From the NCBI GenBank assembly GCA_028871795.1, contig JAGWMG010000002.1, forward strand, positions 62,001 through 126,000: a stretch of DNA of 64,000 nucleotides. Reading direction: 5' to 3'. The stretch comes from Alphaproteobacteria bacterium (GTDB lineage: Bacteria; Pseudomonadota; Alphaproteobacteria; Micropepsales; Micropepsaceae). A program made the position numbers and the translations under genes. The notes under the pieces were generated by a model that worked only from the letters and a program-made list of their open reading frames with translations, was not told the DNA's origin and searched no databases. Below are positions 1 to 64,000 of the stretch, piece by piece. Positions within the stretch are counted from its first letter, which is position 1; each line of letters opens with the position of its first letter.

Positions 1-201
1 GGTTTGCTCTTCTTTCTCCCTAACGTCCTGAAGGAGCTGCTTTACCAATCGGGCTATCAGGGAATGGAGGGAGCCAAGGTTCTCGACCGCGCGCCCAAGG
101 CGCAGCCGGGGCGCGAACTGGTTGAGACGCAGAAAGCCCACGGCGACGCGCAGCTTGCAAGCGAAGCGGAAGCCGTCGCCCTGCTGAATTCCAGGAAGTG
201 A
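1..201 (+). CDS. 3' end of an ORF truncated by the window edge, immediately upstream of the coupling protein gene; function unknown
   Basis: Frame open from base 1 to a stop at 201; 6 bp before the VirD4-like ORF; no family recognised. Confidence 0.4.
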   Translation, partial: GLLFFLPNVLKELLYQSGYQGMEGAKVLDRAPKAQPGRELVETQKAHGDAQLASEAEAVALLNSRK

Positions 202-207
202 ACCGCC

Positions 208-1974
208 ATGCGGCTGTTTGGAAAAAAGCCACAAGGCACTCAACAACAGATTTCTGATCCGGGTTCTTCGATCTATCTCGGGCGCTATCTCGACCTAACG
301 AACAAAACATCCGGCACCGAACTCAGCTATGACGGCGAACGTCATTTGCTGCTGTTCGGCCCGAACGGTTCGGGCAAAGGCACGCGCCTTCTCGTCTCGA
401 ACCTCCTTCGCCTCAGGGACCGATCGGTCGTCGTGATCGATCCCAAGGGCGAGCTGACGGCCATCACCGCCGACTATCGCCGCAGCATTGGCGATGTCGT
501 TGTTCTCAATCCTTTCGATGTGCTCGATCTCGGCGGCTCGGGCTTTAATCCCCTGGCCTCCCTTGATCCTGATGTACCGACCTTTGTCGATGACGCGGCC
601 GGCATCGGCGAAGCGCTCATCAAGATCGAAGACAAAGACCCGCACTGGTCGGAGAGTGCGCAAAGTCTCCTTGTCGCTCTCATCATGTGGGAAGTGCAGG
701 AAGCGAAGCGTGAAGGCCGCACGCCCCTGCTCGAAAACGTCCGGCGCATGCTGACGGAGCCGAACGAATACGAGCGCGACGAAGACGGTAAGAACAAACT
801 CGTGAAGGGCCTTCGCTTCACGGCGGCGAAGATGGCTGCAATGGGCGGATTCGAGATCGAAAGTCTCGTCGGGCGCTTTCTGCGCGACAGCGATGAGATT
901 GCGAGCATTCAATCGACGGCGGACCGCCAGACGAACTGGATGCTGTCGCCACTTATGCGCGCCAACATGGCGAAGAATGATATCGACTTCGCCGATCTCA
1001 AGAAGCGCCCGATTACGGTCTATCTGATCCTGCCTGCCGAACGCATGCGGACGCATAGCGTCTGGCTCCGTCTCGTGATCGTTTCGGCCCTTCGCGCGCT
1101 CTACAAGCCCGGCGGGGTTCGCGCGCTCTTTATGCTTGATGAATTCGCGCAGCTCGGCCATCTCGCCCCCATCGAAGACGCCTTCGGCCTCGTGCGTGGC
1201 TACGGCGTCCAGCTATGGCCGGTTCTGCAAGACCTCAACCAGCTCAAGGCGCTCTACAAAGACCGCTGGGAAACCTTCGTCGGCAACGCGGGCGTCGTTC
1301 AGGGCTTCGCGCCGAACGATCTTACGACAGCGGAATGGATGAGCCGCCGTGCGGGCGAAACGACGGTTGCCGCCGCTGCGTACAACAGGGGCGACGCTCA
1401 ATCGAGCGCGGGTCACGGCTCGATGAGCCAGAGTTCGGGCCTTAGCTACAGCCAGGCCCGCCGTCCCCTCTTCCTCCCGCAAGAACTGATGGATTTCCGC
1501 GAAGGTTCGGGACTTCTGTGGCCCGCCGGCACGTCGAAGAGCGTGCCGTTCCTTGCACCGTCCTACTGGCAAGTGCCCGAACTGCAATCGCGCGCACAAA
1601 ATAATCCCTACTACCAATCCGCAACCACACCGCCTGCGCGCGCGCAGGTGCCAGCCCCCGCATCAGGCCGCACAAACAAACTCGTGACTGGCGCGCAAGC
1701 CATCGCAATCAAGTCGGCCCCGCACATAAAGCGCGGCGCGGCCTGGGCGGCGACGAACACAGTGAAGGTTGCGCGTTGGGCGGCGGAGACCGCCGCGCGC
1801 GAGTTGCCGCCGCTGATGCGCAGACTGCAAGCGTTCGCATTGCAGTGCGCCCGCGTCATACGCGACCAGTTTAATAAGTCCCGTCAAACTTCACCAAGAC
1901 TCGAACCACTGGCTGAACATGAAAAACTCGGCCCGCCGGTCGAGGCGGGCCGAGATGCAAGCGAGAGCGAGTGA
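208..1974 (+). CDS. Type IV secretion/conjugation coupling protein (VirD4/TraG family ATPase)
   Basis: Walker A-like GPNGSGKGT, VVVIDPKGELT, LFMLDEFAQLG and VLQDLNQLKALY, typical of TraG/VirD4. Confidence 0.93.
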   Translation: MRLFGKKPQGTQQQISDPGSSIYLGRYLDLTNKTSGTELSYDGERHLLLFGPNGSGKGTRLLVSNLLRLRDRSVVVIDPKGELTAITADYRRSIGDVVVLNPFDVLDLGGSGFNPLASLDPDVPTFVDDAAGIGEALIKIEDKDPHWSESAQSLLVALIMWEVQEAKREGRTPLLENVRRMLTEPNEYERDEDGKNKLVKGLRFTAAKMAAMGGFEIESLVGRFLRDSDEIASIQSTADRQTNWMLSPLMRANMAKNDIDFADLKKRPITVYLILPAERMRTHSVWLRLVIVSALRALYKPGGVRALFMLDEFAQLGHLAPIEDAFGLVRGYGVQLWPVLQDLNQLKALYKDRWETFVGNAGVVQGFAPNDLTTAEWMSRRAGETTVAAAAYNRGDAQSSAGHGSMSQSSGLSYSQARRPLFLPQELMDFREGSGLLWPAGTSKSVPFLAPSYWQVPELQSRAQNNPYYQSATTPPARAQVPAPASGRTNKLVTGAQAIAIKSAPHIKRGAAWAATNTVKVARWAAETAARELPPLMRRLQAFALQCARVIRDQFNKSRQTSPRLEPLAEHEKLGPPVEAGRDASESE

Positions 1975-2184
1975 TTACGCAGCTTTCTTCGGCGACACGG
2001 CGCGCAGAACGATGGCCGCGCCTTCGAGCGGACGGGCAGCGAACTGAAGATTGAACCCCTTGCCGTCCTTGTGCGGCCACACAGCGCCGATTTCTTGCCA
2101 AGCGGACTTCTTATCGCCGTTGCTCGACACGGCATAGATGCGGTGCGAGGGAAGATTGGTATTGGCGGATTTCTTGTTGCTCAT
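1975..2184 (-). CDS. Small hypothetical protein, 69 aa, accessory gene of the mobile element
   Basis: Internal ATG (MSNKKSANTNLPSHRIYAVSSNG...) preceded by AAAGGAAAC; ends against the coupling protein stop. Confidence 0.5.
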   Translation of the reverse strand: MSNKKSANTNLPSHRIYAVSSNGDKKSAWQEIGAVWPHKDGKGFNLQFAARPLEGAAIVLRAVSPKKAA

Positions 2185-2446
2185 AGTCGTTTCCTTTCGA
2201 TTGTGGGCCACGCCTTTGGCGGCCTCGATGCGGTTCGTCCGCATGCGCGGAAAAGCGGCGTGGTCAAAAGCCGGAGGCCTCGCCGTAATGGGGTTGGGTT
2301 CCCCGTTCGGTTTTGACGGAGACGCGCGCGCGTGCAGAAGAAAGCATCAACTGGGAGGCCGCATGCGTGGCTCTTGAATCGCGAAAGGAACAGAGCAACA
2401 AACGGTCTAGTACGCCAAGTCAAAATCGCTGTCATTGCGGGGAACG

Positions 2447-2941
2447 ATGAATATCAAGGGTTCGAAGGGTTCGCTCGATGACGCGGCATCCGATTTCCAC
2501 AAAGCGGTCGATCAAATGCGCCCGCTGCTGCGGTCGCTGATGAAGCAAGAGCCTATCTCGCTGGGCGAGGCTTCTTCGTTCCCTACCCTTCCCGGCGTCT
2601 ACCTAATCACTGATTCGTCCGGACATCTCTATACCGGACGATGCAAGAGCATTCGTCAGCGCATGAGGAATCACGGCGGCAATTCACCAGAAAGTTCGAC
2701 GTTCGCTTTCCGGCTCGCCTGTGAAAAACTCGGTCGCAAGGCGACGTACAAAAAGGGCGAGAGCAGAAAGGCCCTAGCGTCCAATCCTAACTTCAAAACT
2801 GCTTTTCTTGAAAACGTCGAAAGAATTCGGAAAATGAACGTGCGCTTTGTCGTTATCGAAGATGACATAACGCAACACTTGTTCGAGGTTTATGTTCATC
2901 TCGCGCTGCATACGCCCCACAACACCTTCGGGACCCATTAA
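2447..2941 (+). CDS. GIY-YIG-like nuclease domain protein
   Basis: FPTLPGVYLITDSSGHLYTGRCKSIRQRMRNHGG resembles the GIY-YIG core; ATG at 2447 preferred over upstream TTG. Confidence 0.6.
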   Translation: MNIKGSKGSLDDAASDFHKAVDQMRPLLRSLMKQEPISLGEASSFPTLPGVYLITDSSGHLYTGRCKSIRQRMRNHGGNSPESSTFAFRLACEKLGRKATYKKGESRKALASNPNFKTAFLENVERIRKMNVRFVVIEDDITQHLFEVYVHLALHTPHNTFGTH

Positions 2942-3975
2942 ACGCGGGAACGAGGTTTTTGTGTTGTGCGAAGCACCCAATTCTCGACGGTATTCTCAAT
3001 CCAGCTACATTTGTAAGCGGGACCAACTACCTCTTTTGTACGTTTGAAAGCCCCTCCGTCCGGATTCACGATTGTGACTTGCGCCTTCCCCGTACCAAGC
3101 GTTCGTGTACCATCCGGCTTGAGCTTGCCTTCGATTTGATTGTGCAGCCCACAGTGTAGGATGAACTGAGTGTGTCGATCTTCGTCGGGCATGGAGTAGC
3201 CCAGAAAATGTATCTCCTTCGCTGAGCTGAGAACATCAGTGCATTCGTTCCAGAGAGTTCGGAATATAGGTTTATCAAACCGCTTCATGTATGTGGGCGG
3301 AATGAGCAAGGGTTCATATTTTCTGCCATGCTTTGAAATTGGTGATCGCGGCACTAGGAATGCGAAGTAGGTCGTATTCGCGGCCTTATCCTGAAATATC
3401 TCGTTGCGCGTCGATGCGGTTAGGGTCGGAGCACTAAACCAGTTTAGCGAGCCGTGTGGCTTGAGAAGCACTGGCTTTGTCTTGGTCGCCGAAGAAAAAC
3501 CATAGCTTGTTGCCGACAGCTTTGAACCATACAAGAGGTGATCGAGAACGAGGTCCCAATTGAACGAGATCAGGGCGGCATTCTCTCGCTGAACCAGCTC
3601 TCGAAATTCGTCAAGCCACGCGTGACCAGCTGCACCAGATTGATAAATTTCATGAAACCACTTTTCGATGGTCACCAGAATCGACTTTCTACCATTGGCC
3701 AAGTCCTTCTGTGTGAAATTTCCGACAGCACGACGAGATGAGTCAAACATCTCCTCGTTCACAGCAATAGCGGTCAGAAGATTCTCGATGTTGGGGAACG
3801 AATCGACATTGGCGGGCTGGAATGAAGGATGATGAAACTGGACAATTCGTCCCAAGCGATCTCTGTCACCGCGGTTCAGGCGTCTCCATACTTCCGGGAG
3901 AAGCTCTCGCGCTAACGGATAGCCCAGGCTTTTCGAAAACCCTGCCCCGATAATGTAGACGTGATCTCTGCTCAT
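2938..3975 (-). CDS. SIR2-like domain protein (putative NAD-binding/NADase; defense-type)
   Basis: N-terminal VYIIGAGFSKSLGYPLARELLPEVW, ALISFNWDLVLDHLLYG, VLLKPHGSLNWF, HFLGYSMPDEDRHTQF. Confidence 0.75.
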   Translation of the reverse strand: MSRDHVYIIGAGFSKSLGYPLARELLPEVWRRLNRGDRDRLGRIVQFHHPSFQPANVDSFPNIENLLTAIAVNEEMFDSSRRAVGNFTQKDLANGRKSILVTIEKWFHEIYQSGAAGHAWLDEFRELVQRENAALISFNWDLVLDHLLYGSKLSATSYGFSSATKTKPVLLKPHGSLNWFSAPTLTASTRNEIFQDKAANTTYFAFLVPRSPISKHGRKYEPLLIPPTYMKRFDKPIFRTLWNECTDVLSSAKEIHFLGYSMPDEDRHTQFILHCGLHNQIEGKLKPDGTRTLGTGKAQVTIVNPDGGAFKRTKEVVGPAYKCSWIENTVENWVLRTTQKPRSRV

Positions 3976-4215
3976 GTTCGGACATTAGTCGTGCTGGCGA
4001 AATAGATCATCGAAAATATACAAGCTCGCTTCCCTGTCTTCTCAACCTCGTAGCTACCTTCAACCGGCCATCGGGCGCCTTCCGTCGGCGTCATGGCCGC
4101 AAATGCAAGCACTCCTCCTCTCCGTTTCGGTCGCAAGCGATGCGGCCCGCCTCCTTCGACGCGGTTTCTCCGCCGGACGGCTGCAATTACGCGGTCGAAA
4201 ACGAAGGAGATACAA

Positions 4216-4392
4216 ATGCGAGCCTATTCTTTGACTGAACTATTCTGCCTCACCCGAGCTGAACTGTTCGCACTTCATGGAGGTATCACTGCCGAATTAC
4301 CGACGCTTGGCGGTTCTGACCGCGCAGTCGCCCTGGATAACCTTCGCAAGCTGTGCCGCGTGCTTACACATTCGCAAACGGTCCCGCGTTAA
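4216..4392 (+). CDS. Small hypothetical protein, 58 aa
   Basis: MRAYSLTELFCLTRAELFALHGG... with GAAGGAG RBS upstream; convergent with the SRAP gene. Confidence 0.5.
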   Translation: MRAYSLTELFCLTRAELFALHGGITAELPTLGGSDRAVALDNLRKLCRVLTHSQTVPR

Positions 4393-5045
4393 GGAGGCCG
4401 CGACCGGATGACCAGCATCTCGTTCGGAAGCGGGCGTTGCAGGTGCAAGCTCGCTTCCCCGCCTTCAAGCCATTCAGTCTGCTCGGCGGGATCGATGAGA
4501 ATGACCGGCATCGCTTTTTCGTGGACCGGACGGACGACATCGTTCGCCTCGGTCGTGAGAAACGAATAAAGCGACCAGTCGCGTTCCTCGCGCACGCGTC
4601 GCTTTTGTCCCGGCTGCTCGGCAAGGCGTTCGCCGCGCCAGGACCGCCAGACCCCCGCGAAGCACGCTACCTCATGACCTGGGACAAGGAACCATTTGGA
4701 ATTGATGACGGGTTCGGCGAACGCGGTGAAGGGAACGAGACACCGATATTCGCGCGCGACAATCCATTCGCGGTTCACCTGCGACCACCATTTGCTCTTC
4801 AAATGACGGATGTTGGTGATGGGAGCTTTCTGTCCCGGTATCGGTGGAAAGCCCCAGCGTGCCATTGTCAATTCCAACGAACCATTCGCTGCGTTCCGCA
4901 AGATAGGCGCGTTCTGATCTGGATAGACGTTGTCCAGCGGCGCGAGATTGTCGGTCGCCGGGGTGGTGCGGAGAGTCCGATTAATCGCGCGCACGATCGC
5001 GCGGAGCTGCGTAACCGAGCCGTGATTTTCGTAGCGATTGCACAT
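4389..5045 (-). CDS. SOS response-associated peptidase (SRAP/HMCES/YedK family)
   Basis: Starts MCNRYE with Cys2; TMARWGFPP, YRCLVPFTAFAEPV, HEKAMPVIL motifs. Confidence 0.9.
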   Translation of the reverse strand: MCNRYENHGSVTQLRAIVRAINRTLRTTPATDNLAPLDNVYPDQNAPILRNAANGSLELTMARWGFPPIPGQKAPITNIRHLKSKWWSQVNREWIVAREYRCLVPFTAFAEPVINSKWFLVPGHEVACFAGVWRSWRGERLAEQPGQKRRVREERDWSLYSFLTTEANDVVRPVHEKAMPVILIDPAEQTEWLEGGEASLHLQRPLPNEMLVIRSRPP

Positions 5046-5082
5046 GCTTGGCCCCCCGACACTTAAGCTGCTTGACTCTGTT

Positions 5083-5097
5083 GTTCCTGTTTTGTTC
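5083..5097. promoter_or_regulatory. Candidate LexA/SOS box GTTC-N7-GTTC between SRAP and polymerase genes
   Basis: Exact GTTCCTGTTTTGTTC, the alphaproteobacterial LexA consensus spacing, in the 81 bp divergent intergenic region. Confidence 0.8.
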
Positions 5098-5126
5098 TAG
5101 TCTTTCCTTCTCAAAGGGGATAGAAC

Positions 5127-6380
5127 ATGCGGAAGCCGGAGACCATCGAAAAACTGTATCTCGATTTCGATGGGTTTTTCGCTTCTGTGATGCAGCAGGC
5201 CATGCCTCACTTGAGAGGTCGGCCTGTCGGCGTCATCCCGTTCGAGACTTCCGCCGCGAATTCCACGGTTGTGATCGCCTGCTCCAAGGAAGCCAAGGCC
5301 GCTGGCTGCAAGAATGTCATGCGCGTGCCGGACGCGCGGGTCATTTGCCCGGACATCATTCTTGTGACGCAGCGGCCTGATCTGTTCCGCCGAGCGCACA
5401 ACGCGCTTCTCAATGAAATTTCGTGCGAGATTCCGATTGAGACGGTGAAGTCTATCGACGAACTCGCCTGCAAGCTCGACAGGCACAACATCGCAGAACC
5501 CAACGCACTTGCGCAAAGGATCAAGAGCCGCATCCGGCACAACATCGGCGAGCAAATTACCTGCTCGATTGGATTCGCCGCCAATCGCTTGCTCGCCAAG
5601 ATCGCGTGCAAGGTGGACAAGCCGAACGGCGTGACCATCTGGCCGCCCCCGGATATGCCGATGCCCCTGCTCGCGTTGCCGCTCGAAGACATTCCGGGCG
5701 TCGGCAAGAGGATGGAAGAGCGACTTAACCAAGCTCGAATCCACACGATGGCTGATCTCTGGAACAGTCAGCCGAAGCAGCTGCGGGCACTCTGGAAAAA
5801 TGTAAACGGAGAACGCATGTGGTATGCGCTTCACGGTTACGATATTCAGGCCATGCCGACATCGCGCGGGATGTTTGGACATGGCCGCGTATTACCGCCT
5901 CAATGGCGCGATCCCAAACACAGCCTGTCATGCTCGCGCCTTTTGCTCACCAAAGCCGCGCGACGCATGCGGCGCGATGGATTTTACGCGAACAGACTGT
6001 GGCTCTGGCTCGATATTCGCAATGGCGGCTGGTTTGGCCAACGTGAGATGCCTTGCGTCCAGGACGACCACGCTTGCCTCGCAGCGCTCGCCGCTCTCTG
6101 GGACAAGGCCCTTGCCGCAATCCCGAAGCGCGCGGAAATCGTGCGCGTCGGCGTCACGCTTCTCGATCTGTCGCCCGCAAATGCACGCCAGCTCGATTTG
6201 CTGGAAAACGACGACGGCGAGCGCCAGAAGTGCGAGCTGATAACCAACACTATCGACGGGCTGAACCGGAAATTCGGAAAGAGGGTCGTGACACTCGGCG
6301 CATGGACGCCGCCGCCGGGCGGCTATGCAGGCGGCAAGATTGCCTACAACCGGATTCCTTCGGCGGAGGACTTCTGGTGA
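5127..6380 (+). CDS. Y-family DNA polymerase (DinB/UmuC-like translesion polymerase)
   Basis: LYLDFDGFFASV, VKSIDELACKL catalytic SxDE, ITCSIGFAANRLLAKIACKVDKPNG, LEDIPGVGKRMEERL helix-hairpin-helix. Confidence 0.9.
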   Translation: MRKPETIEKLYLDFDGFFASVMQQAMPHLRGRPVGVIPFETSAANSTVVIACSKEAKAAGCKNVMRVPDARVICPDIILVTQRPDLFRRAHNALLNEISCEIPIETVKSIDELACKLDRHNIAEPNALAQRIKSRIRHNIGEQITCSIGFAANRLLAKIACKVDKPNGVTIWPPPDMPMPLLALPLEDIPGVGKRMEERLNQARIHTMADLWNSQPKQLRALWKNVNGERMWYALHGYDIQAMPTSRGMFGHGRVLPPQWRDPKHSLSCSRLLLTKAARRMRRDGFYANRLWLWLDIRNGGWFGQREMPCVQDDHACLAALAALWDKALAAIPKRAEIVRVGVTLLDLSPANARQLDLLENDDGERQKCELITNTIDGLNRKFGKRVVTLGAWTPPPGGYAGGKIAYNRIPSAEDFW

Positions 6381-6631
6381 CGTGGCAGGAAGATACTTCA
6401 CTGCGCGATCTAGACGATAGCGTGATCATCGAAGCGACGTGTATAAGCTGCCTGCACGTCTGGCTGCAAAGTCCTGTGCAGCTTCTCCTTAAAGTCTCTC
6501 ATCGAGACGTTCGTCTCGATGAAGTCGCCCGCAATCTGGCGTGCCCCAAGCGGGACTGTCGTTACGTTGGCGTTCGCCTGACGCTAATCAAGAACGAGGA
6601 TACAAGCGGGTTTGTTGCGGGAATGCCGTAG
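6377..6631 (+). CDS. Small protein (84 aa) with two Cys pairs, translationally coupled to the polymerase
   Basis: GTG start overlapping the polymerase stop (GTGA); CISC...CPKRDC suggests a zinc ribbon. Confidence 0.55.
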   Translation: MTWQEDTSLRDLDDSVIIEATCISCLHVWLQSPVQLLLKVSHRDVRLDEVARNLACPKRDCRYVGVRLTLIKNEDTSGFVAGMP

Positions 6632-6742
6632 GTTAGCGTTCGTATCTCTATGCAAATGGGCCGCAACATTTAAGGGATTCAAATCAGGAAGCGGTTGGAC
6701 TATCTTGTCAAACTTCAAGCTTTGTCGTGCGAAAGAGTTGAG

Positions 6743-7537
6743 ATGGCAGAGACGCAAATCGAATGGACTGACGCGACGTGGAATCCGGTCGCCGGATGTT
6801 CAATCGTGAGCGCGGGCTGCACGAACTGCTACGCCATGGAAATGGCACGGCGTCTGCAAGCAATGAATGTCAAAAAGTATAAAGGGCTTACACGTCGTAG
6901 CGGAAAGCGCACGATCTGGAATGGCATTGTGCGCGAGGATCACAGCGCGTTGCAAATACCTCTGAGCTGGAAAAAGCCAAAGAAAATCTTCGTCAATTCT
7001 ATGAGCGACCTATTTCACGAGGAAGTAAGCAACGCCTTCATCGAGGCGGTCTGGGGAATAATGCGAGCTACGCCGCATCATCACTATCAAATTCTCACAA
7101 AGCGGCCGGAACGCATGAGCGAGCTGGTCCGAGATAGAATCGGTGAGGTTCTGCCGAATGTTTGGCTCGGGACAAGCGTCGAGAACAGCGCCGTGACCGG
7201 GCGTGTCGATGAATTGCGAACGGTTCCTGCTGCGATCCGGTTTGTTTCGTTCGAACCTCTGATCGGCCCAGTCGGTAACGTTGATCTCTCAGAGATAGAT
7301 TGGGCCATAGTAGGTGGCGAAAGCGGAAGATCAGCTCGACCTATACGCGAGGAATGGATTGATGAGATTTACGACCAATGCTCGCGCTTCGATACGGCGT
7401 TCTTCTTCAAGCAGTGGGGAACTTGGGGTAAAGACAATAAGCGCCGTTCAAAGAAAGCGAATGGCCGCGTCTATCGCGGCAGAGTCTGGGACGAAATGCC
7501 AGCGTCCTTGCAAGGTTCTATGGTTGAAGCCGAATAG
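6743..7537 (+). CDS. DUF5131/phage Gp37-Gp68 family protein (three-Cys-motif protein)
   Basis: MAETQIEWTDATWNPVAGCSIVSAGCTNCYA..., FVNSMSDLFHEEV, QILTKRPERM, WLGTSVEN, IVGGESG, FFFKQWGTWG. Confidence 0.9.
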   Translation: MAETQIEWTDATWNPVAGCSIVSAGCTNCYAMEMARRLQAMNVKKYKGLTRRSGKRTIWNGIVREDHSALQIPLSWKKPKKIFVNSMSDLFHEEVSNAFIEAVWGIMRATPHHHYQILTKRPERMSELVRDRIGEVLPNVWLGTSVENSAVTGRVDELRTVPAAIRFVSFEPLIGPVGNVDLSEIDWAIVGGESGRSARPIREEWIDEIYDQCSRFDTAFFFKQWGTWGKDNKRRSKKANGRVYRGRVWDEMPASLQGSMVEAE

Positions 7538-7551
7538 GTTGCGAGCACCGT

Positions 7552-8808
7552 ATGGTAGAAAAATCATATGCGTGGGCCGACGGCGCGAGACTCGAAGAAC
7601 ACACCAAACGGAAGCACAAAATTTTGCGCGAATATTTCGCGCGTTACCTTGCCGTCCGGTGCCAGTATCCGCAGCAATCCCGGTTCCGCCTGGCTGTCAT
7701 TGACGGATTTGCTGGCGCAGGTCGTTATGCGTGCGGTACTGCCGGTTCTCCCCTCATATTCATCGAAGTGCTTCGCGCGGCGGTCGAGCAATTCAACATA
7801 CGGCGCTCAGCTGAAGGAATGTCGCCAATCGATATTGAGTGCCTGCTCGTCTTAAATGATTTGGATGCAACAGCAATTAGCTTACTGAAATCCCACATAG
7901 AGCCTCAGCGGGCGCTCATCACGTCAGAAGTCCCGAGGTTTCACCTTCATGTGGAGTACAGAAACACAGAATTCGAGACGTTGTATCCAGAGATTAAATC
8001 GCTATTGGATCGCGGGCGGTATCGCAGCGTCATATTCAGTCTTGATCAATGCGGCCACAGTCACGTGCATACCGCTACAATCCGTGACATCATGGGTTCG
8101 TTTCCATCCGCAGAAATCTTCTACACGTTTGCGATTCAATCACTGCTTGCCTTTCTAGCAAGGTCGGACCCGCAGCTACTCAAATCACAGCCAAACCACC
8201 TCGGAGTAGGCCCTGATGATCTGCGCCCTCTCGAAGGAATGATGAACAATCAGGCGTGGTTGGGAACAGCAGAGAAGATGGTGTTTGAAGCGTTCCGCGC
8301 CTGCGCACCATTTGTGAGTCCGTTTTCGATTCACAATCCCGAGGGGTGGCGCTACTGGTTTATACATTTCGCCAACTCATACCGGGCACGCCAGGAATAT
8401 AATAATGTCTTGCACCAAAACAGCAGCATGCAAGCACATTTTGGGCGTTCGGGATTGAATATGCTTTCATTTAATCCGGTTCAGGGCGGCGCGCTTTATC
8501 TGTTCGATGTGTCCGGTCGCAGTCAGGCAAAGGAACAGTTGATGGAGGATATTCCGCGGCTAGTTACTGAGTTTGGCGATACGCTAGGTGTGGGTGAGTT
8601 CTACGAGACGATCTACAAAATGACACCCGCGCATATGGATGATGTTCATTCCGCGATTATTGATAATCCGGATATGGAGGTCATTACAGAAAACGGAGGC
8701 GAGCGGCGCAAGGCGACAACAATTTCGCCGACAGATATCTTGCGTATGAAGCAGCAACGTAGCTTCTTTCCGCTCTTTCTCGGCCCCGAGACGGGCACAC
8801 GAAAATAG
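7552..8808 (+). CDS. tcmP: Three-Cys-motif partner protein TcmP
   Basis: KRKHKILREYFARYLAV...AVIDGFAGAGRYACGTAGSPLIFIEVL; adjacent to its expected Gp37/68-family partner. Confidence 0.85.
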   Translation: MVEKSYAWADGARLEEHTKRKHKILREYFARYLAVRCQYPQQSRFRLAVIDGFAGAGRYACGTAGSPLIFIEVLRAAVEQFNIRRSAEGMSPIDIECLLVLNDLDATAISLLKSHIEPQRALITSEVPRFHLHVEYRNTEFETLYPEIKSLLDRGRYRSVIFSLDQCGHSHVHTATIRDIMGSFPSAEIFYTFAIQSLLAFLARSDPQLLKSQPNHLGVGPDDLRPLEGMMNNQAWLGTAEKMVFEAFRACAPFVSPFSIHNPEGWRYWFIHFANSYRARQEYNNVLHQNSSMQAHFGRSGLNMLSFNPVQGGALYLFDVSGRSQAKEQLMEDIPRLVTEFGDTLGVGEFYETIYKMTPAHMDDVHSAIIDNPDMEVITENGGERRKATTISPTDILRMKQQRSFFPLFLGPETGTRK

Positions 8809-8836
8809 TTTCGATGGTTTCTGGATACTAGGGGAA

Positions 8837-8923
8837 TGGTGCCCGAGGTCGGACTTGAACCGACATGCCCTTGCGGGCGCTGGATTTTGAGTCCAGTGCG
8901 TCTACCAGTTCCACCACTCGGGC
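8837..8923 (-). tRNA. tRNA-Leu(CAA), complete, CCA encoded
   Basis: GCCCGAG...CTCGGGC acceptor, ACTCAAAAT anticodon loop, long variable arm, GGTTCAAGTCC T-loop, terminal CCA. Confidence 0.95.
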
Positions 8924-8964
8924 AGCGGGATACCTATAGCGAGGGAGATGGCGTTCGCCAAGAA

Positions 8965-10284
8965 TTATTGGCGGGTCTTCGGGTACCCTCTGTTTTTCCC
9001 CGCCGGGATGCGTTTCGCGTTCGCTTTTCGCTTTTGGGGGACACCGTTCGGTTTCACCCTTCTGACATTGACTGCTGCCGCATCGATCATGTTCTTGATG
9101 TGAGCGGCATAGAATTTCTCGATCATTTCGACACTGGTGCGGCAGTTCTTCGCGATCTGATAGATGTCGGCTCCTTCCATGAGCCGGAGACAGATATACG
9201 TGTGGCGGAGGGAATAAGCGGACCGGCGCAAGCCCTCGCGGTCCTTCTTTAAGCCCTGCTCTTCCAGTACGGCGTTCAGGTGGTGATGGCGTAGACCTGG
9301 AAACAGCCTGTCGGTTGGTTTCGGAAGGGACAGTTCTTCCGAGTCATCCGTTCCGCCCTTCGATACCCGGCTTTCGGCTTTGGCCAGACGCTTGCGCTGG
9401 CGCAGCCGTTCGAAGGGCATCACGGCTCCGGGCATGCTCTTGCAGTAACCGACCCCTCTTTTGCCGCGCACGCTGATTTCAAGAATGGTTTCGTTGGTTG
9501 CTGTGTCTTCGACAATTTCAACGTCCCGGAACTCAAGCCGTGCGGCTTCGTCCGGGCGAAGTCCGGTGTTCACCATGAACAGGACGAAGTCGTGCAACTG
9601 TTCGCACTCCCATTTCCAACGTGCGTTGGGTGGGTTCTCCGCGCGTTCGCGCGTGGCTGTATAAAGCCGTTTGTATTCTTCGGGAGAGAACCAGGCACGA
9701 TGACTGATTTTGCCTGATGCTTTGTATGGAGCTGAAAGGTTCGGAACGAATTTCAGCCACCCTTGCCGTTCCGCAGTTTTGAGAACATGGCGAAGGGTAA
9801 CGATTTCATGGTGGATGGTGCTTCGCGCTGGGCGAAGCGGCTCACCTGTTTTCGGATTGGTTTTCGAGGTCATCCGGTGCACCCGGTAGTCCTGCACCAT
9901 TTGGGGAGTGATGTCGGTGACCGGCTTGTCCCCGAAGAAGGGGAGCAGGTGAACCCGCAGCCGGTCGCCGTGACCCTTGACGTATTTCGGACTGCGCTCT
10001 CCCGCCGTTAGCGCCTCGTATTCGGGGAGGAACTTGTCGGCGGCGTCCTTGAACTTCTTGCCGCCGCGCAGCTCGCCCGATCGGTGCTTGAGCTGGAGGG
10101 AGAGATACCAGTCTTCGGCCTTCTTCTTCGCGTGTTCGAGATCGTGCTCTTTGGTCGTCGTGCGGTGATTGCGGGACGCGAGGTAAGTCGAGCACTGCCA
10201 ATAACCGCTGTTCTCTCGTTTGTAGAGATGCAGCTTTCCACCAATCATGTCGTGCGTGACAGCGGCAGTCATACGCGTATGCAT
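8965..10284 (-). CDS. Tyrosine recombinase/integrase of the mobile element
   Basis: NTGLRPDEAARLEF, YSLRHTYICLRLMEGADIYQIAKNCRTSVEMIEKFYAAHI; adjacent to tRNA and tRNA fragment. Confidence 0.93.
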   Translation of the reverse strand: MHTRMTAAVTHDMIGGKLHLYKRENSGYWQCSTYLASRNHRTTTKEHDLEHAKKKAEDWYLSLQLKHRSGELRGGKKFKDAADKFLPEYEALTAGERSPKYVKGHGDRLRVHLLPFFGDKPVTDITPQMVQDYRVHRMTSKTNPKTGEPLRPARSTIHHEIVTLRHVLKTAERQGWLKFVPNLSAPYKASGKISHRAWFSPEEYKRLYTATRERAENPPNARWKWECEQLHDFVLFMVNTGLRPDEAARLEFRDVEIVEDTATNETILEISVRGKRGVGYCKSMPGAVMPFERLRQRKRLAKAESRVSKGGTDDSEELSLPKPTDRLFPGLRHHHLNAVLEEQGLKKDREGLRRSAYSLRHTYICLRLMEGADIYQIAKNCRTSVEMIEKFYAAHIKNMIDAAAVNVRRVKPNGVPQKRKANAKRIPAGKNRGYPKTRQ

Positions 10285-10312
10285 ACGCGAAACGCGTTAA
10301 AAAGTCTATAAC

Positions 10313-10331
10313 TGTGTAAGGGTTGTGTAAG
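10313..10331. repeat. Direct repeat TGTGTAAG x2 (11 bp period), candidate integrase/accessory-factor arm sites
   Basis: TGTGTAAG at 10313-10320 and 10324-10331 in the AT-rich segment between int and the tRNA fragment. Confidence 0.4.
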
Positions 10332-10397
10332 TTTTTGATATTGCTTATGTTATTGTATTTATTGACTATTTTGATGTTTTTATCGGGTTATTTTGGC

Positions 10398-10435
10398 TTT
10401 TGAGTCTGCCGCGTCTACCATTCCGCCACAGGGGC
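10398..10435 (-). pseudogene. Truncated 5' half of a tRNA-Leu(CAA) gene; likely element/chromosome junction
   Basis: Minus strand GCCCCTGTGGCGGAATGGTAGACGCGGCAGACTCAAAA, then unrelated AT-rich sequence instead of the 3' half. Confidence 0.85.
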
Positions 10436-10511
10436 ACGTTTCGCGAAAAACCAAGCGAATGGAGGGGGCGGAATATAACCGGCGCGCGGGCGCGGTCAAC
10501 AATCGCGCGGC

Positions 10512-11207
10512 CTAACCGCAGACACCTTGAAACACCAAGGCGGCCAGCTCCGAAAAGCTGGCATCGGCCTCGCGCGGCACGGCCACGCGCGGAATCGTGG
10601 CGATGGGAATGCCGGGGGTAAACCGGCCCAGCGTCGCCAGCGTATCGGCTATCGGCACGACGCCGTCGCCGCTGTCGTTGACCACCAGCGCCGCGGCCGT
10701 CACACCGGCATGGGCCATCGCAGCCAACGCCGTCAGCGTGTGGCTGATCGTGCCGAGATAGGAGCCCGCCACCAGGATCGCCGGGATTTGCAGCGCCGCC
10801 ATCCAGTCGAGCACCGTGTGGCGCGCGTCGAGCGGCGCCATCACCCCGCCCACGCCTTCGATGATAAGCGTGCCGCGGCGCGAGGACATCTCCTCGCGGC
10901 ACAACGCGACCAACGCGTCGAAATCGATCTCTCTTCCTTCGCGCGCGCCTGCCATGTCGGGCGACAGGGGGGCGGCGAAGCGCCAATGCGAAATCCGCGC
11001 GATGCCTTCCGGCGACACCGCGCGGCCCATCGCCTCCAGCAGCACGCCCGGATCGCTGGCGCGCAAATTCGCCATATCGAAGCCGCTGACCACGGGCTTC
11101 AGCGCCCACACCGGCTTTCCCGCCGCGCGCAAATGGCGCACCAGTCCGGCGGCGACAAAGGTCTTGCCGACACCGGTCCCCGTTCCGGTAACGAAATAGG
11201 CGCTCAT
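10512..11207 (-). CDS. bioD: Dethiobiotin synthase
   Basis: MSAYFVTGTGTGVGKTFVAAGLVRHL P-loop, ALKPV; in biotin cluster. Confidence 0.95.
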   Translation of the reverse strand: MSAYFVTGTGTGVGKTFVAAGLVRHLRAAGKPVWALKPVVSGFDMANLRASDPGVLLEAMGRAVSPEGIARISHWRFAAPLSPDMAGAREGREIDFDALVALCREEMSSRRGTLIIEGVGGVMAPLDARHTVLDWMAALQIPAILVAGSYLGTISHTLTALAAMAHAGVTAAALVVNDSGDGVVPIADTLATLGRFTPGIPIATIPRVAVPREADASFSELAALVFQGVCG

Positions 11208-12349
11208 GCCAGGATCCGTTCGCGCACGATGCCCGCGAGCCGCGCGATCTCCGCGTCAGGATGGCCGGCGGTGAAGGCGAACCTCAGCCGCGCGGTTCCT
11301 TCGGGCACCGTCGGCGGACGAATGGGCGTCACCAGAAATCCTTCGCGTTCCAATATTTGCGAGGCTTCGAGCGCTGCCAGCGGATCGCCCAGCGCCACCG
11401 GCACGATCGGACTCGCTGCCGGCGGCAGATCGCAGGCGCGGGTGAAGCTTTGCGCCTTCGCCAGCGGGCGCGCGGTCAGCTTCTCGTCGTTCTCCACGAT
11501 GTCGAGCGCGGCCAAGGCGGCGGCGGCGCTCGCAGGCGGCAATGCCGTGGAATAGATCAGCGTGCGCGCGCGGGTTTTCAACAGGTCGATCACTGCGGTA
11601 GAGGCGCAGACGTAACCGCCGTACGACCCCAGCGCCTTCGACAGCGTGCCCATCTGCAGATCGACCGCCGCGCCGGCCGCATACGCCGATCCGCGCCCAC
11701 CGCCCAGAACGCCAAGCCCATGCGCATCGTCGCTCATCAGCCAGGCGTCGTGCGCCTGCGCCAGCGCGCTCAATTCCTTCAGCGGCGCCAGATCGCCGTC
11801 CATCGAGAACACGCCGTCGGTGACGATCAGCGCGCGGCGGTGCGCCGCGCGATTCGCACGTAGAACCTCGTCGGCGTGCGCCACATCGTTGTGACGGAAC
11901 GTCTCCACCCGCGCCTGCGACAGCCGCGCCCCCGCCCATAGGCAGGAATGCGAAAGCTCGTCCGCCAGCAGCAGGTCGCCCTCGCCCACGATCGCCGGCA
12001 CGATCCCCGCATTCGCCAGATACCCCGAACCGAACACGCAGGCCGCGTCCGTTCCTTTCAGCCGTGCCAGCCGCCGTTCCAGTTCGCCGAACAACGGATG
12101 GTTGCCGGTCACCAGGCGCGAGGCCCCGGCACCCGCACCATATTTCTCGATAGCCGCGGCCGCCGCGCGTTTCACCGCCGGATGATGGGTCAGGTTGAGA
12201 TAATCGTTGCACGAAAAGGACAGCATCCGCCGCCCGCCGCGAACCACCCAGAGGCCGTCCTCGCGCGCGCTCTCGGCAAGCCGGCGGCGCAGATGGGCGG
12301 TCTCCAGCGCGGCAAGTTTGGCTTTGGCGAAATCGTCGAGAGACGGCAT
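11204..12349 (-). CDS. bioF: 8-amino-7-oxononanoate synthase
   Basis: PLP-dependent oxoamine synthase motifs (MLSFSCNDYLNLTHHP, DDAHGLGVLG, TLSKALGSYGG); ATG at 12349; ATGA overlap with bioD. Confidence 0.95.
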   Translation of the reverse strand: MPSLDDFAKAKLAALETAHLRRRLAESAREDGLWVVRGGRRMLSFSCNDYLNLTHHPAVKRAAAAAIEKYGAGAGASRLVTGNHPLFGELERRLARLKGTDAACVFGSGYLANAGIVPAIVGEGDLLLADELSHSCLWAGARLSQARVETFRHNDVAHADEVLRANRAAHRRALIVTDGVFSMDGDLAPLKELSALAQAHDAWLMSDDAHGLGVLGGGRGSAYAAGAAVDLQMGTLSKALGSYGGYVCASTAVIDLLKTRARTLIYSTALPPASAAAALAALDIVENDEKLTARPLAKAQSFTRACDLPPAASPIVPVALGDPLAALEASQILEREGFLVTPIRPPTVPEGTARLRFAFTAGHPDAEIARLAGIVRERILA

Positions 12350-12422
12350 GAAGCGCCTTTGTCTTGCGTGTGCTGACGGGTCCCTATAATGGCATGAACG
12401 CCCAGGATAAGAAGGCCGCCCC

Positions 12423-13373
12423 ATGACCGACGTCCGCCACGACTGGACCCGCGAGGAGCTGGCCGCCTTGTTCGCGCTGCCCTTCGCCGACCTGATTTTC
12501 CGGGCGCAGACCGTCCACCGCCGTTATTTCACGCCCAACGAGGTGCAGATTTCCACGCTTTTGTCGATCAAGACCGGCGGTTGCCCGGAGGATTGCGGCT
12601 ATTGCTCGCAGAGCGCGGCGCACGAGACCGGGCTGAAGGCCACCAAGCTGATGGACGTCTCCGCGGTGGTCGCCGACGCCAAAGCCGCCAAGCACGCCGG
12701 CGCCACGCGCTTCTGCATGGGCGCGGCCTGGCGGGAGCCCAAGGACAAGGACCTCGACGCCGTCTGCGAGATGGTGAGCGAGGTCAAATCGCTCGGCCTG
12801 GAGACCTGTGTCACGCTCGGCATGTTGACGCTGCCGCAGGCGGCGAAGCTGAAGGGCGCCGGCCTCGATTATTACAACCACAACATCGACACCTCGCCGG
12901 AGTATTACGAGCAGATCATCACCACGCGCACGTTCCAGGATCGCCTCGACACGCTCGACGCCGTGCGCGAGGCGGGCATCAACGTCTGCTGCGGCGGCAT
13001 CGTGGGCATGGGCGAGAGCGAGGCCGACCGCGTCGGCATGATTCACGCGCTGTGCACCCTGCCCTCCCATCCCGAAAGCGTGCCGATCAACATGCTGATG
13101 CGGGTGGAAGGAACCAAGCTGGCCGGCGCCGCGTCCATCGACGCGCTCGATTTCGTGCGCACCGTCGCGGTGGCCCGCATTTCCATGCCGAAATCCTTCG
13201 TTCGTCTGTCGGCGGGGCGCGAATACATGAGCGACGAGGCGCAGGCGCTGTGTTTCCTGGCGGGCGCCAATTCGATCTTCTACGGCGAGAAGCTGCTGAC
13301 GACACCGAATTCCGACGCGCATCGCGACCGCCGATTGCTGGCGCGGCTGGGCATGACCGCGATGGCGCCGTGA
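12423..13373 (+). CDS. bioB: Biotin synthase (radical SAM)
   Basis: [15 protein letters not shown] CxxxCxxC cluster motif, [13 protein letters not shown]. Confidence 0.97.
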
Positions 13374-14623
13374 CCGACTGGTTCGAGCGCGGCTTCCCGC
13401 ATATCTGGCTGCCTTACACGCAGATGAAGACCGCGCCGGCGCCGCTCGCCGCCGCGCGCACCTTGGGCAGCCGCATCACGCTCGCCGATGGGCGTGAACT
13501 CATCGACGGCATCGCTTCGTGGTGGACCGCCGTGCACGGCTACAACCACCCCCACATCGTCGAAGCCATCCAGAAGCAAGCGCGCGTCATGCCGCACGTG
13601 ATGCTGGGCGGCCTCTTGCACGAACAGGCGGCGACGCTGGCGGCGCGTCTGGTGGCGATCCTGCCCGGCGGGCTGACGCGGGTGTTCTTCTCCGATTCCG
13701 GCTCGGTGGCGGTGGAAGTCGCCATGAAGATGGCGACGCAATACTGGCTGAACAAAAATATCCGTAAGCGGACGAAATTCCTCGCCTTCAAGGGCGGCTA
13801 TCACGGCGACACGTTTGCCACGATGGCGGTGTGCGATCCCGAGGAGGGTATGCACACTCTGTTCGCCGGCATCCTGCCGGAGCATCACGTCATCGCCCTG
13901 CCGCGCGAGGCGGAAACTGCGGCCGCCTTCGACGCCTTCCTCGAACGCCATGCGGACGAACTCGCGGGCATCCTGGTCGAGCCGCTGGTGCAGGGCGCCG
14001 GCGGCATGATCTTCCACGACGAACACACGCTGCGCCGCCTTCGCGCCGCCGCCGACAAATACGAACTGCTGCTGATCTGCGACGAGGTCTTCACCGGCTT
14101 CGGGCGCACCGGCGCGATGTTCGCCTGCGAGGCGGCGGGCGTCGCGCCCGACATCGTCACCCTCGGCAAAGGGTTGACCGGCGGCACGCTGCCGCTGGCC
14201 GCCACCGTCGCCACCCAGAAGGTCTTCGACGCCTTCTGGTCCGACGATCCTTCGCACGCCCTGATGCACGGACCGACTTACATGGGCAACGCGCTGGCCT
14301 GCGCCGCCGCCAACGCCTCGCTCGATCTGTTCGAGCGCGAGAACCGCTTGCGCCAGGCCGCCGACATCGGCGAATTTCTCGGTAAGGCGCTCGGCCGATG
14401 CATCGGCCTGCCCAACGTGGCGGACGTGCGTGCGCGCGGCGCCGTCGGGGTGGTGGAACTCGATCCGGCGCCCGATTTGAACGCGCTGAAGCGCCGGTTC
14501 GTGGAGGAAGGTGTATGGGTCCGCCCCTTCCGCAACATTGTCTATCTCACCCCCGCGCTGACCATCGGCGAGGAAGATTTGGAGAAACTAACAAGCTCGA
14601 TTGTGAGGGTGCTGAGCGCCTGA
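13370..14623 (+). CDS. bioA: Adenosylmethionine-8-amino-7-oxononanoate aminotransferase
   Basis: GTG start overlapping the bioB stop (GTGA); [42 protein letters not shown]. Confidence 0.95.
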
Positions 14624-14737
14624 GCACTTTCGCCTCCCCTTTGTGGGGAGGTAACAAAACGTGGCGTCATCCTGGCCCTTCTCTTTTGGCGCCCCGCGAA
14701 GTATGACCTCTCGTAGCCTCCAGCCTCGCGAGTCGCC

Positions 14738-16330
14738 ATGACGCTCCGCCCCATCCGCCGCGCGCTGCTTTCCGTTTCCGACAAGACCGGACTGGTCGAT
14801 TTCGCCAAGGGACTGGCGAGGCACGGCGTGGCGCTGATTTCCACCGGCGGCACCGCCAAGGCGCTGCGCGATGCGGGCCTCGAGGTCACCGACGTTTCCG
14901 AGATCACCGCCTTTCCCGAAATGATGGACGGCCGCCTCAAGACCTTGCATCCGATGGTCCATGGCGGGCTGCTGGCCTTGCGCGACAAGCACGCCGAGGC
15001 GATGAAGGCCCACGGCATCGCGGGCATCGACCTGTTGGTTTGCAATCTCTATCCGTTCGAAGCCACGGTGGCCAAAGGCGCCGGTTTCGAGGAGACCATC
15101 GAGAACATCGACATCGGCGGCCCGGCGATGACGCGCTCCGCCGCCAAGAACCATGACTGGGTCACGGCGGTCGTCGATCCCGAGGATTACGCCGCCGTGC
15201 TTGCGGAACTCGACGCCAACGACGGCGCCACCACGCTGGCGCTGCGCCGCAGGCTGGCGCAGATCGCTTACGCGAAAACCGCCGCTTACGACGCCGCCGT
15301 TTCCAATTGGTTCGCCGATCGGCTGGCGAAAGACGGCGAAATATCCCCGCCGCGCCGCCGCGCCCTCGCGGGCCGGCTGCGCCAATCGCTGCGCTACGGC
15401 GAGAACCCGCATCAGGACGCCGCTTTCTATGTCACCGGCGAGAAGCGTTTCGGCATCGCCACGGCGGAGCAGCTGCAGGGCAAGGAGCTTTCCTACAACA
15501 ACATCAACGACACCGACGCCGCCTACGAACTCGTCGCCGAGTTCGCCCCCGCGGCCGGTGCGGCCTGCGCCATCGTCAAGCACGCCAATCCGTGCGGCGT
15601 GGCGCTCGCAGCCACGCTGGCAGAGGCCTATGCCAGGGCGCTGGCCTGCGATCCGGTCAGCGCCTTCGGCGGCATCGTCGCCTTCAACCGCAGGCTCGAC
15701 GGCGCCGCGGCCGAAGCGATTTCCAAGATCTTCACCGAAGCGATCATCGTCCCCGATGCCGACGCCGACGCGCGGCGCGTCCTGTCGGCGAAAAAGAACC
15801 TGCGCCTGTTGATCGCCGGCGGCCTGCCCGACCCCACGACCGCCGGTCTCACCTTCAAATCCGTCTCCGGCGGATTCCTGGTGCAGACGCGCGACAACGG
15901 CCGCGTCACGCGCGCCGAATTGAAAATCGTCACCAAACGCCAGCCGAGCGAGAATGAACTCGCCGACATGATGTTCGCCTTCACCGTCGGCAAGCACGTC
16001 AAATCGAACACTATCGTCTATGCCAAGAACCTTCAGACCGCGGGGATCGGCGCCGGCCAGATGAGCCGCGTGGATTCCGCGCGCATCGCGGCCGACAAGG
16101 CGCGCCAAGCGGCGAAAGCCGCGGGCTGGGCGGAGCCGATGACCAAAGGCGCGGCGGCTGCGTCCGATGCCTTCTTTCCTTTCCCCGACGGATTGGAGGA
16201 GATCGCGGACGCCGGCGCCACCGCCGTCATCCAGCCCGGCGGCTCGATCCGCGACAAAGATGTGATCGCGGCCGCCGACGACGCCGACCTGACGATGGCC
16301 TTCACCGGCATGCGGCATTTCCGCCATTAG
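14738..16330 (+). CDS. purH: Bifunctional AICAR formyltransferase/IMP cyclohydrolase
   Basis: [69 protein letters not shown]. Confidence 0.97.
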
Positions 16331-16419
16331 GCAGGCGGAAACACCTTGAGCGCAAGCGTCCATCTGGTAAAACCGGATGCGCGCCCGTTTCCGGGCCTTA
16401 AATCAAAGGCCGTGCCGCG

Positions 16420-16719
16420 ATGCCTCCGAAAAGACCGCTCGTCATCGTCACGCGCAAACTTCCCGACGCCGTCGAAACGCGCATGCGCGAATTGTTCGAT
16501 GCCCGTCTGAATCTCGAAGACGTGCCGATGACGCCCGAGCAGCTTGCAGACGCCATGCAGGTCTGCGACGTGCTGGTGCCCACGGTCACCGACCGTCTCG
16601 ACGCCAAGGCGCTGGCCCGCGCCGGATCGCAGCTGAAGCTGATCGCGAACTACGGCAACGGCGTGGACAACATCGACGTGCAGGCGGTGACGGATCGCGA
16701 CATCACGGTGATGCTGTAG
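16420..16719 (+). pseudogene. N-terminal remnant of a D-2-hydroxyacid dehydrogenase (glyoxylate reductase-like)
   Basis: KRPLVIVTRKLPDAVETRM...LKLIANYGNGVDNIDVQAVTDRDITVML then stop; NAD-binding and catalytic domains absent. Confidence 0.75.
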
Positions 16720-17460
16720 TCAACGCAGTTCGTAGATCACCGCGTTCCAGAACCGCACGCGGTGCGAGCCGCTTTTGCGGAAACCCCTGCGGCGTAATTC
16801 GCGTCCGATGATGGCGTTGAAATAGCCGTGGGCCACCAGAGCCGTGACGCCGTCCTCCCGGGCGCGCGCCATCAGGATGTCGGAGGCCTCGACCGCGCGA
16901 TGCTTGGCGCGGCGGTAATTCTCGATCTCGGGATGATAGCCGGCATGCCACAGGATGCGCGACATCACCGCCCATTTCGGCACCTTCATGCGCAGCAGCG
17001 GAATGCGCGGGCTCGCCAGCGGCGCTTCCACGAACAGCGGGTCGGCGATCAATTCCGCGTTGGGCGCCAGCGCCCGGGCGCTGTCCTGCGAACGGGGCTT
17101 GCCGCTGGTGTAAATGGCCGTCAGCTCCTTCACCAGATCTTGCAGTTCCTCCGGCGGAACGCTCTCGGGATCGAGCCCCGCGGCCTCGTAAGCGTCGATG
17201 TAATCGCTGAAACCGCGATGGCTGGTGCGATGATCGGTCGAGATGGCCGGCCGGCCGTGCCGCACCAGAATAATGCGAAGCGCCGGATCGGCGCCCGCAT
17301 GCGGATGCCCTCGGCGGCGAAGGCGCAACCGCGAATGGGCGGAGGGTTCGGTCTCGGTGCTAATAGAAGCTCCTTCCCATGCCGCTGCGCGCACAAAAGC
17401 TTCGGGTCGCGGCCAGCGGAAAAGGCGATTTCTCATGGAACACACAGGCCCTAAAGGCAA
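16720..17460 (-). CDS. Histidine phosphatase family protein (start uncertain)
   Basis: RIILVRHGRPA motif and TALVAHGYFN second His. Confidence 0.85.
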   Translation of the reverse strand: MPLGPVCSMRNRLFRWPRPEAFVRAAAWEGASISTETEPSAHSRLRLRRRGHPHAGADPALRIILVRHGRPAISTDHRTSHRGFSDYIDAYEAAGLDPESVPPEELQDLVKELTAIYTSGKPRSQDSARALAPNAELIADPLFVEAPLASPRIPLLRMKVPKWAVMSRILWHAGYHPEIENYRRAKHRAVEASDILMARAREDGVTALVAHGYFNAIIGRELRRRGFRKSGSHRVRFWNAVIYELR

Positions 17461-17718
17461 GTCTGGATTTGTTACAGGCGTGCGAACCCCGGCCGTGGGC
17501 TGCCTGTCTGCTTTCGCCTAATCGGGCAGCGCTCTGCACAAGAGCTGTGCAACACCGTGTTGCGCCGCAGCAACGGCCGGCGAAAACCGCCGATTTTCTA
17601 TAGGAATCATACATTCCAGGGCCGGCCCTCATATTGCATTCGAACGCTGGCAACCGGAATTCTGAGGGCGACAGTCGTGAGGGCGGCTGCAGCGGGAATT
17701 CAAAGAGAGGCTGGGACC

Positions 17719-18483
17719 ATGAAATCGATCGGCTTGAAACTCGGATTGACGGCGGCTTTGCTGGCCGGGGTGTCCGTCACGACCGGCGCGGCCTACGCCG
17801 ACGATGCTGCGGGTTGGGGGACGGTTTCGGCCTACGTGGCCGTGACCAACGACTACCGCTATCGCGGCGTCAGCCAAGATGGCCGGGAATTCACGCCGCA
17901 GGGCTCGCTCAACTGGAGCGGTCCAGATGGTTTCTATGCCGGGACCTGGCTGTCGAAGGTGAATTGGGACATCCCCAAGAACAATCCTTCGTTCGAAGCG
18001 GATTTCTACGCCGGCAAGCACACGGATCTCGACGGCACCGACCTCAACGTCGAGGCCTATTACTACAGCTATCCGGACTACAACCCGTTTGGCGGCCCCA
18101 AGGCCAGCTACTACGAGACCATCGTACAGCTCTCGCACGTCTTCGGCCCGCTGACGCTCACCGTGACCGGCGCCAACTCGCCGGAATGGAGCCTGGGCGG
18201 CGGCACCGGATGGTATGTCGAAGGCACGGCCGCCTACACGATCAACGATTGGCTGTCGATCAGCGGCAACCTCGGCCACCAATGGGTGGACGCCGCGCCG
18301 AGCGACTACACGCATTACGACTTCGGCGCGACGGCGAGCTGGAAGAGCTGGACGCTCGATCTGCGTTATGTCGGCAACGACATCAAGAAGGCCGACGCCG
18401 GCTTCTGGATGGCGACGCCGCACGCCACGGACGGCGGCGCCGTCGCGACCCTCACCTACAACATCGCCGATGTGCTCAAATAG
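17719..18483 (+). CDS. TorF-family putative porin, secreted
   Basis: Signal peptide MKSIGLKLGLTAALLAGVSVTTGAAYA; YVAVTNDYRYRGVSQDGREFTPQGSLNWSGPDGFYAGTWLSKV. Confidence 0.85.
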   Translation: MKSIGLKLGLTAALLAGVSVTTGAAYADDAAGWGTVSAYVAVTNDYRYRGVSQDGREFTPQGSLNWSGPDGFYAGTWLSKVNWDIPKNNPSFEADFYAGKHTDLDGTDLNVEAYYYSYPDYNPFGGPKASYYETIVQLSHVFGPLTLTVTGANSPEWSLGGGTGWYVEGTAAYTINDWLSISGNLGHQWVDAAPSDYTHYDFGATASWKSWTLDLRYVGNDIKKADAGFWMATPHATDGGAVATLTYNIADVLK

Positions 18484-18510
18484 AGCGCGCGGCACCTGAA
18501 GCGGCACGCT

Positions 18511-20049
18511 TTAGCTGAAATTCTTGATGCGCGGCCACACGGTTTCAATCGGCGTCTTCAGACCGCGCAGGACCCAGATCGGCTGATTGGTCTCGTAGGG
18601 CATGGCGTAGGGCGTATCGATGTATCCGGCCTGATCGACCTGACGAAACTCCCTGAGATATTCGTCGCGGTCGCCGCCGATTTCGATGACGACGCTGCCG
18701 TCGCGGCCGCGCGGCCCCCACAGGAAATAATTGTTGTGTCCGCTGATCGCCGGCGGCAGACCCAAGGGCGGACCGAACACATCGACCGCCGCCGCTTCGC
18801 CGTAGTTGTGGCCGAAGAACACCGCCTTGGCGCGGTCGGCGGGCGGCAAGGCGCGGTAGACCGCAGCGATCTTCGCCGCCATTTCCGGCCAGCCGTGCAT
18901 GTCGGCGAAGTGCTGCGGCAGAAGGCCCAGCTTCAGCCGCTCGCCCGCGGTGGCGGACGGTCCTATGCCGATGGCATGCGCGTAGGCGATATAGTTCTCC
19001 TCGGACAGAACCGGCAGCGCCAGCGGCGCGAGGAATGCGCCCGCCAGCGCCACGGCGGCGAGTACCGTGCCACGCACGGCCGTCGCATGGAGTTTCGACT
19101 CGATGAAGACCGCGCCGCCCGCGAGCAAAGCCGGGTAGATCGCGACGATGTAGTTGGCCTTACCGTGCGTGGCGGTAAACAGCACGAACATGACCGCATA
19201 GGCGATCGCGAACGCCCGATAGGCCCCCTGTTGCGGCCGCACGGCGAAGGCCCAGAGCCCGGCGAGCCAGACCGGCGCGGCCAGCGGCCCGACGACCAAG
19301 ACCTGCTGCAGGAAAAACGCCACCGGCGACAGGGCGAGGTTCTTGCCTTTGACGCCCGCTACCCCCAGTTCCAGGAACGGCCAGCCATGCTGCTGCTGCC
19401 ACAGCACATTGGGCAGCACGATCAACAAGGCGATGGCGGCGCCCGCATAGAGCCACGGGCGCGTCAGCGAACGGCGCAGCGGCGTGGCGACCACGCCCAC
19501 GGCCAAGCCGACGAGAAAGAACGCGATCAGGTATTTGCTGAGCAGGCTGACGCCGACGACGATCCCGAACGGAATCCACCAGCGCTCGTCGCCCGTCTGC
19601 GCGAGCCGCACGATGAACCAGCAGCAGAGAAGCCAGCTCAGCGGCTGGAACATGTCCGTCACCACGAGCATTCCGAAGGCCAGGAAGATGCCGCCGCCCA
19701 GCACGCAAAGCCCCGCCAGCCATTGCGCGAAGCGCCCGCCGCCCAGCACGCGCGCGAATTCGGCCGAAAGCGCCACGGTCGCGGCCATCGTCAGCGCGGG
19801 CACCAGCCTGAATCCGACGAGAAAGTTTCCGAACAGCGCGTGCGACCACGAGGCGATCAGCGGAACCAGCGGCGGCTGATCGACGTAGCCCCAGGCCGGC
19901 CGGTCGCCGCAGACGATGAAATAGAGTTCGTCGCGGAAGATGCCATAGCCGCCGTTGAACAGCAGGTGGATCGCAAGGGTCGTAAGACCGAGAACCAGCC
20001 AGGGCCGCCGGCCGATGATCGAATAACTTAGCGTCTCGGCGTTCGCCAT
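18511..20049 (-). CDS. Glycosyltransferase family 39 (ArnT/PMT-like) membrane protein
   Basis: GIFRDELYFIVCGDRPAWGYVDQPPLVPLIA and many TM helices; ATG at 20049 avoids ORF extension through the tRNA. Confidence 0.85.
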   Translation of the reverse strand: MANAETLSYSIIGRRPWLVLGLTTLAIHLLFNGGYGIFRDELYFIVCGDRPAWGYVDQPPLVPLIASWSHALFGNFLVGFRLVPALTMAATVALSAEFARVLGGGRFAQWLAGLCVLGGGIFLAFGMLVVTDMFQPLSWLLCCWFIVRLAQTGDERWWIPFGIVVGVSLLSKYLIAFFLVGLAVGVVATPLRRSLTRPWLYAGAAIALLIVLPNVLWQQQHGWPFLELGVAGVKGKNLALSPVAFFLQQVLVVGPLAAPVWLAGLWAFAVRPQQGAYRAFAIAYAVMFVLFTATHGKANYIVAIYPALLAGGAVFIESKLHATAVRGTVLAAVALAGAFLAPLALPVLSEENYIAYAHAIGIGPSATAGERLKLGLLPQHFADMHGWPEMAAKIAAVYRALPPADRAKAVFFGHNYGEAAAVDVFGPPLGLPPAISGHNNYFLWGPRGRDGSVVIEIGGDRDEYLREFRQVDQAGYIDTPYAMPYETNQPIWVLRGLKTPIETVWPRIKNFS

Positions 20050-20092
20050 CGATCCCCCCGCAAAACCGCTTGCCGTTCGAAGCTGCGTAGGC

Positions 20093-20167
20093 TGGCTGGG
20101 GCGGGAGGATTCGAACCTCCGTATGCCGGAATCAAAATCCGGTGCCTTACCGCTTGGCGACGCCCCA
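20093..20167 (-). tRNA. tRNA-Gln(TTG)
   Basis: TGGGGCGTCGCCAAGCGGTAAGGCACCGGATTTTGATTCCGGTATGCGGAGGTTCGAATCCTCCCGCCCCAGCCA. Confidence 0.95.
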
Positions 20168-20316
20168 ACAGGGTGAAGGCCGCGGACCATAAGGCCTCGG
20201 CTTGAGGCTTTCAACGCGGGTCATCCGGCCGGTTGCGGGGGGCAGGAGGCATCGTTATAAGAGCGCCTCCCGAGGGAGCATTTTCCGGCAAACGCCGCGC
20301 GAAATGCCACCGGCAC

Positions 20317-20393
20317 CGGAGAGTAGCTCAGCCTGGTAGAGCACCACGTTCGGGACGTGGGGGCCGGAGGTTCGAATCCTCTCTCTCCGACCA
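20317..20393 (+). tRNA. tRNA-Pro(CGG)
   Basis: CGGAGAGTAGCTCAGCCTGGTAGAGCACCACGTTCGGGACGTGGGGGCCGGAGGTTCGAATCCTCTCTCTCCGACCA. Confidence 0.95.
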
Positions 20394-20418
20394 ATTGCCC
20401 GCAATCGCGGACGAATGC

Positions 20419-21021
20419 CTAGACCGTGAACCGCGCTTCGAGCCGCTCGACGACCTCTTCCGCGGTGAAGCCCAGCGCTTCCAACCGGCCGGCGCGCGCC
20501 AAGAGCGCCAATCCGCTGAGCGCCGCCGCCGCCAGCAGAACGTCACACTGCGCTTGGCGGCTGTCGGTTTTGTGGCCGGCCGCGTCGGACAGCACGTTGA
20601 GGGCGGCGATCAGCCGGCCGTTGAACAGACGCTCCGCATCGCCGGTTCCGGCATTGGCGGGCAGCGCCTGCGAGGCGGCGGCGATCGTTTCGGTGGTCCT
20701 GAGCAGCGACAGCGCCGCCGACGACACGGCGGCGAGCTTGCCTTTGCCTTCGCAGCCGGCGGCGGCGCCGCGCATGACACGGGCGAGCGACGACAGATCT
20801 TCCGCCGCCAGCGCCAGGAGCAATTCGTCCTTGCTGGCGAAATAGCCATAGAGCGCCGCCGGCGCGAAACCCGCTTCGGCGGCGACGCCGCGCAGCGACA
20901 TCTCGCGCGCGCCATCGCGAGCGGCGACGCGGCGGGCCGCTTCGAGGATGGAGGCGCGCGTCGCACTGTGTTCGCGGGCACGCCGTTCACTGCGTTTCGC
21001 TGCCGTCGCTTGTCGACTCAT
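20419..21021 (-). CDS. TetR-family transcriptional regulator
   Basis: ASILEAARRVAARDGAREMSLRGVAAEAGFAPAALYGYFASKDELLLAL HTH. Confidence 0.9.
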   Translation of the reverse strand: MSRQATAAKRSERRAREHSATRASILEAARRVAARDGAREMSLRGVAAEAGFAPAALYGYFASKDELLLALAAEDLSSLARVMRGAAAGCEGKGKLAAVSSAALSLLRTTETIAAASQALPANAGTGDAERLFNGRLIAALNVLSDAAGHKTDSRQAQCDVLLAAAALSGLALLARAGRLEALGFTAEEVVERLEARFTV

Positions 21022-21057
21022 TGGTCCGGCATGATAGGCGATTCGCCGGACGGATCG

Positions 21058-21504
21058 TTAAGGCTTCTTGGGACAGATTTTGGGGTCCGTGTCCTTGACG
21101 CATTGCGCCGTGTGCAGGTTGTTGAAATCGGTGGCGACCTGCGTCTCGGTATCGACCGTTTTGTCGTAGGCCTTCTGCATATCGTCCATTTCCTGTTGGA
21201 GCGCGGCGATCTTGCTCTTGCTGTCTTTGTCGGGTTTGGCCTGGGCATCCGCGATCGAGGCCTTGTCGCCGCTGGCCGCCGCCAGCAGGCAGGCCCGGAA
21301 GGGCTTAAGAGCGGCCTGATAGATTTTGACCTGATGATAGGTGTCCACCACTTCGGCGCGCCCCGCTTCGACCGTTTTCCCCGAAAGATCGCTCGTGCCC
21401 GGAATGGCCGGCGCGAGCGGCGCCGAACCGCAGTCGTTGGCGGCAAACGCCGGCCCTGACGCCGCCGCGATCATCGCCGCGGCAAAACAGCAACTTTTCA
21501 ACAT
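21058..21504 (-). CDS. Secreted hypothetical protein with coiled-coil region
   Basis: Signal peptide MLKSCCFAAAMIAAASGPAFA; internal ATG chosen. Confidence 0.6.
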   Translation of the reverse strand: MLKSCCFAAAMIAAASGPAFAANDCGSAPLAPAIPGTSDLSGKTVEAGRAEVVDTYHQVKIYQAALKPFRACLLAAASGDKASIADAQAKPDKDSKSKIAALQQEMDDMQKAYDKTVDTETQVATDFNNLHTAQCVKDTDPKICPKKP

Positions 21505-21586
21505 GTCCGACTCCGCTAAGATAGTTATGCCCCAATGCGCCCGAGATAAGCACATCTGCCGGGGCGGAACAAAGGCCGGGGCGGCC

Positions 21587-22201
21587 TCAGGCCAAGCCGG
21601 CATAGGGCGGCGAAGGGTCGTATTCCATGGCGCGCTGCACGGCGCGCGCGAAATCCGGGGAGTGCATCTGGCCCGTCAGCCACAAAGCCATGTCGATTCC
21701 GGCGGAGACGCCTGCGGCGGTAACCATGTTTCCGTCCCGCACGTAACGGTATTTGTCGAGCACTTCGCCGGCCTCGCCGCGTGCACGCAGGGTCTCGACG
21801 AAGCTCCAATGCGTGGTTACCCGCTTGCCCTTCCCCGGTCCCGCGGCGGTCAGCAGCAGGGAGCCGGTGCAAACGCTGGTCACCCATTTCGCCGTCCGCG
21901 CGACGGCGGCGATCCAGTCGAGCAGTTCCCGATTCGTCGCTTCGCGCCTTGTGCCGACGCCGCCCGGGATCAGCAGGACGTCGAGCTTGGGGCAATGCGC
22001 GGTGGTCAGGTCCGGCAGCACCCGCATCCCTTTGGCGCAGACCGCGGGACGGTCGTGCTCGGCGATCAGCCTGACGTCATGGACCGGCTCCTGGCCGAGG
22101 TGTTTGCTCACCTCGTTGGCCATGGTGAAAACCTCCCAAGGTCCCACGAAGTCGAGTTCTTCCGCCCCGTCGAACACGAGTATTCCGATGCTGATGGCCA
22201 T
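21587..22201 (-). CDS. DJ-1/PfpI (class I glutamine amidotransferase-like) protein
   Basis: ISIGILVFDGAEELDFVGPWEVF, LLIPGGVGTR, VTSVCTGSLLLTAAG nucleophile elbow. Confidence 0.9.
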   Translation of the reverse strand: MAISIGILVFDGAEELDFVGPWEVFTMANEVSKHLGQEPVHDVRLIAEHDRPAVCAKGMRVLPDLTTAHCPKLDVLLIPGGVGTRREATNRELLDWIAAVARTAKWVTSVCTGSLLLTAAGPGKGKRVTTHWSFVETLRARGEAGEVLDKYRYVRDGNMVTAAGVSAGIDMALWLTGQMHSPDFARAVQRAMEYDPSPPYAGLA

Positions 22202-22366
22202 GGCGTCGCTCCATCCCGGTTCCGGCGGGTATCAGCATAGGGATGGAATCCGTCGCCAACCAGCTTGCCGGCTTCCGGGCGCTCATGCCTCCGACGCAGA
22301 CCGGCCCGGCTTGCCATCGCCCCTTGCTTTCGCGACAGTGCTTCCGCGTCAGAACCGGAACACACC

Positions 22367-23782
22367 TTGAGCAGAGAAAACGCAGCCGCGCCGCTGGACG
22401 TCTTCGAATCAAAATCCAAATCCGACACCGTATTCCTGGGCCACCCGAGGGGGCTGGGCTGGCTTTCGGCGTCCGAGTTCTGGGAGCGCTTCTCCTATTA
22501 CGGCATGCAAACGCTCCTGGTGCTCTATCTCGTGCACTATCTGCTGCAGCCCGGCTGCATCGAACAGGTCTGGGGCTTCGACGCCTTCCGCCGGCTGATC
22601 CTGTGGGTCTACGGCACGCAATCGCAGATGGCACTCGCCTCCAACACCGCGCAGCTCTATGCGGGCCTCGTCTATGTTACGCCGCTGGCCGGCGGCTTCC
22701 TCGCAGACCGCGTGATCGGCCGCACCAACACGGTGACGATCGGCGCGATCCTGATGGTGGCCGGCACGTTCCTGCTGGCGCTGAACCAGACTTTCCTCGT
22801 CGGGCTGATGTTCCTGCTCGCGGGCGTGGGCTGCTTCAAGGCGAACATCGCCAGCCAGGTGGGCGATCTCTACACCATCGACGATCCGCGCCGCGCCGAC
22901 GGCTTCCAGATCTATTTCATGGGCATCCAGCTCGCGGTAATCATATCGCCCGTCATCTGCGGTTATCTCGGCCAGAGGGTCGACTGGCATCTGGGTTTCG
23001 TTGCCGCGGGCGTGGGCATGGTGTTGGGGCTTGCCATCTATCTCGCCGGCCGACGTACTTTTCCGCCCGAGCCGGTGATCAAGAAGGGCGCTGCGGAAAA
23101 GCCGCCACCGCTCACGGCCCGCGACTGGAAGGTGGTGATCCTGCTCGTCGCGCTGCTGCCGGTCCTGGCGCTCTCGATCATCGGCAACCAGGAGATTTTC
23201 GATGCCTATCTCGTCTGGGGCGAGAAGAATTTCCAGACGGTGTTCTTCGGCTTCAACATGCCGATCACCTGGATTGTGTCGCTGGACGCCTTCGTCAGCG
23301 CCGTGACGATGGTCGGCGTCATCTCCTTCTGGCGCTGGTACGGCAAGCGCTGGAAGGAACCGAACGAAATTACCAAGATCGTCATCGGCGTCGCGATCAG
23401 CGCGCTGGGGCCGCTGGCGCTGGCGGGGTGCGCCGCGGTGGCGACCGCCACGCATCACCCCGTGCCGCTGTACTGGGCGCTGGGGTTCCACATCGTGAAC
23501 GACATCGGCTTTGCCAATGTGCTGCCGGTGGGGCTGGCGCTTTACTCGCGCGCGGCGCCGAAGGGGTTGGGCGGCACCATGATCGCCGTCTATTACCTGC
23601 ATCTCTTCATCGGCAACATCCTGGTGGGTTATGTGGGCGGACTGCTCGGTACGATGCCGGACACAAACTTCTGGCTGCTGCATGTGGGATTGATGGCGGT
23701 TTCCGCCGTGGTGCTGTTCGCGGCCCGTCTTTTCTTCGGGCACCTGCTGGCGCCGTCGTCTCGGAAACCGGCGGCGGCGTGA
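22367..23782 (+). CDS. POT/PTR-family peptide MFS transporter (start uncertain, TTG proposed)
   Basis: GHPRGLGWLSASEFWERFSYYGMQTLLVLYLV signature and repeated TM segments. Confidence 0.9.
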   Translation: MSRENAAAPLDVFESKSKSDTVFLGHPRGLGWLSASEFWERFSYYGMQTLLVLYLVHYLLQPGCIEQVWGFDAFRRLILWVYGTQSQMALASNTAQLYAGLVYVTPLAGGFLADRVIGRTNTVTIGAILMVAGTFLLALNQTFLVGLMFLLAGVGCFKANIASQVGDLYTIDDPRRADGFQIYFMGIQLAVIISPVICGYLGQRVDWHLGFVAAGVGMVLGLAIYLAGRRTFPPEPVIKKGAAEKPPPLTARDWKVVILLVALLPVLALSIIGNQEIFDAYLVWGEKNFQTVFFGFNMPITWIVSLDAFVSAVTMVGVISFWRWYGKRWKEPNEITKIVIGVAISALGPLALAGCAAVATATHHPVPLYWALGFHIVNDIGFANVLPVGLALYSRAAPKGLGGTMIAVYYLHLFIGNILVGYVGGLLGTMPDTNFWLLHVGLMAVSAVVLFAARLFFGHLLAPSSRKPAAA

Positions 23783-23802
23783 GCCGTTTGTAGCGTCCTT
23801 GG

Positions 23803-24903
23803 CTACGGCGACGTCCGGCGCAACGCCGCCGCCAAGCCTTCCACCGGCGCGCGCGCCTCCATGCGCGGCGTGCAGGCCAAGAGGCCCGCGACCTCCAACC
23901 CGTTCGCATCCGCAAGCCCGCGCAGATAGGACTGCGAATGCCGCCAGCGCCGCTTGGAGCCGAGTTCGAAGCCGTCGCCGTCCTTCTTCTCGACCGTGAA
24001 GAGAAAGAACCCGCCGGGCTTCAAGGCGTTCGCGGCGCTCCGCATCGCCGGTTCGAGATCGCCGAGATAGACCAGCGTGTCGGCCGCCAGCGCCAGATCG
24101 TAGCGTTCCGCCGGCAGCGCGGCTTCGATGTCGGCGACGGCGAGGGAATCGTACAGCCCGCGCGCACGGGCCTTTTCGATCATCGCCGGACTGAGATCGA
24201 TGCCGTCCAGCCGCGCCGCCAAATCCTTGAACGCCGCACCCGACAGGCCGGTGCCGCAACCCAGATCGAGGACCGCAAGACTTTCACGCCGGGGCATCGT
24301 CAGATCGGCGAGTCTGCGCAGGATTTGCGGCGCGCGATAGGAAAGCTGCGTCAGCATCCGCACGTCGTAATCGGTCGAGAACTGGTCGAAGAGATGGCGC
24401 ACATAGCCGGCATCCGAACGCGGCCGCGCGCGCATGGCGGCGGCGTGGGCGATCTTTTCCGCGAGGCCGGGAGTGTCGGGCGGCAGCGCCGCGAACGCTT
24501 CGCGCGCCTTGTCCGCCTCGCCCGCCGCCAGCCAGGCGCAGCCGAGTTGGAAGCGCGCCTCGTCCAGTCCCGGATCGAGGCGCAGCGCGCGCTGGAATTC
24601 CGCGATGGCGGTGGGAAGGTGTTCCGCCCTCAGCAACACCTTTCCCAAGCCGAGCGCCGCTGCCGCGACGCCGGGATGCAGCATCGCCGTCTCGCGCGCG
24701 GCGGCGAGCGCACCCGCCTGATCGCCGGCGGCGTCGAGCGCGTCGGCGTAAGCCAGCCGCGCCAGGAGTCCGCCGTGGCCTGCCGCGATCCGCCGGCGCA
24801 GCCGGTCCGCGGCCTCGGCGGCGCGGCCGTCGGCGATCAGCCGTTCGGTTTCGTCGAGCGGGTTGCCGTCATGCCAGGGTGCATCTGCCGTTGTTGAGGA
24901 CAA
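23803..24903 (-). CDS. TPR-containing class I SAM-dependent methyltransferase (start uncertain)
   Basis: TPR-like N-terminus; SLAVLDLGCGTGLSGAAFKDLA motif I. Confidence 0.85.
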   Translation of the reverse strand: MSSTTADAPWHDGNPLDETERLIADGRAAEAADRLRRRIAAGHGGLLARLAYADALDAAGDQAGALAAARETAMLHPGVAAAALGLGKVLLRAEHLPTAIAEFQRALRLDPGLDEARFQLGCAWLAAGEADKAREAFAALPPDTPGLAEKIAHAAAMRARPRSDAGYVRHLFDQFSTDYDVRMLTQLSYRAPQILRRLADLTMPRRESLAVLDLGCGTGLSGAAFKDLAARLDGIDLSPAMIEKARARGLYDSLAVADIEAALPAERYDLALAADTLVYLGDLEPAMRSAANALKPGGFFLFTVEKKDGDGFELGSKRRWRHSQSYLRGLADANGLEVAGLLACTPRMEARAPVEGLAAALRRTSP

Positions 24904-25720
24904 CCGCCTCGCGCTCCTTGAGCTTGCAGCGGAAGGATACCACACAACCGTCCACCCAGATTTCGGTCACGATGGTCTCGCCCGGAAAAACCGGGGCCGA
25001 GAAGCGCGCGTCGAAGCCGGTGATCTTTTTCGCATCGTATTTGCAGACGCTGGAGACCACCGCGCGGCAGGCCGTGCCGTAGGTGCACAGCCCGTGCAGG
25101 ATCGGCCGCGGATAGCCCGCCAGTTTGGCGACGTTGGGATCGCGGTGCAGCGGATTGCGGTCGCCCGAGAGCGCGTAGAGGAACGTCTGATCGGGGCGGG
25201 TGTCGCATGCGACTTCGAGATCGGGGGCCCGCGTCGGCAGGGCGTGGGGCACGGGCGCGCCTTCCTTCGGTCCGCCGAACCCGCCGTCGCCGCGCGCGAA
25301 GATCGTGGAGCCCAGCGTGCACAGCTTGGCGCCCGAATGCTTCTCCCGGATCACCTTCTCCATCAGGATCAGCGCACCCTTGCCTTCGCCCTTGTCGATG
25401 CAGCCGGTCACCCGTTCGTCGGCGACGACCTCCGCCTGGGCCGGCAGCGGCCGGTGAAGCGTCAGCCTCTGCTCGCCGTGGACCACCATCAGGTAGTTGA
25501 TCCCCGAACGCGCCAGCGTCGCCTGGCTCCAGCCGATGACGGTGGCGAAGGTGGGGACCGTCTGCAGATCGTTCTCGTAGACGAATTTGAGTTCCGCCGC
25601 GTGCAGGGGATCGCGCCCGAAGCCGACACCCAGCGCGTAAAGCATGGTTTCGCGGTCGGCGTAGCGAAACTCGTCGCCCACCGATTCGAGCCGCATGATT
25701 TCATCGTAATTGAGTGGCAT
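24869..25720 (-). CDS. MaoC-family (R)-specific enoyl-CoA hydratase-like dehydratase
   Basis: YALSGDRNPLHRDPNVAKLAGYPRPILHGLCTYG hydratase 2 motif. Confidence 0.9.
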   Translation of the reverse strand: MPLNYDEIMRLESVGDEFRYADRETMLYALGVGFGRDPLHAAELKFVYENDLQTVPTFATVIGWSQATLARSGINYLMVVHGEQRLTLHRPLPAQAEVVADERVTGCIDKGEGKGALILMEKVIREKHSGAKLCTLGSTIFARGDGGFGGPKEGAPVPHALPTRAPDLEVACDTRPDQTFLYALSGDRNPLHRDPNVAKLAGYPRPILHGLCTYGTACRAVVSSVCKYDAKKITGFDARFSAPVFPGETIVTEIWVDGCVVSFRCKLKEREAVVLNNGRCTLA

Positions 25721-25844
25721 GTGCGCCGTTGCTCCTCCAGTGACAATTCGTCAGTCTATTTTGTGCAGACTATGGCCACGCGCCTGTTGCGGCAATCGCT
25801 GGCAAGCTGTTTTGTTCGCCGGGCAGGCTTGCCTAGGGGAAAGC

Positions 25845-26303
25845 ATGGAACCGCCGTTCGAACAAGGCCCGCTGCCGTCGCGCCGCAATTCACACGGGTG
25901 CCTGTGGGGATGCCTGGGTCTGGTGTTGATCCTCGTCGTAGGGTTTGGCGGCCTTTTCGGCTACAGCGCCTGGTTCCTGCACCGCGGCTTCGAACAGGAC
26001 GGGCGCCTGCAGACGATCATGGCGATTGTCCGCCAGGACCCCCGCGCCGAGGCCATTCTCGGGCGCAACATCAAGATCATGGAAGTGGAGAGCCACACCT
26101 TTGAGATGGGCACGGGCGTGGGCAAGACCGCATCCTACACGCTACGCCTGGTCGGCTCCGGCGGCGAAGGCGACCTCAAGGTCGACCTCGATCTGAACGG
26201 CGGCAAGACGAAGGTGACGCTGATGGTCCTCACCGGGACCGACGGCCGTCCCCATACCCTTGTCGGCAGGGAACCCGACAACCCCATGCAGCAGTCGATC
26301 TGA
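25845..26303 (+). CDS. Membrane-anchored hypothetical protein
   Basis: One N-terminal TM helix; possible Coa1-like fold (weak). Confidence 0.55.
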   Translation: MEPPFEQGPLPSRRNSHGCLWGCLGLVLILVVGFGGLFGYSAWFLHRGFEQDGRLQTIMAIVRQDPRAEAILGRNIKIMEVESHTFEMGTGVGKTASYTLRLVGSGGEGDLKVDLDLNGGKTKVTLMVLTGTDGRPHTLVGREPDNPMQQSI

Positions 26304-26345
26304 AAAGTGCTAGCCTCGCGCCGCAAACCTTGCGGGAACGCGGCC

Positions 26346-27179
26346 ATGACCTGTTTCGACGTCGAGATCGCCGACAAGATCGCGCGTATCACGCTCAAGC
26401 GCGGCGCCGAACTCAACACCATGACGCCGGATTTCTGGCGCGAATTGCCCGAAATCGTCCGCGACGTCGACGACGGCGCCAAGGCGCGGGTCATCGTCAT
26501 CGCCTCCACGGGAAAGCATTTCTCGGCCGGCATGGATTTGTCGGTGTTCGCGAACAGCCGGCCTGACCCGGCGGCAGAACGCGGCCGCGCGCGCGCCAGC
26601 CTTCGCCGCACGGTCCTGGGGCTGCAGGAAACTTTCAGCGTGCTCGACCGCGCGCGCATGCCGGTGCTCGTGGCCGTGCAGGGCGGTTGCATCGGCGCGG
26701 GCGTCGACATGATCGCCGCCTGCGACTGCCGCTACGCCACCGAGGACGCGTTCTTCATCATCCAGGAGATCAATCTCGGCATGACCGCCGACGTGGGCAC
26801 CTTTCCGCGCCTGTGCCGGCTGATGCCGCAAAGCGCGCTGCGCGAACTGGCTTACGCCGGACGCCGCCTGCCGGCGCGGCGCGCCAAGGAACTCGGTCTG
26901 GTCAGCGAGGTATTCGCCACGCAGGCGGAGATGCTGGCGCATGTCATGGACGTGGCCAAGGACATCGCCGCGAAATCGCCGCTGGCGGTTTACGGCTCCA
27001 AGGTGATGATGAACTACGCGCGCGACCACTCCATCGCCGACGGGCTCGACTACATCGCCACCTGGCAGGCGGGCATGTTCAACCCCGAGACCGACATGCT
27101 GGAAAGCTTCAACGCCAAGAACGAAAAACGCGCGCCGGTGTTCGGCGATCTGTTGGCGGTGAAGAAGGGATTAGAGTAG
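26346..27179 (+). CDS. Enoyl-CoA hydratase/isomerase (crotonase) family protein
   Basis: ASTGKHFSAGMDLSVF, AVQGGCIGAGVDMIAACDCRYATEDAFF. Confidence 0.92.
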   Translation: MTCFDVEIADKIARITLKRGAELNTMTPDFWRELPEIVRDVDDGAKARVIVIASTGKHFSAGMDLSVFANSRPDPAAERGRARASLRRTVLGLQETFSVLDRARMPVLVAVQGGCIGAGVDMIAACDCRYATEDAFFIIQEINLGMTADVGTFPRLCRLMPQSALRELAYAGRRLPARRAKELGLVSEVFATQAEMLAHVMDVAKDIAAKSPLAVYGSKVMMNYARDHSIADGLDYIATWQAGMFNPETDMLESFNAKNEKRAPVFGDLLAVKKGLE

Positions 27180-27182
27180 AGG

Positions 27183-29003
27183 CTACCCCGCCGCCAGTTC
27201 GCCGGGATGCGGCATCGACACCGCCGGGCCTTCGCTCCACACGTCGGTCAGCGGCACGCCGTGCTTTTCGATGACGACCTGCGCGTGGGCGTAACCCTCT
27301 GCTACCGCGCGGTCGAACATTTTCCAGTCGCGCAGGCCGAGGTCCGGCAGCGGCGGCTCGAAGAGGTAATCCGCCTGTTCGCGCACCAGGCGGCGCTGCG
27401 CCTCCGATCCCACCGTGCCCGAACGCATCAGAATCGAGACGATCGACGGCGTTCCGCGCATGCGCTGCCACAAGAGCGACCACACCGGGCGTTCGCCGTA
27501 GCGGCTGTCGCGCACCGACAGGTCGACCTCGCCGGTGACGTCGGAGGCGATCAGCGGGCCGACATTGCGTTCGCGCATCACGTCCACCGGCAGATTGTTC
27601 ATCACGCCCCCGTCCACCAGGAGGTGGCCGTGATGCGTCACCGGCGGCAGGATGCCCGGCAGCGCCACGCTGGCGCGCAGCGTGCGCCACACCGGCCCGT
27701 TGCGATGCACGTGGATGCGTCCGCTGGTGAGGTCGGACGAAACGCAGAAGAACGGCTTGGCCAGTTCCTCGATCCGCATTTCGCCGAAATCCTTGCGCAG
27801 CAGCGCCGAGACTTTTTTCCCGCGCACCAGCGCGATCAGCGGCAGCGTGTAGTCCGAGATCGGGTTGCTGGTCACGAATGCCGAGCGCATCCGTTCGGTG
27901 ATTTCCTCGACGCTCCATTCCGCCGCCAGGCCGGCGGCGATGATCGCGCCCATGCTGGCACCGCCGAGAAAATCGAACGGCACACCCGCCTCGGTGAGCG
28001 CTTTGACGACGCCGATATGGGCGAAGCCGCGCGCGCCGCCGCCGCCCAGCACCAGCCCCACCGCGCGCCCGGCGATGAAGCGGGCCAGCCGGCGGATGTC
28101 GTCGCTGCGGCCGGCGCGGACATGGTGATGGGATTGGAACTCTCCGCTCTGCAAGGCGAAGTGTTCCGGCAGTTCGCGGTCGCCGCCGCCCGGATGCAGC
28201 AGCAGCAGGACAGGCAGCCCGCAGACGTTTTCCTTGACGGCGGGCAGCGGCCCCGCCGGCAGCGGGATGTCGGAGCGCGCCAGGAAGAAGATACGGTCGG
28301 CCTGTCTCAGACAGTGTTTGGTCCAGCTCGTGTCCGGCGCGTCGCCGCGGTAGAACACGACGTCGTGCGCGGCTTCGAAGGTGTTGAACCATTCCGCCGA
28401 TTGCTCGCCGGCGGCGGCGTCGAGCACGGCGGCTTTCGAGCCCATGTCGACCAGCGTACCCGCGAGGCGGTGGGCGATGGGTTCGTGGCCCAGCCCGTCT
28501 TGCAGCGGCACGATGGCAAATGTCTTCGGACGCGACGCGTCATGGGGGCTGCGCGTAGTGTCGTGGAGGCGGCGCACCAGGACGCGCATCATGCTCAGCA
28601 TCACGCGGGGGTGGCGCGCGATCAGGGCATCGAAGCCTTCGGGACTGATGCGCAGAAGCTCGCTGTCGCGCAGCGCCACGAGCTGGGCGGTATGCCGCTC
28701 GCGCGACAGCAGCGACATCTCGCCGACCGTCTCGCCGGGCGGAACGTGGGCGACCTGCCGGCCGTCCACGAACACGCCCAGACTTCCGGTCACCACCAGG
28801 AACAACGCGGAATCGTTGTCGCCGTCGCGCTTCAACACCGCGCCGCCGGGCAGCCCGAACCAGTTGGCTTCGGCGAGGAGGCGCTTCATCGCCGCGTCGC
28901 CGACCTCGGCCAGCAGCGGAAAGACGCTCAGATGTTGGCGCAGGGACTCCGGATAGATCGTCTCCTGTCCGCTGCGGAATGAGGAAAGAAAGGCCATGTT
29001 CAT
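27183..29003 (-). CDS. Patatin-like phospholipase with N-terminal cyclic nucleotide-binding domain (NTE/RssA-like)
   Basis: GLVLGGGGARGFAHIGVVKAL, GASMGAII (GxSxG), VDGGVMNNLPV; CNB-like GETVGEMSLLSRERHTA. Confidence 0.92.
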   Translation of the reverse strand: MNMAFLSSFRSGQETIYPESLRQHLSVFPLLAEVGDAAMKRLLAEANWFGLPGGAVLKRDGDNDSALFLVVTGSLGVFVDGRQVAHVPPGETVGEMSLLSRERHTAQLVALRDSELLRISPEGFDALIARHPRVMLSMMRVLVRRLHDTTRSPHDASRPKTFAIVPLQDGLGHEPIAHRLAGTLVDMGSKAAVLDAAAGEQSAEWFNTFEAAHDVVFYRGDAPDTSWTKHCLRQADRIFFLARSDIPLPAGPLPAVKENVCGLPVLLLLHPGGGDRELPEHFALQSGEFQSHHHVRAGRSDDIRRLARFIAGRAVGLVLGGGGARGFAHIGVVKALTEAGVPFDFLGGASMGAIIAAGLAAEWSVEEITERMRSAFVTSNPISDYTLPLIALVRGKKVSALLRKDFGEMRIEELAKPFFCVSSDLTSGRIHVHRNGPVWRTLRASVALPGILPPVTHHGHLLVDGGVMNNLPVDVMRERNVGPLIASDVTGEVDLSVRDSRYGERPVWSLLWQRMRGTPSIVSILMRSGTVGSEAQRRLVREQADYLFEPPLPDLGLRDWKMFDRAVAEGYAHAQVVIEKHGVPLTDVWSEGPAVSMPHPGELAAG

Positions 29004-29046
29004 CGCCGGTCTTTCTTCCCTTTTAGCCCACTACCGGCCTTTTGAC

Positions 29047-29847
29047 CTACCATTGGGTCCAGCCGCCATCGACCGTCAGCGCGGCGCCTGTGACATAGCT
29101 GGAGCTCTTGCTCGCCAGGAACAGCAAGGGGCCGGCGATTTCCCGCGGGTCGCCCAGGCGCGCGAGCATGGTGCGCCCCGCCAGCCGCTCGGCGAACGCG
29201 GGATCGGCGTCCGCTGCCTGGCGCGTGGGAAACGGCCCCGGAACCAGGGCGTTGACGCGGATTTTCTCCGGGCCGAGCTCCGCCGCGAGATGGCGGGTCA
29301 GTTGCAGCAGCGCCGCCTTGGCGGGGCCGTAGTGGAACGGACTTGCCTGTTCCGACTTGGTGTAGATGCGACGGTCCGGCGACACGCTGGCATACATCGA
29401 GGCGATGTTGACGATGCGCGCCTCGCCTTCCGCCTGGACGGCCTTGCGCAACGCCGGCAATGCCGCGCGCGTCGCTTCGAAGGCGGCGGTCACCGCGCTG
29501 GCATAGGTTTTTGCGAAGTCGCCGGGCGCCAGCGCCGCGAAGAGCTTGGGCGTCATGGAGATCGCATTGTTGACCAGCACGTCGAGGCGGCCGCGTCCGG
29601 CAAAGAACGCACGTACGCGCTCGCAGTCGCTCATGTCGAAAGCGGCGCATTCGCACGACAAGCCTTGGCGTTTCAGTTCGCCTTCGAAATCCTTGAGTCT
29701 CGCCTCGTCGCGCCCGTTCAGGATGGTGTGCGCGCCGGCTTCGCACAACGCGCGCGTCATGGCGCTTCCCAGATGGCCCGCGGCGCCCGACACGAATGCC
29801 GTGCATCCGTCCAGGCGGAAGAGACCGGCGATCGTCATTTGGGCCAT
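29047..29847 (-). CDS. SDR-family oxidoreductase
   Basis: TAFVSGAAGHLGSAMTRAL Rossmann motif, YGPAKAALLQLT, C-terminal TVDGGWTQW; start 29847 or 29838. Confidence 0.88.
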   Translation of the reverse strand: MAQMTIAGLFRLDGCTAFVSGAAGHLGSAMTRALCEAGAHTILNGRDEARLKDFEGELKRQGLSCECAAFDMSDCERVRAFFAGRGRLDVLVNNAISMTPKLFAALAPGDFAKTYASAVTAAFEATRAALPALRKAVQAEGEARIVNIASMYASVSPDRRIYTKSEQASPFHYGPAKAALLQLTRHLAAELGPEKIRVNALVPGPFPTRQAADADPAFAERLAGRTMLARLGDPREIAGPLLFLASKSSSYVTGAALTVDGGWTQW

Positions 29848-30758
29848 TGCGCGGGATCGAGCAGACGCTCCGGCAGGCGCGGCAGGCGCGCCTCCGCCAG
29901 CGCACACTCCGCTGCGCCGAGCGGACGCTTCAACGCCAGGCGCAGATTGGCGTCGAGCTGCTCTTCGGTCTCGAGTCCGACGACAACGCCGTCGATGAAG
30001 CTTTGTCCGCGGGCGTAGGCCAGACAGAGGTCCGCAGGGCTTTCGCGGCCGAATTCCTCCGCCAGCCCGGCGATGAGCCCGAGCACGGATTGCGGCGTGA
30101 CGCCTTCGATGCGCGGCCAGATTGCGGGATCGTCCGTCGCCAGCAGTCCTTGCAGGAAGACGCTGCGCGCGTGCACGGTGACGTCGGCGCGCTTGGTTAT
30201 CTCGGCGACGACGCCGGCTTCGCGCCACCGCCAGTCGAGCAAATTGAACGGCATCTGGATGTGGCGCACGCCGGAACAGGCGAGCGCGTCGAGCGCTTCC
30301 TGCGGCGACTGCACCGACACCCCCAGCGCCGAGACGCTGCCGTCTTCGAGCCGCTCCAGCAGCCGTTCCCAAACGGCGCCGCCGAACGCGGTCATGTGAC
30401 TGGCGCGATGCAGCAGCAGGCAATCGATGCGCTTGCGCCGCAGCGCATAGAGCGATTCCGCGATACTGGCGTCGACGGCGTCGCGCACCTCCGCGGGGCC
30501 GGCACAAGCCGGCAGACCGGTCAGCGGACTGAGCTTGGTGATCGCGCGAATCGGAAGCCCGTCAAGCGCCTCGCCCAGCCGTTCTTCGCTGTCGCCATAG
30601 GCACGCGCGGTGTCGAACTGGGTGACGCCCGCGTCCGCCGCCCGGCGGACCAGCCGCAAGGCTGCGCGATGCGAAGGCTTGCCGGTCTTGTTGGCGGCGC
30701 CGTAGGCGAGTCCCAATTGCACGGAGCCGAGGACCAGTTCGGCCGCACGTTCGCCCAT
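29835..30758 (-). CDS. Aldo/keto reductase
   Basis: LVLGSVQLGLAYG, VTQFDTARAYGDSEERLGEAL, CLLLHRASH. Confidence 0.9.
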   Translation of the reverse strand: MGERAAELVLGSVQLGLAYGAANKTGKPSHRAALRLVRRAADAGVTQFDTARAYGDSEERLGEALDGLPIRAITKLSPLTGLPACAGPAEVRDAVDASIAESLYALRRKRIDCLLLHRASHMTAFGGAVWERLLERLEDGSVSALGVSVQSPQEALDALACSGVRHIQMPFNLLDWRWREAGVVAEITKRADVTVHARSVFLQGLLATDDPAIWPRIEGVTPQSVLGLIAGLAEEFGRESPADLCLAYARGQSFIDGVVVGLETEEQLDANLRLALKRPLGAAECALAEARLPRLPERLLDPAQWPK

Positions 30759-30999
30759 GGAGAAATTCCTTTTCCTGCCTGCGAAAGGTGTCAGCTTATG
30801 GTTAAGGAAATTCTACTGAAGGCCGGACAGCGTCATGGTGCAATGCGCCATCGGCAAGGAATATTGCGGCGCAGCGGGGGCCGATGGGTCGCATTGGAAA
30901 CATTACCTCGCCACATTAAGGTTGTACGACTCTCCAAGATGCGCAAAACGGGGGGCGTTTTGCGCGTCGTATTTTGCGTGACCATCAGAAGAGGATCCC

Positions 31000-32280
31000 A
31001 TGAAAAAGAATCTTGTGCGTGCCGTCCTGGTCGCGGGTCTGTCCGTGTTTTTTGCAGGCGCCGCCTTGACCGCAGCACCGGCCGCCGCCGCCAACACCTC
31101 GAAGCCACAGGTCAGCAAGGCCGTGTCGAGACCACTGTCGGAGGCTCAAAAGGCTTTCACTGCCAAGGATTGGCCGACGATGCTGGCCAAACTCAAGGAC
31201 GCGCAGGCCATTGCGAACCTCACCGACTACGACCAATACGTCATCAACTACTTCATGGGACTGGCGCTCTATAACAGCGGCGACAAAACGGGGTCGACGC
31301 CATATTTCCTGGCCGCCGCGGAATCGAAGAGCGCGCCGCCGGATGAGCAAACCACGGCGTTGCGCATCGCCCTCGACCTCGAGAACGATGCGAAGAATTA
31401 TGCCAAGGTGATCGAGCTTGGCCAGCAGGCGGCCAAAGCCGGCCCGCTGGAAAGCAACGTCGCCGCGATCGTCGCGATCGCCTATTACAACACCAACGAT
31501 TACGCGAACGCCAAGGGCTACGCGCAGAAATCCATCGATGCAGTGACCGCCGCCGGCAAGACGCCCGAACGCGCCGCTTATCAGGTCGTGCTGATGGTCC
31601 AGAACCGGCAGAAGGATATTCCCGGCGAGACCAAGACGCTCGAAATCATGTCCAACCTCTACGGCGAAAGCGAGGATTGGGGCAACCTGATCGACGTCTC
31701 GCTCAGCTCGTTGCCGGCCGGCAGCAAAGCGCGCGAAGTCGCCGCCCTCTTTATGTACAGGCTGCGCCTGACGGTGGGCGCGGACACCGCCGCCGCCGAT
31801 TACGTGCTGATGGGCGATATTGCCCTTGGGCTGCATTACCCGGGCGACGCGGTGAACGCGCTGCAAAAGGGTCTCGACAGCGGCAAGCTTAGCCAAGCCA
31901 AAGCGGCCGGGCCTTTGGCCAAGGCAAATGCCGCCGCTAGAGCCGACGAAGGGACGCTGGCGTCTGCCGATGCGGCCGCGGCCAAGTCTGCTTCGTCAAA
32001 CGGCGACATTTCGGTGGCCGAGGACTATTTCGGCTACGGCAGGTTCGCCGACGCCGCGCGAGTGGCGCAGCGAGCCATCGCCAAGGGCGGCGCGAAAACG
32101 ACGGAAGCGCAATTGCTGCTCGGCGTTGCGCAGGCGCAGCAAGGCGACAACGCAGCCGCAGTACAGAGTCTCGCCTCGGTCAAGGGCGACGGCGCCCTGG
32201 AAAGGGCGGCGCATCTGTGGACGCTTTACGCCACGCGCAAATACGGCAAGCCAGCTGCCGCGGCGCCGACCGCAAAGTAA
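31000..32280 (+). CDS. Secreted, alanine-rich TPR-like hypothetical protein
   Basis: Signal peptide and helical repeat-like sequence. Confidence 0.65.
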   Translation: MKKNLVRAVLVAGLSVFFAGAALTAAPAAAANTSKPQVSKAVSRPLSEAQKAFTAKDWPTMLAKLKDAQAIANLTDYDQYVINYFMGLALYNSGDKTGSTPYFLAAAESKSAPPDEQTTALRIALDLENDAKNYAKVIELGQQAAKAGPLESNVAAIVAIAYYNTNDYANAKGYAQKSIDAVTAAGKTPERAAYQVVLMVQNRQKDIPGETKTLEIMSNLYGESEDWGNLIDVSLSSLPAGSKAREVAALFMYRLRLTVGADTAAADYVLMGDIALGLHYPGDAVNALQKGLDSGKLSQAKAAGPLAKANAAARADEGTLASADAAAAKSASSNGDISVAEDYFGYGRFADAARVAQRAIAKGGAKTTEAQLLLGVAQAQQGDNAAAVQSLASVKGDGALERAAHLWTLYATRKYGKPAAAAPTAK

Positions 32281-32371
32281 GGCTGACGAATCGGGGTGTT
32301 CGCGTTATAAGGCGCGGGCACCCGTTCGTTCTTGCCTCTTTGGTTGGTTCCTTCTGAACCGGAAGGTGTCC

Positions 32372-32920
32372 GTGCCCCTGCTGATCGGGTTTACGCCGCT
32401 TGTCATCTTTTGCGTGCTCGCGAGAGTGTCGCTGAACTTGGCGTTATGGGTAGCCTTCGCCGCGTCGTTTTCGTTCGGTATCAGGTCGTTCCTCGACACC
32501 GGCATTCTCAGGCTGCTCGATGCCGGCGGTACGGTCCTGTTCGGTCTGTTGGCCCTTTATGCCGGCTTCGTCGCGCCGGGGTTGGAGCTTTCGTGGGTGG
32601 GATTGGTTCTGGAAATAGGCTTGCTCGGCCTTGCCGCATGGTCGCTGGCGGCGCGCAAGCCGTTCACACTCGCATATGCCGGGGTCCCGCCAGAGCAATG
32701 GCGGACACCGCCGTTCCTACGCGCCAATTACCGGCTGACCTGCGTGTGGGCGGCCACCTTCGCGGTCATGGCGGCGGCGGATGCCCAAAATCTGTTCCTG
32801 CACACCCTGGCGCCGAACCTGGCCGCCGGAATAGGTCTTGCGATGCTGGCGGGAGCCCTTATCTATACGTGGCAGTCGGGCGTCCGTATCGGCAGGCGCT
32901 TCGGAAAATCGCCTTACTAG
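32372..32920 (+). CDS. Integral membrane hypothetical protein (GTG start proposed)
   Basis: GGAAG RBS upstream of GTG; multiple hydrophobic segments; just upstream of the YciB-like gene. Confidence 0.55.
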   Translation: MPLLIGFTPLVIFCVLARVSLNLALWVAFAASFSFGIRSFLDTGILRLLDAGGTVLFGLLALYAGFVAPGLELSWVGLVLEIGLLGLAAWSLAARKPFTLAYAGVPPEQWRTPPFLRANYRLTCVWAATFAVMAAADAQNLFLHTLAPNLAAGIGLAMLAGALIYTWQSGVRIGRRFGKSPY

Positions 32921-32942
32921 GATTGGGAACGGGAAGGCGCGG

Positions 32943-33584
32943 ATGCATTTTTTGAGGGCTTTAAAGCCCATCTTGCGCGACTTGCTGTCGACGATCCTGT
33001 TCGTTTCGCTGTTCTGGCTTACCAACAACATCTACTGGGCGACGGCTTTCGGCATCGCCTTCGGAATCGCACAGACCTTGTGGATGAGACTGCGCGGCCG
33101 CTCCATCGGGCCGCTGCAGTGGGTCAGCCTGGTGCTCGTCACCGTGTTCGGCATGACGACGATCATCAAACATGATCCGTTCTACATTATGATGAAGCCG
33201 ACGCTGGTCTGGCTGGCGGTCGGCGCGGTGATGTTGCGGCGCGACTGGATGGCGCCCTATCTGCCGCCCATCGTGACCGACAATCTCGACGACCGGCTGA
33301 TCGTGCGCGCCGGATATGCCTGGGCCGCGCTGATGTTCACGCTGGCGGTGCTGAATTTCGCCGTCGCCTTTATGACCACGCACAAATTCCTGTCGCTGTA
33401 CGCCGTGCTCGCGCCCGCTAGCCTGCAATTCGTCGCCCATATGATAACACCGAAGTTCTGGTCGGTTTACGCCGTGGTGACGCCGGCCGCCACGCAGCTC
33501 GCACTCGTCACCGTGCAGTATTTCATGTTCCGCAAACACGTTATCGAGCGCATCCGCGAACGCGCCGAAGCCCAGGCCGCGTGA
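32943..33584 (+). CDS. Inner membrane septation protein A-like (YciB/IspZ family)
   Basis: [57 protein letters not shown]. Confidence 0.8.
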
Positions 33585-33690
33585 AGCGCGCCTGCTTCCT
33601 GTCGCCGCGGAAGGCGAGGAAACTTCGAACCAACCTTCCCCGCCGGCGAACGAACCGCTAGGGTCCCCCAACATCATCACGGAGGGTGCT

Positions 33691-34896
33691 TTGAGGGAAG
33701 CCGTTATCGTTTCGACAGCCCGCACCGGACTGGCCAAGTCCATGCGCGGCGGATTCAACATGACCCACGGCGCGGTGCTCGGCGGCCACGCCGTCAAGCA
33801 CGCCATGGCCAAGGCCGGCGTCGATCCGGCGGAGGTGGAAGACGTCTACATGGGCTGCGCGCACCCCGAAGGCGCCACCGGCATGAACATCGCACGGCTG
33901 TCGGCGATCCGCGCCGGCTGTCCGGTGACGACCGGCGGGGTGACCATCAACCGCTTCTGCTCCTCCGGCCTTCAGGCCATCGCCATGGCGGCGCAGCAGA
34001 TTATGACCCAAGGCACGCCCGTGGCGGTCGGCGCCGGAGTCGAATCGATCTCGCTGGTGCAGATGGGCGGCCTCAACACCAACAACATCACCGAAGAATA
34101 CCTGATGCAGGCCAAGCCGGCGCTTTGGATGTCGATGATCGAGACGGCGGAGATCGTCGCCGAACGGTATGGTGTCTCGCGCGAAAGCCAGGACCGTTAC
34201 GCGCTAGAGAGCCAGCGCCGCACCGCTGCGGCCCAGCAGGCGGGCCGTTTCAAGGACGAGATCGTCCCGCTGCCGACCAAAATGAAGAAACTCGACAAGG
34301 CGACGGGCCAGGAATCGGTCGTCGACGTCACGGTGGATCGCGACGAATGCAACCGCCCCGACACGACCTACGAAGGTCTAGCGGCGCTCAAACCCGTCCT
34401 GATGGGCGGCATGAAGGTGAAGGAAGGCAAATTCATCACCGCGGGCAACGCCTCGCAGTTCTCCGACGGCTCGGCCGCCTGCGTGCTGATGGAAGCCGCC
34501 GTCGCGGTCCGCAAGGGTCTGACGCCGCTCGGAATTTTCCGCGGTTTTGCGGTCTGCGGCTGCGAACCGGAGGAGATGGGCATCGGCCCGGTCTTCGCCG
34601 TCCCGCGCCTGTTGCAGCGCCACGGGCTCAAGGCCCAGGACATCGACCTGTGGGAATTGAACGAGGCCTTCGCCAGCCAGACGCTCTACTGCATGGAGCG
34701 GATCGGCATTCCGCACGACAAACTGAACGTGGACGGCGGCGCCATTTCCATCGGCCATCCCTATGGTATGTCCGGTGCGCGCATGAGCGGCCATATTTTG
34801 CTGGAAGGACGGCGCAGGAAGTTGAAGTATGGCGTCGTTACCATGTGCATCGGTGGCGGTATGGGGGCTGCGGGCTTGTTCGAGTTCGTACATTGA
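33691..34896 (+). CDS. Thiolase family (acetyl-CoA C-acyltransferase)
   Basis: [57 protein letters not shown]. Confidence 0.95.
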
Positions 34897-34897
34897 T

Positions 34898-35545
34898 GTG
34901 AAACCGGGGTTTGTCGTTCGCGCGGCTTTTTGTGCCGTCCTGCTTCTTTTCGCTGCGGGCTGCGCGTCGTTGTTCGGACCGTCGCAGCCCGACGTGCCCG
35001 CGCAGATGCCGGCGCTCGAATCCCGGATCTACGAGTTGATCGTGGCGGAACGCCGCACGCTGGACGCCAAGGCGCAGTTCCTCTCGCTCGATCCCGAACT
35101 GGTGGAGATCGCGCGCAAGCGCAGCTCCGAAATGGCGCTGCGCAATTCGTTTGCCAACGACGATCCGCACGCCTCCGCCACCATGCTGATGGCGCAAGAC
35201 GCCAAATTCCAAGGTCTGATCGGCGAGAATGTCGCGGCCCAGCATTTCACGCCCGCTGCCGGCATCGACGTGGACGCCGTCGCCAAGAGCTTCGTGGACA
35301 GCTGGCTGGCCAGCGCGCCGCACAAGGAAAACCTCGGTTTCGCGGAATACAACCGCACCGGCGTCGGCGCTTCGGCGAACGGCGACACGATTTACGTGAC
35401 ACAGCTTTTCGCCACCGATCTCGGCCTCAGCCCACCCGGCGACAGCGCCCCTCCGTCGCAGGTCGAAAAGGTTGCATCGCCCAAGGATGGGATGGACGAC
35501 AAGCAGAAGCCCCCGCTGCGCGGCGACATTGCGCCCGGCGGCTGA
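34898..35545 (+). CDS. CAP/SCP-domain lipoprotein
   Basis: Lipobox LLLFAAGC; LVEIARKRSSEMALRNSFAND, IGENVAAQ, SWLASAPHKENL; GTG start proposed. Confidence 0.75.
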   Translation: MKPGFVVRAAFCAVLLLFAAGCASLFGPSQPDVPAQMPALESRIYELIVAERRTLDAKAQFLSLDPELVEIARKRSSEMALRNSFANDDPHASATMLMAQDAKFQGLIGENVAAQHFTPAAGIDVDAVAKSFVDSWLASAPHKENLGFAEYNRTGVGASANGDTIYVTQLFATDLGLSPPGDSAPPSQVEKVASPKDGMDDKQKPPLRGDIAPGG

Positions 35546-35759
35546 GCTTCCGGGAATCGCGCATTTTCCGTCGAGAAGAACCGGCCGGCGTCGCCGATCG
35601 AAAGCCCCGGTACGGGCCCGCAGCCGCTAACGAACTGTTAATTCTGTTAGCGGATCGTATCGGAGCGGTCCCCAAGGTGCTTGAGTTGGCGGACATTTCT
35701 TTACACTCCATCTTGGCGCCGGTACTTTCCCTGGGGGGTACTGGTCTAAGTGATTCGAA

Positions 35760-38213
35760 ATGCGGCCTGATTTACCTTGGAACGTGGCGGGGATTCCGTC
35801 GGAGGCACGCGAGGCCGCCCGCGCGGCAGCCCGGCGCGAAGGCTTGTCGATGGGCGAATGGCTCACCCGGCGCATTCTCGCGGGCCTGTCCGATATGAGC
35901 GAACCGCACGAGACCCGTCGCGAGGAATGGAGCGGCTATCGTTCCGACGAGCGCGGCGCCTCGCGGCGCGAAAGCGAAGAGATGCTCGAGCACGTCTCGC
36001 GCAGCGAGACGGAAGTCGCCGGCGTCTACCGCCGCATCGAGGACCAGTTGCGCGGCGTGGGCCGCCGCCTCGACGCCGCCGAACGCAGCCAGACCGAAAG
36101 CAACCGCGTGATGAGCAAGGCCGCGGTGGAGATGAACATCGCGGCGCGCGAACAGACCCAGGCTTTCGATCAGCTCGGCGGGCACGTGGTCGAACTTTCC
36201 GATCGCCTCGAACGGGTGGAGCGCACCGTCGGCAGCGACGCTTTGCGCGACGCCGTGAAAGCGCTGCATCAAGGACTGTCGCGGCTCGCCGATCAGATCA
36301 CCGAGACGGCCAACCAGTCGGCGACGCAAATCTCCGCCCTCTCCGGCAATCTCGAAACGCTCGCCGGCCGGCTTGGCCAGGTCCGCAAGGATGCCCAGGC
36401 TTCGACTCAGGCGCTGGAAGGTCACATCGCCGGGCTCGACGACCGCGTCCGCACGGTGGAGAAGGCCGCGCAGTCCAATGCGGGCTCGCTCGAACGGGCG
36501 CTGGAAGCGCTGGAAACGCATCGAACCGCGGCCAAGGACAACTCGATCGACGCCATCGCCCGTCTGGAGGAAAGCGTCCGCCGGCTGGAAACACGCGGTT
36601 CCGATCCCGCCATCGACCGCCGCCTTTCCGGCATCGAACGGGCGCTGAGCGAGATCGTCGGACGCATCGATCACGACCGCGAGGAAGACGAGCGCGAAGA
36701 CGTGGAAGCCGGCCTCAAGAAACTGGCGCAGCGCCTCGACGCCTCCGAAGCCACGCAACGCGAAGCCTTGGAGGAACTGCGCAAGGCTGCCGCAGCCAAG
36801 ACGGAACCGCAGCCCGCCGTTCCGTCCGGCGATCGATTCGCCTCCGATCATTCCGTGCACGCCGCGGATCATTCGGTGCCGCCGTTCAACCCGCTGCCGC
36901 AGTTCGAGACGCCGCCGTTTCCCGAGGGCAAGCCGCCTTTCGCCGAACCGGCCTTCGTTCCGCCGCCGGTTCCGCCTCCCGCTTACGACACGGCGACGGG
37001 ATTCGGCGCCGAGCACCCCTTCCCCGCCGCCTTCGCCGCCGAGACGCCGTCGCCCACGGTGGATTCCTACCTCTCCGCCGCGCGCCGCTCGGCGCGGGCC
37101 GCCGCCCAGGCCGAGGCCGAGCGCAGCGCGGGCGGCTTTACCGGATTCGCCTGGAACTCCGCCAAGCCCGAGCCGCGGCGCTCTGGGCACTCGCTCTATC
37201 TCGGGATCGGGGTTCTGGCGCTGGCGGCGATCGCCGTCATCGCCGGCGTGATTCTCAGCCATCGCATGGCGGGCGAGGCGCCGCCGAATGCCGCCATCGG
37301 TGCCCTGTTCCAAAAGAAATCCGCACCGCCGCCGATCAAGACCTTACCCATCGAAACGTTGCCGGCGGAAGAACCCAATCCTCCTGCGACGAATCAGCAG
37401 ACCGCACCGGCGCTGCAGAAGCCGGAGGCAAAGCCGGCGCCCGTCCATCTGCTGCCCCCGCAGGCCGCTGCGCCGTCCTCGCCGCGGATCGCGCAGCAAA
37501 AGACTGCCGGCGCCGCTTCGTCCGCGCCGCGGAGAATTGTCGCCGCGCCGCAGACCCCTCCTGTGAAGCTCGCACCGCCGCCGTCGGCGCCGCTCGACCG
37601 TCTGACGGCGTTGGCCAATGCGGGCAACGCCAAAGCCGAGCTGATCGTCGGGCTGAAGTATCTCGACGGCGACGGCGTTCCCGCCAACGATACCGAAGCC
37701 GCCAAATGGCTGGCACGTTCGGCCGAAGCCGGCGAACCGGTTGCTCAGTACCGCATGGGGACGCTGTTCGAACGCGGCCGCGGCGTGCCGGCCGACACGG
37801 CAAAGGCGGACCATTGGTACGAAGCCGCCGCGAACCAGGGCAACCGCAAGGCCATGCACAATCTCGCGGTGGCTTATGCCGAAGGCTCGGGGACCAAAAA
37901 GGATTTCACCGAGGCGGCGCGCTGGTTCTCGCGGGCCGCCATGCTGGGATTGTCCGATTCGCAGTTCAATCTGGCGGTGCTGTACGAGCGCGGACTGGGG
38001 GTGCCCCAGAGCCTGCTCAACGCGTACAAGTGGTATGCCATCGCGGCGGCGCAGGGCGACAGCGAGTCCAAGGCGCGCCTGCAGACGATCTCGACGCAGT
38101 TGAACGCCGACGACCGCGCGGCGGCCCAGCACGCCGCCGATACGTTCAAGCCGGGCAATCTCGACGCGCAGGCCAACGTGGCGCCGACCGTCGAAGAACT
38201 GACGCACAAGTAA
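35760..38213 (+). CDS. SEL1-repeat, coiled-coil, single-TM protein (PodJ-like polar localisation factor)
   Basis: N-terminal AARAAARREGLSMGEWLTRRI, long coiled coil, TM, C-terminal Sel1 repeats (AKWLARSAEAGEPVAQYRMG...). Confidence 0.75.
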   Translation: MRPDLPWNVAGIPSEAREAARAAARREGLSMGEWLTRRILAGLSDMSEPHETRREEWSGYRSDERGASRRESEEMLEHVSRSETEVAGVYRRIEDQLRGVGRRLDAAERSQTESNRVMSKAAVEMNIAAREQTQAFDQLGGHVVELSDRLERVERTVGSDALRDAVKALHQGLSRLADQITETANQSATQISALSGNLETLAGRLGQVRKDAQASTQALEGHIAGLDDRVRTVEKAAQSNAGSLERALEALETHRTAAKDNSIDAIARLEESVRRLETRGSDPAIDRRLSGIERALSEIVGRIDHDREEDEREDVEAGLKKLAQRLDASEATQREALEELRKAAAAKTEPQPAVPSGDRFASDHSVHAADHSVPPFNPLPQFETPPFPEGKPPFAEPAFVPPPVPPPAYDTATGFGAEHPFPAAFAAETPSPTVDSYLSAARRSARAAAQAEAERSAGGFTGFAWNSAKPEPRRSGHSLYLGIGVLALAAIAVIAGVILSHRMAGEAPPNAAIGALFQKKSAPPPIKTLPIETLPAEEPNPPATNQQTAPALQKPEAKPAPVHLLPPQAAAPSSPRIAQQKTAGAASSAPRRIVAAPQTPPVKLAPPPSAPLDRLTALANAGNAKAELIVGLKYLDGDGVPANDTEAAKWLARSAEAGEPVAQYRMGTLFERGRGVPADTAKADHWYEAAANQGNRKAMHNLAVAYAEGSGTKKDFTEAARWFSRAAMLGLSDSQFNLAVLYERGLGVPQSLLNAYKWYAIAAAQGDSESKARLQTISTQLNADDRAAAQHAADTFKPGNLDAQANVAPTVEELTHK

Positions 38214-38316
38214 CGCAGTACGCGTAACTCCTGGTTGACCGCTCAGCTTCGGACGCGCAGATTGGCCGTCATCCGCCGCTTCGCCGGTCCTTTTGCACGC
38301 GCGCGATTTCCGATCG

Positions 38317-38433
38317 ATGGTCATCTATCTCCCCATCGCCGAGATGTCGGTTCATTGGCTTGTCGTTCCCGGCATGGGCTTCGGCGTGAGTGTCCTGTCG
38401 GGAATTTTCGGCGTCACGGTGGGCGCGCCATGA
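38317..38433 (+). pseudogene. 38-aa remnant of a TauE/SafE (TSUP) family transporter
   Basis: MVIYLPIAEMSVHWLVVPGMGFGVSVLSGIFGVTVGAP* matches the typical N-terminus (xIYLPIAEMSVN...GxxVGFLSGxFGVGGG) then stops. Confidence 0.7.
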
Positions 38434-39182
38434 GATGGCGGATCCCGCTCGCGGCCTGTGCCGTTCTTCTGTTCTGCGGCTCTGCGCATGCGGAAGAAGA
38501 ACTCGTCTCCGGCTTGTCGCAGGACGTCGTGGAGATCACCTCCAATTACACCGGCACCGACCTCACGGTCTTCGGCGCCATCGAGCGGCCGCTCGACGTG
38601 GCCAAGGACGACATCGTCGTCGTGGTGCGCGGACCCGACATCGCCATGACGGTACGGCGCAAGGACCGTTTCGCGGGCATCTGGATCAACACCGCGCGGG
38701 CGCGGCTCATGGGCGTGCCGTCGTACTATTTCGTCGCCAGCACGCGGCCCCTCGAGCAGATTTCTGCCGCGGACACTTTGCGCCGCTACGAGCTGGGTCT
38801 CGACAATCTGCGTCCCGAGCGAGCGCTCAGCGACGGCAGCGTCGCGCCCTTCGTGCGGGCGCTGGTGCGCACACAGAACGGCAAGAGCCTCTACACGCAG
38901 AGCACCGGAGCGGTGGAGATGCTGTCACCGGCGCTGTTCCGCGTGCGCGTTCCCCTTCCGGCCGTGGTGCCGCAGGGATCGTACATCGTGCAGGTCTACC
39001 TTTTCCGCGGCGGCACGGTAATCAGCGCGCAGTCCACGCCGTTGTACGTCGACCAGACGGGATTCGAGCGTCGGCTTTACGATTTGGCGCACATCCGGCC
39101 GTGGTCCTACGGCGTTTCGACGGTCCTGATGGCGCTGCTGCTGGGCTGGCTGTCCTCGTTCTTCTTCCGCCGCGGGATGTGA
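38430..39182 (+). CDS. TIGR02186-family membrane protein
   Basis: EEELVSGLSQDVVEITSNYTGTDLTVFGAIE...; ATGA overlap with the upstream TSUP remnant. Confidence 0.8.
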   Translation: MRWRIPLAACAVLLFCGSAHAEEELVSGLSQDVVEITSNYTGTDLTVFGAIERPLDVAKDDIVVVVRGPDIAMTVRRKDRFAGIWINTARARLMGVPSYYFVASTRPLEQISAADTLRRYELGLDNLRPERALSDGSVAPFVRALVRTQNGKSLYTQSTGAVEMLSPALFRVRVPLPAVVPQGSYIVQVYLFRGGTVISAQSTPLYVDQTGFERRLYDLAHIRPWSYGVSTVLMALLLGWLSSFFFRRGM

Positions 39183-39838
39183 ACGACCGCGTAGACGCGC
39201 TCGCGCCCCAGCGCATAAACGGCGAAGCCGCCGGCGAACAGCGAGACGATGGCCGGATCGCGCACGTCGAGCCCGCCGCTATAGGCGCCGAACGCCGGCA
39301 AGAGCAGGCGCGTGCCGTCCGAAACGAAACAGCGCCGCCGTACGCTCAAGCCGCGCCCTCCCACCACCGTCGCCGGGTGCAGATGGCCCGCGACCTCGCC
39401 TTTTTACCGGCCGGCGCCGGGAACGTGACGCAGCAGCAGTCCGCCGAGCGCAATCTCCGCCGCGACGCGTCCGCCCAGCCAGACGGGCGGCCGGGGATCG
39501 TGATTGCCTTCCACCCAGATCCATTCGGCGCGCGCCGCCAGCGCGGCCAGCATGGCGCGTTCTTCGCCGTCCAGGCGGCCGGGTGCGCCGCCGTCGTGGA
39601 AGGAATCGCCCAGCGCGACGATCCGCTGCGGCGCGAAGCGCTCAACCGCTTCCGCCATGCGCTTGATCGTGCTGCGGGTGTCGTAGGGCGGCAGCAGGCT
39701 GCCGCGCCGCGCGAACGACGAGCCTTTCTCGAAATGCAGGTCGGCGAAGACGAGCGTCTTTTCCGCCGGCCAGAACGCGGCGCCGGACTTGTCGAGCGTC
39801 AGCCTCTCGCCGTTTACGGAAATCTCGCCGCCAGTCAT
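39107..39838 (-). pseudogene. pdeM: Ligase-associated DNA damage response endonuclease PdeM, interrupted by an in-frame TAA (39404-39406)
   Basis: FADLHFEKGSSFARRGSLLPPYDT, ALGDSFHD, EGNHD upstream of the stop; GHLHPATV and SVRRRCFVSDGTRLLLPAFGAYSGGLDV downstream in the same frame. Confidence 0.85.
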
Positions 39839-39918
39839 GCCGGCACACTAGCAGAGAGTCTTTCGCCTTGCTCGCCTTGGGTCTCGTGCGTACCTTTCCC
39901 GCCGTTCATGGGACAGCG

Positions 39919-40680
39919 ATGCCGATGCGCAACAAACTGCGGGCGTCCGCCGCCGTCATGGCCGCCTTCATGCTCGCCGGCGCGGCTATGGCGGGACCGC
40001 CGTTCCGCACCGACGATCCCGAGCCGGTCGATTACCAGCATTGGGAGGTCTATGCGTTCTCGCTCGGCACTGAGACGCACGGCGACACCTCGGGCATCCT
40101 GCCGGGAATCGAGGTCAATTACGGCGTGGTGCCGGACGTTCAGCTTCATGTCGTCATGCCGCTCGCCTACAACAGCCCGGGCGGCAGCGGCCTGCATTTC
40201 GGCTACGGCGACACCGAACTGGGCGTCAAGTACCGCTTCGTCCGGGAGGATGAGAACGGCTGGCGCCCGATGATCGGGATTTTTCCGTTGGTCGAGTTGT
40301 CGACCGGCAGTGCCCGGCGCGGGCTGGGCGCCGGCGTCACGCGCGAATTCCTGCCGCTGTGGATCCAGAAGAGTTTCGGCGGCTGGACGACTTACGGCGG
40401 CGGCGGCTACGAGATCAATCCCGGCGCGGGGAACAGGAACTATTGGTTCACGGGCTGGTATCTCCAGCGCCAGGTGACCAAGCAGCTCGCGCTCGGCGGC
40501 GAGATTTTCCACCAGACCGCCGATAGCGTTGGCGCGCGCGACTCGACCGGCTTCAACCTCGGCGGCGTCTTCGACTTCACCGAACACCGCCACATCCTGT
40601 TTTCCGCCGGCCGCGGGCTGCAGAACGCCCGCGACACCAACCGGTTCTCGTATTACCTCGGATACCAGCTGACGTTTTGA
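39919..40680 (+). CDS. Secreted/outer-membrane beta-barrel-like protein
   Basis: Signal peptide, RTDDPEPVDYQHWEVYAFS, terminal aromatic FSYYLGYQLTF; ATG choice uncertain. Confidence 0.65.
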   Translation: MPMRNKLRASAAVMAAFMLAGAAMAGPPFRTDDPEPVDYQHWEVYAFSLGTETHGDTSGILPGIEVNYGVVPDVQLHVVMPLAYNSPGGSGLHFGYGDTELGVKYRFVREDENGWRPMIGIFPLVELSTGSARRGLGAGVTREFLPLWIQKSFGGWTTYGGGGYEINPGAGNRNYWFTGWYLQRQVTKQLALGGEIFHQTADSVGARDSTGFNLGGVFDFTEHRHILFSAGRGLQNARDTNRFSYYLGYQLTF

Positions 40681-40681
40681 G

Positions 40682-43168
40682 CTACTCCACCCGCATGGCG
40701 TCCGCGATGAGCGCGTCCTCGGCTTCGCGCAGGACGTCCTCGCCCGCCTCGCCCGCCACCATCTCCTTGCTGATCTCCAGCAGCGCCGGCACCGCCAGCG
40801 GCGAGACGCGATCGAGCGCGCGGCTGACGATGCGTCCCTTCACCCGCTTCAGCATCTCGCCCAGCCGCGCGATGTCGAGCAGGCCGGCGGCGGCGTCCTG
40901 ATAGGTCGCGCGCAGCAGGATGTGGTCGGGCTCGTGCTCGCGCAGCACGTCGTAGATCAGATCGGTGGAGAACGTCACCTGGCGGCCGGTCTTCTCCTTG
41001 CCGGGCGAACGGCGCTGGATCAGTCCGGCGACGATCGCGCAATTGCGGAAGGTGCGCTTGTAGAGATTGGATTCCAGGAGCCAGGCGTCGAGATCGTCGC
41101 CCAACATGTCCTCGTCGAACAGCCTGCCGAGATCGAGGCCGGCGAGGTCGCGCAGGCCCCACACCGCCAACGCGTATTCGTTGGCGCAGAACCCCGTCGG
41201 GCGCAGCTTGAGCCGCTCCAGCCGGCGCGTCAGCAACATGCCGAGCGTCTGATGCGCCAGGCGCCCCTCGAAGGGATAGCAGACGAGGAAGAAGCGGGCG
41301 CCGCGCGGAAACGTCTCCACCAGCAACTGCCCCGGCTGCGGCAGCACCGAGCGCCATTCCTGGATGCGCAGCCATTCGTGCACGGGATCGGGCAGGGCCT
41401 GCCACGATTTGGGATCGGACACCATCTCGCGCACGCGCCGGGCGAGAAAGGTGGAGAGCGGAAACTTTCCGCCCACGTAAGACGGGATCTGGGCCTCGCC
41501 GTCGTGGGTGCGCGAGACGAACGCCGCATCGTCGCGGATGCCCTCGAAGGCCAGTACCTCGCCGGCGAAGACGAAGGTGTCGCCGGGCGCCAACTGTTCG
41601 ACGAAGTATTCTTCGAGCCGGCCCAGCACGCGCCCGCCCGCGCCCATCGGCCGGCCGCGCGCCTGCAGGCGGATGTCGATCATCGGCTCCTCGACGATGA
41701 CGCCGACATTCAGCCGGTATTGCCGGGCGAGGAGCGGATGGGCGATGCGCCACGATCCTTCCGGCGTCCGGCGCAGCTTGGCGTAGCGGTCGTAGCGCTT
41801 CAGCGCATAGCCGCCCGTCGCCGCGAAATCGACGACGCGATCGAAATCCTCGCGGCTCAGCGCGCGGTACGGCGAGGCCGAAACCGCTTCCGCATACAGC
41901 GCGTCGGCGTCGAACGGCGCCGAGCACGCCATGCCCAGCACATGCTGCGCCAGCACGTCGAGCCCGCCGTCGCGCAGCCGCTCGCCGTCGAGTTCGCCCG
42001 CCATCACCGCCGCGCGCGCCGCTTCGCACTCCAGCACCTCGAAACGGTTGGCGGGCACCAGCAGCGCGCGGCTGGGCTCGTCGAGGCGGTGATTGGCGCG
42101 GCCGATGCGCTGCACCAGCCGCGCGGCGCCCTTGGGCGCGCCGATGCAGATCACCTTGTCCACCGCGCCCCAGTCGATGCCGAGATCGAGCGTGGAGGTG
42201 CACACCACGGCGCGCAGCCTGCCCGTCGCCATGGCGGCTTCCACCTTGCGGCGCTGGCCGGGGGCCAGCGAACCGTGGTGCAGCGCGATCGCCAGGTTGT
42301 CCTCGTTGAGGCGCCACAGATCCTGGAACGTCAGTTCCGCCTGTCGCCGCGTGTTGACGAAAACAAGCGCGGTTTTCGCGGACTTGATCGCCGCCATCAC
42401 GCCGGCCATGGCGTGACGCGCCAGATGGCCGGCCCAGGGCACATATTCTTCCGACGCCAGGATGGAGACCTGCGGCACCGCGCCGGCGGCTCCGCGCAGC
42501 AGCGCCGCGCGCGCCTCCCCGCCCGGCGGCTGGGGCACCAGATAGCGTTGCAGCGGCGCGGGATCGGCCACCGTCGCGGACAGCCCGACGCGGCGGTGCG
42601 CCGGTGCCAATTTCTGCAAACGCGCCAGCCCCAGCGCCAGAAGGTCGCCGCGCTTGGAGTTGTGCAGGGCGTGCAGTTCGTCCAGCACCACGCGCTTCAG
42701 ATGTTCGAACATCCGCGGCGCGTCGCGATGCGACAGCAGCAGCGCGAGCTGTTCGGGCGTGGTCAACAGGATGTCCGGCGGCGAGTAACGCTGCCGCCGG
42801 CGGCGTGACGGCGGCGTGTCGCCGGTGCGCGTTTCGGCGCGCACGTTAAGTCCCATCTCGGCGATCGGCGCCTCCAGATTGCGCGCCACGTCCACCGCCA
42901 GCGCCTTCAGCGGCGAGATATAGAGCGTATGAAGCGTGCGGCCCGTCCGCCGTAGCCTCGGCACCGGGCGTTGCGCCAACTCCATCAGCGTCGGCAGGAA
43001 CCCCGCCAGCGTCTTGCCGCCGCCGGTCGGCGCCACCAGCAGCACGGACTCCCCGCGCGCTGCGTGTTCCACCAGCGCAAGCTGATGCTGCCGCGGCTGC
43101 CATCCGCGCGCGGCGAACCAGCGCGCGAAAATATCGGGAAGCGAGGTGTTCGATTCTGCGGCGGCCAT
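40682..43168 (-). CDS. Ligase-associated DNA damage response DEXH-box helicase (Lhr-like)
   Basis: VAPTGGGKTLAGFLPTL, DELHALHNSKRGDLLAL, CTSTLDLGIDWG, QRIGRANHR. Confidence 0.95.
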   Translation of the reverse strand: MAAAESNTSLPDIFARWFAARGWQPRQHQLALVEHAARGESVLLVAPTGGGKTLAGFLPTLMELAQRPVPRLRRTGRTLHTLYISPLKALAVDVARNLEAPIAEMGLNVRAETRTGDTPPSRRRRQRYSPPDILLTTPEQLALLLSHRDAPRMFEHLKRVVLDELHALHNSKRGDLLALGLARLQKLAPAHRRVGLSATVADPAPLQRYLVPQPPGGEARAALLRGAAGAVPQVSILASEEYVPWAGHLARHAMAGVMAAIKSAKTALVFVNTRRQAELTFQDLWRLNEDNLAIALHHGSLAPGQRRKVEAAMATGRLRAVVCTSTLDLGIDWGAVDKVICIGAPKGAARLVQRIGRANHRLDEPSRALLVPANRFEVLECEAARAAVMAGELDGERLRDGGLDVLAQHVLGMACSAPFDADALYAEAVSASPYRALSREDFDRVVDFAATGGYALKRYDRYAKLRRTPEGSWRIAHPLLARQYRLNVGVIVEEPMIDIRLQARGRPMGAGGRVLGRLEEYFVEQLAPGDTFVFAGEVLAFEGIRDDAAFVSRTHDGEAQIPSYVGGKFPLSTFLARRVREMVSDPKSWQALPDPVHEWLRIQEWRSVLPQPGQLLVETFPRGARFFLVCYPFEGRLAHQTLGMLLTRRLERLKLRPTGFCANEYALAVWGLRDLAGLDLGRLFDEDMLGDDLDAWLLESNLYKRTFRNCAIVAGLIQRRSPGKEKTGRQVTFSTDLIYDVLREHEPDHILLRATYQDAAAGLLDIARLGEMLKRVKGRIVSRALDRVSPLAVPALLEISKEMVAGEAGEDVLREAEDALIADAMRVE

Positions 43169-43211
43169 GACGGGACAATATCAGCCCCGCCTGCCGGCCC
43201 GCCATTGCCGG

Positions 43212-43694
43212 TCAGCCCCGCGCGGCGTTCTCCAATGCGGCGACGTCGATCTTCTTCATCCCCAGCATGGCGCGCATGGCGCGGTTGGCCTTGTCCTTGT
43301 CCGGATCGCGCAAGAGCTTCGGCAGGACTTCCGGCGTGATTTGCCAGGAGAGTCCGTATTTATCCTTGAGCCAGCCGCAAGCAACTTCCTTGCCGCCTGC
43401 CGTCAGCTTTTCCCAGTAGTAATCCACTTCCGCCTGGTCGCGGCAGTCGACGATGAAGGAAACCGCCTCGTCGAACTTGAACTGCGGCCCGCCGTTCAGC
43501 GCGAGATACTTATGGCCCTCCAGCTCGAATTCCACGGTCATCACCGAACCGGGCTCCTTGCCGTGGAACTCGCGCCCCTCCGTCCCGTAGCGGCCGATGC
43601 GTCCGACGGACGCGTTCTTGAAAATCGAGACATAGAACCGCGCCGCTTCCTCGGCTTCGCTGTCGAACCAAAGGCAGGTCGTGATCTTCGGCAT
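43212..43694 (-). CDS. VOC-family protein (PhnB-like/3-demethylubiquinone methyltransferase-like)
   Basis: MPKITTCLWFDSEAEEAARFYVSIFKNASVG, GGKEVACGWLKDKYGLSWQI. Confidence 0.9.
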   Translation of the reverse strand: MPKITTCLWFDSEAEEAARFYVSIFKNASVGRIGRYGTEGREFHGKEPGSVMTVEFELEGHKYLALNGGPQFKFDEAVSFIVDCRDQAEVDYYWEKLTAGGKEVACGWLKDKYGLSWQITPEVLPKLLRDPDKDKANRAMRAMLGMKKIDVAALENAARG

Positions 43695-43704
43695 GGCGGC
43701 GCCT

Positions 43705-44106
43705 TCACATTTTCTTTTCGCAGATCACCATCCACGGGATGCCGAACCTGTCGGTGCCCGAGCCGAACTGATGGGCGAAGAAGGTCGGCGCCATCGCCAT
43801 CTGCACCTCGCCGCCCTCGGTCAGCTCTTTGAAGACGCGCAAGGCTTCCTCCGGCGCGTCGCAACGCACCGTCACTGCCATGCCTTGGGGCTTCTTGTAG
43901 CGGTCGGGCGGCGCGTCGGCGCCCATCAGCGTGGTGCTGCCTACGCCCAGGCGCGCATGGATGATCGCGTTGGCGGACACCATCTTCTCTGCGGGCGTGC
44001 CCGCGGCGCGCGCCATGGCCTCGATCTTGCCGCCGAAGACGCGCTCGTAGAACTTGAAGGCCTTTTCGCAGCTTCCGTCGAACAGCAGGTGGGCATCGGC
44101 TTTCAT
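43705..44106 (-). CDS. VOC-family PhnB-like protein
   Basis: AHLLFDGSCEKAFKFYERVFGGKIEAM, QFGSGTDRFGIPWMV; internal ATG at 44106. Confidence 0.9.
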   Translation of the reverse strand: MKADAHLLFDGSCEKAFKFYERVFGGKIEAMARAAGTPAEKMVSANAIIHARLGVGSTTLMGADAPPDRYKKPQGMAVTVRCDAPEEALRVFKELTEGGEVQMAMAPTFFAHQFGSGTDRFGIPWMVICEKKM

Positions 44107-44142
44107 GTCGGTCTCCCGTCGTTTTGCCGCAGGGCGCGGCCC

Positions 44143-44170
44143 TTGATAAAATAGGTTGGTATCAACATAG
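44143..44170. promoter_or_regulatory. Operator-like dyad between divergent VOC and MarR genes
   Basis: TTGATA-N11-TATCAA and overlapping imperfect dyad ATAGGTTGGTATCAACATAG. Confidence 0.45.
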
Positions 44171-44177
44171 TCGTCCC

Positions 44178-44621
44178 ATGTCAAATCGCAATCCGCTGCC
44201 GTTCGCAATCACGCATCGCGTTCGCGACGACTGCGTCTGCCTGCACGCGCAGCGCGCCGCCCGCGCCCTGGCGCGCCGCTTCGACGAGGCGCTGCGGCCC
44301 GCCGGACTGACGAACGGTCAGTTCTCGCTCTTGATGTCGCTCAACCGCCCGCAACCGCCCGGCATCGGCAGCGTGTCCGCGTTGCTGGCGATGGACCGCA
44401 CCACGCTCACCGCCGCTCTCAAGCCGCTGGCGCGCCGTCGCCTGTTGAAGGTTGCGGTCGGCAAGGCGGACAGGCGCGCCCGCCTTCTGGTGCTGACGCC
44501 GGCGGGCCGGTCGCTGCTGGCCGCCGCCTTGCCGCTGTGGAAGAAGGCGCACGCCGAGGTCGAGCGCCTGCTGCCGCATTCCGCCGACACCCTGCGCGCT
44601 GGTCTGCGCGCGCTCTGTTGA
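44178..44621 (+). CDS. MarR-family transcriptional regulator
   Basis: LTNGQFSLLMSLN, LLAMDRTTLTAALKPLARRRLLKVAVGKADRRARLLVLTPAGRSLL winged HTH. Confidence 0.92.
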   Translation: MSNRNPLPFAITHRVRDDCVCLHAQRAARALARRFDEALRPAGLTNGQFSLLMSLNRPQPPGIGSVSALLAMDRTTLTAALKPLARRRLLKVAVGKADRRARLLVLTPAGRSLLAAALPLWKKAHAEVERLLPHSADTLRAGLRALC

Positions 44622-44816
44622 GCCGTCGTCGCATCGCCCCCGGCCGGTAAGCAACGCATTGGTTAAATGCGAAGCCGGGAATGCGAGCCAAGCAACGCTT
44701 TCCCCGGATTCCCGCGCGGCGGTCACAGATTTGTCCCTTCAAGGCACCGCCAACCCGGCGAAAATGCGCGGACACGGCGCGGGCCTGCCCCGCCCTCGGA
44801 AAAAAAGGAGCACGAC

Positions 44817-45425
44817 ATGCAAGGAAACCACAAGCGCGTCTATCCGGCGATCGCCGTTCTCGGCCTGGCCGGTCTTCTCATCGGCTTCTCGGCAACATCG
44901 AGCCTTGCCCGCGGCGGCGCTGGAATGGGCGCCGACATGGAAACGGCCGCTGGCATGCGTGCCGGCGTGGGCATAAGCGGCATGGCGGGCGAGGACGTCG
45001 CCACGCACATCGCCACACACATCGCCGCGCCGAGTTCCGCGGAAATGGACGCCGTCAGCAACGCCGCCGCGAATGCCAGCATGCAGAGTAACGCGGCGAG
45101 CGCGGCCGCCGGCGGCAATTCCTCCACGAGCATGAGCACGCAAGGCTCGGCGAACACGAACGGGCCGAACGCGGCCGATCGCGAGACCGGCCTCGTCCAC
45201 GCGCAGGATCGCATGAACGAGAACGGCTTAGAACACAGCGCCGTCACGCCCAGCACCACCACCGATAAGGACGCGGACGAAGTCCTGCCGTCGACGACGA
45301 CGCCAACCACCACCGACACTGACAAAGCCGCGGACGAAGCCGCGACGACGACGTCGACCACCACCGACACCGAAACAACCCCGGACGACACCATGACGTC
45401 GGCGACGACAAGCACGCCGCATTAG
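44817..45425 (+). CDS. Secreted low-complexity Thr/Asp-rich protein
   Basis: Hydrophobic N-terminus; repeated TTTDTDKAADEAATTTSTTTDTETTPDD tail; AAAAAAGGAG RBS. Confidence 0.6.
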   Translation: MQGNHKRVYPAIAVLGLAGLLIGFSATSSLARGGAGMGADMETAAGMRAGVGISGMAGEDVATHIATHIAAPSSAEMDAVSNAAANASMQSNAASAAAGGNSSTSMSTQGSANTNGPNAADRETGLVHAQDRMNENGLEHSAVTPSTTTDKDADEVLPSTTTPTTTDTDKAADEAATTTSTTTDTETTPDDTMTSATTSTPH

Positions 45426-45437
45426 GAACGACCGTCT

Positions 45438-45465
45438 GCGAGCGCCCGCGCTTGCGGGCGCTCGC
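45438..45465. terminator. Strong 12-bp hairpin downstream of the Thr-rich gene
   Basis: GCGAGCGCCCGC-GCTT-GCGGGCGCTCGC perfect stem, 12 bp after stop; no T tract, so terminator type uncertain. Confidence 0.5.
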
Positions 45466-45605
45466 GCCAGACCCGTCATCCGGGGAGCTTTTCGTCCACC
45501 TTCGCCGCGCGCGCCGGTGCGGCACCAGCCGCGAAGGCGGGACTCCGTTAATCGCTCGCTAAATTTCGCCATGGCATGCTTGGCGCGTCCCGAATGGAGC
45601 GTTCC

Positions 45606-45989
45606 ATGCAACGCCAATCGTCTTTCGGACGCCGCGCGCAACGCGAACCGCAAGCCAAGGCCGCCGCGAAACCAAAGCCCGTGCCGTCCAACGAAATCCG
45701 GTCCGCAGCCGTTAGCATGGCCCAACCCGCAGCGGCGGATTTGATCGCGCCGGCGCTGGAACTCGACGCCAAGATCGACCGCGAGGTCGAGGATTGGAAA
45801 ACGAAGCGCAAGCTTCACAAGCGGTCGTTCCGCGAACCCTGGCGTTCCGTGTCCATCGCCGCCGCGATCGGCTTCGGCCTGTCCTCGTGGTTGCTGCCGG
45901 ACTCGGTCGCCAGCGTCACCGGCTGGCTGACGTCGGGCCTCGCCCTCGCCGCCTTCATCGCCGGATTCCGCAAGCCGCCGAGCGGCTGA
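45606..45989 (+). CDS. Small membrane hypothetical protein
   Basis: Two C-terminal hydrophobic segments; ATG 45606. Confidence 0.5.
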   Translation: MQRQSSFGRRAQREPQAKAAAKPKPVPSNEIRSAAVSMAQPAAADLIAPALELDAKIDREVEDWKTKRKLHKRSFREPWRSVSIAAAIGFGLSSWLLPDSVASVTGWLTSGLALAAFIAGFRKPPSG

Positions 45990-46058
45990 GACCGCCGGGG
46001 CGCGGACAGCCGAGTGCGGACCATCCTCCCTTCGACGGAGGTTTGAAAGCGGAGCTAT

Positions 46059-46781
46059 TCATTCGCTCAAGAACGCGATCACCGCTTTCTTGTAGGCGGG
46101 ATCGCCGACTGCGGTCATGTGATCCTTGCCGGGCAGGACCGCCGCGCGGCCGTTGGCGAAGGCCTCGGCCAGTGGGCCGGGAGGTCCCGTGATGTCGTCG
46201 TTCCCGCCGCACACCACCAGCACCGGCCGCGTCGAGTGCTTCAGGACTTCGGGCGCGTATTTATGCCGCGGCGAGCGCATACAGGCGGCCAGCGCCAGAC
46301 GGTCCTTGCCCCTTTGCGAGGCGAAGATGCGGAAGCGCCGCGCCACGCGGTCTTCGATGTCGTCGATGTCCTCGGTTTCCAGCGCGCTGGCCACCATGTT
46401 GCGCCAGGCGGCGTTCTCGCGGAAATACGTGGCGCCCAGCCCCGCCAGCACCACGCGCCGCAAGCGTTCGGGATGGGCCATCAGCAAATGGATGGCGAGC
46501 ATACTGCCCATGGAATAGCCCATGACATCCGCGACCGGCGCCTTGGCCGCATCCATGACGGCGAAGATGTCGTCGATCAGGCGCCCGCCATAGGAAGACG
46601 GCTCGTGCGGTTTGTCGCTGTGGCCGTGGCCGCGGCAGTCGAAGCTGACCGCGCGGAAGCCGGCCGCGGCCAGCCGGTCGATCCAGCCGGTGGAGCGCCA
46701 GTTCTGCTCGCGGCTGGAGGCGAAGCCGTGGATCAGCACGACGGGCTTGCCCTCGCCGACGCTGTCGTAGGCGATGCGCAT
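46059..46781 (-). CDS. Alpha/beta hydrolase
   Basis: PVVLIHGFASS, SFDCRGHGHSDKP, VMGYSMGSMLAIHL. Confidence 0.92.
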   Translation of the reverse strand: MRIAYDSVGEGKPVVLIHGFASSREQNWRSTGWIDRLAAAGFRAVSFDCRGHGHSDKPHEPSSYGGRLIDDIFAVMDAAKAPVADVMGYSMGSMLAIHLLMAHPERLRRVVLAGLGATYFRENAAWRNMVASALETEDIDDIEDRVARRFRIFASQRGKDRLALAACMRSPRHKYAPEVLKHSTRPVLVVCGGNDDITGPPGPLAEAFANGRAAVLPGKDHMTAVGDPAYKKAVIAFLSE

Positions 46782-46870
46782 ACCGTCGGGGGAGGTGACG
46801 AACTGGGCCAGCTTTTTGCTCCGCGGTGTTGCGACATCGACATTCGCAAAGCCGTCCGCGAGTGTCTATG

Positions 46871-48160
46871 ATGGCACCGTCACATCCGCAAGGTTCGGAT
46901 ATACCCTTGGAACAGTTGAAGAAAGACGTCATTTCCGCCGTCGAATCCCTGCGCGGCGAGCTGCTTGGAATCAGTCATGCGATCCATGCCGAGCCCGAAC
47001 TGGCGCTCGAGGAGTTCAAATCGTCGGCGCGGCTGGCCGATGCGGTCGCCGGCCACGACATCGCGGTGACGCGCGAAGCCTTCGGTCTGCCCACCGCCTA
47101 TGCCGCCGAGTTCGGTGAGGGGCCGACCGTCGCCATCCTCTCCGAATACGACGCGCTGCCCGGCATCGGTCATTCCTGCGGCCATAACATCATCGCCGCC
47201 GCCGGCTTTGGCGCGGCCGTCGCGCTGTCGAAGCTCGGCGGACGCCTGCCGGGCACGGTGCGCTATCTCGGCACGCCCGCCGAGGAGCGGCACGGCGGCA
47301 AGGAGCTTATGGCGCGGCTCGGCGCCTTCGAGAAGGCCGACGCGGCGATGATGATCCACCCCGCCAACATGAACCTGGTCACCATGCCGTGCATCGCCAT
47401 CGCCGAAGTGGAAGCGATCTATCACGGCCGCGCCGCGCACGCTTCCGCCATGCCGTACCGCGGGCTGAACGCGCTCGACGCCGTCGTCACCGCCTATCAG
47501 GCGATCGCGCAACTTCGTCAGCACATCCGGGGCAGCGAGCGCATCCACGGCATCATCAGCGAAGGCGGCATGGCGCCGAACATCGTGCCGGAGCGCGCGG
47601 CCTGCCGCTTCTTCGTGCGGGCCGCCGACGCCAACGAACTGGCGCCGCTCAAGGCGCGCGTGCAGGCCTGCTTCGAGGCCGGCGCCATCGCCACGGGCTG
47701 CCGGCTCGAACTCATATGGGGCGGCGTCGATTATCTCGATCTCAAGACCAACTGGCCGATGGCGGGCGCCTTCGAGCGCAACGCGCGGTCTCTCGGCCGC
47801 GAATTCTTCCCGATGAAGGACATCCCGCCGGGCTTCGCGGGTTCCACCGACATGGGCAACGTCAGCCATCGCGTGGCGTCGATCCATCCGATGCTCGCCG
47901 TGGCCCCGGCCGGCGTCATCATCCACAATCCCGAGTTCGCGCGCTGGGCGGCTTCGGAGCGCGGCGACGCCGCGGTCATCGACGGCGCCAAGGCCATGGC
48001 GCTGACGGCCCTCCAGCTGATGGGCGACAAGGACTTATTGAACACGGTGCGCGCGGATTTCGAGGCGACGGCCGAATTGTCCAGGCTGGCGGTCGCCAAG
48101 ACCGGCGAAAAGCCGCCGATCCAACACGCTCACGCACATTCGGGCTGCGGCTGCACGTGA
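46871..48160 (+). CDS. M20-family amidohydrolase/peptidase
   Basis: HAIHAEPELALEEFKS, EYDALPGIGHSCGHNIIAAA, GRAAHASAMPYRGLNALDA. Confidence 0.92.
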   Translation: MAPSHPQGSDIPLEQLKKDVISAVESLRGELLGISHAIHAEPELALEEFKSSARLADAVAGHDIAVTREAFGLPTAYAAEFGEGPTVAILSEYDALPGIGHSCGHNIIAAAGFGAAVALSKLGGRLPGTVRYLGTPAEERHGGKELMARLGAFEKADAAMMIHPANMNLVTMPCIAIAEVEAIYHGRAAHASAMPYRGLNALDAVVTAYQAIAQLRQHIRGSERIHGIISEGGMAPNIVPERAACRFFVRAADANELAPLKARVQACFEAGAIATGCRLELIWGGVDYLDLKTNWPMAGAFERNARSLGREFFPMKDIPPGFAGSTDMGNVSHRVASIHPMLAVAPAGVIIHNPEFARWAASERGDAAVIDGAKAMALTALQLMGDKDLLNTVRADFEATAELSRLAVAKTGEKPPIQHAHAHSGCGCT

Positions 48161-48244
48161 ACATATGGCTCGCTATTGCACTGATCGGCGGATGGCTTGC
48201 GCGGACCGCCATGCGGGCCAAACCGTGAGAAATCGGAGGAAGTG

Positions 48245-49213
48245 ATGGTCTCGTTTCCGTCGCCCACAATGATCCAGACCAACGGCATCGACATGGCGGT
48301 CTATGAAGGCGGTCCGAGGGACGGCATTCCGGTCGTGCTCTGCCACGGCTTTCCGGAGCTTGCCTATTCCTGGCGCCATCAAATCCCGGCGTTGGCGGAG
48401 GCCGGCTACCATGTTCTGGCGCCCGATCAGCGCGGCTACGGCTTGTCGAGCCGGCCCGCGGACGTCGCCCAATACGACATCGAACAGCTGACCGGCGACA
48501 TGGCCGGATTGCTCGACCGCTTCGGCATCGACAAGGCGATCTTCTGCGGCCACGATTGGGGCGGCGTCGTCGCCTGGCACATGCCGCTGCTCCACGAAAA
48601 GCGGGTGCTCGGCGTCATCGGCGTGAACACGCCGTTCCTGCCGCGCCGCCCGATCGACCCGATCACGTACTTGCGCGCCCAATACGGCGACGACATGTAT
48701 ATCGTGCGGTTCCAGAAGGCGGACGAGCCGGACGCCATCCTGGAAAAAGACGTGGGACGGACCTTCCGCTTCTTCATGCGCAAGAACGCCATGACGCAGG
48801 AAGAGTACCGCAGCGGGCCGAAGGAGCAGCGCAATCTGGCGCTGTTCCGCGCGCTGGCGCAGCCGGAGTCGGACTGGCGCGGAGAGCCGCTGCTGACGCC
48901 TGCGGAACTCAAGGTCTTCGTCGACACCTTCGAGCGCACGGGATTTACCGGCGCCCTCAACTGGTATCGCAACATGAAGCGCAACTGGGAACGCACGGCG
49001 AATGTCGCGGAGACGGTCAAAGTGCCCGGACTGATGATCCTGGCGGAGGACGACTTCATTCTTCGTCCGTCGCTGGCGGACGGCATGGAGACGTACGTGC
49101 CTGACCTCGAGAAAGCGCTGATCCGCGGCTGCGGACATTGGACCCAGCAGGAATACCCCTACCGCACCAACGCCATCATGGTCGATTGGCTGAAGCGGCG
49201 CTTCATCAAATAA
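48245..49213 (+). CDS. Epoxide hydrolase-like alpha/beta hydrolase
   Basis: VVLCHGFPELAYSWRHQIPALAEAGYHVLAPDQRGYG, FCGHDWGGVVAWHM. Confidence 0.92.
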   Translation: MVSFPSPTMIQTNGIDMAVYEGGPRDGIPVVLCHGFPELAYSWRHQIPALAEAGYHVLAPDQRGYGLSSRPADVAQYDIEQLTGDMAGLLDRFGIDKAIFCGHDWGGVVAWHMPLLHEKRVLGVIGVNTPFLPRRPIDPITYLRAQYGDDMYIVRFQKADEPDAILEKDVGRTFRFFMRKNAMTQEEYRSGPKEQRNLALFRALAQPESDWRGEPLLTPAELKVFVDTFERTGFTGALNWYRNMKRNWERTANVAETVKVPGLMILAEDDFILRPSLADGMETYVPDLEKALIRGCGHWTQQEYPYRTNAIMVDWLKRRFIK

Positions 49214-49222
49214 GCATCCGCC

Positions 49223-50134
49223 ATGACGGCCTCGCAGGACATCGACACCTTCTCCTATGCCTCGCGCGACGACCCGCGGCTCAAGCGCTTCGTCATCCGC
49301 CTGATCGAACGCATGACGGGGCAACCGTATCTGCGCTGGCTCTACGACGACTATCGCAACTTTCCGCCGGTCGGCGAATCCTTTTGGGATTCCGCGATCC
49401 GCCGCCTCGAGCTCAACGTCACCTGCAACGAGGCGAAGCTGGCGACCTGGCCGAAGACGGGGCCGCTGGTTGTGGTCTGCAATCATCCCTACGGCGTTCT
49501 CGACGGCCTTGTCATCTGCCATCTGATCGCCAGAGTCAGGACCGACTTTCGCATATTGACGAATTCGGTGTTGTATCGCGCCGACGAGATCAAGGGGTTC
49601 CTGCTGCCCATCGACTTCGCCGAAACCGAGGAGGCGGTGAAGACGAACCTCAAGTCGCGCGCCGTGGCCAAGGCGCATCTGATCGGCGGCGGCTGCCTGG
49701 TGATCTTTCCGGCGGGCGGCGTCTCGACCACGCCCACGATGTGGTCGAAACGGGCCGTCGACGCGGACTGGAAGACCTTCACGGCGCGGATGATAACCCA
49801 GGCGCGCGCGCCGGTGGCGCCGGTGTTCTTCGCCGGCCAGAACAGCCGCTTGTTCCAGATGGCAAGCCACATCAGCATGACGCTGCGGCTGTCGCTGCTG
49901 TTCAAGGAAGTCCACGACAAGATCGGCAGCGAGATTCGCGTGCGCATCGGGGATGTCGTGCCGTACGACGCGCTTGCTTCGATCACCGATCGTTACGCTT
50001 TCATGCAGCATCTGAGGGAATTGACTTACGCGCTCGGGGTCGGCGTTCAGAATCCGCCCAAACCGCGCGTCAAACGGCCCAAACGCGCACCCAAGCATGG
50101 GCGCCCCTTCCCGCACGCCAGGGGTGCGCGATGA
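49223..50134 (+). CDS. PlsC-like lysophospholipid acyltransferase
   Basis: VVCNHPYGVLDGLVI (HxxxxD-like), LVIFPAGGVSTTPT. Confidence 0.85.
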   Translation: MTASQDIDTFSYASRDDPRLKRFVIRLIERMTGQPYLRWLYDDYRNFPPVGESFWDSAIRRLELNVTCNEAKLATWPKTGPLVVVCNHPYGVLDGLVICHLIARVRTDFRILTNSVLYRADEIKGFLLPIDFAETEEAVKTNLKSRAVAKAHLIGGGCLVIFPAGGVSTTPTMWSKRAVDADWKTFTARMITQARAPVAPVFFAGQNSRLFQMASHISMTLRLSLLFKEVHDKIGSEIRVRIGDVVPYDALASITDRYAFMQHLRELTYALGVGVQNPPKPRVKRPKRAPKHGRPFPHARGAR

Positions 50135-50175
50135 ACGCGCGAACGGATGCCGCAGCGGAATCGAACGCTTGACCG

Positions 50176-50201
50176 CATATAGTTGCATATGAAACTATAT
50201 G
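50176..50201. promoter_or_regulatory. Perfect 9-bp inverted repeat upstream of hpd; candidate regulator operator
   Basis: CATATAGTT-GCATATGA-AACTATATG, 27 bp before the hpd ATG. Confidence 0.6.
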
Positions 50202-50228
50202 GGCGAAATTCGAACCCGAGGAGCGGAC

Positions 50229-51299
50229 ATGCAGGAACAGGCGCGCGATCCATGGGAAAACACCGTCGGCACCGACGGATTCGAATTCGTCGAATATGCC
50301 GCTCCCGATGTCGCCCAACTGCATGCCCTTTTCGAGGGCATGGGTTTTCGCGCCGTGGCGCGCCACCGCTCCAAGGCCGTTACGCTGTACCGCCAAGGCA
50401 ACGTGAACTTCATCGTCAACGCCGAGCCGGACAGTCACGGAAGCCGCTTCGCCAAGGCCCACGGGCCCAGCGCCTGTGCCATGGCGTTTCGCGTGAAGGA
50501 CGCGGCAAAGGCCTATGAAAAGCTGATCGGCGCCGGCGCCAAGCCTTTCCACAACCAGGTCGGTCCGATGGAATTGAACATCCCCGCCATCGAAGGCATC
50601 GGCGGCAGCGCGATCTATCTGGTCGACCGCTATGGCGAGCGCTCCATCTACGACGTGGATTTCGTGCCAGCCGACGCCGACAAAGGCTTTGCCCACGAGG
50701 GCGCCGGACTTACCGAAATCGACCACGTGACGCACAACGTCTATCGCGGCAACATGAATCAATGGGCGGGCTTTTACGAAAGGCTGTTCAACTTTCGCGA
50801 GGTGCGCTACTTCGACATCGAAGGCAAGCTGACCGGCCTCAGGTCGCGCGCGATGACCAGCCCCGACGGCAAGATCCGAATCCCGATCAACGAATCCGCC
50901 GACGACAAATCGCAGATCGAGGAGTACCTGCACCTCTATCGCGGCGAAGGCATCCAGCATATCGCGCTTGCCACGGGCGACATCTACCGCTCCGTCGAGA
51001 AGCTGACGGCAATGGGCGTCGGCTTTCAGGAAACCCCCGACACCTATTACGAGCGGATCGACAATCGGTTGAAGGGGCACGGCGAAGACGTGCCCCGCAT
51101 GAAGAGGGACCGCATCCTGATCGACGGCGGCGCCGAACAAGGCTTGTTGCTGCAAATCTTCACCAAGAACGCCATCGGCCCGATCTTCTTCGAAATCATC
51201 CAGCGCAAGGGCAACCAGGGATTCGGCGAAGGCAATTTCCGGGCACTGTTCGAATCCATCGAAGCGGACCAGATCAAGCGCGGAGTGCTCGGCCCGTGA
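50229..51299 (+). CDS. hpd: 4-hydroxyphenylpyruvate dioxygenase
   Basis: DGFEFVEYAAPDVAQLHALFEGMGF, IDHVTHNVYRGNMNQWAGFYERLFNF, GIQHIALATGDI, EIIQRKGNQGFGEGNFRALFESIE. Confidence 0.95.
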   Translation: MQEQARDPWENTVGTDGFEFVEYAAPDVAQLHALFEGMGFRAVARHRSKAVTLYRQGNVNFIVNAEPDSHGSRFAKAHGPSACAMAFRVKDAAKAYEKLIGAGAKPFHNQVGPMELNIPAIEGIGGSAIYLVDRYGERSIYDVDFVPADADKGFAHEGAGLTEIDHVTHNVYRGNMNQWAGFYERLFNFREVRYFDIEGKLTGLRSRAMTSPDGKIRIPINESADDKSQIEEYLHLYRGEGIQHIALATGDIYRSVEKLTAMGVGFQETPDTYYERIDNRLKGHGEDVPRMKRDRILIDGGAEQGLLLQIFTKNAIGPIFFEIIQRKGNQGFGEGNFRALFESIEADQIKRGVLGP

Positions 51300-52426
51300 C
51301 CGCCAGGAACTGGATCGATCTGCCCCGCATCGAAGGCGAGGTTTCGCGCCAGGCCCACGCCGATCTGCCGGCGGGAACCTTCGAGCGCGAGATCGGCCGC
51401 GACGGCTTCTTCGGCCCCGCCACTCATCTTTATCATCGCCATCCGCCGACCGGCTGGACCTCTTTCGAAGGGCCGCTGCGTCCGCGGGCGTTCGACGCAA
51501 AGCAGGCGGCACAGTCCTCGCCCTCGCCGTTCGTGTGTGCGCTTCTACTTTTCAATGCCGGCGTGAAAGTCCGCATCTGGAGGTGCGAGCGCGCCATGCC
51601 GGCGCTGGCGCGCAATGCCGACGGCGACGAACTCTTGTTCGTCCATTCTGGCAACGGCGAAATGTTCTGCGATTTCGGCCACCTTTCCTACCGCGAAGGC
51701 GACTACCTCCTGCTGCCGCGTGGAACGATGTGGCGGATTGAACCAACGGCGCCGACCATCACGCTGCTGATCGAGGCGACGAACGGCGCCTACAAACTGC
51801 CGGAACGCGGCCTGCTCGGGCCGCATGCGGTTTTCGATCCCGCGATCCTCGACACGCCGAAGCTTGACGAACAATTTCGGGTGCAGGCCGACGAGCGCGA
51901 ATGGACGGTCGAGGTGAAAAGGCGCGGGGCCATCTCGACGATCGCCTATCCCTTCAATCCGCTCGATGCGGTGGGCTGGAAAGGCAATCTCAGCCCAGTT
52001 CGCCTCAACTGGCGCGACATCCGTCCGGTGATGAGCCATCGCTATCACCTCCCGCCGTCGGTGCACGCGACCTTCGCCGCCGACCGCTTCGTCGTCTGCA
52101 CCTTTGTGCCACGCCCGATGGAAAGCGATCCCGGCGCACTGAAGGTCCCCTTCTTCCACTCCAACGACGACTATGACGAGGTGATCTTCTATCATGCGGG
52201 CGAGTTCTTCAGCCGCGACAACATCAGGCCCGGCATGGCGACATGGCATCCCAACGGCTTTACGCACGGGCCGCACCCCAAGGCCTTCGCCGCAGGAGCC
52301 AAGGCGGCCAAGACGGCGACCGATGAAGTCGCCGTGATGATCGACGCGCGCGATCCGCTGGACATGGGCAAAGCCGCCGAAGACGCCGAAGTCCGCTCCT
52401 ACGCCGACAGCTGGAAACCGGAATGA
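51296..52426 (+). CDS. hmgA: Homogentisate 1,2-dioxygenase family protein
   Basis: GTG start overlapping the hpd stop; LLPRGTMWRI, FFHSNDDYDEVIFYHAGEFFSRDNIRPGMATWHPNGFTHGPHP. Confidence 0.9.
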   Translation: MTARNWIDLPRIEGEVSRQAHADLPAGTFEREIGRDGFFGPATHLYHRHPPTGWTSFEGPLRPRAFDAKQAAQSSPSPFVCALLLFNAGVKVRIWRCERAMPALARNADGDELLFVHSGNGEMFCDFGHLSYREGDYLLLPRGTMWRIEPTAPTITLLIEATNGAYKLPERGLLGPHAVFDPAILDTPKLDEQFRVQADEREWTVEVKRRGAISTIAYPFNPLDAVGWKGNLSPVRLNWRDIRPVMSHRYHLPPSVHATFAADRFVVCTFVPRPMESDPGALKVPFFHSNDDYDEVIFYHAGEFFSRDNIRPGMATWHPNGFTHGPHPKAFAAGAKAAKTATDEVAVMIDARDPLDMGKAAEDAEVRSYADSWKPE

Positions 52427-53403
52427 AGCTCGCTTCCCTCAAATCGGGGCGTGACGGCGCGCTGGCCATCGTCTCGCGCGACCTGGAGCATTGCCTCACC
52501 GTCACGGACATCGCGCGCACGATGCAGCAGGCCATAGACCATTGGCATGAGGCCGCACCGCGCCTGTTGCAGGTGTACGACCGGCTGAACGGCGGCAAGG
52601 CCGATTACGTCATGCGCTTCGACCCGCGCGCCTGCGCCTCGCCGCTGCCGCGCGCCTATCAGTGGGCCGACGGCTCGGCTTACGTCACGCACGTCGAACT
52701 GGTGCGCAAGGCCCGCGGCGCCGAGATGCCGCAATCGTTCTGGACGGAGCCGTTGATGTACCAGGGCGGCTCCGATGCGTTTACGGGCCCCACGGATGAG
52801 ATCATGGCGGCGACTGAAGCGTACGGCATCGACTTCGAAGGAGAGATCGCGGCGATTACCGACGACGTACCGATGAATACGCGGGTGGAAGAAGCGGACC
52901 CCCATATCAAGCTCCTCATGCTCGCCAACGATGTCAGCCTGCGCAATCTGATTCCGGGGGAACTGGCAAAAGGCTTCGGTTTCTTCCAATCAAAGCCGGC
53001 GACCTCGTTTTCGCCCGTCGCCGTGACGCCCGACGAACTCGGCGAGGCCTGGCGCGAAGCGAAGGTGCATCTGCCGCTGAACGTGCGGTTGAACGGTGAG
53101 CCGTTCGGTGCGCCGAACGCGGGCGTCGACATGACATTCTCGTTCGCGCAACTGATCGCCCATGCCGCAAGAACGCGGACGCTTTCGGCGGGAACCATCA
53201 TCGGCTCCGGCACCGTCTCCAACGCGGACCGCAGCGCCGGCTCGTGCTGCATCGCCGAGCGGCGCATGCTCGAACAGATCGAATTCGGCGCCGCAAAAAC
53301 GCCGTTCCTGCGTTTCGGCGACCGGGTCCGCATCGAAATGTTCAACCCGGAAGGACGCTCCATCTTCGGAGCGATCGATCAGCATGTCGTCCAGGCCTCC
53401 TAG
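52423..53403 (+). CDS. Fumarylacetoacetate hydrolase family protein
   Basis: FTGPTDEIMAATEAYGIDFEGEIAAITDDVPM, AGTIIGSGTVSN, GDRVRIEMFNPEGRSIFGAIDQ. Confidence 0.92.
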   Translation: MKLASLKSGRDGALAIVSRDLEHCLTVTDIARTMQQAIDHWHEAAPRLLQVYDRLNGGKADYVMRFDPRACASPLPRAYQWADGSAYVTHVELVRKARGAEMPQSFWTEPLMYQGGSDAFTGPTDEIMAATEAYGIDFEGEIAAITDDVPMNTRVEEADPHIKLLMLANDVSLRNLIPGELAKGFGFFQSKPATSFSPVAVTPDELGEAWREAKVHLPLNVRLNGEPFGAPNAGVDMTFSFAQLIAHAARTRTLSAGTIIGSGTVSNADRSAGSCCIAERRMLEQIEFGAAKTPFLRFGDRVRIEMFNPEGRSIFGAIDQHVVQAS

Positions 53404-53410
53404 CACCGAC

Positions 53411-54043
53411 ATGAAGCTCTACACCTATTTCCGCTCGTCGGCGGCGTTCCGCGCCCGCATCGCGCTGAACCTCAAAGGCTTGAAGCCGGAACAGGTGTTC
53501 GTGCATCTGCGCAAAAAAAATCAATTTACGGACGAATACCGCGACCTCAATCCGCAGGCCCTGATCCCGACGCTGGTGCACGACGGCCACGCCATCGCCC
53601 AGTCGCTGGCGATCATCGAATATCTGGACGAGATCGTTCCCGAACCTCCTTTGCTGCCGGCCGATCCGCCCGGCCGCGCGCGCGTACGCCAGATCGCCTA
53701 TGCGGTGGCGTGTGAAATTCACCCGCTCGGAAATCTGCGGGTGCAGAATTATCTGCGTGACGTCCTCGGTCGCAGCGAAGCGGAAGTAACCGCCTGGCAC
53801 CGGCATTGGATCGCGCTCGGCTTCGCCGCCATCGAAGCGCTTGTCGCTAACGCTTCAGGCCGCTTCTGCCATGGCGACCGCCCCACGCTCGCCGACATCT
53901 GCCTGATCCCGCAAATGGCGAATGCACGGCGTGTCGATCTCGACCTGTCGCCTTACCCGACGCTGCTGCGCATCGAGACGGCGGCGTTCGCGCTGCCGGC
54001 TTTCGTCGAGGCGCTGCCGCAGAACCAGCCCGATGCGGAGTGA
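53411..54043 (+). CDS. maiA: Maleylacetoacetate isomerase (zeta-class GST)
   Basis: MKLYTYFRSSAAFRARIALNLKGL, LNPQALIPTLV, LAQ/AQSLAIIEYLDE, DRPTLADICLIPQMANARR. Confidence 0.95.
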   Translation: MKLYTYFRSSAAFRARIALNLKGLKPEQVFVHLRKKNQFTDEYRDLNPQALIPTLVHDGHAIAQSLAIIEYLDEIVPEPPLLPADPPGRARVRQIAYAVACEIHPLGNLRVQNYLRDVLGRSEAEVTAWHRHWIALGFAAIEALVANASGRFCHGDRPTLADICLIPQMANARRVDLDLSPYPTLLRIETAAFALPAFVEALPQNQPDAE

Positions 54044-54620
54044 CCGCGCGCGCGCGCCGCACCTCGCGCTCGACGCCTTTGTTCCCTACCGCCTCTCGGT
54101 CCTGACCAACCGGGTCAGCGGCGCCATCGCCCGTCATTACGCAGACCGTTTCGGGCTGACCATTCCCGAATGGCGCGTCATGGCCGTGCTGGGCGATACG
54201 CCCGGCCCGTCCGCCCGCGACGTCGCGGCGCGAACCGCCATGGATAAAGTGCAGGTCAGCCGCGCCGTTGCCTCGCTGACGGCGGCGCGCCGGGTGGAGC
54301 GTGCGCAAGACGAAGAGGACGGCCGCGTCGCGCATCTTTTCCTCACCCGCGCCGGCCGTGCCGTCTACGACGAGATCGTGCCCCTGGCGCTGCATCTGGA
54401 GGAGACGCTGCTGTCGGCGCTGAGCGCCAAGGAACGCAGAACCTTCGACCGGCTGTTGGCCAAGCTAGCGCGGCAGGTGCAGAATGGGGTGCAAGACGGC
54501 CGCGCCGACCATGTCCCTGGCAGGGATCGCGATGTTTGCAGCGGCGTTCCGGACAAAGACGCGGCTCGAAGAATTCTTCCTGCGCTCCGAACTCGGCGCC
54601 GCGGTCAGAACGCGAAATAA
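54033..54620 (+). CDS. MarR-family regulator, likely regulator of the homogentisate operon
   Basis: LTIPEWRVMAVLG, AARTAMDKVQVSRAVASLTAARRVERAQDEEDGRVAHLFLT; overlaps end of maiA. Confidence 0.88.
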   Translation: MRSDRARAPHLALDAFVPYRLSVLTNRVSGAIARHYADRFGLTIPEWRVMAVLGDTPGPSARDVAARTAMDKVQVSRAVASLTAARRVERAQDEEDGRVAHLFLTRAGRAVYDEIVPLALHLEETLLSALSAKERRTFDRLLAKLARQVQNGVQDGRADHVPGRDRDVCSGVPDKDAARRILPALRTRRRGQNAK

Positions 54621-54751
54621 AACGCCACGGCTGCGGCGAGCATCAGGATCGCTATCAAGTGCCGGGCGAACCAGTTGCTCGTTACGAGCCGAACCGATGG
54701 TTCCAGTTCCGTTTCGCGGTGCGCGTCAACCAAGCCGCCGATAATCGACAT
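54605..54751 (-). CDS. Small single-TM protein, 48 aa
   Basis: MSIIGGLVDAHRETELEPSVRLVTSNWFARHLIAILMLAAAVAFYFAF with AGGAGGCGAAG RBS; below the ORF-track size limit. Confidence 0.5.
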   Translation of the reverse strand: MSIIGGLVDAHRETELEPSVRLVTSNWFARHLIAILMLAAAVAFYFAF

Positions 54752-54850
54752 CTTCGCCTCCTGCGAGGGGTGTCTAGCCTTATATAGTCACTGTACGGCC
54801 GATTTGTCCGTGCGGTAAGTCAAAATTACGATTGGTTAACGCCAGCGGCG

Positions 54851-56083
54851 TCAGGCCAGCACGGCGCGGAACTGCTCCAGCGCTTCGTCGATCTGCGCCT
54901 GGGTGACGATCAGCGGCGGCATGATACGCAGCGTATTGCCGTGGGTTTCCTTGCACAGAACGCCGCGCCGCATCAGCGCCTCGCAGGCGCGCCGCGCGCC
55001 GCCCGCCTGGGCGTGAAGCTCGACGGCCACCATCAGACCGCGTCCGCGGATTTCCTTGACGATGTTCGAGCGGATCGACCGCAGGCCCGCTTGCAGATAA
55101 GCGCCCATGCGCGCGGCATTCTCGATCATGCCCTCCTCGACCAGCACGCGCATGGCCGCGCGCGCCACGGCGCAGGCCAGCGGATTGCCGCCGAAGGTCG
55201 AGCCGTGCTCGCCCGGCTTCAACACGTCCATCACTTCCTTGTTCGAAAGCACGGCGGAGACCGGATAGAAACCGCCCGACAGCGCCTTGCCGATCAGCGT
55301 GAGATCGGCTTCGATGCCTTCGTGTTCTTCGGCCAGCAAGGTGCCGGTGCGTCCCAGCCCGGTCTGGATCTCGTCCAGGATCAGCACCACGCGATGGTGC
55401 GTGCACAACTCCCGCGCCTTGCGCATATAGCCCGGTGGCGGAACGATCACGCCGCCTTCGCCCTGGATCGGTTCAACCAGGAAGGCGACGGTATTCGGCC
55501 CGATGGCGTGTTCCAGCGCCTCGGCGTCGCCGAATGGCACCACCTTGAAGCCCGGCGCGAAGGGGCCGAAGCCGTGGCGCGACGCCTGATCGGTCGAAAA
55601 GCCGACGATGGCCAGGGTGCGGCCGTGGAAATTGTTGTTGCAGACGACGATCTCGGCCTGCCCGTCGGGCACGCCCTTCACCTCGTAGCCCCATTTGCGC
55701 GAGACCTTCAGCGCCGTCTCCACCGCCTCGGCGCCCGAGTTCATCGGCAGCACCTTGTGCGAACGGGTCAGCGCGCAGAGCTCCTCGTAGAACAGGGGAA
55801 GTTGGTCGTTGCGGAAAGCGCGCGAGGTGATGGTCAGTTTTGCCGCTTGTTCCGCCAGCGCCGCCAGAATCTTCGGATGGCAATGGCCCTGATTGACCGC
55901 GGAATAGGACGACAGGCAATCGAGATAGCGCCGGCCCTCCACATCCCACACATAGACGCCCTCCCCGCGCGCCAGCACCACGTCCAGCGGCTTGTAGTTC
56001 GAGGCGCCGTAACGGTCCTCCAGCGCAATGAAGGCGTCCGTCGAATCCGGCCGCGGAGCGGAGGAAACAAGCGGAAGACTCAT
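54851..56083 (-). CDS. rocD: Ornithine aminotransferase
   Basis: [67 protein letters not shown]. Confidence 0.95.
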
Positions 56084-56101
56084 CTCATCCTCCTTCGCCG
56101 C

Positions 56102-56983
56102 TCACGACGCGGCGCGGCGCATGGCGGCGGTTTCGCGCACGCGGTCCAGCCGCAGCGTCATGCAATAGGCTCCCCCGCCCGCCATGATGAACGGCGAAAG
56201 ATCGACGCCGGTCACCGTGTAGCCGCGCTCGCCGAGCTTGGCGCGCAGGCCGTCCTGCGGCTGGGCCATCACGATCTGGCGGCCGAAATTGACGGCATTG
56301 ACGCAGAAACCGGCGGCGTCTTCGTCGCTCGCCTCGATCTGCATGTCCTTCGGAACGGCAGCACGGATCGCCGCCAGGGCGTCGTGCGAAAAAGCCTTCG
56401 GGTAATAGACGACTTCGCCGCCGGACAGAGGCAGGAAGCAGGTGTCGAGGTGGTAGAAGCGCGGCGAGATCAGTTCGAGCGGCGTGATCGGCGCGCCGAA
56501 GAATTCCTCAGTGACGCCGATCGCCTCGCGATTCGAGCGTTGGCCGAAACCGGCCCAGAAGCGCTGGCGCGTCGCGTCCCAGATACAGTCGCCCGCGCCT
56601 TCCTGAAAACAGCCTTGCGGGAACTGTTCGACGACGTCGAGCAGGCCGCGCGCCTTGAAGCCCTCGAAGGCCTTGAGGAACAAGGGTTCTTCGCCGCGGC
56701 GTTCGGCAAAGCGGAAGCGCGCCACTAGGGCGCGGCGGTCCAGCACGATGGCGGCATTGGCCGGGAACACCATGTCCGGCAGACCGGGCGCGCCCGCGCT
56801 GCGGATCACCTCCGCGCCGGCTGCCGCCAGCGCCTTGGCAAGCGCGGCCGACGCCGCCTGTGCCGCGCGGAAATAGCCTTCGCGATCCTCGGACCACGCC
56901 GACGGCTTCATCCACGGATTAATGACGTAGGAAACCTCGAAGTGACTGGCGTCGATCATCATCAGTATGGGCTTGCGAAGCAT
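56102..56983 (-). CDS. Amidinotransferase/DDAH-family (arginine-deiminase-like) enzyme
   Basis: PDMVFPANAAIV, YHLDTCFLPLSGGEVVYYP, FIMAGGGAYCMTLRL active-site Cys region. Confidence 0.85.
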   Translation of the reverse strand: MLRKPILMMIDASHFEVSYVINPWMKPSAWSEDREGYFRAAQAASAALAKALAAAGAEVIRSAGAPGLPDMVFPANAAIVLDRRALVARFRFAERRGEEPLFLKAFEGFKARGLLDVVEQFPQGCFQEGAGDCIWDATRQRFWAGFGQRSNREAIGVTEEFFGAPITPLELISPRFYHLDTCFLPLSGGEVVYYPKAFSHDALAAIRAAVPKDMQIEASDEDAAGFCVNAVNFGRQIVMAQPQDGLRAKLGERGYTVTGVDLSPFIMAGGGAYCMTLRLDRVRETAAMRRAAS

Positions 56984-57105
56984 GTGGACTCCTTGACCGG
57001 TCGAGTTTCTATGGTCGGCCATTGGCGGCCTAACGAAAAGCCAGCAAACTGTTGGAAAACGTCAGAATTTGTGGCATTATGCCAGCGCATATTGGTAAAG
57101 CGGCA

Positions 57106-57528
57106 ATGGACGACACCGACCGCCACCTCATCGCGCTGCTGCGCAAGAATGCGCGCCTGCCCGTCGCGGCGCTGGCCAAGGCGCTTGGCGTCTCGCGTGG
57201 CACGGTGCAGAACCGCATCAACCGGTTGACCGCGCGCGGCACCATCCAGGGATTCACCGTCCGCGTCCGTTCCGGGGCGGAGCCCGCGCGCATCAGGGCC
57301 ATTATGATGATCGCGGTGGAGGGCGAGCGCTCGGAACGAATCATCAAGCTCCTGCGCGGCAATCCCGAGATCGCCGCCATCCACACCACCAACGGCCGCT
57401 GGGACATGGTGCTGGAACTCAACACCGAAAGCCTGGAGGCGTTCGATCTCGTGCTGCATCGCGTGCGGCTGATCGAGGGCATCTCCGGCTCCGAAACCAG
57501 TCTGCTCCTGTCGACCCTTCCGATGTAG
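57106..57528 (+). CDS. Lrp/AsnC-family transcriptional regulator
   Basis: MDDTDRHLIALLRKNARLPVAALAKALGVSRGTVQNRINRL HTH plus RAM-like C-terminus. Confidence 0.93.
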   Translation: MDDTDRHLIALLRKNARLPVAALAKALGVSRGTVQNRINRLTARGTIQGFTVRVRSGAEPARIRAIMMIAVEGERSERIIKLLRGNPEIAAIHTTNGRWDMVLELNTESLEAFDLVLHRVRLIEGISGSETSLLLSTLPM

Positions 57529-57561
57529 TGTTGCGGCGCTTTTGGGATTCGAGGAATTAGC

Positions 57562-58926
57562 ATGAGAACCATCATCGAGCCGTTCCGGATCAAGACCGTC
57601 GAACCGATCCGCATGACCACGCGCGACGAGCGCCAGCGCCTGCTCGCCGCGGCGGCATACAATCTGTTCGCCGTGCGGGCCGACGACGTGCTGATCGATC
57701 TCTTGACCGATTCCGGCACCTCGGCGATGAGCGCGGCGCAGCAGGCGGCCCTGATCGGCGGCGACGAATCCTACGCCGGAAGCGCGTCGTTCTTCCGCTT
57801 CGAAGCCGCGGTGAAGAACCTGTTTCCGTTCAAGCACGTGCTGCCGACGCATCAGGGCCGCGCGGCGGAAGCGATCCTGTTCTCGGTGATCGGCGGCAAA
57901 GGCGTGAAGGTGCCGTCCAACACGCATTTCGACACCACGCGGGCGAATATCGAAGCCACGGGCGCCGAAGCCTTCGACCTGGTCATCGCGGAAGGCCTGG
58001 ACCCCAACAACGAGCACCCGTTCAAGGGCAACATGGACCTGGCGCGGCTGGAGGCGTTCCTCGCGGAACACGGCGCCGGCGTGCCGTGCGTCATGCTGAC
58101 GGTCACCAACAATGCCGGCGGCGGCCAGCCGGTCAGCCTGGAGAACATCCGCGCCACCGCGGCGGTGGCGCACAAATACGGCAAGCGGTTCCTCATAGAC
58201 GGCTGCCGCTTCGCGGAAAACGCTTTCTTCATCAAGCTGCGCGAGAAGAGTCAGGCAAACCGCCGCGTCGAAGACATCGTGCGCGACATGTTTGCCGACG
58301 CCGACGGCATGACGATGTCGGCGAAAAAGGATGCGTTCGCCAATATCGGCGGCTGGCTGGCGCTCAACGACGACACCCTCGCCCAGTCGGCGCGCGAACG
58401 GCTCATCCTGACGGAAGGATTCCCCACCTATGGCGGGCTAGCCGGGCGCGATCTCGACGCCATCGCACAAGGCCTCAAGGAAATCGTCGACGAGGATTAT
58501 CTCGCCTACCGCCTGCGCACCTCTGCCTATGTCGCCGAACGTCTAGAGGCGCTGGGCGTCCCCACCGTCAAGCCGTCGGGCGGACACGCCATTTTCGTCG
58601 ACGCCAGAACCTTCCTTCCCCATATCCCGCCGCTCAACTATCCGGGGCAGTCCCTGGCGGTCGCGCTTTACCTCGAAGGCGGCATTCGTTCCTGCGAGAT
58701 CGGGACCGTCATGTTCGGCCTGCAAAGCGACGGCAGGGAGGTGCCGGCGGCGATGGACCTCGTGCGCCTCGCCATGCCGCGGCGCGTCTATACCCAGAGC
58801 CATGCGGACTACGTCGTCGAGGTTTTCGAAAACATCGCCAAGAACAAGGAGCGGCTGCGCGGCCTGAAGATCGTCTGGCAGCCTCGGCGCATGCGCCATT
58901 TCTCGGCGAAATTCATGCCGCTGTGA
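57562..58926 (+). CDS. Beta-eliminating lyase, tryptophanase/tyrosine phenol-lyase family
   Basis: FRIKTVEPIRMTTRDER, DLLTDSGTSAMS, VLPTHQGRAAE, TMSAKKDAFANIGG PLP lysine. Confidence 0.93.
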   Translation: MRTIIEPFRIKTVEPIRMTTRDERQRLLAAAAYNLFAVRADDVLIDLLTDSGTSAMSAAQQAALIGGDESYAGSASFFRFEAAVKNLFPFKHVLPTHQGRAAEAILFSVIGGKGVKVPSNTHFDTTRANIEATGAEAFDLVIAEGLDPNNEHPFKGNMDLARLEAFLAEHGAGVPCVMLTVTNNAGGGQPVSLENIRATAAVAHKYGKRFLIDGCRFAENAFFIKLREKSQANRRVEDIVRDMFADADGMTMSAKKDAFANIGGWLALNDDTLAQSARERLILTEGFPTYGGLAGRDLDAIAQGLKEIVDEDYLAYRLRTSAYVAERLEALGVPTVKPSGGHAIFVDARTFLPHIPPLNYPGQSLAVALYLEGGIRSCEIGTVMFGLQSDGREVPAAMDLVRLAMPRRVYTQSHADYVVEVFENIAKNKERLRGLKIVWQPRRMRHFSAKFMPL

Positions 58927-59391
58927 TCAGATCGGCAGCATTGTGGTGTTCTTCACGCACTTCAGCGCGAAGCTCGAATTCACCGAGGCGACGCCCGGCA
59001 GATGCAACAGCTTGTGCTTGAGGAATTGCTCATAGTCGCTGACGCTGCCGGTGACGATCCGCAACAGGAAATCGGAATCGCCGGACATCGAAAAGCATTC
59101 GACGATCTCCGGCCGCGCTCGCGCCGAGCGCTCGAAGACCTCCAGCGTCTCCTCGTCGTGCTGCTTGAGCTTGATATGCGCGAACACGGTGATAGAGAGG
59201 TTCAGCGCTTCGGGATCGAGGATGATGGCGCGGCCTTTGATGACTCCGTCCGCCTCGAGCTTTTTCAGCCGGCGCCAGCAAGGTGTGTGAGAAAGTCCCA
59301 CCCGTTCGCTCAGGTTCTGAATTGAAAGGGCCGGTTCGGCTTGTAGAACGCGGAGGATCTTGCGGTCGAAATCATCTATCGGAGATTTCAT
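58927..59391 (-). CDS. Lrp/AsnC-family transcriptional regulator
   Basis: DDFDRKILRVLQAEPALSIQNLSERVGLSHTPCWRRLKKLEADGVI. Confidence 0.95.
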   Translation of the reverse strand: MKSPIDDFDRKILRVLQAEPALSIQNLSERVGLSHTPCWRRLKKLEADGVIKGRAIILDPEALNLSITVFAHIKLKQHDEETLEVFERSARARPEIVECFSMSGDSDFLLRIVTGSVSDYEQFLKHKLLHLPGVASVNSSFALKCVKNTTMLPI

Positions 59392-59429
59392 CCTAATTTC
59401 CCTTCGAAATAGACGAGATTATCCTAATT
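59390..59429. promoter_or_regulatory. Direct repeat ATCCTAATT x2, candidate Lrp-type operator between lrp and bkd genes
   Basis: ATCCTAATT at 59390-59398 and 59421-59429, 31 bp apart; TATAAT at 59480-59485 downstream. Confidence 0.4.
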
Positions 59430-59538
59430 CTTGTCTAACACCACCATCAATTTTGGACACCTATCCCAAAGTTGCGGGTTATAATTACTAGCCTTCCCTT
59501 CGAGGGCGGTCCGTTCTGACAGGTGTGGAGGTGCCGCT

Positions 59539-60771
59539 TTGCGCAACACCGTCAAGCTCAGTTTGCACATCCCCGACGCGCCCGCGCGGCCGGGCGAAAA
59601 ACCGAATTTCAGCTATCTCCAAATTCCCGAGGCCGGCAGCGTGCGCTGTCCCGACGTCGCCACCTCTCCCGCGGAGATGCGCGATCTCGCCTACGACCTG
59701 ATCCGCGTGCTGGATTGGGACCACCGGGCCGTCGGACCGTGGAACCCGCGTCTGGCGCCGGAGACCTTGCGCCGCGTGCTGAAGCTCATGGTCATCGACC
59801 GGATTTTCGAAGACCGCATGTTCCGCGCCCAACGCCAGGGCAAGACCTCGTTCTACATGCGCGGACTCGGCGAGGAAGCCATCGCCATGGCCCATGCCTT
59901 CGCGGTCACCGCCAAAGACATGTGCTTCACATCCTATCGCCAGCAGGGACTCCTGATCGCGCGCGGCTGTCCGATCATCGAAATGATGAATCAGGTCTAC
60001 TCGAACGCCGGCGACAAACAGCACGGCGTGCAGATGCCGCTGCACTATTCGTTTCCCGAATACGGCTACTTCGCGATGTCGGGTAATCTGGCGACGCAGG
60101 TGTCCCAGGCCGTCGGCTGGGCGATGGCTTCGGCCTATCGCGGCGGCGACAAGATCGCGGTGGCCTTCGTCGGCGACGGCGCCACTGCGGAAGGTGATTT
60201 CCATGCCGGAATGCTGTTCGCCTCCGTCTATCGCGCTCCCGTCATCATCAGCATCTCCAACAATCAGTGGGCGATCTCCATGTGCCAAGCCATTGCCGGA
60301 GGCGAACAGACGACGTTCGCTTCGCGCGGGCTGGGCGTCGGGCTGCCGGCGCTGCGCGTCGACGGCAACGATTTCCTCGCCAGCTATGCGGCCGTGCAAT
60401 GGGCGGCCGAACGCGCCCGCTCCAATCTCGGCGCCACCGTCATCGAGTTCGTCACCTATCGCGGCCATTCCCATTCGACCAGCGACGATCCGACGCGTTA
60501 TCGTCCCGCCGACGACTATGCCGCCTGGCCGCTCGGAGATCCGATCGACCGCTTGAAGCGGCACCTGACGGCGCTCGGCGAATGGTCGGAAGACCAGCAT
60601 GCCGCCTACGAAGCGAAAGCGGCCGAAGAAGTCCGCGCCCTGCAGGCCCAAGCGGAAAACATCGGCACCCTGGAAGCTGGAAAACACCCCAACCCCGAGG
60701 TGCTTTTCGAAAACGTCTTCGAACAACCCGACTGGCGCCACAAGCTCCAGCGCCAAGAACTGGGAGTCTGA
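59539..60771 (+). CDS. bkdA1: Branched-chain 2-oxoacid dehydrogenase E1 component alpha subunit
   Basis: RQGKTSFYMRGLGEEAIAMAHAF, SYRQQGLLIARG, AFVGDGATAEGDFHAGM, ISNNQWAIS (TPP motif). Confidence 0.95.
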   Translation: MRNTVKLSLHIPDAPARPGEKPNFSYLQIPEAGSVRCPDVATSPAEMRDLAYDLIRVLDWDHRAVGPWNPRLAPETLRRVLKLMVIDRIFEDRMFRAQRQGKTSFYMRGLGEEAIAMAHAFAVTAKDMCFTSYRQQGLLIARGCPIIEMMNQVYSNAGDKQHGVQMPLHYSFPEYGYFAMSGNLATQVSQAVGWAMASAYRGGDKIAVAFVGDGATAEGDFHAGMLFASVYRAPVIISISNNQWAISMCQAIAGGEQTTFASRGLGVGLPALRVDGNDFLASYAAVQWAAERARSNLGATVIEFVTYRGHSHSTSDDPTRYRPADDYAAWPLGDPIDRLKRHLTALGEWSEDQHAAYEAKAAEEVRALQAQAENIGTLEAGKHPNPEVLFENVFEQPDWRHKLQRQELGV

Positions 60772-60774
60772 GCC

Positions 60775-61788
60775 GTGCCCGCGATGAATATGGTGCAGGC
60801 GCTCAACTCGGCGCTCGACGTGATGATGGCGAAGGACCCCAACGTCCTGACCTTCGGCGAAGACGTGGGTTATTTCGGCGGCGTCTTCCGCGTCACCGAG
60901 GGCCTGCAGAAGAAATACGGCAAAACGCGCTGCTTCGACGCCCCGATCAGCGAACTCGGCATCGTCGGCGTCGGCATCGGTATGGCGGTCAATGGCCTGC
61001 GCCCGGTGGTCGAAATCCAGTTCGCCGATTACATCTATCCCGCCTATGACCAGCTGGTATCGGAAGCGGCCCGGATACGATACCGCTCGGTCGGCGGCTA
61101 TACCGCGCCGATCACCGTGCGCAGCCCCTATGGCGGGGGCATCTTCGGCGGCGAGACCCACAGTCAGAGCCCCGAAGCGCTGTTCACCCACGTCGCGGGG
61201 TTGAAGACGGTCATTCCTTCGACGCCTTACGACGCCAAAGGCCTTCTCATCAGCGCCATCGAAGCGAACGATCCGGTGATGTTCTTCGAACCCAAGCGCC
61301 TCTACAACGGCCCCTTCGACGGCCATCACGAGCGGCCGGCGGTTCCCTGGTCGCAACATCCTGCCAGCGAAGTGCCCGAAGGCCACTACACCGTGCCTCT
61401 GGGCAAGGCCGCCGTCGTGCGCAAAGGCGAAGCGGTGACGCTGCTTTGCTACGGCACGATGGTGCACGTTGCGCGTTCGGCCGCGGAGGAAAGCGGCATC
61501 GACGCCGAGATTCTCGATCTGCGCACCCTGGTGCCGCTCGATCTGGAGGCCATCGTCGCCTCGGTGAGGAAAACCGGCCGCTGCGTGATCGTGCATGAAG
61601 CCACGGAGACCGGCGGCTACGGCGGCGAACTCGTCGCCCTGGTGCAGAAGCACTGCTTCTATCATCTCGAGGCACCGGTCGAGCGCGTCTGTGGTTTCGA
61701 CACGCCCTATCCGCACGGTTTCGAGTGGGAATACTTCATCGGTCCGGCGCGCGTGGCGACCGCCATGCGCCGCGTCCTGGAGGGCTGA
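60775..61788 (+). CDS. bkdA2: Branched-chain 2-oxoacid dehydrogenase E1 component beta subunit
   Basis: MNMVQALNSALDVMMAKDPNVLTFGEDVGYFGGVFRVTEGLQKKYG... Confidence 0.95.
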   Translation: MPAMNMVQALNSALDVMMAKDPNVLTFGEDVGYFGGVFRVTEGLQKKYGKTRCFDAPISELGIVGVGIGMAVNGLRPVVEIQFADYIYPAYDQLVSEAARIRYRSVGGYTAPITVRSPYGGGIFGGETHSQSPEALFTHVAGLKTVIPSTPYDAKGLLISAIEANDPVMFFEPKRLYNGPFDGHHERPAVPWSQHPASEVPEGHYTVPLGKAAVVRKGEAVTLLCYGTMVHVARSAAEESGIDAEILDLRTLVPLDLEAIVASVRKTGRCVIVHEATETGGYGGELVALVQKHCFYHLEAPVERVCGFDTPYPHGFEWEYFIGPARVATAMRRVLEG

Positions 61789-61790
61789 AC

Positions 61791-62999
61791 ATGGGCCGCT
61801 ATGTCTTCAAGCTCCCCGATGTCGGCGAAGGCACGACCGACGCGGAGATCGTTGCCTGGCACGTCAAGGTCGGCGATACGGTCAAGGAAGAGCAGGACCT
61901 CGTCGATGTGATGACCGACAAGGCGACCGTGGAGATGACGTGTCCCGTCGCCGGCAAGATCGTCGCCTTGCACGGCGAGCTGGGCCAGAAGACGGCTGTC
62001 GGCGCGCCGCTGGTCGAGCTGGAGGTCGATGGCGCCGGCAATATCGCGGGCAACGGCAAGGCCGTGCCGGTCGCGGAAACGAAACCCGCCGCGAAGAATG
62101 CAGAGCCGGTGCCGCCCGAACCTCGCATCGCAGCGGCCGCAAAGGGCAAGCCGCTGGCCTCGCCGGCCGTGCGCCAGCGCGCGCGGGCGCTGGGCATCGA
62201 ACTCAGTTCCGTACCCGGACGCGGCCCCGAAGAGCGCATCACCCATGCCGATCTCGACAGCTTCATCATGGGCGGAAACGCGCTTCGCGCCGCCGCGCGC
62301 GATGGGGTCGAAGATGTGAAGGTCATCGGCCTGCGCCGCAAGATCGCCGAGAAGATGCAGGAATCCAAACGCCGCATTCCCCATTACACCTATGTCGAAG
62401 AAATCGACATGACCGAGCTGGAAGCAATGCGCGCGCACTTGAACGCGACCAAGCGGGCGGACCAGCCCAAGCTCAATGTGCTGCCGTTCCTGATGCGGGC
62501 CTTGGTGCGCGTGCTTCCCGATTTTCCGCAGATCAACGCGACCTTCGACGACGAGGCGGGCGTGGTTCATCGCCATCGGGCGACCCATGTTGGCATCGCC
62601 ACCCAGACGGAGAACGGCCTGATAGTGCCGGTGGTGCGCCACGCCGAAAGCCTGGATTTGTGGAGCAGCGCGCGGGAAATCGCCCGTGTCGCCGCTGCCG
62701 CGCGCGAGAACAAGGCCGCGAAAGAAGAACTCTCAGGGTCCACCATCACGCTCACCAGCCTGGGCGCGATGGGCGGACTAGCCACCACGCCGGTGATCAA
62801 TCATCCCGAGGTCGCCATCATCGGGCCCAACGCCATCGTCGAACGCGCGGTCGTGCGCGGCGGCCAGATCGCGGTGCGCAAGATGATGAACCTGTCGTCC
62901 TCCTACGATCATCGCGTGGTCGACGGCCACGACGCCGCAACGTTCATCCAGCGCCTCAAGGCGCTGCTCGAACATCCGGCAATGCTGTTTATGGAGTGA
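61791..62999 (+). CDS. bkdB: Branched-chain 2-oxoacid dehydrogenase E2 (dihydrolipoyl acyltransferase)
   Basis: FKLPDVGEGTTDAEIVAWHVKVGD, VDVMTDKATVEM lipoyl site, ASPAVRQRARALGIEL E3-binding, SSYDHRVVDGHDAATF active site. Confidence 0.96.
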   Translation: MGRYVFKLPDVGEGTTDAEIVAWHVKVGDTVKEEQDLVDVMTDKATVEMTCPVAGKIVALHGELGQKTAVGAPLVELEVDGAGNIAGNGKAVPVAETKPAAKNAEPVPPEPRIAAAAKGKPLASPAVRQRARALGIELSSVPGRGPEERITHADLDSFIMGGNALRAAARDGVEDVKVIGLRRKIAEKMQESKRRIPHYTYVEEIDMTELEAMRAHLNATKRADQPKLNVLPFLMRALVRVLPDFPQINATFDDEAGVVHRHRATHVGIATQTENGLIVPVVRHAESLDLWSSAREIARVAAAARENKAAKEELSGSTITLTSLGAMGGLATTPVINHPEVAIIGPNAIVERAVVRGGQIAVRKMMNLSSSYDHRVVDGHDAATFIQRLKALLEHPAMLFME

Positions 63000-64000
63000 C
63001 GCCGCCGCCGGGTTTTCCGAAACCGCCGCCGCCGGGCGTTTCGATGACGATGGCGTCGCCCGCTTCCAGCCCGACTTCGGCAACGCCGAACAGGCTTTCG
63101 CGCCGGCCGTCCGCGCGCTCGATCCATTGGCGTCCCGGCAGAGCCTCGCTGCCGCCTTCCAGTCCGAACGGCGCCACGGTGCGGCGCGAGGCGACGAGCG
63201 AGGCGGTCATCGCCTCCAGCGCGCGAATCCGCCGCACGACGCCGTTGCCGCCGCGATGCACACCGGCGCCGCCGGAGCCGCGCCGGACGGCGAAGGTTTC
63301 GAGACGGACCGGGAAGCGCAGCTCCAGCACTTCGGGATCGGTGATGCGCGTGTTGGTCATCTGGGTGTGCACGGCACAGGCGCCGTCGAAGCCCGGGCCA
63401 GCGCCGGCGCCGCCGCAGATCGTCTCATAATACTGGTAGCGCGCATTGCCGAAGAGAAAGTTGTTCATCGTGCCTTGGGATGCGGCGCTGGCGCCCAACG
63501 CCCCCAAGAGCGCGTTGCAGATCGCCTGGCTGACCTCGGTATTTCCGGCAACAACCGCGCTGCCCGGCCGCGGCGCCAGAAAACTGCCTTGCGGCACGAC
63601 GATCCTGAGCGGCTTCAGGCAGCCCTCGTTCAGCGGAATGTCGTCCCCGATCAGACAGCGGAAGACGAAGAGAACGACCGCGCGCGTCACGGCCGGCGGC
63701 GCGTTGAAATTGCCCCGGCGCTGCGCGCCGGTGCCGGTGAAGTCGATGACCGCTTCGCGGCGGGCATGATCGACCTTTACCGCGACCTTGAGCCGCGAAC
63801 CGTCGTCCATCTCGTAGTCGAAGGCACCGTCGCCGATGCGGTCGATCACGCGGCGCACGCTCTCTTCGGCATTGGCCATGACGTGGCGCATATAGGCTTC
63901 CACCACGGGCCAGCCGTAACGCGCGACCACCTCGGCGAGCTCGCGGATGCCGGTCTCGTTCGCCGCGATCTGGGCGCGGATGTCGGAGACGTTGGTATCC
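62989..64000 (-). CDS. Hydantoinase B/oxoprolinase family protein, N-terminus beyond the window
   Basis: FDYEMDDGSRLKVAVKV, FNAPPAVTRAVVLFVFRCL, ETICGGAGAGPGFDGACAVHTQMTNTRITDPEVLE; frame open to the window edge. Confidence 0.9.
   Translation of the reverse strand, partial: DTNVSDIRAQIAANETGIRELAEVVARYGWPVVEAYMRHVMANAEESVRRVIDRIGDGAFDYEMDDGSRLKVAVKVDHARREAVIDFTGTGAQRRGNFNAPPAVTRAVVLFVFRCLIGDDIPLNEGCLKPLRIVVPQGSFLAPRPGSAVVAGNTEVSQAICNALLGALGASAASQGTMNNFLFGNARYQYYETICGGAGAGPGFDGACAVHTQMTNTRITDPEVLELRFPVRLETFAVRRGSGGAGVHRGGNGVVRRIRALEAMTASLVASRRTVAPFGLEGGSEALPGRQWIERADGRRESLFGVAEVGLEAGDAIVIETPGGGGFGKPGGGVTP

Follow-up and report, generated by a model that had tools for sequence, protein, structure and literature searches.

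How does a host keep a tRNA whose gene has been split by a mobile element? In the 64,000-nucleotide stretch of DNA analysed here (the window, G000:C1:62001-126000, where G000:C1 is the contig that contains it), the minus strand at 10435-10398 reads GCCCCTGTGGCGGAATGGTAGACGCGGCAGACTCAAAA, the 5' half of a tRNA-Leu ending just after the anticodon loop (...GGCAGACTCAAAA), and then leaves the tRNA sequence for AT-rich DNA. ARAGORN finds an intact tRNA-Leu(CAA), with CCA encoded, on the same strand at 8837-8923 (54.7 bits with the Rfam tRNA model), about 40 bp after the stop codon of an integrase gene. The original prediction read this as a destructive insertion compensated by a cargo replacement tRNA; the observation is confirmed and the interpretation is supported.

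The displaced half and the intact site

The missing 3' half (TCTGTTGCC...CCAGGGGCACCA) lies outside the window, at G000:C1:52646 onwards (-), preceded by ACGCGGCAGACTCAAAA; the same 17 bp lie at window 10398-10414 (-), forming the att core at the right junction, with the second copy at G000:C1:52690-52706. One core copy plus the DNA up to the next is 19,708 bp, with 55% G+C against 63% for the contig part read. Joining the two flanks gives a canonical 86-nt tRNA-Leu(CAA), while ARAGORN finds no functional tRNA at either junction, i.e. neither end restores the gene. The original prediction held that the broken and carried tRNAs share little beyond two short blocks; in fact they are about 76% identical over 88 nt, although still clearly different genes.

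Among 42 tRNA hits in the genome, the leucine set is UAA, UAG, GAG, CAG and the island's CAA, and no second host tRNA-Leu(CAA) was found; the assembly is 95.6% complete in 22 contigs, so this absence is strong but not final. In the family, 56 of 60 genomes match the rebuilt site somewhere, and 14 loci checked hold an intact tRNA-Leu(CAA) of the host type, in relatives without the element. In two of these, one from a single-contig genome, bioD stands directly upstream as in the window.

The best explanation, to which we assign a probability of roughly 0.92, is that a 19.7-kb integrative mobilizable element entered the single tRNA-Leu(CAA) gene by tyrosine-integrase recombination at the anticodon loop. 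Its attP shares only 17 bp with the gene, so the insertion splits the tRNA and restores neither half, and the host keeps CAA-tRNA function because the element carries a complete tRNA-Leu(CAA) just behind the integrase. We infer that this integrase makes the cut, that the carried tRNA is transcribed and charged, and that the host tRNA promoter now reads through int into it, since the 5' half, int and the replacement share one orientation. The CAA tRNA may nevertheless be dispensable, as tRNA-Leu(UAA) could also read UUG by wobble; the case for necessity is stronger for related elements that hit tRNA-Leu(UAA), which is expected to be the only reader of UUA.

Gene content of the island

The tyrosine integrase (8965..10284, -, 439 aa) matches PF14659, and its relatives conserve a SLRHTY block and a TGLRPDE block. 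Two CTTACACA repeats at 10313..10331 (-) are candidates for arm-type integrase sites; a third copy lies near the left end of the element, and similar repeats are found upstream of int in relatives. A VirD4/TraG-like coupling protein (208..1974, +, PF02534) is encoded within the window, and a MobA/VirD2-type relaxase (PF03432) further left at G000:C1:59516-60784 (-). The cargo looks defensive: a SIR2-like protein (2938..3975, -; PADLOC SIR2 models, E about 5e-7) is a candidate defence gene, as is the three-Cys-motif partner protein TcmP (7552..8808, +; NCBIfam TIGR04474, PADLOC PDC-M30A), whose neighbour is a DUF5131 protein (6695..7537, +; PF07505, PADLOC PDC-M41B/M30B). An MmeI-type restriction-methylation enzyme with a helicase and a T5orf172 protein occupies G000:C1:53249-59132, and similar-looking proteins, read by eye, stand in the elements of two other genomes (G391 and G387). 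Also present are a Y-family DNA polymerase (5127..6380, +, PF00817), an SRAP (SOS response-associated) protein (4389..5045, -, PF02586) and a GIY-YIG domain protein (2435..2941, +, PF01541). No phage structural gene was recognised among the proteins searched, nor any conjugation gene beyond the relaxase and coupling protein, although small ORFs were not all searched. We call the island an integrative mobilizable element, with transfer inferred.

Related integrases, carried tRNAs and introns

A class-level search found related integrases in 22 of 385 genomes, and a scan of 84,980 species genomes returned the best 80 loci (loci in general are numbered L below, and genomes G), from Alphaproteobacteria, Gammaproteobacteria, Acidobacteria, Verrucomicrobia, Planctomycetes and others by record title. 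Most show the same plan: a tRNA-Leu 5' half cut at the anticodon loop just upstream of int, and a complete tRNA-Leu downstream. Where both could be scored, the anticodons of broken and carried tRNA agree in 64 of 64 pairs; one of these, L119, has a broken half that now reads UAA and was assigned to CAA by judgement from the rest of its sequence, and some labels were set by hand after reading the sequences. Target type changes several times on the integrase tree, with the carried tRNA following, but only five independent pairs are well supported (all consistent, p 0.06), too few for significance. A carried tRNA lies within 2.7 kb in 60 of 65 members with a broken target, but in only 1 of 12 members that rebuild their target (fMet, Arg-ACG; Fisher p 7e-9, relatedness ignored). 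Of the five exceptions, L094 has a copy 10 kb away and L057 an intron-bearing tRNA gene about 2 kb away; L095, L141 and L156 have a broken target with no replacement found nearby, that of L156 being the 5' half of a tRNA-Arg(CCT). L113 uses the same plan on tRNA-Tyr, and at L249 (G413:C14) an integrase only 35% identical also accompanies a broken tRNA-Leu(CAA) and a carried copy, so the strategy reaches beyond this clade. At L099, L100, L116, L139 and L152 the att core lies between non-tRNA sequences on both sides while a complete tRNA-Leu follows int; these look like unintegrated forms, some on contigs of hundreds of kb, perhaps large plasmids or phages. Among plasmid hits of the integrase, no tRNA was near in the two checked.

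The displaced 3' half was found beside the core in 11 further genomes, giving elements of 6 to 47 kb, including Bradyrhizobium sp. CCGUVB4N on one 9.2-Mb contig. In the UAA members examined, no intact intronless tRNA-Leu(UAA) was found elsewhere in the genome by pattern search. Twenty-one distinct carried CAA tRNAs form every one of 482 stem pairs, with 91 cells changed on both sides, and no shuffle reached the observed values, which points to selection as tRNAs. Carried UAA genes share few acceptor arms (6 in 30) where their targets have many (24 in 30), so they appear to travel with the element.

Carried UAA genes hold a group I intron of 204-281 bp in the anticodon loop, exactly in the att core. 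Five introns of the family pass the Rfam gathering score, two of them in CAA genes, and three more match the group I model more weakly; G precedes the 3' exon in 27 of 27. Spliced in silico, all 27 complete cases rebuild positions 30-38 of the target, while among 31 intronless pairs only 3 keep that 9-mer (p about 1.6e-13, relatedness ignored), the other 28 carrying base changes. Two CAA genes with introns (L079, L081) and two intronless UAA genes with changed cores (L139, L152) cut across the anticodon divide. We read both features as possibly protecting the replacement from its own integrase: with an intron, the recognition site would be absent from the DNA and reappear only in the RNA. We consider this about as likely as not; it does not explain the window, L117 and L155, whose carried genes keep the 9-mer. 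The window's copy has only a changed anticodon stem; it nearly matches the host tRNA of another lineage, G397, and may have been picked up there.

Two remnants in the window's own genus suggest that replacements can outlive the integrase and become permanent host genes. In G004 (L243, G004:C1) a broken CAA half stands 18 bp from a complete carried-type gene, with no integrase match in the 20 kb read. In G140 (L275, G140:C5) a broken UAA half is followed by an intron-bearing tRNA-Leu(UAA), the displaced half lies 15 kb on, and no match to this integrase was found. If the protection idea holds, some stand-alone tRNA-Leu(UAA) introns of Alphaproteobacteria would be relics of such islands, as G140 suggests.

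Alternative explanations and known systems

The alternative that survives best, and remains quite possible though somewhat less favoured, concerns only the introns: they may be ordinary selfish elements that prefer tRNA anticodon loops, their place in the att core being coincidence. Group I introns are long known in tRNA-Leu(UAA) of cyanobacteria, and nearly all those found in 30 genomes of this class (loci L256-L285) sit in tRNA genes (Leu, Arg and others), mostly without this integrase within the 1.5 kb looked at. Against this stand the contrast between intron-bearing and intronless copies and the cases that cross the anticodon divide. It is unlikely that the insertion broke a dispensable tRNA and that the carried tRNA is a chance passenger, such as a translation booster or a copy that resists anticodon nucleases. 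Phages carry tRNAs for such reasons, possible wobble reading of UUG would allow it, and a few members have no replacement nearby; but the anticodon agreement across switches of target, the near absence of carried tRNAs in members that restore their target, and the lack of another intact intronless tRNA-Leu(UAA) in the UAA members examined all speak against it. An assembly or binning artefact can be all but dismissed despite the 22-contig assembly, since both junctions lie inside one 328-kb contig and the same arrangement is in isolates and single-contig genomes.

These results suggest that breaking and replacing a host tRNA gene is a strategy of non-phage islands found across several bacterial phyla, not only of phages. 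Tools that look for restored tRNA genes would be expected to miss such islands. The protection idea offers a testable reason for group I introns in bacterial tRNA anticodon loops, and the islands a route by which host tRNA genes are replaced by foreign ones. Such an island would also be addictive, in that losing its tRNA while it is integrated would cost the host that function.

The principle itself is not new. Guerrero-Bustamante and Hatfull described tRNA-dependent lysogeny of actinobacteriophages in 2024, with experiments (PMC10865867), and phage Gaia even uses tRNA-Leu(CAA) with its copy downstream of int. As in that system, integration here uses a short core and rebuilds no tRNA, and the element carries the tRNA. 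The carrier here, however, is a mobilizable island with relaxase and coupling protein rather than a temperate phage, and a tblastn search with its integrase gave only weak hits in 50,697 phage records (below 26% identity in the rows listed). Introns and core changes in replacement genes were not found in the parts of that paper that we read, and in open-access text we found no report of such replacement in mobilizable islands, nor of introns in the replacement gene. In Sinorhizobium meliloti, two prophages like Mesorhizobium phage Lo5R7ANS in tRNA-Leu(UAG) likewise replace a broken tRNA-Leu with a prophage-borne tRNA-Leu of foreign origin (PMC11476347, 2024), the carrier there being a prophage rather than an island. 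Classical tDNA islands (Islander, PMC4383910) share the use of a tyrosine integrase at the anticodon-loop site of a tRNA gene, but those restore a functional tRNA at one junction and this one does not. The tRNA-Leu(UAA) of cyanobacteria and plastids bears a group I intron in the anticodon loop, as seen in relatives of the window element, where the intron sits instead in an element-borne replacement gene.
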